From the NCBI GenBank assembly GCA_020091685.1, contig CM034605.1, positions 24,768,470-24,832,469 of the forward strand: a stretch of DNA of 64,000 nt. The letters run 5' to 3'. Both the position numbers and the translations under genes were made by a program. Below are positions 1 to 64,000 of the stretch, piece after piece. The notes beneath the pieces were generated by a model. It worked only from the letters and a program-made list of their open reading frames with translations, made no database searches and was not told the DNA's origin. Origin of the DNA: Lutjanus erythropterus. Lineage: Eukaryota; Chordata; Actinopteri; Lutjaniformes; Lutjanidae. The stretch's first letter is position 1. The number at the start of each line of letters is the position of its first letter.

Positions 1-310
1 TCGCTGTCAGAGTTTAGAGAATGAGAAAGCAGCGCTGGTACTCAATATGAATTGATAGATCAATATTTTATCAGTCAAAGTACTATCTTCCAGTAACATT
101 TTTGTTGTCAATTATGTGAACAGGGTGCAACACAATACAGATTTTCAAGCACATCCTTGATCACATTTGATATTTTAAAGCAGAGCAATGTGTGCAATTA
201 TCAACAATTCTGATGATCAATTCCTACACATAATCCCAGCCTAAATATTCAAAATCATTACTGTCAAACAACATGCGTGACAAGTGGTGTTTCAAGATGT
301 GGACACTTAC

Positions 311-7850
<7,540 letters not shown>

Positions 7851-8631
7851 GATTAGCAGCACAGCTAACCAGCTAGCTACCTCTGTGTCGTCTAAATGTT
7901 TGAGGCTAGCCGTTGCTGCTACCTAGCTAGCTCTGCAGTCAACCACACAAAGGCAGTACTGAGCATGCGCGCTCGGAGTACAATCATAGTTATCGTTGCG
8001 TTTTATTTCTCTGTCGGTTGAATAAAATTCCTATTTATGCTCACACTTATATTAATATCAATGTCATTTAAATGAAGAAAAATATTGCGCCAGCATGCGA
8101 GGATATTGACAGTTAGCTGTAAGCAGAACTACATATTGATGGTGAGTGCGTCAGTCAGGACAGGAATCTTTGGTGCACTAGAGCTGCATTCACTGTCCAC
8201 GGTAATTTACAGTATAAGGTTGTAAATCTGGTGTCCCATTTGTTCATTATCGTTAATAGTGGTAGTAGTGCTAGATTTTCTATTGCATATACTTCTGATT
8301 TACAAACTGTGAGGAAATGACACAACTTAAATCATGTATAAATAACAGACGCTACGTAAAAGACATTTACACAGAGACATTATTGTCTCATGTGTTTGAC
8401 TGGCTACTCAATGTTACATTATTCCCTGAAGGCATCATGAACGCAGCATAAGTGCTTCCGTTTGGTCTCCCGTGTGGATCCGGACAACCTTGGGTTTATA
8501 AATGAATGTTGTTACACGACCAGTTTATGCACTGTTTCAACCCATAATGTTCATTTAAATAGACAACTTCGGCCAAGCTAAAACAAGAACCGAGGTCGGT
8601 GAAACATCCATCCTTCCCCACACGGTACAAC
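7851..8631. promoter_or_regulatory. rtf1 / ndufaf1 divergent promoter region
   Basis: About 780 bp separate the rtf1 start codon from the end of the first ndufaf1 leader exon. An NRF1-like GCATGCGCGC lies at 7963-7972, about 115 bp upstream of the rtf1 ATG and suitably placed for its transcription start. The ndufaf1 leader exon ends at 8640, before a GTAAGT donor. No coding exon is visible here. NRF1 control would suit both a housekeeping elongation factor and a mitochondrial assembly factor, but that is inference. Confidence 0.5.
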
Positions 8632-9694
8632 ATGGTCAGGGTAAGTAGAGACAGATTATGCTAACCGTTTATTCATTATCACATTAACTATTAAGCTAAC
8701 TAGGTCTTCAGAATCATGTACATCAGGCCATTTATTATAACGTTAGCTGTATACTTACATGTTTTCAAAAGCTAGAGTTAGTCTTAAACATGACTGTAAT
8801 TCGCACTGTTGTCATTATTGTTATTATCCAATAATTGTATAACTTCCGTGTGTGAAGCACAGACCAGCAAATGATTTGTACTGATTTATGTGATTTTAAC
8901 AGTTTATTAAGAAGAGTCAGACCAACACTAGATTTTTTGGGCAGTTTCCGGCATTATATTGTCTGAAATTATTCATATATTTAAAATCCAAAATCATATC
9001 AGAGCAGTGATATCTAATAACACACATATTAAATTACAAAAAAGAATCAAATATATAAGTGATTAAAACAATCACTTATTTCCTGTAAAAAAACAAAATA
9101 AAAAGCTCTTGTACTGGTACATATTAGTCAGTATGTACACAAATACTGATATAGTAGTTGTGATAGGCCAATATCAGGCCAATAATATTGGCCGACTAAT
9201 ATACCTGTCTGGTTCTATTATTAAGTATTACAACTGGGACTGGTTTACAGTGATCAGTCATCAGATTTTGAGCAAATAGACTCTGATAATTTTATTTATT
9301 ATCACTTGGGAAACTAGTTTGCACACTAATAAGCAAAGAGAGGAGAGTCTGCCAAGCCACCAAATCCAAAATGTTTAAATAATAAATGCATTTGATCAGT
9401 TATTAAATACCCAGTCATAAGTGATGCACCTGTGATCAGGGCTATAAAATAAGCAAACATATGTGGACTGTTAGTTTCAGCACTAGTCTGACTAATGATG
9501 CCTTAGACCAAATAATGATGTAAAGAATGTACATGTTGATCACAACATGTCAAACCAGTTGAATTTGATTTATTTAAAAAAATGTTTCTTTGAAAATTCA
9601 AGAAACCTGATAATCCATTACCACCCTAAAACATAAGTGTAATGACACCACTTTCTGTGTATCCCAGCAGTGAATTGTCCACATCACCAGTAAA
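8632..9694 (+). promoter_or_regulatory. ndufaf1: ndufaf1 split 5' leader with minimal uORF
   Basis: The leader exon ends ...ATGGTCAGG at 8640 before a gtaagt donor. A strong acceptor (atcccagcag) ends at 9670 and the next exon begins with TGA. Splicing therefore creates ATG GTC AGG TGA, a three-codon upstream ORF (Met-Val-Arg-stop) across the junction, 21 nt before the main ATG at 9695. The intron 8641-9670 shows only AT-rich sequence. Confidence 0.55.
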
Positions 9695-12029
9695 ATGTCT
9701 CTACCAAAGATCACACGTCTCCCCTCAGCGAGGCTGCTGAGCTCCATCTACCACCATCAGCACCAGCAGCTGCTCCACCCCTACATCACTCCTCTCACTG
9801 TGCCCAGAAGAGCTGTGATTCAGGGCGAATACAGAAGACCTGGCAAGCCCAAAGAAGACAAGTTTCCATGGCAGAAGATCAACTTTGACCTCTCAAAAGG
9901 TCTGGAGGGGATAAAGAAGCATTTCACTCTGCTAAAAAAGGAGTTTTCTGACCGCTGGGTCGGTCCCGAAGGCAAACCGATCCTTGAACACATGTTGGAG
10001 CAGAATCGAGTGTTGTGGGAGTTCAGAGGTCCGGAGAGCCTGGAACAGTGGACGGTGTCCTCAGACCGTGAGATCGGAGGACAAAGTGAAGTTTACTTGA
10101 AGCTTGGCAGAAACAGTAACACCTGTTTTCTGTATGGGACTCTGAATTCTACTCCTCCAAGGGACGGAGAAACACGCTACAGTGGCTACTGCACATTGCG
10201 CTCGCAGCAACCACTGGTAAGTGACCTAATGTTTTTTCTTCCAAAAGTTTGTGGAATCATACATTCACTTTTAATGAGGCTGTAATAAGAAACAGTTATT
10301 TTTATTCATCTGGAGGTAGTCTGACTTGTACATCAATCTGGCTAACTTACGCAGAAACAGATCGCATTTTAATACCAGGTGAAAACTGGGAGTAATTTTC
10401 TTAAAAAGTTGCAGCTCTAGTCCAGGGTCATTGAGGACACTGAGGTCATGTCTTTAGTATTTTCTCCAGAAATTTTGGGATTTTAGCTACCTGCGAGACG
10501 TTTTTACAAGCCGATTTCAGAACTTGATATATTTGAGACTGAATACTTTTAGCTTAATAAATAAATAAATAGACTGCAGTTGTTCCCCACCAGAACTTCA
10601 TTCTTGGCCATTGAGGAGATGTCTTTGAAAACAGGTTTTGGAAAATGAAATTGACGCAATAAATTCCTCAGTGTGTGCTATATTGACCAAGAAAACTGAG
10701 TTATCCTGCTTGCAGAACTGTGCCAGCGGTACCTATATCTCCCAGGATGCATTGCGGTGAGCTTCTGATGCTCACACCCATGTGTCACCACCCTTGCCTG
10801 TGGGTATTACTTAGTTGGCCAAAACATAATGTCATAAAATATTAATCTAGCGCACCCTGACCCCTGATTTTCCTTAACACCAACAACATCTGTGGAAATC
10901 TGCATGAAAAGTGCTGAACTTTCCCATTACAAACTAATAAGCAGCTACTAAATTAAACACCTCATACAATTATCTCTGAAATACTCCAGACAATTAAACA
11001 GGTAACCTCTCTGTTGCGCTCTCCTCTCTCTGCAGCCACTTTGGCAGGTAGCCAAAAATCGGGAACATGCGCACCAACAACAGCTATTAGTATTCACTCT
11101 GAATACACAACACACCAGCTGAATTTACAGACTAGTTTCTCTTTGTCCTCTGTGGTTTATTGGTTTAAGTTTGTTTTGGAAGGAGAACCTGTCCACACCC
11201 AAAGTCTGGAAATTATTAACTGTTCTTAAATTCATGTTGGTGGCAGTTGGAGGATCACTGCAGCTGCACTTAAAAGTTAAACACCCAACAACTTTTTGTC
11301 TCTCCCAGGCTTCATTTGATAGAAAAAAGCACCATGATTGGTCCAGTTTCAACACCCTGCATCTGCGTGTGCGTGGCGATGGTCGTCCGTGGATGATCAG
11401 CATTGCAACAGACAAATACTTCTCTCACCAGAAAGATGACATATACTGTTATTTCCTGTACACCAGGGGAGGACCCTACTGGCAAGATGTCAAGGTGAGG
11501 AAAAAGTAATTAAAACAAATGGATGAAACATCACAGAATTTGGAGAGAATTGCACTTTTACTTTTAGGAATACCTGCTTAATATTTGTTTTTTCTTTAAT
11601 CTAATGAAATCTAAGCAATGGTTCTAATACTCAAGTGATACTCATTCACAGATACCTTTCTCAAAGTTCTTCCTTACACATCGTGGGAGGATACAAGATG
11701 ATCAACATCCTCTCTGGCTTGACAAGGTAAAGCAAAAAAAAGTCACACTGACGTGAGTTACACTGTTGGTTCATCATCATCATTCCCTAAAGATGTTCTT
11801 TAATCTGTAGATGTTGTATTCTTATACATTTTGTTCCTTTTTTGTGCCCAGTTTAGTTTATAATTACTCCATCTTTTTGTATTTACAGGTGAACACCATT
11901 GGATTTACTTTGGGAGATAAAGCTGATGGTCCATTCCAGCTGGAGATTGATTTCATTGGTGCCTGCAAAGATTATGCACACACTGAGGAGTTTGCATACG
12001 AGGTGTACAAGAAGAATCCTGAAGTTTGA
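9695..12029 (+). CDS. ndufaf1: NDUFAF1 (CIA30), mitochondrial complex I intermediate-associated protein
   Basis: Four coding exons (9695-10216, 11309-11494, 11652-11726, 11889-12029) splice in phase 0 throughout to give 307 residues, close to the 327 of human. The N-terminus is rich in Arg, Ser, His and Leu with few acids, as expected for a mitochondrial presequence. The CIA30 domain runs from about residue 105 ([13 protein letters not shown]) to near the C-terminus, with [15 protein letters not shown] and a terminal strand segment including [17 protein letters not shown]. In the known family the protein acts in the matrix with ECSIT and ACAD9 in the MCIA complex during assembly of the complex I membrane arm. 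The 3' end converges on nusap1. The in-phase exon set and motifs leave little doubt. Confidence 0.96.
10217..11308 (+). other. ndufaf1 intron, no gene seen
   Basis: This 1.1 kb intron separates the large first coding exon from the second. It ends in a polypyrimidine tract and tctctcccag. No exon-like segment, clear repeat or RNA gene was recognised. Confidence 0.45.
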
Positions 12030-13220
12030 CGTGCAGTTTGCAGATGGACTGTTATTGAATAATAGCTGCATTAAACTGAGACTACAAGCCTCTCGCAGAG
12101 GAGTCAATTCCACACCATCCATTAGCTTCTTTTAAGATACTGTACCTCTGGATTCTAATACTCTTACTGTGATATTTCACCAAATGTGAGCTGTTTCTTA
12201 CATGCAGAACTTGACTAAAAGCCCTGAAGAAGCATGTGGTCAGTTTGGTCAATTCAGGACTTGTTTGAGACAGAACACAACTGCAGCTGAAGACATCTGA
12301 CCTTTTGATCACAGGACATTATCTGAGACTGTTCCACTGTGCTTTCACAGCAAAATGGAGTTGAGGATTCTGTTTAAAGACCTGTTGTTGACATGTCAAC
12401 CAACCAGATCACAACCTCAAATTAAAAAAATATTTTTCATGTGAAATTTGCATTTTTCCTCTGCCCAGTAGTGCCCTTTGTCCATCTAGATTGTCTTGGT
12501 GTGACTTTTGGAGATATCCACTGTAGAGATGTCTGCCGTCTTTCAAATATAATGGAACTGGCTGGCACTCGGATTTGTGTTACCCAAAATTCACCTGGAT
12601 CCGCATGCACACAAATCACCCACCTGCCACCAACCCAAATGTATTATCTCCAATTTGGAGACCTACAACCCTACTGCTAAAGACCTTCTTGTGAGCAGTT
12701 TCATGTAGAAGTTATTTTTCTCTACCATAGAAGTATCTGTGACTGATATCTCCAAACCAATATGACAATAGTGGTGGATAAACAGCACTACAGATAAGAG
12801 ATGTAATGTCTTTTTTAATTTTGGGGTGAACTTCAATTTAATTTTAAAAAGGAGAATGCAGACAAGGACATCTTTTGCATTAATGTCTTTTTATCAGTCT
12901 CTCCCCAAAAAGTAAAAACATAGCAAGAATATCAACTTTTAAGAACAAAAGTACCACTATAAAAATGGAGCAAAACAGCATGTCAATTCTCTACACATGA
13001 ATATACATAAATGCATCATTCAGAGCCACAGTGTGTTCAATCTAATGCATGAGTCAAATCTAAAAACACAGCATGGTAAGTCAGACAGAAGCAGAAAAAG
13101 TGAGCTTGTCTACTTCCCAAAACGGATTAAGAGACAGAAATGAATGTGTCAGCTGCAGACGACAAAATATTTACATGGGAACAACAGGCTGTACAAACAT
13201 CTACTGACAAGCGCAATATT
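12030..13220. other. Convergent 3' UTRs of ndufaf1 and nusap1
   Basis: Only 1.19 kb lie between the ndufaf1 stop (12029) and the nusap1 stop (13221), which face each other. An ATTAAA-type signal follows ndufaf1 near 12422. On the minus strand ATTAAA-type signals near 12815-12840 could end nusap1. The frames here show no conserved protein and are probably 3' UTR. Confidence 0.55.
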
Positions 13221-16200
13221 TTACATCATGACAAGGCCTCTTCTTGCCCCGAGTATATTCTCCTTCTTCTGCTTCCTGTCTCCCATGCGTTTTGCTCTCC
13301 TGTCCTCCCTAAAATAAGGCACAGGGACATCCATAAGAGACTGATGTTGTGAGAGTAAATTGTTACAGAAGACGAATCATGATCAGCCAGTGTGTGCTTT
13401 AATTTCAGACATACCTTGTCTGGACTTGGTGCTGTTTGTAGTTTTTCTGATGTGAGTTTGAGATCAGTGACTTGTCTCCTGCCAGGTTTTCTTTGACCTC
13501 TCCAAATGGCTTCAGTTTACCTATAAAAAAATAAACCATCAGGGATTTGTCTGTCTACTGATGACATTTCAGCGAAGCAGAAAAATTAAAAGTGGTTTTG
13601 TACCTGTATGAGGCTTGTACGAGAGGGGACGAGACAGACTCGCCTTCAGATCAAACTGTGGCTTCTTTTGTGTTCCTGGGGTTGTTGAAGTACTTGTGTT
13701 GCCGGTGAAAACAAATGGTGCTTTGGAATTCAGGAGAAAACAAGAAATCACTCACTATGTACATATCAATAGGAAAATTCATCATTCCAAACATCAAAAG
13801 GTAAAGGTACCTGGAGTTTTTGTGGCAGAGAAAGTCGAAGTCTTGACAATGTTGGTCTTTCCTCCATCAGCTGTCTGTTTTTGTGGGGTGCTTGAGGTCA
13901 CACATGGTGACATACGTGCTGGTGTCTTCACCATGGACCTCTTATACTCATTGTCATGAGTGGCTTCTGAGAACCTGCATACAAACACACTGATGTTAAA
14001 GCTTCACATTGGATATTACATACACAGCAATCTATCTGCAGAATCTGTATGCCAGGGACAAGATTTTGGTATTGGAAGTGTTCTGATTTCCATTTGTACT
14101 ACCAAAAATCACATTTGAGTAGTTGCATGCAGGTAAACAGTCCATGTGGAAAGCAAAAGAGGTGAAACTCTTTGGCCAACACACAATCTCAGAACCCCTC
14201 AGCTATTGTCTCGACCACAATGTAGGCTTTATTTTCTGTTCTTACAAAATGTAACTACATTCATATGCAGATATCCATTTATTGAGATTAATGTCCAACT
14301 CTCATCTCACATCTTAAGATGCCAATCAGACTGTATACAATATCTGGCACTAACAACTAACACCTGTAACAAGTATTGGTTTACACTTCTTTAACCTGTT
14401 GGTTTAAATGAGATTACATAGATGGAACACCAGATTTAGTTAAAAATCAAACATTTTTTCCCGGAGTATATTCTGATTCAATCATATTTCTACCCTTGAA
14501 AACATATTTGTTAAAATTAAGCATACTCAAAACTTTGAAAACTCTGTACAAACCCTGCTGAGGTACAAAACTTTGGCAGCCATGGCTTGTTACTGGCTAA
14601 ACCTCCTGGAAGAGTAAACAGTGTTTGGGTATTGAAATTAATTACCAGCAAATGCCTGAGGAAGAAAGAGTGACTCACCGAACGTTGATCCTGCGAGTGG
14701 AAAGGACAGACGGTCTGAACGGAGCGTCTCCATTCCCAGCTGGTTTACTTGGAGGAGCTTTACTGGCCGAGAGCAAAGTGTGTCTGCGTTTTTCCTCAGC
14801 TGCTCTCTTATTCATCGGGGCAGGGCTGAACATGGAAGCACGATTTGCCTTCTGTAGAATATATACACACAGGTCATCACCTTACTGCACTCTGGGAGTA
14901 GTTTTAATACACTGCAGCTGTAGTGTTTGTACAATCACAGCAGATTTGTGCTACATACCACTTGAGTTTTGCCATCAACTTGCTGCAGTTTAGTTTTGTC
15001 TGAAGGTTTCTAAAAAAATAAAATGAAATATAAATACAAACAAAAGAACATCAAGTTCACATACAGATATAACATTCAAATCTTTCTGAAAAAGTTAGTC
15101 AAGATTGTTTAGAAGCTTTTCAGTACCTTCAGTTCTTTAGCTGAATTTTTATAAGTCTCCATCTGCTTGGTCTTCCGCTGGAAGTAAGAGTCAATCGACT
15201 CCATCTTATTAAAATGTGCCTCATGGAGTTTCTTGAAGTCTACAAAAGGGACATGATTTACAAAAATTATTTCGAGTTTGTAGGAGAAAGCCACTTCCAT
15301 ACTGTCATGTGGGCCTTAAATGTTTATTTCAAAGGGAAGCTGAGTGAGAGCATCAAAAAATACAAAAGAACAAAATAACTTACTGGGAGTGACAGGCTTC
15401 AACAGCGGCTTGCTCTTTGTCTGGCCTCCTTGGTAACGAGGGATTTTACCGGGTTTGGTCACTTTTGATGCTTTTCCTGGACACAAAAATGGACGAAACA
15501 CAAAAGGATAAATATATGATCATAATTTCATGTTTAAAGGATATTTGGGATTATTCAAAGTGGGGCTGTGTTATGAGGCATTTATCAATAGTCATTGTAT
15601 TACCAACAGTAGATGCAAGTCAACACGCATCCAGTTTACAGAAGCTGAGAGGAGTACCAGCATAGAAGCTAAGCAATGCACTGCTGTGGACAGGATCAGC
15701 AACAAACCATATTTTAGCCACTTAAAAAAAACAAAACATTATTAGATAGAGGGTACACTATATTTAGAGTATTTTCACCTCTTTACTTTGCTGTCAGACA
15801 GCCTTTGTTGCTGACCCTGTCCACAGCATTACAATGCTCAGCTTCTGTACTTGTAAGAGGGGACGTGTCCACCGGCATCTACTGTAGGAATTACACTGAC
15901 TATGGATAAATACCTCATATGACCCCATTTTGAATAATCCTATCTACTTTCTTTTTAAAGTTAAGAATCTCATAAGAAAGACAACAGCAGCACACTGGGC
16001 TCCAGAAGAAAGAGGCTACACTAAGTAGAATAAATTTACAAGTTGTAAGTTTGTACCCTGTTTCGTCAAACCACACCACTAACCTGTATTGCCATGCACA
16101 GGTGCTTCATCCTTAATGTCAGTCTGCTGCTGCTCACTGGTTGTAGACTCAGTATCCTTCGTAGAGGACAGTTTTCTCTTCTTGGCACCCCGAGTACCAC

Positions 16201-17129
16201 AGGGTTCACTAGACACAGCCACTTCAGTGTCACCCTGAAAGGAACAACAACCAGTTTAAGTCTTTAATATTCATGCATCAAAGGAATTGACACTTCAATT
16301 CAGTATCATGTGCATAGAAATCCTAGTGCCAGCTTTGCATATTTCTTCATTTGTATCAACTGTGAATGGGGGAAACACATGCACAAAAACATGAACTATT
16401 TCATATAAGGGGCGTTTATTAAATGCCATTATTTAGCTAGTTGTAGTTCTGTAAGTGCCGTGTATTTGTGTTGGGTATGTTATAATGTGTAATACCTCTG
16501 CAGCACTTGGGGGTAACTTGGCATCACACTCAGTCACTGTTGCAGTATCAGAGATCTTTCTCTTGGTACCGTTTCCTTTACCTCGACGTGTGTTCACAAA
16601 CACAGTGGGGCTGGAAATTTCGTCCATGCAACATGTGTCTTTATTTTCCTGAGCACTGTCCTGTGCCACATTATTGTCTTCTTGGACAGCAGTGGCATCA
16701 TTCTCTTGTCCCTGGGAAACACCAAAACAATACTAATCAGATATGAACAAACTAAAAAAGACATGGTGAAAAATGATCTTGCAATTAAACAGCATCACTG
16801 AGCAGGACTACGTTACCTCCTCCTCCTCCTTGTTCTTTTGTTGTTCATAATGCTGTTTGATCGCTTTCAGGAGTTTATCGGCCTGTTTTCGAACAAAAAG
16901 TGCTGGTTAGTTGAGTATATTTCGCAGTTAACGTTACACACAAATGCAAACATTAGCTTACAGTAACCGTTAGCATCATACAGATGGGCGTACCACATCA
17001 AACTACCGTTCAGTTTAACTGTTAAGTTCATTTAAAAAAGTGTGATTCAATTACCTTCATGTTAGCTTTAAGCCCGAGCTCCTTGGCGAGGCTTCGCAAC
17101 TCTGCATATTTCATGGAGTCCAAATCCAT
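13221..17129 (-). CDS. nusap1: NUSAP1, nucleolar and spindle-associated protein 1
   Basis: Twelve exons join in phase to about 470 residues: 17055-17129, 16817-16882, 16496-16711, 16084-16234, 15384-15476, 15127-15239, 14959-15009, 14679-14851, 13811-13974, 13604-13720, 13415-13520, 13221-13308. The N-terminus [20 protein letters not shown] is the SAP-like DNA-binding helix-loop-helix. The middle is low complexity, basic and Ser/Thr/Pro-rich (microtubule-binding region). The segment [19 protein letters not shown] is the family signature. The last exon is a charged helix containing a KEN tripeptide ([16 protein letters not shown]), which could be an APC/C degron. In the known family it bundles spindle microtubules and binds chromatin in mitosis. 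It is divergent from oip5, another mitotic gene. Confidence 0.95.
15532..15960. mobile_element. Fold-back MITE in a nusap1 intron
   Basis: In the intron 15477-16083 the left arm (gattattcaaagtgggg, then agaagctgag and gctgtggacagg) recurs as an imperfect reverse complement in the right arm (cctgtccacagc, then ccccattttgaataatc). Arms are about 170 bp around a short AT-rich centre. No coding frame is present. The same family appears in two chp1 introns. Confidence 0.75.
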
Positions 17130-17229
17130 GTTGGTGTGATAGTTTATTCCGTTTTGTGAGAAGAAATCAGCACACAAACACACGTTTTGTTCCTCCTGCG
17201 CTGTGAGCTGTGTGTCGGCGCCTGACGGT

Positions 17230-17320
17230 TAAAACCACCGCGATTCGAAACACAGCAGCACGACCCGTTTGATTGGTTCCTGACCGTGCGCGGTGTGCCA
17301 CGCAGCCAATCAGAGCGGGG
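17230..17320 (-). promoter_or_regulatory. nusap1: nusap1 promoter with two CCAAT boxes and a CHR-like element
   Basis: A TTCGAA (17244-17249) sits just upstream of the likely nusap1 leader. CCAAT boxes lie at 17272-17276 (read on the minus strand) and 17306-17310 (plus strand), about 34 bp apart. Paired CCAAT boxes plus a TTYGAA CHR is the known layout of G2/M genes controlled by NF-Y and the DREAM/MuvB complex. The match is by eye; function is inferred. Confidence 0.55.
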
Positions 17321-17342
17321 ATGCCTTTTTCGCCTTTGGCCC

Positions 17343-17406
17343 GGTCTTGAACAGATGGGGAATCTCAGACCCGCGAAAGATCTCGCGAGAGTGATTATTT
17401 TAACCC
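17343..17406 (-). repeat. Dispersed CGCG-palindrome repeat, copy 1 (reverse)
   Basis: On the minus strand this reads gggttaaaataatcactctc, then gcgagatctttcgcgggtc. It matches two other copies in the window (17973-18072 and 39844-39943). It contains TCTCGCGAGA, the vertebrate CGCG promoter palindrome. It lies between nusap1 and oip5. Confidence 0.7.
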
Positions 17407-17545
17407 AATCAATGACATTTCGTTAATCATAACCAAGTAATTTTTGTCACTAGTCCTTGCATATTACTAAAACTAAAAGGCGTCATTATATTAGGACATG
17501 TGATTACTATGTACAATGCACATAATGAGGAAAAGCCAATACAAA

Positions 17546-17599
17546 TATCACGAGAGTTTTCCAAATCTAGGGTTCCCATCTTGACACGATACGTCTACC
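17546..17599 (+). repeat. Dispersed CGCG repeat, degenerate partial copy
   Basis: The run cacgagagttttcc, ctagggttcccatc, gacacgatacgtc aligns with the right half of the repeat at 18030-18072 but has lost the intact CGCG core, reading CACGAG. It supports an old dispersed repeat seeded several times in this interval. Confidence 0.45.
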
Positions 17600-17972
17600 T
17601 CTTGTCAATGTCAAGATAAAGTATGAGCCGTTCATCCTGTGTCGATTAACGTCTTCGCTTGAATTTCGACGCTCAGAGTGAGTAAAACAAAATTATTTTA
17701 ACATAATTTATTTTAGAATTTACTGGTTTAATTAGTTTAAACGTTTATACATTGTTCGTGGGCAGTATATATCAGCATTTCCTACATCACTCCAGGTGGT
17801 GGCAGTGTTGCGCCGAGCAAATTGACGTCACAGCGATCGTGTTGAAATGGCAGCCCTTGATATGCGAAACTATCGCGAGATTGTTTATCTATTGTGCATG
17901 TTGTGCAGTCTTAATATCTTTCATAATGTGGTAACTCCGTGGTCCGTATCTGGGTGAGTTCAGAGACAGAAA

Positions 17973-18072
17973 ACAGGTGTTTAGGGTTAGGGAAAGCGCA
18001 TGGTTTGGGTTAAAATGGTCACTCTCGCGAGATCTCTCGCGGGCCTGGGGTTCCTTTCTAGACACGACCCGT
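17973..18072 (+). repeat. Dispersed CGCG-palindrome repeat, copy 2, in the oip5 proximal promoter
   Basis: About 100 bp align with 39844-39943: gttagggaaagc, gggttaaaatggtcactctc, gcgagatctctcgcgg, ttcctttctagacacgaccc. The copy ends about 110 bp before the oip5 ATG, so its TCTCGCGAGA palindrome (centre near 18028) would lie in the core promoter. Copy 1 lies in the opposite orientation on the nusap1 side. Confidence 0.75.
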
Positions 18073-18181
18073 CCTGCTCCGAGCGCCGAGGTACAGTAGA
18101 AGAAGAGACGTCCTACTTTGTTTTCAAATTCACACGCGGGACAATTGACTAGCAGTCTAGGCTCCGTTAAACATCACTAAC

Positions 18182-21100
18182 ATGGAATTCGACGGGAGCA
18201 TTTTAATCAAGTGTCCCCCCGATGAAAAGCAGGTCACGGAGACAAAACACAAACAACAGATGACTCTCCACTGTCAGCAATGCAACACTGTTCTGGGGGA
18301 CACTTTCGGCGTCTGTGGGGAGATTAAAAGTATGGACTCTATCATGTGTCACAGTAAGTTCACTTCATCTCTTGCCCGTCAGAAAATAATAAAAGAGAGC
18401 AAATAGCAAGAAATCAGTTCATGTTGGTACACATGTAGTACTGCTTTTGCAGTATAGTGAGTGAACTGGTGTAAACCGATGTAACAATATTTTGACAAAA
18501 AATCTTATCTCAGGGTCCACTTCTAGATGGTCTTTCTCTGTGGATGGTTTGCTTAGTTGTCATGGAGATAACTCAGTTGACATCACATCACCCAGCTGTT
18601 TACATTAAGCTGAATTTGCCCATCCGTTCACAAAATTATAAGATGTAATTGGAAGCTCCAGAAAAACGTAGTAAGTGGACCTTGAGGTTTTGGGGGAGTT
18701 TTTGGCCAAAATACTGCAATTTTGTTTTACTGATTTGTTTTCATGAGCTGTGGTGTTGTTTGACAATCATTATATCTTGCTATTTTACATGAAATCTATT
18801 GCATTTTGCTAATTTGTTTTGTGAAATGTCATTTTATATTTTCCTTTGCTAATTTGTACATAATAATATCAGCCTAACGTGGGCCTATCACAGATATACT
18901 GTTTTCCAATATCATAACTTTTTTTACAGACCATATAATGCAGATAACTAAGCTTGCGAGATGTAAATACCAAGAAGCTGCTTCTTGTTTAACAGCCTGT
19001 CCCTAATTAAATGAAATAGTCAAAATAGTCAGGAATTTACCGTGAACACACAGTACTGATGTTTATTTAGCTACTTATTGTATTTATTCTTTATTTCCTC
19101 AGTGTTCATTTCTGTATGTTAATGTATTTAACATGAAAAAAACTAACTTAAATATTCCTAGATTGTTTGTGTTTTGTTTTCTTAAAGAAAGCTGCCTTCT
19201 GAGTACCTTTGTGTAGTCATATCAGTGCACAATCCAGATAGAAAAGGTCTATTTTCATTCTAGCTCATACACCATATCAGTAGTTTGATGATATTAATCA
19301 ATACCCTGCTGCTTGTCTCTCTTCAGAAGTAACCAATGATGTGGTTGTCAGTGATGCAGTGGAGTCAAAACATAAAGGAGAAATGCTTAACTGGTAAGTG
19401 GAAAAAAACAATGTGAGTTTGGAGAGCTGCAAATATACTTTAGTTATTCAGCTGGATACAATTTTCTGCTCTTGTAGAGGTCATTTCTCATGCAGCTGAC
19501 ACAAAGTTTCACTAGACCTTTTTCATGGCAGCCATCCTGACATGGAATAGTAGAATAAACACAGGTGTTATCAGTGATACTAATTAAGGTCCTGGCTCAC
19601 TGGAAAGGCTCTGCTAGATTAAATGGAACAGGACCTTAATTAGTATTATTGATAACACCTGTGTAGGGCTGCAACTGTCCCTCGAGTAATTTGACAAGTA
19701 TAACGTTTAAATTTGGACAACTAAACAAAAGTAATTTGATGGAAAAACATTGCAGATTATGTGATATTTCTTATGCATTTACTTGATTAATTACACCACA
19801 ATGTAATATCAGATTTAGGTTTAAAATAATAATAATCATGATAATTATGATTTAAATTCTGTATGGGGAACACAAGCTTTTTTTTTTCAATATGCCCCTG
19901 AGAAAGGCACACAGACTGTGGTTGTATGCATAAGTATCATCCACCGCCATCGTCTACAGGAATGCGTTCTTCTCAGTCAGCTCTTTTCTGTCAGTGTCTT
20001 ATTTTGTTTCCACTGTTATTGTTTCCTCTCAGCATCTACAGTTCTCTTAAGTGTCGCGGCTGCCGCTCTGCTGTGGGGAAAGTTATTCACTCAGCCCCGC
20101 CGCGTTTGGCCATGGTCCGCTCCGTCTTTCTCCTCCACAAAGCAAACATCAGCTGGTAAGCTCTGCTGCTTCTGTGAGCACACAAAGCATATTGACTTCT
20201 TGTGTACAGGTTTACTGCTGTCTGGAGAGGCTAAACTAAACAAGTGCCTTACAAGTGTTGTCCACTTTGTGAAAAGCTTTTTTTAAATCTCAGGTTAGAG
20301 ATAAAACAGCTGATTTCTCTCTCTCTTTTTTTTTTAGACTTTACTTTTGGTCATTCTGCAGACACTGTTAGTGAAAGAAGATTTTTGGCTACATTACTTG
20401 ATCCTTAAAAATCGCCTTTTTCATATTTTTTCTCTGCAGTTACATTCTCAGCAGCAGCTCAATGGTGGAAGCATCTGCCCTCACATTTGATCTGAAGACC
20501 TTCAGAGAAAGCATTAATGAGGTGAGACAAGTAAGGGATAACGTACAGTGAGCAGATCGTTATTGTAAAATAAATCCCGACAGGATGATGCAGGACCCCG
20601 ACACACATTTCACAACGATGACCTGCTCACTGCGCATTACCCTGCTTGTTACCCAAAAATCAATAACTTGACAAAAAACATTAATTTAAAATGATTAGAA
20701 TTAACACCTGCATGTACAGCTGCAGGTCATTTCATTCTTATACTCACATAATAGTCCCATAATCTGAGTACTATCAGTACTGTAGTGACATGTGCTAAGC
20801 CCTTACTTGTTCTATTGCAGTGTAATTTATTTGGCATGATTTTGTGCCACAAATTAAATAAATGTAAATGATGAGTCCTTTTAATAAACTCATTGAGTTA
20901 AGTTAAAGTTTAGCCTGAGTAACGTCTGAGGCAGTAACTCATCAGCCTCAGCTGCACTGCAGAAGCTTTTTTGTTGAGTGGAGAAACAGCATTCCTGCAA
21001 ATCCAGTTCTCTTTGAATTTGTTCTTCTGGATGTTTTCTTGCCTGTGAAAAAGTTCAGGTGTGATTACGTGCTAATGTGAAAGGAAAATTCAGGCAGAGA

Positions 21101-21247
21101 CAATTAATGTTTCAGTTAAAACAATAATTCCCTCTATTGAAAAACCAAATCTGTCTTTTTCCCCTGCAGGCGAGGCAGCAGTTTGAATCCCAGTTGAATT
21201 ACATGTTAACCGTGAAGAGCAGACTGGCTGACAGGAGTGGAATTTGA
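18182..21247 (+). CDS. oip5: OIP5 / Mis18-beta, centromere licensing protein
   Basis: Five exons (18182-18353, 19327-19393, 20033-20155, 20440-20521, 21170-21247) splice in phase to 173 residues. The Mis18 (Yippee-like) domain shows both zinc-binding CxxC pairs: LHCQQCNTVLGD (about residues 30-41) and LKCRGCRSAVG (about residues 85-95). It is followed by YILSSSSMVEASALTFDLKT and a C-terminal coiled helix (ARQQFESQLNYM). In the known family it pairs with Mis18-alpha and M18BP1 to license CENP-A deposition at centromeres after mitosis. It shares a divergent promoter with nusap1. A polyadenylation signal AATAAA is at 21571-21576, and the 3' end faces the lncRNA, as in human. Confidence 0.95.
19559..19664. 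mobile_element. Short near-perfect fold-back MITE in oip5 intron 2
   Basis: A 36-nt left arm (acacaggtgttatc, then actaattaaggtcctg) pairs with its reverse complement at the right end with two mismatches, around a 34-nt loop. Such a clean hairpin without a coding frame is typical of a MITE. Confidence 0.8.
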
Positions 21248-21570
21248 CAAGCAAATCTCAGGACTTTACCCGGTCCTGGGATTAGTGAGCATGTGCTCTC
21301 AAGTCTGCTCTCCAATCCCTCCGTAAGACTGGTTTGTGTTGTATATTAATACTTTCTTTTCTGTTTCTATTTTCAACTTTTTTTGACGTAAGCATTGTCT
21401 CAGTCTTTTTTCATACGTTTTGATCAGAGTCACACTTGTCTCAGGACTTTGAGGATCGCTCAACTTAATCTACCAACAAAAGATGAAAAACAAACTTTCT
21501 TTGTTGTTTTTTTTCCCTCCGCATTTGTTGTTTGTGTTTGTCCTTTGTGTATATATCACTGTTCAAAATC

Positions 21571-21576
21571 AATAAA
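21571..21576 (+). terminator. oip5: oip5 polyadenylation signal
   Basis: AATAAA lies 324 bp past the oip5 stop codon, followed by an A-rich then T/GT-containing stretch. It is the first canonical signal on this strand after the CDS. Confidence 0.6.
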
Positions 21577-21599
21577 CAGATTTTTTAAAAAAGGCTCAA

Positions 21600-23105
21600 A
21601 ATGTTCATTTGTCCAGCACTTTACCTCTAAACCACATAACTTAATGCTAGCTTAACATGGTAATGTTATATTTTGTCTTTTGTAAAACACGTTGATACAA
21701 CTCCTCTAGAAAGGTGATTTATGACATGCTAAAGCTTTTTATCCATATGCACACTAGTGTGTCACCCACTGTAAATTTGGTTTCCTGGCAACAGTACAGA
21801 ATTACTGATTAACTGCACAATTAACCCAAATAGTGAAAGCAATAACTACTGGAAGTTTGTGTAAAATGAGCGATTTGGGTGAATGTTGCATTAGAGATGA
21901 GTTTTCCAGATATTTTTAGAAACTTTTCATACATTAATTTTTTAACAGTCATTTAAAAGGCTTCTGTTTTGACAAATTTCCCTGACAGTTGCCCATTGTT
22001 ATCTAAGCTCTTTGGTTTAATGCAGGGCGAGGCTGTTTAACAGAAGGCTGTGTGAATATAGCTTCAATTCTTCACCAAGTCCTGGTGACCCATTCTGAGA
22101 CCTTTTATATTCTAAATGATAATCTAAGCTTTAAAAACTATTTCATTTACTTTACTTAACAGAAATTAACGAGTTATAGGTTTTCTTACATCCCATTAAT
22201 CAAGAAGGCCTTGTGACCCTGCTTGAGTCCATGAACCAGTAGATTAATCAAACACTATGCAATGTGTTAATTAGTGAGCTTTAGAGATGTTGACAGGCAG
22301 GATAGCTGCCTGGCCCTGCTCCCAGTCTTAATGCTAAGCTAGGCTAATTGCCTCTTGGCTCCATGATTTTCTCTTGGAAAGAAAACAGTGGTAAAGTCTT
22401 CCTATGAGCTCAAAACACAGCATGTTCCTGTAGAACCAGTCAGACTAAACTTTATATTTGTGCTACACAAGTGCTAAATAACATAATGTAGTCCATATTT
22501 CCCAATCTTTGCAATTTTCCTCACACTTTGTCCTCCTGGGCTGCAATTCTCCCTTATTTCTCCCAATTTATGACAAATTTGCACCTTTTTTCTTTTTCAT
22601 TGTCACAACCTGTACAGCTTGTATTAAAAATCTCACACCAAGTTTCCTACAGAAAGTTTTAAAATAAAGGGCCACATTTCTTTCTAAAAGCAGCCTAACT
22701 AACATACTCTTTAAAGAACATTTGTAAAATATTTATATGTTCTGTTCCTCTAATCAAATTCAGGACTAGGGAAGGCTAAATGCTGTGGTCCTATTGTGTT
22801 TTTCCAGCTAATAACTGTCCATTATAGGCAATCTGCAGGCATCTGTTTGCAAAAAATGTGTACTTATTATTTAGTTTTATTTTTATTATTTGGTTATGAA
22901 ACTCAAAAATCCTAGATGCCCCACTTTGGTTTCAAAATCCTCCCTATTTTTGAGTTCTCAAGGTTTGCAAGCATGACTCTGTTTATAATTTAATAATTTT
23001 GTTTTCTGGTATGTAACAAGCATTACAAGGGTGTTAGCAAAGGAGATAATATACATCACGTCATTCATAACAGCACTCAAACTGTAAGCAAACGTCAACA
23101 CACAG
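21600..23105. other. Gap between oip5 and lncRNA 3' ends
   Basis: About 1.5 kb of AT-rich sequence lies between the oip5 polyadenylation site and the lncRNA 3' end. Neither strand shows exon-like frames. I recognise no repeat family or RNA gene here. Confidence 0.45.
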
Positions 23106-24388
23106 CCATCCAATTGGCACCATGCTGCATTTTATTGCTGAATTTCTGATACAGATTCTTCTTCTTTATTTATTTATTTTTTTTTAGATAATACAAAACC
23201 AGACAAGAGGCTCACACGTAATAAGCATGCCCATTTCCTCCCTCTGGAGTGCATAGTTTCTACACAGTCCACCTCCTCAGTGGAAAAGTTGATCAACAAA
23301 GTAATGTCATTAATCATCTTACCTAAGCTTTTGTTTTTTGTTTTTTTCATGGGAACAAAGGTTGAATGGTGTTTTTCAGCTGCACTGTGGCTGTACTGCC
23401 ATGGTCATGTTTGGCACAACAGAGTGAGAGCAGAAACATTTAAAACTCTCTAAAATACTCTTTTTTTCTTTTTTTTTGGTGCAGTTTCGTCTGTAAAAAC
23501 CACCGCTGATGATCGAAGCTACTTTAACATGCTTGCTGTTGTGTCAAACAACCGTCCCCACATTGTCACCTCGTCACAGAACATCTGATATGAACATTTC
23601 ATTAGCCTAATTACACTCATTCACATTACAAAGTTGGATTATTGCATGCAATACAAATCATTCATTATTCTGCTAAAGTCATGCATATTTTTTAAACCCA
23701 TATATTCATGTTGCTAGACGCCTACTTGTTGATAAATCGTGATTATAAATCCCCACAAACGAAGAGCATTACAGGGTTTTCAGAACACAGTATTCAAGAC
23801 AGGATGGTGATGATGACGGTGCAAGTCAGTACATAGAGAGAAAGTGCTTTTCAAACAAGTGTCAAGTTCGTTCAGTAAGTCCTTTGCAGCCACAGAGTTA
23901 CTGAAAGTCTATATCTCTAAAAGGAAGGATGGGTTTTGATGTAAAAATGCTACAGGAACTGAAATTTAAAGCATCTCTCATGTACCGATTGGTTTTGATT
24001 CTTGTTTTGGTGCTTAAAGAATACAAGGCAGGGAAATTAGTAGTGAAAAATATACGTATTTACTTTATTTATCAGTGTAATAACATGCTACAGCTGTCCT
24101 CTGCAGGAACTATTCCAAACCTTTATTAAATGATGCCGTATCCTAAAGCCAAAAATGATACGATTCCCCCCCAGAAAAAACAAAAAACCTAAATAAAAAT
24201 GACTAATAGATAGCTACCGTAAGCAGGGAGGGAAAATCCTTTCCACATGACATTACGGACTCCTTTTTAACACTTACACCCTGGCACTAAACTCATGCAT
24301 TATTGTAGGTTATTGCTTCTAAAACTCTAATCAAATACAATTTTATGGATTAAAATATATCGCTCTGAATCCCAAAACTATGAGGTAT

Positions 24389-24396
24389 TATGTACA
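24389..24396 (-). promoter_or_regulatory. oip5-as1: Pumilio-type element in cyrano
   Basis: Read on the minus strand, TGTACATA fits the Pumilio consensus UGUANAUA. It lies in the terminal exon about 700 nt downstream of the miR-7 site in transcript order. One 8-mer can occur by chance, so the weight is modest. Confidence 0.35.
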
Positions 24397-25074
24397 ATAA
24401 AATGTCATGGTGAGATCTTAATTCTAGGGCTAGAAACACTACATCGGATCCCTAGCATTTATACCCAAATCTAAGATTAAATTACTTACATTTCTCGTAT
24501 GGTTTCTATCACTGTTACATCTGAGACTCACTTTTTGGGAGTTTTTTTGGCTGTTGAATAGGAGCTACCTAATTCTTTTGATGCTCTGAGGAATACAATT
24601 TAGGACATTTCTTACGCTTTTATTTCAAGATAAGAATCCTAAAAACGCACAGCAGCTCTGTTAGAAAGCACTTACTTATATTGAGCATATACGCCTATAT
24701 GATACAACTTCAATCAATACTTATTAACTGCATACCCTGATTGTGTCATACTTGTATTTTAAATCATGCAACTTATTCTACACCCGAGACACAGAACAAA
24801 AAAACAGGAGATTTTGCATTAGTCTAAGATTTTAGGGCAAAGCTGTATCTAAATGTGGTGTTTTTTAAAGGTGCAGTACGTCAATCTACCACCCTTTTAA
24901 TTTGACTGAAATGGTTTCAGCGGTTTTTGCGCTCCAGCTTAGTCTAGAAATCGATTTCACTATTTATTCTTCATGAAGCAAGCATCACTACTGGTCATGC
25001 ATGGCTACTATAATAATGTTGGCACCACAGTCCCGCTAAATAAGCTAATGCACATGAGTCTATACATATCTTAA

Positions 25075-25098
25075 TGGAAGACATTGGTGATTTTGTTG
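25075..25098 (-). promoter_or_regulatory. oip5-as1: Extended miR-7 pairing site in cyrano
   Basis: The plus strand reads tggaagac at 25075-25082 and gtgattttgttg at 25087-25098. These are the 5' eight and the 3'-side twelve nucleotides of miR-7 (recalled mature sequence), separated by attg where miR-7 has two nucleotides. The minus-strand transcript therefore pairs with miR-7 through the seed and an extended 3' helix around a small internal bulge, the layout known for cyrano and for target-directed microRNA degradation. Confidence 0.92.
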
Positions 25099-25433
25099 CT
25101 TTCAAACAACTTGTCACTTGTTTATACAATATACAGTTTGGTCAACAACATGACAGTTAAGATCAAATATTGCACAAATCCCGGTAAAATGTGATTTTTT
25201 TCTTATATAAAATCATAACAATGAAGCAAAATAAAGTTGAACAAATGAGACCAGGGTATCCTTCACTGTAAGCTTGGATTAAAAGGAAATAAAGCTGATA
25301 TTTTAGCACTGGTATCTCTCAGTTTACTGGACACAGAAAAGCAGCAGGTAGAGACGAAGCGATGTTTGATAAAGTTAACTGAGCAAAACAGATTTACTTA
25401 TTTTTCAGATTATTTCAAGTGGTGCTTGATTTA

Positions 25434-26074
25434 GTCTAGCTCCACCTCTCTGGACCTCGTGGAGCTCCTGCACTCAGGGGTGTGTAATAATTTTGCATCC
25501 AATGAAACGCCAATGAAAGATGCTACGAGAGTGGACTTGGTCAGGCCTCACTAATAACTGTACAAAAAACACAACTTTATTCACTGATTTGGGTGAAACT
25601 GGATCATATTTTATAGTGAAAATACTTTCTGGTTTTCCAATCCAAGTCCTCCGACTGCTTTGCTTCAGCTCCCCTGATTTACAGAGTTTCCTGATAGACA
25701 GATAGCTTTGCCTGTTGCTAAAGTAGCTAACTGCTGTTGTTAGCGGGTTGCAGACCACACTCTGCAGTCCCAGCCAGACTGAGACCGAACACAGCCTTGT
25801 AGGAAACACAGTTCTGACATTATTAACAGAGTCTGACTGCTCCTAACTGTAGTCAACTAGCTGCACAGCTAATGGAGCTAACTAGCTAAAGGCACTACAG
25901 TCAGCAGCAGTCAGCAGTTAACTACTTTAGCAACAACTAAAGCTATCCATCACTCAGGAGCCAAACCCGACAAGAAAAATCACCTCTCTACTCAATTCCC
26001 TGTCGTCAAACTAGCCTCCGTTGGTCGGGGCAGGCTGAGGTGCGGCTGGTCCTTGAGGTGGAGCTGGACTAGAC
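25434..26074. mobile_element. MITE-like element inside the cyrano terminal exon
   Basis: Imperfect terminal inverted repeats (gtctagctccacctc at 25434 and gaggtggagctggactagac ending 26074) bound about 640 bp. The interior carries subrepeats such as gctaactagctaaagg and tcagcagcagtcagcag. No transposase frame is seen. It would be transcribed as part of the lncRNA. Confidence 0.6.
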
Positions 26075-26567
26075 CAAGCTCCACCTATTGAGCTCTGCAG
26101 TGAGCAGCATCTTCATTACTTTGTTTGACACAAAAGGAGTCAAATGGCCAATTCTGTCTCTACCTGCAGCATGTAAAAAATGCATGCCAGCACGTTAAAA
26201 TGACAAAAAGAACATATCCAGGGTGGAAACACAAAATAAAGGGGGAAATATGTTTAGGGGGAGAAAGACAAAGACCAAATTAAGAGAATACTAAGGGAAG
26301 AAAACTGGACCAGACTTTCATAATAAAAGTGACTTTAGTTGCCAAATTTTAGGGATCTCAAGGATTAAGTCTACCTGCAACTTGTGAATAAACCTGCAGA
26401 CTTGACAAAGGAGAGCAAAAAAATAGAGCATGGATTAAAAATACTACCTTGTGACTTTCCTTTAGAATAGATGCATAGGGGACCACAGTTTGAGAGAGTT
26501 TTCCTCAAAATGGTTTAACTGAAAGCAAATGTTTTTAAACTAAAGCCAAATTCATCCAGAAACAATA

Positions 26568-26578
26568 CATATACATAC

Positions 26579-26620
<42 letters not shown>

Positions 26621-26632
26621 ACATATATATAT
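26568..26632. repeat. (AT)n microsatellite
   Basis: An almost uninterrupted run of about 60 bp of alternating AT, with a few G/C interruptions at its edges, lies in the lncRNA terminal exon. It can form a cruciform or hairpin and is likely length-polymorphic. Confidence 0.9.
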
Positions 26633-28009
26633 GAAACTGCTGTGGCGCTTGCTTGACAACCTTTAAGTTTCTTGTACTGATCACGCTCCCTTTCACTCCT
26701 GTTGGACTTGTTATGACGATGAGGTAGTGCAAAAAAAACAAACAAAAAAACACCCTATGAGTCTAATTTAATCACAGGCCTTGATCTTTGCTACAGTATC
26801 TTGTGTCTTTACTTTCTTCCCAGGAAACGGGAGCAATTTGTTCATTATCAAACTGCTTTGATCTAATTACAGAGCGTGTGGGGACTTATTTTTACTTATT
26901 CAGGACAAATCAGTGACTACATTTACATGCAGCCGATGATCAAACCCAAACCTGACTGAAAAATACCAAAATCATGGAGATTTTCGGGCAACTACACTGG
27001 CCTTTCAGCCAACCTAGTGACTTTAAAGTCAGCATTTGGCTACATGTAGATGTAGTCAGTGTGTGCGTGATGGAAGTCACATTAGCCCACAGATGTCCTG
27101 ATTGATGATCATGCTGCAGAAACAGGCCAGCACAGTAGGGGATGCTGTGGAGGAGAGAGGGCCAATGTCCCAGTGACAGCAGGAAGTAGGCCACTTGTGT
27201 CCCAAAAGCCCAAAAGAGGTCATCTTCACCGTGACTCTCCGGTCTTTACCTCCATGGGTCTGGGTGGCTGAGGAAGGGATCTGTTGGCGGTGCTGGGGCT
27301 GGTGGTGTCGGCTTCAGCTGGTTTCACAACTGCATTGCCTGGAAAACCCATCCTGGAATGAAAATTCAATTTTTAGTTTGCATCAAACCGTGCAATTCTC
27401 TACACAATGATTTAGAGGCTTGTATAAAGATCTCTCAGTTCAAGAAAGTCTACAAAGAAAAAATAATGAAACTGTATGAAGGTAATGTGTTCACTTTATG
27501 AATTATTCTGTGGCACACAATTCCTTTTTTTCCTTCAAGTTTCTGTCTATATTGGTTGTTAATGAGGTTATCGGGGTATTGATGTTTCAACGCTCGTGAG
27601 AGTGCCATAAAAAAAAAAAGATCTGAGTGCTCATTAGGGATCTCAGTTCAGTCAGTCTTCATTGTCATGTAATGGAACTGTCCTACTTTGTCCGCTTAGG
27701 ACATTTTTCTTATATGACTGGTATTTATGGAGGCACTGAGTATCATTTTTTGTGTTTTTTATACTGTATATACTAGTGTTTAATTAAGGTTTGAAATTCT
27801 GGTATCATGTTCACTCTAAATGTTTTATCAATTTGTGTATTTGAACTGGTCCCTTCTAAAATTAAGCAGCTAAAAGATAAGACTATATTAAAGGTATCAT
27901 CTGGATATCTGTCTATGGGGTCTATAAACTGTCAGAAAATAGTGAAAAATACCTGTTACAGTTTCTTAAAGGCCAGCATGACATGTTAAGATATCTTGTT
28001 CTTAGGGCT

Positions 28010-28560
28010 GGACCAATACTGGATTTTAGGGGCTGATACCAATAATGATAGTAAGGAATAAAAAAAATCCAATGGATATATTGGTCAATATATTGCAATG
28101 ATCTTTCAAATTAAATACTTGTTAAGATATGTAATGGAGGCAAGATATTTTACAATTTAACAATAAATGAAATCAAAAAAATTAAATCAGATCACTCAAA
28201 CATTAAACTTTCACTGGTATATGTATAAATATTGTATAAGTTGATCTACTTGTGCATGTTTTTATCTATTTATTTAATAGGTATTAAAATAGCAGTTAAA
28301 GTGTACAGTTTCATCACCTCAATGCCATTTTGGATTTTACATGTAGTTATATATTATATACATTAAAAAAAATAAAAAATATACATAAAAAATTGCCTAT
28401 AAAACCAAAAAGGTAAACAAACAAACCAAAAAAATAATCTGCATTATTTTCTTACAAAATAATAAAATAAAGTTTTCATATCGGCACATATCAGACAACA
28501 TATGCAAGATCCATATAGCTGATATGTATCTGCTGATCCAAATATCTGTCAGGCTCGAAA
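28010..28560. repeat. Diverged dispersed repeat in cyrano intron 1
   Basis: The ends carry related motifs about seeing-diverged copies of a fish repeat: ggctggaccaatactgg and gctgataccaat on the left, atatcggcacatatcag and tctgctgatccaaatatc on the right, around an AT-rich middle. Similar gatatcggctgata-type runs occur near 58730-58760 and 59180-59230. The family was not identified. Confidence 0.4.
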
Positions 28561-29218
28561 CTAAGAAAACTGTACATATCCACAATGAAGAAGCTGAAAC
28601 TTGGGAATGTTTAGTATTTTTGCTTTAAACTTGTCATTTAGCAACAAAAATCCTGGACCTGTTACGAAATGGAATATGGGCCCACTGATTGTTAACAGGC
28701 CACTAAGTCCACTGAAGTGCTCTGACGTGCAGCAAATGTAGTAAATTGACTGATGTATTAGATACTGAATTGTTTTGTCTAAAATCACCGGAATAGCAGA
28801 ATGTACATTTAATATAAGAATTAATTTTCCCTTATAAGTACACTGCCAATTCCCAAAAGGAGTTAAATGTACAGAAAATTGTGTTAAAGCTGGGCACCAG
28901 GTCAGGCATGACTGAGAGGCACTGACCTTGGTGTGAGCGTTGGTCCGAGATGATGCAGAGGTATTTCCACTGTGGTTCGAGCTGCAGCTGCTTATAATGG
29001 TAAACAAAAGCCAGGGGGGATTCTTCCTCTACGGTCACACATTTACGTCTCCCGAACTGGACGTGTGCTGGGTTTGCTCTGGGGACAGCGGCCGCGCCGG
29101 GTGAGGACACATTTCGAGACGAATAAACCGAATATCTTCGGGCCCCCCTTTCCTCCCTCCGTACGCCCCGGGGAGGAGAAGGTCCTCTCGTCCCCTTCTC
29201 CGCACACCCTCCGCTCTA

Positions 29219-29310
29219 CGCCATTTTCGCTCTGTTACTACGAGCCAACGGAAGAGCGCGATGATTGAGCCGGAGAGCTGTCAATCAAAACTAAAGCCCG
29301 CCCCGGAAGT
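29219..29310 (-). promoter_or_regulatory. oip5-as1: Cyrano promoter: YY1-type and ETS-type sites
   Basis: On the minus strand AAAATGGCG (29219-29227) fits the YY1 element often found just downstream of start sites. Its ATG reads ATG GCG TAG, a two-codon uORF. CCGGAAGT on the plus strand at 29303-29310 is an ETS/GABP core. The GC-rich segment 29040-29270 contains cggccgcgcc and gccccgggg, fitting a CpG-island promoter. Confidence 0.6.
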
Positions 29311-29319
29311 ACCTCTTCT

Positions 29320-31973
29320 TCTGTTCTCATGACAGTTATCAATCAACTTTTGTGGTGCGTTTACAGGCGCTAATTGAAAACAGGAATGACCAAAATGAAC
29401 AAAAATCCATTAATTAATTGAGTTATTTTAAGTGTTGCCTAAATTAGTATGTCCCGATAGAGAAATGCACTCAAGCAAAAGCATCAATTAAAAGAACAGC
29501 CCCTTTCCGAGTGAAATATTTATGTACGATTATGTTAACAAGTTAGCTAGAGGCTTGCCATATTATATACTAACTTTTAGGTGGTCTATTTTAATTCAGT
29601 TAGCTAAATGTAATTGTTGGTATGTTTATGAAAGACGGTAACCAGTACTTACCCATAAACATAACTCTTATCCTTGGAAAAAATCTTTTTACATAAGAAC
29701 AGATCTCTGAAAAATTCACCAAGGAAAATAAATAAATGTATAAATAAATAATTTTTAATTTTCATTATTATTTCACAAGGAACTGTCATTATTCTTATAA
29801 ACATAACAGAAGAAAAATAATGCTTTGAAACTCTAATTTAAAACTTAATGTGAACCCCTAAACCCCTCACTGGTCTTTATTTTAAATTCATTTTTATTTT
29901 ATTCTTATGTATCTTTTTTTTCTTATTTTGCTCACTCTTATTATTCCTCTTCTGTTTTATATTTGAGTGTCATGATGCTTGTCTGTTGTCTGGAAAAGAA
30001 GTGTTTAGTAAAGTACTGTTTTATGCCATTTACTGTGTCTGTAATGTAATTTTCTTACACTTAAGTTGCTTAAATAAATAGCACTGCGACAGTCATTCCA
30101 TTGAGTAGTTGATCAGCAGAAATTGATTAATTGATTAATCACATTTTCAATTGATATAAAATTAATCAATATATTTTTTAAATTAATTTATCTTCCTGGA
30201 TTATTTGTTATTTCATCTCCCTCTGAGTTGGTGGGATTGCTAAGAGTACAATAGCATTAGTACATTAGCTTTTGCATTTCTTATATGTTTTCAAGTCTTT
30301 ATTATTGGGGAATTTCTCTCACACACAATGAAAATGAACTCAGTTTAGTGTTGGCCTAACATAAGTGTCTCACACAGTCTCAAGACTAAAATAAAACCAG
30401 ATACAGACTGTTAAGAAAACAAAAGCAGCCGTAATGAATGACACAAAGAAAGCATGGCACTTATTTTATTCAAATCAAATTCATGAATCACTTTGATAAT
30501 ACCTAGACCAACAGCACATAACATGTGAATCATATCCGACTGATAATCACGTAATGATTAATAAAATGGTCAGGCTGTAGTTCCTGCACTCCGCTGCTGG
30601 AGGGTGTCCTTGTAATGATTTAACAAACTCACATTAAAGATTAAAGACATTTGCACTCCAATTCATGAACACTACTGCCTGTACAGAAAATATAGTTTGA
30701 ATGCATTTGATTTTCTTTAGTATCTTGAACTCATCAATGGGAAAAAAAAAAAAGGTCAAAGACAAATCGAGCAGTGCATAATTCAACAAACATTTTCTTC
30801 TTAGCCACAGGGACACTGATCATATAAATAGAAGCATAGCGTTGTGAGTTTACCTGTTTTAAGTCTACAAACTAACTGGTCCACGGCCCAGTTTCCACCA
30901 CAGGGCCTGACGCTGCCAACCAGAGCTTTATTAAGACCCAATCAAGGGGTTAAACTGCCCTATGTTTGTCTGTGAAAACATGTGCCAGGGAAGACACACA
31001 TACTTGCCAAAGATATAGCAGCATTTCATGTGAAATCTTCATTATTACCACCACAGTTTTTAATGTGACCGAATAAGCAGGTCTTTAAAAACCACATTAT
31101 TCACACATTAAACAGCAGTGGCTCTAACAGGCCCCGGGTGGTTGCTGGCTTTCAGAGGTGGTCAAACATGCTTTGGTTGAAGTCCAACAATCGAAAACAG
31201 GAAATTTACAAACTATTGGCAGTAGCTAGGTTAAAAAAAAAAAATACACACAAACATGACCATAGGTTCCTGTTTACTGTTCGGATAATAACTTAGAAAG
31301 GGAGAACCAAAGTCATGGCACTTCAGTGAGTAAAACACGAAAAATCTGTGGAGCAGGTCCTGCTTTGTTTCGAGGGACAAACTTGCCTGGCTGGCTGCTC
31401 TGACTTGCCCTGCCTCAAGTCAAAGAAAAAGGAGTCATAAAGTCCTGTTAGCACTACAAACACTGTCTGCTTAGAAGTGGAATCACACATCTTACAAGTT
31501 TCACTTTGAACCATTGCATATGTACAGAGACAAAGACGCAGCTTGAGCTAAATATCCATTAAACAGCATGAGTAAACGTACTCACTGCAATTGCAAAAAG
31601 CTTTATCGTACCGTTGCTATAAAACTGTATTTCATGTGAAAGTGGAACAGCAGTGGTACTAACTGTGACCCTCTAAACGTTTTCTAATAAATAATGTTCC
31701 ATTACCGGGAAAAAAAAAAAAATACACAGTGACATTGCATAAAACAACCCAAGGCACGCAACTTTTCCCTTTGTTTACAGAGCAGTGCAAAGGCAGAAAC
31801 TCAGGATCTACGACATGATCTACCCAATGCTTGGTCTGACAGCGTGTACTCATACTGTGGGCCACAGCAGCCTGCTGAGAAGCTGGATGAGGTTGTGTTC
31901 TGACATCAACTGACATGTTGAAGCTCTACTCAAAATAAAAAGAAAAAAAAAAGAAAAAAAGAAAACAAGCAAT
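29320..31973. other. chp1 3' UTR and chp1-cyrano spacer
   Basis: From the chp1 stop at 31974 leftwards, the sequence is probably chp1 3' UTR as far as an AATAAA (complement) near 30465. The remaining 29320-30450 is AT-rich spacer upstream of the cyrano promoter. Both strands lack exon-like frames. A-rich tracts lie at 31230, 31709 and 31944. Confidence 0.5.
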
Positions 31974-34900
31974 TTAGTGCAGGAACCTAATGCTCATTTT
32001 CTGTTCCACGTCCACCTTCTCCAGCACCTGAGAAAACAATCGAAACAGAACAAGTTTAGACATTTGGAAGAACTGCTGGGCTGTTTCACTCCCAGGTTTA
32101 AACAGAGATCGACACTGGCTGTTAGTCAAGAATTTTGCTAAGCGTTAACAAAAAAAACATTTTATCAGTCTTGAAATTTAAATCGATTTGAAACATTTTA
32201 ACTTGAAAACCAGGGCTTTGATCGACCTCAAACCACAACCTTTCTTGTGCTGTCGCAGTCACTAAGCAAGGATACAAGATCTACTTTGTGTACATGCAAA
32301 GACATCCTGTGCTGAGTAAAATGTGTCCTTGGAATATTTGTTTTTCTTTTCTGTGGCCAATCCAAGGCTCTGGTTTGTGTCCCACTGGGGCCTCCAACGC
32401 TAAAAATGTACAGCATATGCTCATGGTAGTGGTACACGGTCAGAGCTTTTCATTAAAACCACCCTTCGAACTGGATTTGTTATGTTGTTGCTTCTTTAGC
32501 AACAACATAAACAAACCTTAAAACCTCTGGAAGTTCGGCTTTAAATAATGCACATATGATATCAAAGTTGAGTGTCCCATGAGGTATCCACAAATATCTG
32601 AATGAAAATAAAAGTTCACAACAATCAGTAAACCTTGTTTTTTAAAAAAAAACAGCTCATTTTGCAGTTTAGACCATTTGTCAAGACTGTGTAGACACGT
32701 TTTGATTGACATCTCCATCAGGAGTACTGGAACAGAAGCTAAACAATGTACTGCTGTGGACAGGGTCAGCAGCAAAATATATTTTAGCCACCTCATAATA
32801 GGACCACCTTAAAAAAAAAACATCAATATCACTTTAAAGCAGTGAGAAAAGTAAAATTTTATTGTGCGCTTACTTTGTCATCAGACAGCCTTTTCCCACA
32901 AGGAACTGAAGCTGTCATCTATGCTCTCCTCTGGTCTACCGCTGCCTTAATCACATAGTTTGTTTGTGTCGCTGAGGTTTATTGGTGTTTTAGCATTAGT
33001 TTGGATTTCAGGTCAACATTACTTGCTGCGGTTAGAAGCAGTTGTAAATCAGCAACTCCTGTGTTCTGAGGTAAAACTACTAATGTCAAAGGAGTCTGGA
33101 GCAAACGGCTTCAGTTAGACATTTTTGACTTGGCTCAGACTCAAAGAAGCAGATAAAGCAGGAGACGTTCTGTTGCACCCGTTCAGTGCAACTTAAGTGA
33201 GTAATTTTGCAATAACTGTACAAGAATAAACATAGCCAAATCAAAGTGAATTCTAAAGGGAAGAAAAACTTAAATGACAGTGTTTCATATTAAAACTAAT
33301 TTCTAATATTTTTATATGCTTACCATCGTGTACATAAAACCCTAAATTACATAGTGGGGATACACAAGAAATATCAGGGCTGATAAACTATGGGATGATA
33401 ATTTGAAATTTATATATTATTTATTATTCAAAAAGCACAACTCTAGCCGATTAATATTAGTCATAATAATATCTGATTTGACAGATTATTACTAAACATT
33501 TAATCTGAATTCTTAGGCAAAATGCTCTATAAAAGCCAAAGTATTTTTGTGAATTTTTTGTTGGACTAACAAAAAATTAAATAAATGAGAGAGTCAAAGT
33601 TTTCCATTAGATTTGGTTTGGTGCTACGGAATATTAAATCATCAATCTTTGCTCACTACATATTTTCCTACCCTAAGGTGTGCATAAACTACAGATTACT
33701 ACAGGTTATTTTTAAAATACAAAACAATGTGACATTCTCAGTTATCTTATCAATATCAGTCATGACAGACAGCTAATCATTGGTCATCAGTATGAGCTGA
33801 AAAAAATCTATGATGTACATCCCTATTTTAAAGTTAAAAGACCAGTGTGAATTTGGGTTTCCAGTGGCTTTAAGAAGTAAAGAATACAGCAGCATAAACG
33901 AGTACACAAGAGAATCGTATATGTAACTTGCCTTGATGAATTCATTGAAGGAAATGGAGTTATCTCCATTTGTGTCAGCTTCCTGTATGGTCCTATCAGC
34001 AATGCTGCCAAGCTGTTCATCTGAAATGTTTACACCAACCATCATCCTTAAGACCTGCGAAGAATGAACAAAAAAAAAAATCCCTTCATGGTTAATGAAA
34101 GATCAAATAATAGTCATCTCATGTTTCCTTAAACAATATGGCGAAATCTTTTGTAAACAATATGAAAGCCACACATATCAAGCAGCTGTGCTTAACTGCA
34201 GGAACTGCAAATACAATGAAAACAGATTTACTGAAACGGGTGGACAAGAATTACTTTGAGCTGCATGTTTAAGAGTGTTAAGAGGCTCGTGCCTCACATG
34301 AAGCGGGCCACGCACAAGTGTTTTGCGCAAAACAAGAGATTTGTCTGAGTCATTTAACCCTGAGCTTACGGCAATTGCAGGTCAACTCAATGTTACCGAA
34401 ACCGCGTTGACTTCACAGAGGGACAACAAATAACAGAGAGGGAAGCCAAAATACAGGATACGACACTGTCTGGGAGAAATCGACCTGTAGTTAAGGTGAG
34501 GTATCACCTCATTATCAGCAGGAGGGCAAAGTCTCCTCATCAACATGGAAATCCCTCTCGCTGCGCAGCATTTTGACATATGGACGTTGCACAATAGCTT
34601 TTGTTCCTTTGTTGAATATGAAATGATTGAAAAGCAAATATTTTCAGAGGCAGTAATAATGGATTTCCATGAAGAAAAGCAAACTTCACTGTGACTCAGC
34701 ATCCTATTTATATGACACACCAGTCCACTCACCTGCAGCAGCTCATCCCGAGAGATTTTGTCATCTCTGTCCAGGTCATACAGACGGAAGGCAACTGAGA
34801 AAATAAAATATAAATAGGTCATGGCAGATACAGTAAGCTCACTTTAATGAAATCCTGTGAATTTTCATGATGCCGGTCACCAGCTCCACCGGGACACACC

Positions 34901-37900
34901 CGCGTGACCGAGCGCTACACTCACAGAGCAGCTTGTTTGTCCTGCTGTTAAGTGGCTCGCTAGCAGAGGCGTTCTTGTTCTTCTCATTGTCCTCGATTGG
35001 TCTGAAGTGAGCTAAGGTCCTCATGAAGCCCCTGAAGTTTACCTGGTCTTCTCTAAAAAACAGAGAATAATTTAACTACGCAGCACATCAAACAGAGAAA
35101 AAAAGCTTTAAAACAACTTTCTCAATAAAAGACACAAAAGAAGCTATCAGATTTTCTTTGTGCTGGCTCAGATTACCTTTACACTCATTATCTGTGCGAG
35201 TAACACAATGAAAAGTCCAACTAGTCGTAACCCAACACCATTTTGCACAGTAAAACACTCTCAACCCCATTCTCAAGTTGTTCTGGAGCAAACAAGCCAA
35301 AACCAGAGAAAGAGGAACACATCTAAAACCATTTAAAAGCCAACACTAGAATTAAGACGCCTACACATCTGACTTTTTGGGATTTTAATGACAGATCTTG
35401 AAAACATCTGGTTTTCAACTTTCAGACTGATAAACAGCCACACAACTGCCAAATATACAGAAAGAACCTGCGGTGGTCAACAACCCCATTTGAATTGGCA
35501 GAAAAGGCCGAGCCTCTCGAGTCTGCAGTCGAGCAGCCACAAGTGGAAACCCTGATGGGCTCCTTCAGCTTTGTGGTGGTTGTGACTCAAACCTAAAATG
35601 CGCCCTCCTGTGCAAAAAACAAGATTTCCAAAGACAGCAAGACGAATAACAGGGACAGCTCACCCCTCGGGAAAGAACGCATTGATGATTCTGTCTCCCA
35701 GCGGGTTGATGGCCAACTCTGGGATCCTCTGGAAATCTTCCCGACTGCAGACGGGAGGAGATGTGATCAAAATTACAGTTCAGTAGAACATTTTTAACAG
35801 ATAAAATCAAGAGAGATGTACAACACTTTGCCTCAGAGCTTAAGAGATAGTTCAGGGTTTTTAAAATTGTAGATGGTGGTCAGCACACCTTCAGTTTGAA
35901 GAGGCAGAAGTACTGGTTTAGGAAGCTAATCGGTGTATTGCTGTCGACATATTTTAGCCACCTAAAAATATCAATACACTATATGTATAGAATATTTCCA
36001 CCACTTTACCTTGTTATCAGTCAGCCTTTTCTGATGAAAAACTGCCATTATATAAACCAAACACTGCTCTCTCCAAAGCCACCAAACACCAGTCATTTTT
36101 CCTCACAGAACATGTGAGTTTCTGGTTTACCGCTGCCTCGGTCTGTTTGTTTGTTTGTGTTACTGTGTGACTTCTGTGTCTTAAATGGTTAGTTTGGATT
36201 CACCAAAGTCACACAGACTAACCGACAGAGGCAGTGGTAGACCAGCAACTCCTGTGTTCTGCAAGGTAAAGTGACTGATTTCGCCAAAGGAGTCCGGTGG
36301 CTTTGGTGAGAGCAATATTTGGTTTATATAACGTTAGTTTCCAGACAGAAAAGGTTGTCTGACGTTAAGGTAAAGCAGGTTTCACATTTGACTACAGATC
36401 ATGTCCAGAGCAATACATTGCTTAGCTTCCTACATCAGTGCTCTTGCTGCTTGGGGCGTGTTGACCGCCATCTCCTGAAGGTAATACACTGACTATAGAT
36501 ATGAACCTCATACAACCCCACTTAAAAATATCTGAACCACCCCTTTAAACTGTGGTGAAGTTCAAAAAGATAGGACACAGTATAAAGGTCTAGCGGCTGT
36601 GTCTTCATCACTCCTTAATGCCGGACAAATATCAAAACAGGAGATGATGAACTTAAAAAAGGACATCAAATAAATATTTCTAATCTGAAGGTGGCAAAAT
36701 ATATCAACTGATGACTTGTGAATTTGTCCATCAGTGGCCCATCAGCAGGACAGGAAGCTGGTCTGCTAAGATATAAGTTAAATCTAACTGTTGTGGCAAC
36801 TAATGAATGATAAGAAAGTCACCTTGGGAAAAATGAGAATGTACCCGACTGTGTGCTTAAAGCACTGGAGCGAGAACCAGCGGAACCTAGAACTTGTTAT
36901 GTGTAAACACAACAGCTTTCAAAAGCTCTGTGCAGAGTTGTTTTACCCTTGAGAGACTGATCTGCAAATGAACCCTCACTGCCAAATCAAAGGGCTGTGC
37001 CAAACCAAGTTTCAAACTAAAGTTTTAGCAGCTTTAATGATTACTTCTCTCTTCACTTATTGCTTGTTCTGCCCAGACTGAGGACAGAGCGAGGAGTTAA
37101 TCACAAACCACAGAAATGCCACACTGTGGTCTCAACTGAATACTCAAAATCTGAGTGCCTGTAGCTGATAAAGCTACACGGAGGATTTAATTATCAATCA
37201 CAGTGTTCTTTGAATGAAGAATGAGTGATGTCTTGTGGCTGTCAACCTTTATCTAAATTGTTTTAAACAGGATTGCACAATCACTTGAAACATCAAAATT
37301 GCGTTATGGCCAAGCGCAATCTCCAAATCAGAGAAGCTGCATTTTTTGACAAAGGAAATATATGTGGAAAAACAGCATTATAATGAGATGTCCTGGCCCA
37401 CAAGTCTTGTTCTCCAGATGTAATGTTTGTTTGGTACAGACCCTGGCAAATGTCACATCATGATTTAAAGTTTCTCCTCAGTGAAAATGAAAAATGATAA
37501 TCCCCACTAAATGTGAATCATCATAATATCTGTAAAAAAAAATAATTACAGTGACTATTTGAAATGACTTTTTTATCCATATGGTGCAGCTCCAGTTTTA
37601 AAGAACATTCTGTTCTGAAAAATTACAAAAAATCTATTAATTCTTTGTAATTTAATTTAAGTAGTTAGTTCACTTTGTCTGTAATTTTGTTGTAGGAATG
37701 TCAAAAGTCTATACCTGCTATAAAAAAGGGAAGAAACACAGACAAAGACAATATATGGCACAAATAACTCATAGACATCTTCATTAAAAAACAACTAATC
37801 TTATCTGGTTATCTGCCACAGTGACTGACAAGAGAACCAAATAAATCCGCCACAGCATCAAACTGGTGTTTAATGTGGTTATTTTCATAATGGTTGGTTA

Positions 37901-38619
37901 TGATCTTGCTTACCTGAGGGTGCCGTTTTCACCTTTGTCCAAACTGGTGAAGCGACTGTACAGGCGAGTGATCTGACTGTGGGAGACTGTAGGGAGGATT
38001 ACCAAAGATTTTACTACCAGATGACCAGAAGATAACAGATACACAACGCTACAGATAAATTGAGATTTGAATGCAACCTTTTAAAATGCATTTACTCCAT
38101 ATTTATGTCCTCTTACATACTTTATTATTACATATTGTATTTTAAAAACGTATATTTATAATATTATTGTATATTTTATACTTAACTGTTATTTTTCAGT
38201 CTTTTATTAGTTAATTTACTGTTGTTTTGTGATAGAGCATTCCAGATTTTCACACAATGTTCACAAATATATTGAATCTCGAATATACTGGAGCTGTCTT
38301 GTTCAGAGGCTGAATGAGAACTATCACCCAGTTATCCAGCCAAGAGACAGACAGCAGCAATAATATGAGAAATGCTATTAGCGCAACATCCTTTTATTAC
38401 GTGATTTAGTAAGTTCACAGAACAGACATTAGGTAAGCTTCCAGCAACTTTCTGACTGCTGTGAATGGCAGCATTAATGTGCAAGTACAGTAGGCAGCTA
38501 ATGTGTGACAGTCTTCATCTTCATCACAGGAATTAGTCTGAGCTAAACTTACAGCCAGTCTCCTTCTTTATTTCTTCGATTTCCTCTTCTCGCAGTAACG
38601 TTGACGCTCTGGATCCCAT
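31974..38619 (-). CDS. chp1: CHP1, calcineurin B homologous protein 1
   Basis: Seven exons (38553-38619, 37914-37986, 35664-35744, 34925-35052, 34733-34794, 33932-34054, 31974-32027) give exactly 195 residues, the human length. MGSRAS starts with a myristoylatable Gly2. The two N-terminal EF-hands are degenerate. EF3 ([12 protein letters not shown], residues 123-134) and EF4 ([12 protein letters not shown], 164-175) keep calcium ligands. The end is [11 protein letters not shown]. In the known family CHP1 binds and stabilises Na+/H+ exchangers (NHE1), and activates GPAT4. The intron after residue 178 begins GC rather than GT (AAG|GCAAGT). Several repeats occupy the introns. Confidence 0.97.
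32690..33130. repeat. Truncated copy of the fold-back MITE family in chp1 intron 6
   Basis: It shares gctgtggacagggtcagc, atattttagccacct, tcagacagccttttc and atcagcaactcctgtgttct with the elements at 15532-15960 and 35840-36549. It lacks the clear outer ends of the longer copy. Confidence 0.65.
33440..33720. repeat. Dispersed repeat, copy shared with an lgmn intron
   Basis: Segments gcaaaatgctctataaaagc, ttaaatcatcaatctttgct and tgtgcataaactacag recur in the same order and orientation at about 43640-43930. The family was not identified. Confidence 0.65.
35840..36549. mobile_element. Full-length fold-back MITE in chp1 intron 3
   Basis: Ends are gagatagttcaggg on the left and ctgaaccaccccttt on the right, imperfect inverted repeats. 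Inner matches include accgctgcctcggtctg near 36130 against cagaggcagtggtagacc near 36225, so both arms fold together over about 700 bp. It is the longest of three related copies in the window and has no coding frame. Confidence 0.75.
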
Positions 38620-39843
38620 GGTGAAATGTTAACGGCTGTTGAACACCAGCAGACTCGCCAACGAGTCTTGCGCAACCAAACCAGCTGTGAAAAATCTCGA
38701 TCCGGGACCGACCTGTGTTAAAGTTAGCCGACAAGCTAACGGCTAAACAACTGCTTCAACTCGCTGTAGTCGCTTTGCTGTGAAAGCAGCGGGGAAGCAA
38801 CAGAGCCGTTACAGCGAGAGGGTTTTCCGTCCTCCAAATGATGTAGATCGGCTGATACTCCGCTGGCTAGTAGAGATTTACAATGGTAGGTGGTGTTTTC
38901 ATGGTACCAATACGGGTTTCGGTCAGGTTGTCTTCCTGTTTTAAGAGGAGGGCAGGTACTAAACGAGGCCGCCTCCCCAGCAGGACGGTCTGCATGGAGT
39001 TGGGTAGCAAAGTCTTTTGCCTGCTTAAAATTTGAAGTTAATCCTTCTCGCTGAACTATATTTCAATTTAAAATGCCGCGGAGTCTTTTGTTTTTTGTTT
39101 GTTTTGATGCTTTAATTATTCAGACAAGTAATGTACAAAAATTAAGGCAAATATTAAGGACTTAACATCCCTCAGGATGAAGTGAATAGACAGCACAAGA
39201 GATACAAAACACGGACAGCAAAAAAGACACAAAATAAAATAAATTGAGAATAATTAAACGTAAAATAACGATAAATTAAGCATGATTAAACTGAAAATAT
39301 CCAAATCATAAATAAGGGTTGATTAAGCAATTGTTTTAAAAACATTCATTAATTTCCATGTAGTTTATAGAGGTCTTTGGCACATTTGGAATATATTAAT
39401 TTAAGGGAACTGATCCAAAGCTGAATTTCAAATTCAGCCAAATGAGATGGGTGGGATTTTAATGAATCTAGCTTTGTGAATAAAAAAAAAATTGGCACGG
39501 ATAATTTAAACATTGGTCATCAGGTCCAATTTTTTATCTGCTAATGACACACCAAAAAATACCATTATAATCTAAAACAGTGGTTTTCCTGCATAAATAA
39601 AGTTGTAAGTTCTACTTTAAAAGACCAGTCAGTAATGCTAAAGAGAAACTAGCTGCTGAGTGGGGGGGACCATCCTGCCAGGGAGACCATCTCAACCATA
39701 ACAGCTGTCATGTCTAGAAGAGAGTCCTTAATTTGTGAAACTCTCGCGGGGTTTACACAATTTTTTCTTAATAATGCACGTTGTACAAAATAATTATTTA
39801 TTTTATTGTAGTTAAGCTTTGCTTTGGGTTAGGTACAAAAAAC

Positions 39844-39943
39844 ACACCGGTTAAAGTTAGGGAAAGATTATGGTTAGGGTTAAAATGATCACTCTCGCGA
39901 GATCTTTCGCAGGTCTGGAGTTCCCTTCTAGATAGGACCCGTA
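39844..39943 (+). repeat. Dispersed CGCG-palindrome repeat, copy 3
   Basis: It aligns over about 100 bp with 17973-18072, with an intact TCTCGCGAGA near 39893-39902 and ttcccttctagataggaccc at its right. It is not near a recognised promoter, about 1.2 kb upstream of chp1. A partial tctcgcgggg at 39742 may be a further fragment. Confidence 0.7.
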
Positions 39944-41514
39944 ACAGCCCGGTCAGCCGTGGGATCAAATTCCGAGCGAAATTCATGCCAGTATCTAAAA
40001 ATTAATTATCTCATCTAATGATAAAAACTCAAACTATTGTAATTAATCACTTTAACACTTAAACATCCTGCTCCAAGCATACAAAAACACTCGAATTTGT
40101 ATCTGTTATTTTTAAAATCATCTTGTTAAAAAAAAATCTTTTAAAAAAAAGTCCACAATCTGTGCATTTGAGAGTAATTTTAATCCATTTTTGTAAGGTA
40201 TATAGACATACATACACTCATATACTATACATAATCGCTTTCTTCATGTATTTCCATTCCATATGTTGGCTATGTCTTTGCACTATTTGTACTATTTGTA
40301 TTTGTCTACTATTTACAGTAACACCTGACTTGTATATATGTTGTTGGCCATTTAAGGTTTATGGTGTCATTACATGTCGTGGATACATGTCCTGTTATTT
40401 AACCACCGTGACACAATTTTTTGTGATCATAGTGTGTGTCCATACATATTTCCATAGACAGTACATATCTATGCATTTATGTACCAAATGTATAAATATA
40501 GAAAAAGGAAAGACAAGGAAGAAGAAAAGAAAGAAAAATGTATATGTTGGTCATTACTGCCTTTTATATATATTAATACACTTTTTAAACATAATCTTTT
40601 TTTTTTTTTTTTTCAAACATCGAATGATGAATATCCATATCTAATACTAAAAAGCTAAATACCAGTTAACAAATAGGCTACAAATGGCAGGTAATTAAAA
40701 GGAAAACTTTAAAAGATAGACACGTAAAATAATTAAATAAAAACCAGATAACAAATACAGGAGTAGAATAAAATAGTCAGTAAAAAATAAAAGCCAAAGA
40801 CCAAAAAAATAACCTCCACACAAATATATACAGCTTCATACCGTCTAAAAAAGATGTAGGTCAACATGTCGCCACTAGATGTCACAATTTCATTATTTCA
40901 TGTGTCCTGTTATTTTTCAGTGCAGAGTTTGTTACTTGATGTGTGTGATGCTGTCAGTCAACATGTCCTAATGCCAGTCAGCCAAATTAGAGGCACAAGA
41001 ATTAATCACAATGTACAGCTGGGAATGTCAATAGTTTTGCAAGTGTCTGGACATAAATGATACTTGAAATAATAATAATAATAATAAAAAACATTTGACT
41101 GATTGACATTTTGTTAATCCTGTTCTGGTATATTTTAAATGTGAACCTCATGGTGGCGCTAGAGGAAAGTGGACCAAAGTGGTGGATTGACTCACTGAGT
41201 GCAGTGACATAGCACAACATACATTTTTTGGATTGCCATGAAGTTTGGGGAAATAAATGAGGGTTAATGCTCATGAAAAATAATAAAGAAACCAAAATAA
41301 AAATTAAGAAATTAATCTGTAAAATGGAAAATTACTTGATAACAAGGTAAATGAATAGGGGCGTTAATAAAAGGGTAAATAATCATAGAAGCAAATTAAA
41401 ACCAAAATATAATTTATGCCACATTTCAGAGATAAACTAATGCTTAATTTTATTTTTAATATTATTTTTGGTGCATTTAATGGAATATTAATTCAGTAGA
41501 AGTAAAATCTGCAT

Positions 41515-41680
41515 GTTGAAGTATCCTTGGGCAAGATACTGAACCTCAAACTGGCCCCAAAGGCATCACTGCCAGTGTATGAATGTGTGTGTGAATGTGA
41601 CGTGTGTTGTGTGTGTGTTTGAGTGATTGTAAGACCAATACAGCGCAGTCCAGATACCATTTATTTATTTCTGATTTTGC
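41515..41680 (+). repeat. SINE/tail-like fish repeat
   Basis: The segment tatccttgggcaagatactg followed by a GTGTGAATGTGA-rich run and a terminal ccagataccatttattt resembles a very common fish repeat tail. Identification is from recall of the family pattern. Confidence 0.5.
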
Positions 41681-41765
41681 CTGTTTCATAGCATAACCAA
41701 TCTTTCAGTATCAGTGGCAGGCATAAGAAAAAATAAATCAGAGGAGGGAGATTTCTTTATATTTT

Positions 41766-41867
41766 GCATTTTGAGAATGAAGTCAAAATGTTGAGAAGAA
41801 AGTTGCAGCACCATTTCAACATGGCATCTCTGCTTAACTCAATATTTTGACTTCATTCTCAAAATGC
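41766..41867. repeat. Perfect 24-nt inverted repeat (hairpin)
   Basis: gcattttgagaatgaagtc plus aaaat at 41766-41789 is exactly complementary to 41844-41867, around a 54-nt loop. It lies between chp1 and lgmn and is probably a small MITE. Confidence 0.75.
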
Positions 41868-43032
41868 AAATGCTTGGCACTGACACTGAAAAGTTGACTT
41901 TATTCTCTACATTTTATCTTTATGCAAAAATAAAAAACCTTCATTATACCTTTTCCCTTAATGTGGCCCCAACACTGTTGTAGGTTCAGTACCTGCAAAA
42001 CTAATATTCCCATCAACCTCTGCTTTACTTTCTGTCAAGTGCTGATTAGGTAAACACCTTTAAAACAAACATGCATAAAGTTTAATGAAACATTTTTAAT
42101 CTTGTCTGTCATTTGAAGTAATGCCTGGAGTATAGTTTGTTTTCTTTTTGTGTACAGATGTACTTGATGCATTATACTATAGAAGAAGAGGGTATTTCTA
42201 GCTGCATCAAGCACTAAAAATGCTGAAAAGTAATATCCTGTAAAATGTATCAGGTGTTAAAAGAAGCTCACAGGGAGGACAAATCCCCAGAAATCTGACA
42301 GTAATTCAGTTTAAGAGGATGTATGTTGGTCTAACTGTCTGTCGGGCAGAGGAGTGAACACTTAAAAAGGGTTTCTGATCACAGGAAAATAAGCTTAAAT
42401 AGAATTATCCGGACAGATCCTCTTCTGCAAACTACCTTCTGTTAATGTGAATACTACCATGTGAAATAGTGAAGAACAGTAAAAACGTGGTGAGTATCCA
42501 CAGAGGTAAAAACATAAAAAATGTTTCACATGAGTCATTTTTAGTTGTTTTGGTCTTTTAGATTTATTTCAAGATCCCAGTGTGACAGCAAAGTCTCTTG
42601 AAGTTGAACAAACATTCAGTTTTTAGTGGTATGTCCTTTACAGTCAATCAAACATTCATTCATGCATGATCGTCCGTACCACACATAAAGCTGAGAGAAA
42701 AACACATTTCCATGTTATAATTGTCTATCCTATGGTTCTAAAAACAATCAGGAGTAAAATATCATCCCAGAACGGTTCACAGCAATAGTGCAACTCATCA
42801 TACAACAAGTTTAAAAATTCTCAATAAAATCATAAAAACGATACAACTTTAAAAAAAGAAAAACAAAAACAAAACAAAAAACAGAAGTGTTAGTGTGTTG
42901 ATAAAACAATAACGTCAACTCCACATCAGATTGATTCCTAAGCAGTGCAAAGAGAAGCTCCGTCCCCTCAGGCATTTCCACACAGAAGAAGCATTTTGAT
43001 TTGAGGCTTTCGTGGATTTGCAGAAATCCTTT

Positions 43033-46000
43033 TTACTTGCTGAAATGACACACTGAGTCCATAGCGAGCAGGATGCTGCAGAGGCAAACAACAAAATACA
43101 GTCAACTGACCAAGCAAACAGGGAACACTGCCTCAGAACTTTATATTAATTTAACTGGAGCTACATTGTACTAGAGCAGGGCGTCACCAGCCTTTACTCT
43201 AAAAAAAGGAACATTTTGAGCCCCCAAAAGTGCAAAAAATCTGTCTGGAGCTGCAACTATTACATTCTCTATTTTCTTTTGAGAGACTTGAGACTAACTA
43301 CTGGTGAAATTTTGGAGAAAAGGCGCCGAGCAATAGACACAAACTGTGGCACATATTTTAGTTGCCAAAATATTAAAACATTTTTTTATTATTCAGTGTA
43401 TAGGCAGCACATTTTTACAGTTGGAGAATGTAAAAATCATTTAGGGCTACAAAACTGATACATAAACATTAAAATGTTATTCATTTCCATGTATTTTTTT
43501 TATTTCTCAGAGTCACAGGGAGACACCGGCGAGGGGATCACAGGGTGGATGCAAAAATTATTTTTCAGTTTTGTTAACATTGTGCCTTGGCACAGGTCTG
43601 CCCTCTGAGTGCCCTTCTAGTTCTGATAATGAAATTATAGACGATAAATATGAGGTATAATAGTATCTGATTTGCAAGATTTTGTCAAACCATTTAATTT
43701 GCAATAAAAGGCAAAATGCTCTGCAAAAGCCGACGAGTGTTTGTGAAGCGTTTCGATGAACTTAACTACAAAAAAAACAATGAACAGAACTCAAAACTGT
43801 TCTTTGCTTTTGTTGTCACAGTGATGTCAGTTCAATTTGATTTGGTCAGAGTTATGGATTATTAAATCATTCATCTTTGCTCACTACATCTTAGTCTTTG
43901 TGTGCATAAACTACAGGTTAAAAAAAAAGGTTCACTTATTTCCTGGGTGCTGCAAGGTTTAGTTAATGCATCTAAAAAAAGGTGTTGTTGGACAACGGAC
44001 AAATAAATAAATGAACAATTTAACTACTATCGCCTCTACAGAAAATTTTAGGAAGTGTTTTTGCAGTCAAGACAAACTGATATCTACGTATGTACAGTAG
44101 TAAAGACACGTCAAAAAGAGACCACGTTTTGGGCCCACTATGAAATAAGAATCAAAGCCACAAAACCAGAGTTGACAGAAAAAGGAAAGTCAAAAAAGTG
44201 GTTTATGAAGAAGGAAGTAGAGCATACGTACCTGTCAGCTGAGTACCCTCTCTCACACAGGTTCACCAGAGCGTACAGATGTCTCAGAGCGTATTCATAC
44301 TGAAAAACAACAGGACGCCACACACAATGTCAGAAATGTCCCCGCAGTCTGTGACGCCAACACGTTACAGAAATGATCACCGTTTATTTTCCCCTGTTGT
44401 ATTTGTGGAAATTAAAATGTCAGACAGTTCCAGAAAATATTTTCAGGGGAAGGGAATGGTTTTTTTTCCTGAATGAATGAAGCTGCATGAAAGTACCCAG
44501 GAATCCCTGCATCTCTGTCTTAAGTCACATGATCATCCAGGGTCACAATGGGCTGCATGCAAGAACATTTTCTTACAAACAGATTTGTAGCATTAACTTC
44601 TCATATATAAGGAGCAAACTTTCTGAGTTATAGTTTGTATATAATGTATAATAATAATAATAATAATGATAATAACAAGCATAACAATAATTTACTCAAG
44701 GGTTTAGTTTTTTAATATGTTGGTTGAATCAAAACCTTGCAAAAATTTTTTTCTCATAAATTTACCACATTAATCTAAGAATATTACCTCCCTCCTCCGT
44801 GTCCATTTTTTCCCTCCCATTGGCCCTAATATGCGGTGATGCTAATGTGTAGGGCTTAACACTTGAGAATGTAGTTTTTTATTGAGTCAATATGTATGAA
44901 ATGAAGCTCATTCTGCACTTGCCGCGTTCTGTCAGTCTCTGTGGATTAGAGTCAGCTGAATGTAAGACTAATACCTGCTGATGAATAGCATGTGAAACAG
45001 ATCTAGTGTTTCCTCTTTTGAAGCAGAACTAGACTCTTGCCATGTGAGTAAGTTTCAACTATTAGTGACAGATGACTCCTGCCAAAAGTGTGACTAATCA
45101 ACCATTGCGTATGAAAACCCCGACACTCTCTACACGTGGACAGGAAGGCCCCGGTTTTCGGTTTTAAATGTGCAGATGGGATTCTACCTCGGTTTTGTGC
45201 CAGTTGAAGCAGTTGTGTTTGTAGTGGTTCACTGCAGCCATGTAGCATTGATGCTGGGAGAGTTCAGCTCTCTCGTTCAGAATCTCCTCGGCCTTCAAAC
45301 TGTTGCCGGTCACCTTCTCGACCACTTGGCGCATGGTGTCAGCCAGCATCTCCCTGACCTGAACACACACAAACATGTTCACACACTGAAATCCAGAACA
45401 TGCGAACTGTCACGGCTCAATTTGTGGAGTCAAATCTAAAACACCAGAGGGCTTCATCGGTCTTTACCTTGAGGTGGGCGTTGATTTCCATCAGCATCCC
45501 CCTGGCGACTCTGATGTCGTTGGAGGCCATCATCTTCCTCTTGAGGATGGCCAGAGGAACATCGGGGCTCGGGGTCAGATCCAGATCTAGAACTGGTGGC
45601 AGGTTCATTGGAGGAGCTGGGTTGTTTGCCTTGGGGCTACCCTGGAACGCCATAACCTTCATGTGGGCTATAGTCTGTCGAGAAAGTAAGAAACTCGAGG
45701 TAAGTATCAAAATAATGGCAGGAAACAAACATTTTTTTCTCCTGTAGAGTCCCCCCCTCCACATCACTAATATGCTATCAAGCTATCAAGAGATCAAACT
45801 CACCAGCAAAAGAAGTAAAAATCACAAGTATTTGGCTCATGATGGGTAATTCAGGGTTTCTGCAGGTCTCAACAAGACTTTTTAAAACCTTTTATGACCA
45901 TCACAAATGCCACTTGAAGACCCATTACTAATTATCAATGAAGTATGAAGAATAAGACATAGTGTCGTTCCCACAGTTTTATGTTTGGCTGACTTCCCAT

Positions 46001-49000
46001 GGGACTCTAATGCTTTTATACCCAAAGTTCCTGATTTGAGTGGTTTTTTGTTTTTGCACAAGTTGCATCAGGCCTCAAATTTATTCTCAACAGGCTTCAA
46101 CCGAGCAGTAAATGTGCAGCTCTTGAGCCAAATCTTGCTGAACTTGCACTTACCTAGATGAAAGTAGCACTGACAGCAACAATTTTAACGTCTAGTTCTA
46201 GAAGAAGCAAATTTTTCTGACAGGAGGAGACATCACATGTCAAGATGACGGCCTACGCAGTGTTAGATGGTGCGCTGTGGTAAGGAGAAGGGATTAATAT
46301 TTTTCCTGAAAATGACACATTTTCTATCCTGGGAACAGAGGCTCACTATCCCGACATATGTGGCTTCCAAACTTGAGTGCTTCAGTGTTTTATCTGGCGA
46401 TGTTAACAATTAGTGAGGCAAAAAAAACACCATTTAAACATTAATCAACATTATAATGAACATAATATAGAATGCACATGCTGCATGCAGCTTGACCTTG
46501 ACCACGAAATTGATCAGAACAAGTCATCTGGTGTTTTCAAAGTCATGATATTGAGCTGAGACAGATTCCATATTGGCCGTCTGAGCTGAGCGCAACAGAC
46601 GGCCCCCACCCTGCACGATGCAGTGTTCATTGGAACAGGCTTAATAAAGTTAATGATTCAGCAAAACTCTTAAAGAAAAAAGCTCTCACTCATTTGGTGT
46701 GAGGCGTCTTTCTTCAGTGAGGGACGCTTTTTGCCACAGCCAACAGCTGAAGGTAAATCCATCATATGCCGCTGCAGTATTTCCCACCTGAAGTATTTAA
46801 GTATAAATTTAATATTCCTGCATGCTTTGAGCTTTCACTTGGAAATTTTGCCTGAGATTCCAGTTGTCACAGCAAACCTCAGTCCAGCTCTTTTTATCCC
46901 TCCAGCGGCAGCACACGATTTGCATCTTCATTGTTAAATAGTCTGAAGGATTTGCACACAAAGCTGGTGGCAGACATTGTGCTGTGTGTCTGAATCAGAT
47001 GGTAGAAGTTACTGTATTAAGTGCATTAACGGTCAGACGTGTTTGAATTCATGGCGCTTTCTGCTTGTTAAACAACTAATTAAAACGCTTGGCCGGTAAC
47101 ACATAAGACCAACAAAACAATTATATTTGTGGTCCTTTAAAATGAACGAATTGATCAGTCTTAAGCAATTTTACATGTACATTGTTGGTGGGTTTCTGCA
47201 CCCCAAACTTCAAGTTTGGGGGGCGTATAAAACCCAATGCCTCCCCATAAACGGGGCCTGTTAAAATTGCATTTAAGACCTGTTAAGACATTTTAAGGCC
47301 CAGACTGGATTTTTGACCTGCAGAGACCCTAAATCCAACTTGACATTTTTCCTCCTGAGCGGTGTTCTTGCAGTCCGTCTCTCACCTTGTTTCCGTACTG
47401 CTGGACGTGGCTGGTGTTTGTGTGGCTCTTCACGATCTTGAACTGCTTCAGCAAAGTTTCCTTTGTCAGATCCTCCTGCAAGCACACATGAGACAAAAAA
47501 AACACACATCACAAACAGGTTTCCTAAAATAAGCAGCAAAATATTTCCACAATGTATAATTATATATTCATATAAAATATGATTTTTTTCAGAAATCACT
47601 GAAAAGTGTGTGGTACTTATTTGTTTTCTGTTGTGGGATGGTTATACTGTACATTACAGGTCTACAGGTGTTATCATTACATATGCAGACTACACACCGA
47701 GTTCTTATTCTGCTGGTTAAAAACAAACCACCGTTGCTGCTGTTGGAAACGTTCACCACTTCCTTTTCCTGTTCCTGCCTTTTTTATTTTTCACATCAGA
47801 TATTGGAGCAGATAATAAATCTTCAAAGGACTTCATATCATCTGAGCTGCTATTGTACTGTACTAACATCAGTCATAAACTGAGTGGTAAAATTAGCATT
47901 AAATGAAAATACAGGTAACAAGAAAGAGCTAATTTTCTAAAGGAAAAGGAATTTCTCACTCATTTAAATTGCTTACTTTCTTTCTTTAAGTGAGTTAAAA
48001 TGTCTCAGTGTTGTATCTTTGCATGCAATAGATAAAGAGTTTCAGTGGTTGAAACAACTGAGGCATTAAGAGCTGCAAACACCTGAAGTCAGTCAGAAGA
48101 GGGTTTTTTTGTTTTAGTCCTGCAGGCAGTCAGTTTATATGGGAGCAAAGATTCTAATTAATTTAATAACTAAATTATAATTCATGTTGAATATCATACA
48201 AAATCATTTTTCTTCAAAACTGCGTGTGAAAAAAAATACTGTGATTCAAATACAGCAGGGGAAACGCCACCCACCACATCAGAGTCCTCCATCCAGTTCA
48301 CGCTGTACCAGTCTCCCAGGTATGTGTCCCTCTTCTCATCATAGTAGCAGGCGTACGAGGACTCGTGAGGGTTGGCTGCCGTGGTGGCGTACACTAAAAA
48401 ACACAGAAATATTCTCAGTTCCGTTTTTGTTTCATCAGGCTGTTTGTAATCGGGTATGGAATGACTGACTGCAGGGTTGCTGCATCATCAAAAGCAAAGT
48501 TATTGACTCATGGATCATTATAATCTTCAGTATCTCTCTGACCACTGTGTACTTAAGAGAGAATCCTCTGTGATCCACCCCACACTTATTTACCCTCAGT
48601 ATGAGCTGCTGCCGTCAGTGCTTCTGTGAATAATATGAACGGTGTCTAAATATATGCATTTAGTCACCTTTTATTATTTTCTAAATAATATCGACATCTC
48701 CTTTAGGGTTTGTGTAGGAGTGGTTGTTTTTTTCCTCTTTATCAATATTCTTTCTACCCATTTTCTTTATTCCATTCTGTGCTATTCGCCTTGGTTACAT
48801 GTCACAATGATACATCACATTTTGAAAAAATAGAGTGTAAAAAACAGAATTAAAAAAGAATAAACACAGGCAGCTGTACCGAAGTACAAAAGCACAAACT
48901 GATTAATGCTTCAGGGCGTGAATTTGTTTGTGTTTCTGTACCATTTGTATTATATTTTTCTATTTCTGTGTACTCTTTAATGTATTCCCTTTGCTGGTGT

Positions 49001-52000
49001 TGTGTGTCACTATGAGTCTAAGTTCAGCAGTTGAATTTACACCATTGGGGACAATATAAAGGATATATCTATCTATTCTCAAGTTCTGTTGTGTAATAGT
49101 TAAGTGGAAAATTAGAATTTTCCAGTAAGAATGTCTGCTTGACAGCCTCAGAAACATTTCATGGACAACAAATGAAGCTCTACAGTTTGAGAACTCACTC
49201 AGAAGTAAATGCAAATTGAAGAGTGAACATGTTACGGGAAATAAACTGCTGCTTTTGTCCTTTTGACATCTGTCAAAGTCATTTAGACCACAGAGGGGAA
49301 GCATGTAAAAACTCTGGTTTAACATAATAAAACCAGAACCTTGATCCATGTCCTGCGCAGGTCCTGTTATGTTTATCACATGAGGACAAGCACATGACAG
49401 AGTGATGGAGCTAAACAATTACCACAAGCCATAAAGCTGACCTGTGGTGTTTGACAAGGCACAACAAAGGACAGAGAGTCAAAAACAAGTCCACAAACCA
49501 CAGCGCTGATCTCAGTCTAGTCTTCTAGATATGACAAAGGATGTAAAAGTTAAAGATAAAAGGAAAAAAAAAAGAAAAATCACAAGTTTATTACAGAGTT
49601 TTGCTTGTTAGGTGTTGTTTTAATTCACCATCAAATGTAGGTTAAGTCTCACGGTCACAAGCAAAAGTCATTTTGTCAATAGTCCATCGATCAACACTTT
49701 CTATTGATCACTGCAGCTTCTTTATCTCTTGGTTTTACTGGAAAGTGATTCTGATAAGGTTAAGTTCAACTCACCGTCAATGTTAGCAGGCAGGTGGTTC
49801 ATCATCGACCCGGACTCGCAGGCCTCGATGTAGAACACCATCTGTGGATGTGTGAGGGGGGAGGAAGGATGTCATGATCTGATCTTCCAGCACAGTTAAT
49901 CACTGTTACGTCTGACTGTACACGCATCCCACGGGATGTAGGTCGGTGATAAAATCCCCATGAACTAAAAACAACAACAAAACAGCAGGAAGCTGCTACG
50001 TACCTTTTTGTATTTCTTATTGTCATACATGTATTTAATGGTTTCTTGGAGGTCTTTAACAGCGAGCTGCAGAGAAACGGAGACAAAGGACAAAAATATT
50101 TTTAATTTAAGAGTTTCAAAGTAGATAAACCACCATGTTAACTGTGGTGGAATATGCTGTATATACAGACACATACACATAATAAAAAAAACAACAACGT
50201 ACTTTGGCAGGTGAACAACTGGAAATGTTTGATTTGGGCTTTAAAACTTTTGAGTACCAAGTGAAATATGCCTGTAGTACTGAGCATAAAAAGCTGGCAT
50301 TAAATATATGGTCATAATTACAGTCTTCTGTACTTATTCTTAACTTCTTCAACTCCTTCTCTCCCTACCATAGAGCCATTTTTGTCTTTTTATAGGGGCT
50401 TAGAACATTAGAGTTTAAGTATATGATGTACACTCCCATGCTCTAACATGTCTTATAAGCTGTTACAGCGATTTATAGGTTGATACCATTTATTACACAG
50501 CTTTAGTGCGCAATTTTACCACTTCTGACAGCTCGAGAATGAATGAAAATGATCAAAAAACCCTCTAAAATACCACATTAAGACACCGAGACCTTGAGGA
50601 ACACCTGAGAAGAATTCATGCTGTGATACAGTATCAAAAACTTTTGTGGAGATTTCTGTATGAATTGTATTTTTAAGCAATAGGATGGTGACCACCTCTG
50701 CTCTTTAAAGTCCCTGATTGTCAATATACTTAAAAAAAAAAAAAAAAAAAGTAATCCTGTGAATAGCTCAGGCCTCTTGTTTGTGGTTGTGAAGTTTCAC
50801 GAGGCTGTGATGATCTTTGAGGTCACAATAGGTCATTTTAAACCGAGAGATCAAGTTCCCAAAAATGATGAATGAAACAGCTACTATGGGAATGAACATC
50901 ATCACACATTTACATATTTACAGTAAGTAGCTGTCATATGTTAATAAACAGTGTTGGAGTATCATAAATTGTGTCTGACTGGAAAACTGAGACTTTTGTG
51001 GATTCAATGAACCCAGTTGTATTAAATTAGTTCTAAACGCAAAGAATGAATGCCATTAATGGTTGCACTGAATTTCACGACAACACATCCAGTAACTCTT
51101 GAGGCATTATATTCAAAACCAAAAAGTCTGTATTGTTTATTCTCAAGGGGCCACAAATGTCAACGTTCATCTGTTATCTTTCCAAACGTATGATAAAATC
51201 ATGTGAAAAGACACATGATCGTTCTGGATGGCGATCATTATCTGACACAACAAGTTGAGCAACATAAGAGTGGTTAGTTCCTGGTTTACTGTTTAGGGTT
51301 AAAAACCAGTTTGGTAATCTTTGGCGCAGCAAGCTCAGGAGTTAACTTTAGCTAGAGCAGGAAGTAAAAAAAAAAGTGCTCACATCATCATTAGGAAAGG
51401 CCAGAATACCAGGAGCCCCGTGGTCAGTGAAGTAGACAAACACGCGGTCGTTGGGGCCGCTGCCAAGACAAAGAAAGCAAAGTGAGTAAAATAATCTTGA
51501 TGAATCAGACTTTATGCTGGTGTCATCTCTTCACGGGATTCACTTCTCCATCTTTGCGTTTTATTTCATAACTTGCCTCTTGATCACTTTTCCAGTGCCA
51601 CCTTTGACTTTTGAGGTGTCGCCCTTCAGCACAGCCAAAAAGTTTTCTGGGGTCACATCCTGCAGAAAAACATGCGATAACATATCAAATAGTTTGTTTT
51701 AAACATCAAAGTATCTTCAAACAATCTGTTTAGAACGCAGAAAATCACTTATCAGGAGCTTTGATTTGGACACTTGAACAAATATTTGCACTGAGGCTCA
51801 CTCACATCCCCGATGTAGTCTTTAGGAACCCCCTGGTACACGTCTGTACCATTCGGCCTGTTGATCACTATCCCAGGGGTGGGGTTTCTGGAAACGCAAA
51901 TATGATTCAGATTTATACAAGGAAGTGGAAATAGCTGAAAAAGCAGTCCGTCCTGATGACAGCGAAGCAGATGAATGATTCACTGATCAGGTGCTCTGCA

Positions 52001-55000
52001 GAACTTCAGGTTTTTCCCCTTTCACTGCAGAATTGCTTTCTGTAACTCTCGATAACAACAAGGACTCTGATCTGCGGGAAACTGCACTGTTGCAGTGACT
52101 CTGAGCTGAAACTTTTGTTTGTCTCGTGCGACTGTAAACAGAATGTGTTTGAGTTTCTGACTGTTAGTCAGACAAAACAAGACATGTCGAGACGTCACCT
52201 TGGACTTTAAGAAACGATGACAGACGGTTTTCACTAATTTTTGACATATTTTTGTATCAAATCAATAAAAACATTCTAGTGAAAACACCTCTGCTATTAG
52301 TAAAAGTGTCCATTGATTTGTCTGTATGGATTATCATGCAAACCCCTGCATCATTTTAAATACAGGTTAGTTATTAACCACAAATCTAATACACGAAGAA
52401 GGATATGATATGGATATAAAACAATCAATGTTGCATAACTTTCCTCTCGAACTTGACCTACATTTTGTGGAGTTGTTTTGATATATGTGGACACATCTGC
52501 CAACGCTTAAGTGACGGTTAATAAAAAGCAATGATAAGCTGAGGAAAATATAGCTGTTGCTGCTGATTTAACTATCAAATTAACCTGCAACGGACATAAT
52601 CCGTTATCTGTGCACTCACACACAGCTTCCCATCTAAAAAGATATTAGCACAGAGCTACAACAATTAGTTAATTAATCTATTAATTTTCAACTATTAAAT
52701 GACTCACCAACTATTTCGATAATTGATTAATCAGTCTGATTTTTTTTTTCCAAGAATAAAATGTCAAAATTCTGCTGCAGCTGCTACAATGTGAATATTT
52801 TTTGGTTTCTTTACTCCTCTCTGAAAATGAACTGAATATCTTTGGGTTGTGGATAAAACAGGACATTTGAGGACGTCATCTTGGGCTTTAAGAAGCACTG
52901 ATTAGCATTTTTCACCATGTTATGGACCAAACCACTTCAATTACCTGAGAAAATGATCATGAGATTAATTGATAATAACAGAAGTAATCAGTGAATGCAG
53001 CCCTAGTACCATATATACAGTATTAGAGCTGCAATGATTAATCAATTATTAATGTTACTGATTATTAAATTAAAAACCAAACTATTTTGATTATCCATTA
53101 GGTGGTTTAAGTCATTTTTTTAATCAATGTGAATACTTTATAGTTTCCACAGGGCCTTTTACTTAAGTCATTTTTCAAACAAAAATACCAAACAAACACC
53201 AGTTTCATCTTCTCCAATATGAAAATTTGCTACTTTTGTGTGTTTTATATCATCACAAAGTGAATAACTTTGGGTTTTGGACTCCTGGTTGGACAAAACA
53301 AGCCATTAGAAGATGTCAAATTGGGCATTTTTTGCAAGGGAGTAATTGAAAAACTATTTGACAGATTGATAAATGAGGAAGAACATTGTTAAGTTGTAGC
53401 TCTTGTTAACTATTTGGAAACAGTTTGCATGCAGAGCTTACATTATGTATAAGAAAACACAGCTTTCTTGGTCAATATAGCATTCACTGAGGAATTTATG
53501 GCTGCAACTGACAACATCTACCATCAACACTGACTGGACATCCACATGAGAAGAAGTCTTGGTCTAGACATACAAGTAACTTTCAGGCAGGTGTTTAGAA
53601 TACAGGAAAGATTCAAGTTCATAATACACAGTATTGTGAAATATATAAGGGATAAAGGACTGAGGGTGAATTAACTGATCCAACTGGGTCACTAACTGGC
53701 CAGTCAACTCACCCAAAGTCAACACTCCCAAGGAGGAAGTGGACATTGACTACTGTCAAACCCCTCTGTGTCTTCCTGTATGTCACAGTGTGTAACAGTG
53801 GCCCAGATTCTGACTGAAACTGGAGGATCTGCTTTAACTACAGCTCTTCTATCCAGTCACCATGTCAGTAATTTAACTCCTGAAGAGGCACTAAAATTAG
53901 TTCCTTGTGACTCTTCTCAGTGCGTCTCTTTAACAGCTTGTTAATGGAGCTGCCTGCACCGACAATGAAGTGCACAGGGTCGACATGCCTCAGCGACATG
54001 AGAAATACCAACATGCCTTTGAGATTATTCTGTGGTTTACAAATATGGCTAAAAATTCTTATTTTCATTATCAATTCACGTAGTGAATATTTTCTCTATT
54101 AATCATTTGGTCAATAAAAATGGAGAAAGTTTCCTGGAGCCCAGGATGGGAGGAACCTCCACTCTGTTACACCGACTGAGTGCTTCTGTAGTTCCATCAA
54201 CTCCAGTGGGTCAAATCAATTTCAGGAATCATCCAGTTAAACTCTCACTTATCAGTTATCAATAATTAAGCTTACAAACTGGGACCGCGAGTGTCTGGAC
54301 CAAGTGGCTCATGAAAAATAAGCTTTGTCAGATTTCGTAGGCTACAGCTGTTATTTCAGATGTGTCAGACACATATTTAATCAACATTTACGTAACTGCA
54401 AGTTTCTGATCAGACTCGGCGTCGGTAGATGCTCGGTAGGAACCATCAAATAATTGCCACAACTTTCAAGAGGGTGGCAGATTAACTTTCCGTCAAGTTT
54501 CGCTTCAGCTCCTCTTACAGATAAGCAGATAATATGTGAAGTCGCTGACATTAATTTGAACAGATGGTTAATAATAATATGCCTCTTTCAAAAGCTTATT
54601 TTCATATTCACCGACTGTAGCACTCTAACTTGCACCTGAAAACATACATGGCAGTGTGGAATGCTTTAACAGTAATACAGCATGTTAATAGTTAGTGATT
54701 AAAATCCTATATGTATACTTTTAACTGAAAATGCTTTCTACTTTGCTTGCAGAGTCACGTTATTACCACTGATATGTATAATATGTAACCAATTACATGT
54801 AATTAAATTACAATATAAATGTTACTGTAATCCATTACTATTATTACTGAGAAATAATATGTAATTAAATTACAGTTACTAATCAAAATGTTGGTGATTA
54901 ATAAGGGCTTACATTTAAATATTGTTCTGGGGTTGCCTGGCAGAGATCTGCACTCTACTGAGTGCACTCATCTAGTTGTTATTACTTTTTCCATTTTGTT

Positions 55001-56384
55001 TCCTGTTGCTACAAGTTGTGGGAGGAGGTGAGGCGACATTACTGTTGTTTGTAATGTAACCACTACAAAAACTGAAGAGAAATAGATGTATGTATGAGAG
55101 CATGTATGAAAGAGTTACAGAACTGAAATTTGTGTGTGCTATATCACATTTAGTAACAGTATTCAGTGTGACTGAGACTATTCTAACTCTCAACTGGGGA
55201 AGAAAGAAGGTCAACAACTATGAGAAGTCAGGAGGAAACAACAACTGGTTTCAGCTTAAACTGTGATAAAATTCCTGGCGATTAGGATTACTGTTTCAAA
55301 TTGTAATTATTGTGATAACCGTGTTTGATTAGTGAGGAAAATATTGTCCTGCATCAACCAAAGTAAGCAACAGTCTCCCAGCTGCAGGTGCAGCAGCAAC
55401 ATGGGTCTGTTTTGTGTCAGTGAAAACATTTAAATCACAAAGGACATGATGCCATTTCAAATCGCTGAGAGATTTACAGTATAAGACTTGGTCATTCTTT
55501 CAGTACTTTTTCCTGCACACTTTTGCAATGCATGTAAATACTGATGAACATAAGTTTAGTCACTGTAATTGTGAAATCTTCATACTGTTTCATCTCCGCT
55601 TGTAACTATTGCAAAATCTGAATATAAATGTATCAAGTAAATGAAAGAAAAATGTGAGACAGCACATATAAAAGAAGACAGAACTAAAATTTGTGTGCGC
55701 TATATCACATTTAAGGAAATGTTCAGTCTAACTGAGGCTGACATCTATTTACATATTCTACTAACTTGCTATCAGGGGAAGACTGAAGGTCATCAGCTAT
55801 GAGAACTAAACTATGGTGGGGTGTTTTAACACTTCAGGGAAAAGAGGAAGTAAGTCTGTATGTTTAATAGATTCGCTGCAGAGAAACAAAAAAATGTCAA
55901 CTCACTCCTCGTTCTGTGCCAAGTCGTCGTACATCATCACCACAATCTGCTCATCTGGGATGCCATTTTTGTGGACAATCTGGTAGGCATGGCATACATC
56001 AGCCTGAGAGACAGAAAATGAGCATTAACATCAAGGTCAGCTGGACATTTTTAAGAGGCTGGAAAAACTCTGGGATAGGAGAGCATGCATTATGAATGGG
56101 AAGTGGTATATCAGGAGGGTGAAGTTGATCTTATCATAAAACAAAGAAAACAACTGAGTCACACACAGTTTGCACTTGATAAGGTGACACTGTAGCAACA
56201 GTCTCGTGTAGTTTAACTGTTTCAGACCTCTCCTCACCTGGTGTCTGTAGTTGTACCAGCCATTGGAGCCTGCTACGAGGAGCACCCAGTTCTTCCCACC
56301 GTCTTCCTGCTGCTGCTGGGAGGGGAAAGCACTCACCAGCCCGAGACTCAGGCCGACCAGGACGAAGAACACCGACTGAGACAT
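43033..56384 (-). CDS. lgmn: Legumain (asparaginyl endopeptidase)
   Basis: Thirteen coding exons join in phase to 437 residues: 56238-56384, 55906-56003, 51806-51887, 51577-51659, 51384-51459, 50004-50066, 49775-49841, 48275-48393, 47386-47475, 45468-45674, 45188-45358, 44232-44299, 43033-43075. A signal peptide ([19 protein letters not shown]) precedes the C13 protease domain ([20 protein letters not shown]). Catalytic residues are His150 in TDHG and Cys191 in EACESGS. The Asn-Asp autocleavage site before the C-terminal inhibitory domain is Asn327-Asp328 (MMASND). The C-terminal domain has [11 protein letters not shown]. Human has RGD in VLRGDAE; here it reads KGD. In the known family it is a lysosomal cysteine protease cutting after Asn. 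The intron after exon 51577-51659 starts GC. A non-coding first exon (from 56726 up) precedes the coding exons. Confidence 0.97.
43150..43960. repeat. Dispersed repeats in lgmn last intron
   Basis: The left part (gggcgtcaccagcctttact, then gtctggagctgcaac) has the look of a common fish hAT-derived repeat. The part 43640-43930 is the partner of the copy at 33440-33720 in chp1. Together they fill most of the intron 43076-44231. Confidence 0.55.
45852..47330. mobile_element. Non-autonomous hAT-like DNA transposon in an lgmn intron
   Basis: The left end cagggtttctgcaggtc (45852-45868) and the right end gacctgcagagaccct (47315-47330) are imperfect terminal inverted repeats with the CAGGG start of hAT elements. 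The interior (1.48 kb) holds no intact transposase frame. The nearby subterminal ttttaaaacc and ttttaaggcc also match in inverted order. I could not establish an 8-bp target duplication. It occupies most of the intron 45675-47385. Confidence 0.6.
52100..53400. repeat. Cluster of three SINE/MITE-like copies in lgmn intron 2
   Basis: Copies near 52100-52260, 52655-53010 and 53020-53400 share the order: aactttgggttttgga, then gacaaaacaagac, then gacgtcaccttggac, with attaattgataat-type runs in the latter two. They are diverged from each other. The pattern matches a very common fish repeat; the name is not certain. Confidence 0.6.
55110..55815. repeat. Direct duplication within lgmn intron 2
   Basis: A segment of about 130 bp at 55110-55240 (cagaactgaaatttgtg, gctatatcacattta, then aggtcaacaactatgagaa) recurs in the same orientation at 55666-55815 (cagaactaaaatttgtg, gctatatcacattta, then aggtcatcagctatgagaa). 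The two copies are 0.55 kb apart and about 80-85% alike by eye. Confidence 0.65.
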
Positions 56385-56406
56385 GTCCTCACCTTCTGTG
56401 GGACTC

Positions 56407-56885
56407 CTGTATGGATGACAGTGACAGTTAAAACCTCCCGCTGTTAAATTCGCTCTTATAATAAACTGGCTGTTGTTTGTCGGGCTGTGAGGAAGCGACA
56501 AACAGAGACAGGTAAGAAAAAAAAACTGGCACAAACACCCCACCTGACTGACTGGATATCACATGATGATGATATCCAGGCTCCGAACATAGCTAGCTAG
56601 CTGGTAGCACAACACGCTAACAAAAAAACGACTTTTTAAAAGGCTGAGAATACCACAAAGCTAATTAAAATGTTAAAAAAAATCTCAGCGGAATTATAAA
56701 CAGACAACGCCATGTTTTCTCTTACCTTTTCTTTGCTGTGGTGAAGAAGGAGACAGCTGTGAAGTGACTACATAAACATATTCAGCAGGAGTCGATGGGA
56801 CATTTATACGTGACGTCGGGAAAAAAAACGGTGGATAGGAATGCTCCCGCAGCAGCCAATCAGAGGGCTCGAGGGGCGGGGCTTA
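56407..56885 (-). promoter_or_regulatory. lgmn: lgmn non-coding exon, first intron and promoter
   Basis: The coding exon starts after a CAG acceptor at 56409-56407. A non-coding exon ends at 56726 before GTAAGA, so intron 1 is 56407-56725. Upstream are a CCAAT box (56856-56860) and a GC box ggggcggggc (56873-56882). TCACATGA (56559-56566), an MITF/TFE-type M-box, sits in intron 1 within the hairpin ctggatatc...gatatccag. ACGTGAC near 56808 is a partial CLEAR match. TFE-family control of a lysosomal gene is plausible but inferred. Confidence 0.5.
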
Positions 56886-59800
56886 ACGGTAAACAGTCAT
56901 GTGGTTGGAGAACAACAAACATGTATGAGCAAGTCTGTTTTCTGCTGTAAAAACTAGATTAACGGCACTTCCAGAGGATTATCATTTTTAAGAAAACAAA
57001 ACCAATATATAAATTTTAAAAAACACCTTTTGCCTTTACTGACATTAGTCTGGGTGGTACAGTCGTGGAAAGCAATTTACTCTAAATTATATTTTTAAAT
57101 ATATTTATATTAATAATATTAAGTCAGTTTTGTTTCAGTTATTTATCTGTACACAGACCAATATTTAAAAAAAATCATAGTTCGTCATCTTTCTTTCTTT
57201 TTTCTCATTTTTTTTTTTATTATTTCCCACTTGCTTTGGCAGTGTAAACACGTTTCCTATGGCATTAAAGCTCCTTATTGAGCCACCTTAAAAATTATCT
57301 TAATTTCCTCAAGTACTGTATTGAACTTGCCACTTCTCTATGCACGCATCTGCATGTTTAAACAACTGTACAACTGTATATCATCTTTGTAGATATAATT
57401 TAGTTCTCCTTTAGTGTTACTTTTACATACATTGATCTCTTTCATTGTTTAATCCTATCCTAATTTAATAAATCTGAATATTTGTTTATATATTTTCTGT
57501 GTGTGGAGGGGGTCACAACTGTACATCACCGTACAGGTACAATCTTCTGTTGTTTAATGACAATAAAGCTTAACCTTGAACCTTCAAAGCTCAACCTTAG
57601 CAGCTATTGTTACTTCTTTTCTCAGTTCTTTTAAAAATACATATTATTCTAATATAATCAAAAAAGCACAGCAACAAATAGCAGCAATATTAAACAAAAG
57701 AGGAAAATTACAGGACAAAAGTGAACAGTAATGAAAACAATTAAAGAAAGTCCACAAGTGGACAATCAAGAATTAAAGAGGGGGTTTTGTCTAGATAATC
57801 ATTTTTAAGAAACAACATTTATGAGTGAAATTCTGTTTTCTTGTTCCTACTTTGTAGTGTAAGAATTTTCATACTGAACAAGTTCTGTTTGCATTGATTA
57901 AAGAACCCCAAAGAAAAATGGAGAAGTTGCGGATTGTGAAAGAAATTTACAGCAAAGGAAAGGTTGACTTTCTTCAAAAACTTTGTATGGCTAAATCTGA
58001 TGGTTATTACACTTTAATACAGCAGGGTTTCATTTTCATTTATTATTTGTTTATATCCTCAACTTTTTTTGTGTGTTAATCAGTGCAACATCATACATCT
58101 AAGTGTTGAATTATGGGAAATATGTGTCAAAATGGAAATGTAAGGATCTCCTCCCTCCTCATTTGGACTGAAACCAATGTGAAGTGTATGGAAACAGATT
58201 GACAAGCATCCTTGACCCCTTGTGCCCTACTATCTGTTGTTTACTTCCCTTGGATTCTGTTATATTTGGACTATCAGTATTGACACTGTACTCATGCAAG
58301 GAGACGTGTCTTTAGAAAATACAAAATTAGTTGTGCTGGCTCTGTGTATTTGTTCTCGAAAATGGTAGAATAACCCTTAATGCTTAGAACTGCTGTATAT
58401 GTGATGGTGAACTGCATCCTGGAGACGGCTTTTCGGCTTTTTCTCTGTCTGTTCCTGCTATTGTTTATTCTAAAAATCAATAAAAACAGTCTTTCTGTTT
58501 TGTTAGAAATGACAGTGTGCTGTGTTTATTGAGCCTGAAGATTTATTTATATTATATATTATATTTCAAAGTCCACTCACTATATTTCTTCCATGACTTG
58601 CTGCATCATTTCCTGACCTTCATTATAAGACGTTATAGGAGTTTGAAATGTGGCAAAAGTTCCTGGACCTTGAATTATGATATATTTCTTTTATAATCAT
58701 GTGGACTTAGAAAATGGTCGACGGATATGAGATTGTTATCGGCTGATACAGATATTTAGACAGCAAGGCAAAGAAAATTCAAGTGTAATTCCCTTATTTC
58801 ATGCACATTATAATCTAATATAGATTGTTCTCTTGGCCAGGAACATGTTGTAGATGGATCATTTAATAATTAATTAAACAGAGAAATACATTTGGAATGT
58901 GACAGGTATAAAAGGGAGAGCGGGCTACAGCGAGCATTATTCTATACACCAGAATATGAAGTTTTTATTTAACACTAGCCACTAACAGCTTTATATTAGA
59001 CTTGCTGTCATTTAAGAGGAGAAACATGTTAACATTTATAAAAGACAAAGGTGACTGAGGACATCTTGGAAAATGAGTTATTAGAGCATGAGAGTTTGAA
59101 ACTTTTTCATCACCTTTCCAAAACTCGCAAGGGGGCTGGGAAACATCGTTTTCCAATATTTTTGTTCATTGCTGATCAATGCCGATTATCTGAAAATGCC
59201 AGATGATCGGATTGATTAATCAGCCGACCGAGTGACCGTTCAATCACCAGTCTTAACTGGTTGACCTTTCCCTGTTGATAAAACACTAATTGGCATCAGA
59301 ACCTTGTATTTTGTTGTAAATGTATGTCATAAGCTGCGTTTATTGAGTGTGAAGGTTCATTTTGTCCGTCGGCAGAACAGTGAAGACAGTCAGCAGGTGT
59401 CATGGCGGCCAGCTGTCAGAGAAATGTCCAGAAATTCTCCATCATACAGGTGATGGGTAACGTTTCTACATCTTGGGAGAAAGCAGCAAAACATGCGTCT
59501 GTCTGACACAACCTGAGAGAAAACACAAGTCTCCACATTTATTAAACAGAGCCAAATCATATTAGTTTGTGTAAAATTGATCTCACAGTTTAAAGTGTAC
59601 TTGTCATCTTGTGATTATCCATTTAGTTTTCTTACATAAAACAAAATTCTTAAATACGTAACTTGATTTTGGGAATGACGTACCTTTATAATTCATACCA
59701 GTAACGCTTATAGAAGATTGAGTCTGTCAAACCATAGAAAAGTCATTCAAATCATACATACATGTATTTAAAACCAGTTTCTAGCACAAACATTTAACTT

Positions 59801-61529
59801 TCCAGTTTCCTCCATACTTTTCTCAAGTTGGCATTAATCTGCCCTTTAAATTTACTGCCTAAATGTAGTGTTCAAAACCATTTGACTTATAATGCATTAT
59901 GATATGTTTCTAGTACCACAGTGTGATAAAATAAAGTTTAGAAGGGTTAGTGTGAGAGCTGTGATGTATTTATAACAGTTCAGACAATTTAAATGATTGG
60001 ATGCAAAAAGAAATAATAAAATCTGGAAAAATACACTTAAATTGTTTTACAACAGGTTTATGTAAGAATATGTCATTTGTTGTAGCTAGAAGTAATTTCT
60101 CAGACCTTCAGAGTTTTGACAAGTTAACAACGTATTATGGCAGCATGTTGAACAAGTCCTCACTACCTATTACAGGTGCCACATGATTCACTGTGCCATA
60201 AAAAATATTATAAAACACAGCAGGTGGCCCATAAAATACCCCATGACTGCACCTGCTAATCACAAGTTTCATTTTAACCTTTGTCTCTCCTGCCACAGTT
60301 TGTATTTACTGACAGTCCCTGCTGGAAGGAGTACTGAAACAAGAACTGAACTAAATCTACCAGTGTTAAAATACATCAGTAAAAGTACAAAGTAATTTTC
60401 TCAAACACTATTCAGAGTTTTAGTTATTTTTAAACTGCTGATGTTTGATGCTGTCGATTATAGCGGGGTTTCGATCGGTTACTCCCAACTCCTGCTTTGT
60501 TCTGCTCAGTGGTCACAGTCTCCTCTCCAAACTTGTGTCTGCTGCAGAGTTTGTTTTTTTCCCCCCGTCTGTGTCTCATGGTTTTCATTCGCACATTTAA
60601 ACTTACTGGCTACAAAAATGCAGATGAAATGTTCAGGTATCAATTCAAAGTGTAGAGCCACTCAGTAGTACATTGTCATTTAGTAAGTAAGTAGTGAAGT
60701 AGATTTATGTAGTGTAATGCATACTTTAGTAAGAGGAAATTTACAGACCTGAAAAATTAACAAGTACCTAAAAATGACTCTTGACTGGTGATTGAGCTTA
60801 TTTTCCACTGGTGTGTATTTGTTTTAATTTAGCCCAGTTTTTAATCAGTTTTGTAAGCCCCCTCCACACATTCGTGCATATGGAGCTGATATATAAAACT
60901 CGCTCGAAACCGTGAAATACTCAGCAGGTTGATGAGAGGAATTTGTTTGTGAGGACACAAATTACTCTGCAATGTTTGGCTGAGTCTGAGTCTTTAAATA
61001 TGTTTTGTTGAGACAATTTACTTAACTTGAATCTTAGAGTTTCAGAAATGCATAAGAAATTTGTATTTCAAGAATTGCTGAGTAAACTACTTAAAGTGAA
61101 TGTGAATAATGGTTACTAATTTAATATTTTCAACTTTAACCATTTAATTTTCAAGCACCCAAAATATTGAAAAAAAATCAGATTCACGGCTCACTGTGAA
61201 CCACTTTTGAAATACACATTTTTTGAGTTTCTATACTCAAAGATTCGATTATCTAAAGAGGAAAATTAAATTACCTCAACAAAAGATTATTGGTCGGCAA
61301 AACCTTGTTAAGGTTATTTCAAAACTAAGGAGTTTGATTAAAAACTCAAAAATCTAATGAAACCAGATGCCTTGAAATTATGAGTTTTCTCACCGTTTTT
61401 CACTTCACATACCCCTGGAGATACATGTGTCCTATTCAGAAATAGATTTGGTTTGATGGATTGAAAAAACAATACGATAATTCAATAAAATGAGACATAA
61501 ACAATCAGAGGAGGCGTATTAAAGATGTC
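56886..61529. other. Spacer between lgmn and the last gene
   Basis: About 4.6 kb of AT-rich DNA. A tail-like segment ending gacaataaagcttaacc lies near 57560-57580, typical of a fish retroelement 3' end. A plus-strand AATAAA lies at about 58478. A single exon-like ATG frame at 59403-59450 is discussed separately. No other coding region or RNA gene was found. Confidence 0.45.
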
Positions 61530-62692
61530 AGCAATAAATCAAACTTTTATTTCTCCATATAGAAAAGAAATTAAGTTAAATAGTGAAACAGTCCATCAAA
61601 AATTCGGCATCTTGTTTTCAACCAATGGTCCTTAATACATTAACCTTTGTCCCAAAATGCAAAAAAAGAAGATGTAACAAAGTGTAAATACCATGTTCAC
61701 AGTAATAAATATTGAAAACAAAATCTTTTATACATTGACATTATATATATATATTTGTGTAAATATATATATATTTAGATATAGATATAATCATATACAG
61801 TAAAAAGTTATTTTCAAGTTTATCAAACATAAAATAGTAAAATAAAAATGGCTGAAAACAGAATGACGATTGCATTTTTTTTTCATTCCCAAGGCATCGG
61901 TAACCATGGCCATTCAGAGTCTGTAATAAATAAACTGTGATATTATCTAAAGAGTGTAGTGCATCGCTGTAAATAAAAAAAAAAACAAATTATAGTGCAA
62001 GTTCTTTTTTTCTTTGCGCAAAGTTATCTTGCAAATGTCAAAGTAATCCAAACGGAATGACAACAATGAAACAGAGGAGTTTGTTGAGCGCAGCACCGAC
62101 TTCACTCTGTTCTGCACCACAACTTTCTCTGTCGTCTTGGCAGCAGAAAAAAAAAAAAAAAAAAAAAAGCTTTCACGTGTATGAAACCATGGCAGATATT
62201 CAACACCAGGCTTATTTTGGCAAATTATTTAAAGACAATCAAAAAACACAAAGTAATCTCCACACGCTCTTTTACACTCAGCTCTGTCAGAATTGCCAAC
62301 GAAACGACGAACGAACAACGAAGTCGATGAAATGCATAGAAATTAATTACCAGTAGCGAGAACTAACTTAACTTAAGGGTTGTTTACTGTCATGCAGCAT
62401 TTCGGAGACGCAAAGCAAGGCAGATACTGTGGATGTGTGTGGATGCAGTAAAGGATCTCGGATTAATGTATGCTCTGCCTCTGCTTGCACTTTTCCCTGG
62501 CTTCCTTTCCCCCTCAGCGATAAGGAACAGGGGAGGGGGGAGAGCTCCCGTTTCCTGTTTGTCTGCAGGCTCCCACGGCGTCCTGCCGAAAGCCAGGGAG
62601 GTCTGGCTTCGTCTTCACACAAGTGTCAGTCAGTGTGCGTGTCTGCGTGTGTGTGTGTGTGTATGTGTGTGTGATGTGTGTGCTTGCTTGTC
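61530..62692 (-). other. 3' UTR of the last gene
   Basis: From the stop codon at 62693 leftward the sequence continues without exons to an AATAAA (complement) near 61552, giving a 3' UTR of about 1.1 kb. It includes an (AC)n run beside the stop, an A21 tract (T-rich in the transcript) near 62148-62168, and AT-rich stretches near 61745-61790. Confidence 0.5.
62634..62682. repeat. (GT)n microsatellite
   Basis: A run of interrupted GT repeats lies just past the stop codon of the last gene, so its transcript would carry (AC)n in the early 3' UTR. Confidence 0.85.
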
Positions 62693-63227
<535 letters not shown>

Positions 63228-64000
63228 TCAAATTCAGAGGGAAGATCAAAGTCAGAGGTGTGGACACAAGCGCAGGCGGATTATTCATTAACATTAAACC
63301 TTCAGGAGACACTTAGAGCAGGGGCTCTCAAACGTTTTTAATCAGTTAACTTTTAAGCAACAGTTAAGATGGTCAGAATACACTGAAGCCTAGTGTTTGC
63401 CTGCAATCAGTTGCTTGAACCTAGATGACAGAATATGCTGTGAAGTTTACCAGTAGGCTACTCATAATTAATTAAAATCACATCTCTTGTAATTGAGTGT
63501 GCAAAATTGAGGCAGACACGGCTCAGACAGGTCGTCCATTTCAGACTCAGACATAATCTGACAACTACATCCACACTAGTTGTAGAGCTTGTGTACAAGA
63601 GAAAACCTTCTGTGATTTAGGAGCTGATAGCAAAAATATTCTGGTTAATGCATGAACTCAGCAGCAACAACACACTGTCCGGCAGTTAATGCCGCCACGA
63701 CAGTGATGCCAATGATGAAATAAGCCACATTAACACCACATTAATCTGGGGACAGGATCACGTGAATTATCTCCATCTACACTGTATGTTCAGCATGGCT
63801 TCATGAAGTAACTTGAGGTACAGGCTGGGTCCAAACTGACCTGCCCTTCAGTCTGGACTTTGAGAAGCCCTGGTTTAAAGTAATGAGAGGCGAGAAAAAT
63901 TAAGGCAGAGAATGAGATGACATGCAACTACGGCAGCAGAACAGAATGAAAGTTCTGCTTCTAGTGACAAATGATAATTTCAGTAAACCATGAATGTAAT

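Follow-up and report, generated by a model that had tools for sequence, protein, structure and literature searches.

A short stretch of DNA within a 64,000-nt sequence from Lutjanus erythropterus (contig CM034605.1; the whole stretch is called the window here) raises the question of whether its minus strand encodes cyrano, a famous conserved lncRNA, and whether the miR-7 site that it carries acts in target-directed microRNA degradation (TDMD). The cyrano element is recognisable from raw sequence alone, and an initial annotation had singled it out; the identification is right, though neither the gene nor the mechanism is new. The minus strand between ~29.3 and 23.1 kb is very probably the fish cyrano (OIP5-AS1) ortholog, with a predicted last exon carrying a conserved miR-7 site that would act by the established TDMD mechanism. 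Within this reading we infer transcription, splicing, the species' own miR-7 and TDMD itself. Coordinates are collected in Table 1; cited papers are given by PMC identifier.

Table 1. Positions of the miR-7 site, the Cyrano elements, the predicted gene parts and the neighbouring genes, counted from the first letter of the window
Feature	Position	Strand	Details
NDUFAF1 (CIA30 domain)	10016..10207	plus	
NUSAP1 exons (NUSAP domain)	13602..15450	minus	domain found in all three minus frames
OIP5 exon (Yippee-Mis18 domain)	20031..20153	plus	E 1.2e-5; 25.8 bits, cut-off 26.6
Candidate last exon, with identified elements 2-9	23115..25326	minus	predicted acceptor 25326; 3′ end approximate, past the poly(A) signal
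Cyrano GCAAUAAA, poly(A) signal / miR-137 site	23131..23138	minus	
Cyrano CUAUGCA, miR-153 seed match	23250..23256	minus	
Cyrano WGCAUGA, Rbfox-type site	24995..25001	minus	
Cyrano element 6, UGUAUAG, Pumilio-type site	25060..25066	minus	
miR-7 TDMD-type site	25075..25098	minus	12 bp + 4-nt loop + 8 bp pairing
Cyrano element 2, UGUGCAAUA, miR-25/92 seed match	25168..25176	minus	
Candidate exon 2	27250..27352	minus	acceptor CATTCCAG, donor GGAG/GTAAAG, picked by eye
CpG-rich stretch, likely promoter and exon 1	28751..29500		GC 0.49-0.50, CpG o/e 0.85-1.01
Candidate exon 1	28927..29260	minus	5′ end arbitrary; donor CCAAG/GTCAGT picked by eye
Cyrano element 1, ATGGCGTAG	29216..29224	minus	AUGGCG starts a 2-aa ORF (Met-Ala-stop)
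CHP1 exon (EF hand)	34706..34795	minus	4/5 matched PDB sequences p22/CHP1, the weakest CHP2

Pairing of the site with miR-7

The plus strand at the site reads TGGAAGAC-ATTG-GTGATTTTGTTG, and the initial annotation, which had seen in it the eight leading nucleotides of miR-7 plus twelve later ones, proved exact in both coordinates and pair counts. On the minus strand, CAACAAAATCAC (25098-25087) forms 12 bp with miR-7 nt 11-22 and GUCUUCCA (25082-25075) forms 8 bp with nt 1-8, giving 20 Watson-Crick pairs in total and bearing out the proposed pairing of a minus-strand transcript by seed and long 3′ helix. The target loop CAAU (25086-25083) lies opposite miR-7 nt 9-10, in agreement with the proposed central bulge of 4 target nt against 2 miRNA nt. 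RNAduplex gave -29.5 kcal/mol for the duplex with 24-nt miR-7 and -26.8 kcal/mol with the 22-nt form, and a G-U pair at miR-7 nt 23 is a possible extra pair. The miR-7 used was the standard sequence, of which the 22-nt string is also printed in papers mentioning zebrafish.

The annotation had also placed this layout among those that cause TDMD, consistent with excerpts of PMC10899785 and PMC13083262 in which triggers pair through the seed and an extensive 3′ region across an internal loop, with ZSWIM8 directing AGO ubiquitylation. According to PMC10899785, 12 of 13 validated triggers have at least 6 bp of contiguous 3′ pairing, 3-11 nt are unpaired, and the seed match is typically an 8mer with a flanking A/U dinucleotide. 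At the fish site GUCUUCCA is an 8mer followed by UU, and both the loop at miRNA nt 9-10 and the 3′ pairing fall inside the limits seen for validated triggers (PMC10899785), the 12 contiguous 3′ pairs standing above the 6-bp mark.

Several controls address how readily such a site arises. With as many as three mismatches allowed, the 64 kb contain a single instance of the pattern, which has no mismatch, and 2 of 100 dinucleotide shuffles contained a match at this tolerance. The window holds nine miR-7 seed-match sites (three minus, six plus); the 3′ helix is 12 bp at 25075-25098 and at most 3 bp at the other eight, as judged from a descending list of the four best sites on each strand. When the miR-7 sequence itself was shuffled, none of 500 versions formed a 12-bp 3′ helix at any place in the window; the longest helix was 11 bp for one version, 8 bp for three and 7 bp or less for the remainder. 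The exact 24-base site had no match in viral contigs. Searching for the 20 paired bases with a gap of 0-8 returned 6 matches in a prokaryote collection and 14 in viral contigs, and among these 20 none had a gap of 4, nor did a motif of the element-2, Pumilio or Rbfox kind lie within 150 nt of any of them.

The viral-contig matches were considered as mimics of the miR-7 site and set aside, being mostly of gap 8 and lacking Cyrano motifs. A gap of 8 was found in 11 of the 14, ten of which are one recurrent sequence or its one-base variant: seven copies, and three with one base changed, match both miR-7-complementary blocks. This recurrent sequence is perhaps a shared coding stretch.

Accessibility of the site is ordinary, with an opening cost of 7.9 kcal/mol that was equalled or exceeded in 65 of 200 random sites. 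The surrounding core region does not fold better than its shuffles, whether taken as 71 nt (z -1.30; 23/200 as stable) or as 121 nt (z -0.87; 38/200 as stable). Two small hairpins overlapping the halves of the miR-7 site scored z -2.55 and -3.11 (4/200 and 3/200). We make no structural claim for them, because they were picked after the fold had been seen and because the excerpted PMC8250186 judges a proposed Cyrano cloverleaf inconclusive.

The flank 'cttaa...ctttcaaacaac' had been suspected of being conserved, which is likely because the published 67-nt element includes the Pumilio motif (PMC7798263, excerpt). Such conservation would then point to the Pumilio site or other constraints more than to contacts with ZSWIM8: in PMC13083262, flanking RNA of ~25 nt to either side contributes irrespective of its sequence, which makes a contact-based account less apt.

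Conserved elements, predicted anatomy and gene order

PMC7798263 describes nine Cyrano elements, each retained in 17 or more of the 18 vertebrates compared, a set that includes seven bony fish. Eight of the nine could be identified from the text, two of them being the miR-7 halves, which were judged by pairing and not by the published k-mers. All eight are present on the minus strand, ordered as published. The six other than the miR-7 halves are correctly ordered, on the same strand and near their published spacing: UGUGCAAUA precedes the miR-7 site by 69 nt, the Rbfox-type site follows the Pumilio site by 58 nt, and CUAUGCA comes 118 nt ahead of the poly(A) signal, against ~60, ~55 and ~100 nt, respectively, in PMC7798263.

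Single minus-strand copies of UGUGCAAUA and GCAAUAAA were found in the 64 kb, together with 5 of AUGGCG, 4 of UGUAUAG, 14 of WGCAUGA and 4 of CUAUGCA. Since the shorter motifs recur in the window, order and spacing carry the argument for identity. Dinucleotide shuffling never produced the chain of element 2, Pumilio and Rbfox motifs, with the miR-7 site left out (0 of 300 shuffles). It did produce the miR-153/poly(A) pair, in 21 of 300, which makes that pair weak when taken alone.

The predicted gene begins in the CpG-rich stretch, inside which ATGGCGTAG falls at 29224. Of the 500-base segments scanned across the 64 kb, those at 28751 and 62751 alone combined GC ≥0.5 with CpG o/e ≥0.6. For the last exon, two acceptors, 25326 and 27144, passed a simple filter that serves as a prediction only, and the predicted spliced lengths are 2663 and 4481 nt, respectively; published Cyrano lengths range from 2340 to 10155 nt (PMC7798263, excerpt). 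The longest ATG ORF in either predicted splice form is 58 aa, and the predicted RNA contains no long coding region, a feature by which Cyrano was judged. A Pfam search of the three minus frames of 23.0-29.3 kb found nothing better than E 0.093, a match far below its cut-off. Most of the cyrano anatomy can be traced here in a spiny-rayed fish, namely a CpG-rich start, a mini-ORF, regulatory sites and a poly(A) signal.

Within the predicted second intron lies an AT-rich microsatellite (26565-26632). A stretch of ~830 bp (25341-26170) is bounded by 15-nt inverted repeats (93%) and has nested inverted repeats inside; it is MITE- or foldback-like and stops ~15 bases before the predicted acceptor 25326.

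The locus shares with Cyrano/OIP5-AS1/linc-oip5 of vertebrates, among them the seven fish of PMC7798263, the miR-7 site, the loop length, the 2-aa ORF, the order and near spacing of the elements, an oip5 gene downstream and a predicted length of ~2.7 or 4.5 kb. Excerpts of that paper give a mini-ORF of 2-3 aa at the Cyrano AUGGCG and report a perfect TISU context there. The sequence around ATGGCG differs in this respect: ATGGCG itself is present, but the 12-base TISU consensus has no minus-strand match, a deviation in an accessory, non-defining feature. In the mini-ORF region (29213-29228, minus strand), Met-Ala-stop is kept and the surrounding TISU consensus is not.

Downstream of cyrano lies OIP5, running convergent with it, followed by NUSAP1 and NDUFAF1; CHP1 lies upstream. 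This arrangement agrees with human gene order. In zebrafish, by comparison, the excerpted PMC6347452 lists oip5 downstream of cyrano and tmem39b upstream; here the gene identified upstream is CHP1. A likely OIP5 poly(A) signal, read by eye, lies at 21571, leaving ~1.5 kb to the cyrano signal at 23138; the two RNAs therefore converge, and overlap is not required. A PDB search for OIP5 with the three plus-strand frames of 17.0-23.0 kb gave no match. The NDUFAF1 piece most resembles proteins of fish and places the window in a spiny-rayed one. Among the best 120 of 241 matches, the species named are all spiny-rayed fishes, with Thunnus thynnus first (86% identity, 87% of the query covered), and many of the matches carry no species name. 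Farther away, a legumain-like N-terminal exon lies at 56040-56558 on the minus strand (Peptidase_C13, E 1.3e-4, 22.1 bits against a Pfam cut-off of 22.8).

The naming of the locus as cyrano in the initial annotation is upheld by the six ordered and spaced elements outside the miR-7 site, all on one strand, by the CpG-rich setting of the ATGGCG and its 2-aa ORF, by plausible splice sites and the lack of a protein domain, and by the OIP5/NUSAP1/NDUFAF1/CHP1 neighbourhood.

Mechanism and alternative explanations

If the established mechanism applies, AGO-miR-7 would bind cyrano through the seed and the 12-bp 3′ pairing across the 4 × 2 loop, and the 3′ helix would draw the miR-7 3′ end from the PAZ pocket. 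ZSWIM8 would then recognise the altered AGO plus the RNA flanking the site, and AGO would be ubiquitylated and degraded, with the loss of miR-7. In excerpts of PMC13083262 (2026), wild-type CYRANO has a loop length of 4 (LL4), and altering it lowers both ZSWIM8 binding and AGO polyubiquitylation. The target loop found here equals in length that of the mammalian trigger, for which a structural account of ZSWIM8 recognition appeared in 2026, and this equality fits the same mechanism in fish. This fish cyrano is most likely a miR-7 TDMD trigger.

Other RNAs provide points of comparison. The TDMD triggers Nrep/libra (miR-29b), Serpine1 (miR-30b/c) and viral HSUR1 (miR-27a) each differ in both the microRNA and the host RNA. 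Cdr1as/ciRS-7 shares with cyrano the binding of miR-7, but it is circular, has 130 sites and protects miR-7, whereas the cyrano described here has one site with trigger geometry.

A different main role for a real cyrano in fish has to be weighed, be it as a platform for Pumilio, Rbfox or HuR, as a target of other miRNAs or through the act of transcription, with miR-7 decay being minor. The Pumilio, Rbfox, miR-92 and miR-153 motifs are likewise conserved, and according to the excerpted PMC6347452 zebrafish cyrano deletion mutants develop normally, without overt phenotype, morpholino effects being non-specific. These phenotypes speak against importance for the whole organism, a matter separate from TDMD itself. 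Against a minor part for miR-7 decay stand the trigger geometry kept in the miR-7 pairing and the excerpted report that a site in Cyrano lowers miR-7 by >97% in some mouse tissues (PMC10620050), and we regard a main role elsewhere as unlikely. That the locus is a duplicated or dead copy of cyrano and not a working gene is highly improbable: duplicates of the Cyrano region are present in human and mouse (PMC8250186, excerpt), but here the CpG-rich stretch, the candidate introns, the poly(A) signal, all eight identifiable elements and the OIP5 neighbourhood are retained. A chance likeness to miR-7, or a plus strand that is a decayed mir-7 hairpin, would account for the resemblance of that strand to miR-7 itself, yet its probability is negligible in view of the shuffle, seed-site and prokaryote/viral-match controls, an Rfam search with no family at gathering score anywhere in the window, and the independent Cyrano elements around the site, with element and gene order strongly opposed.

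Extended pairing to miR-92 at element 2

With the locus read as cyrano and a miR-7 trigger, one new question is whether its miR-92a/b site does more than a seed site would. Beyond the seed, element 2 (25168-25190, minus strand) forms, through a CCGGGAU stretch upstream of UGUGCAAUA, 6 Watson-Crick pairs with miR-92a/b nt 12-17, or 7 at nt 11-17 with one G-U, and its duplex with miR-92a was computed at -25.1 kcal/mol (RNAduplex). Other family members form fewer Watson-Crick 3′ pairs (miR-25 and miR-363 four each, miR-32 two); with G-U allowed the counts are 8 for miR-25 (nt 11-18), 5 for miR-32 and 4 for miR-363. Because G-U pairs are weaker, this pairing would select against miR-25. Of 20000 random 25-mers drawn from the transcript region, 160 gave at least 6 Watson-Crick pairs, as did 22 of 20000 shuffled versions of the real upstream stretch; at least 7 pairs with G-U allowed occurred in 297 and 9 of 20000, respectively. 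This extra 3′ pairing at the miR-25/92 site was observed at the one locus examined.

In this fish, cyrano might on this basis be a double trigger, in which the bipartite element 2 (site at 25176, 8-nt seed match) favours miR-92a/b and promotes their ZSWIM8-dependent decay, a proposal that we hold to be quite improbable. Loss of Cyrano in mouse mainly changes miR-7, which counts against a trigger role towards miR-92. The pairing also stops at nt 17 and leaves the miRNA 3′ end free, and miR-25 reaches its eight pairs once G-U is allowed. Only the 9-mer is conserved in all 18 species, according to excerpts of PMC7798263, where these miRNA sites are read as plain seed matches that target the lncRNA itself. 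In favour of the proposal, miR-92a and miR-92b are the ones in their family that are sensitive to ZSWIM8 in mouse. PMC10620050 views the miR-92 site in Cyrano as regulating Cyrano itself, and no claim of miR-92 decay by Cyrano was found in the excerpts of the literature examined, those of PMC10620050 included. The miR-153 and miR-137 sites at their published positions have four contiguous 3′ pairs each.
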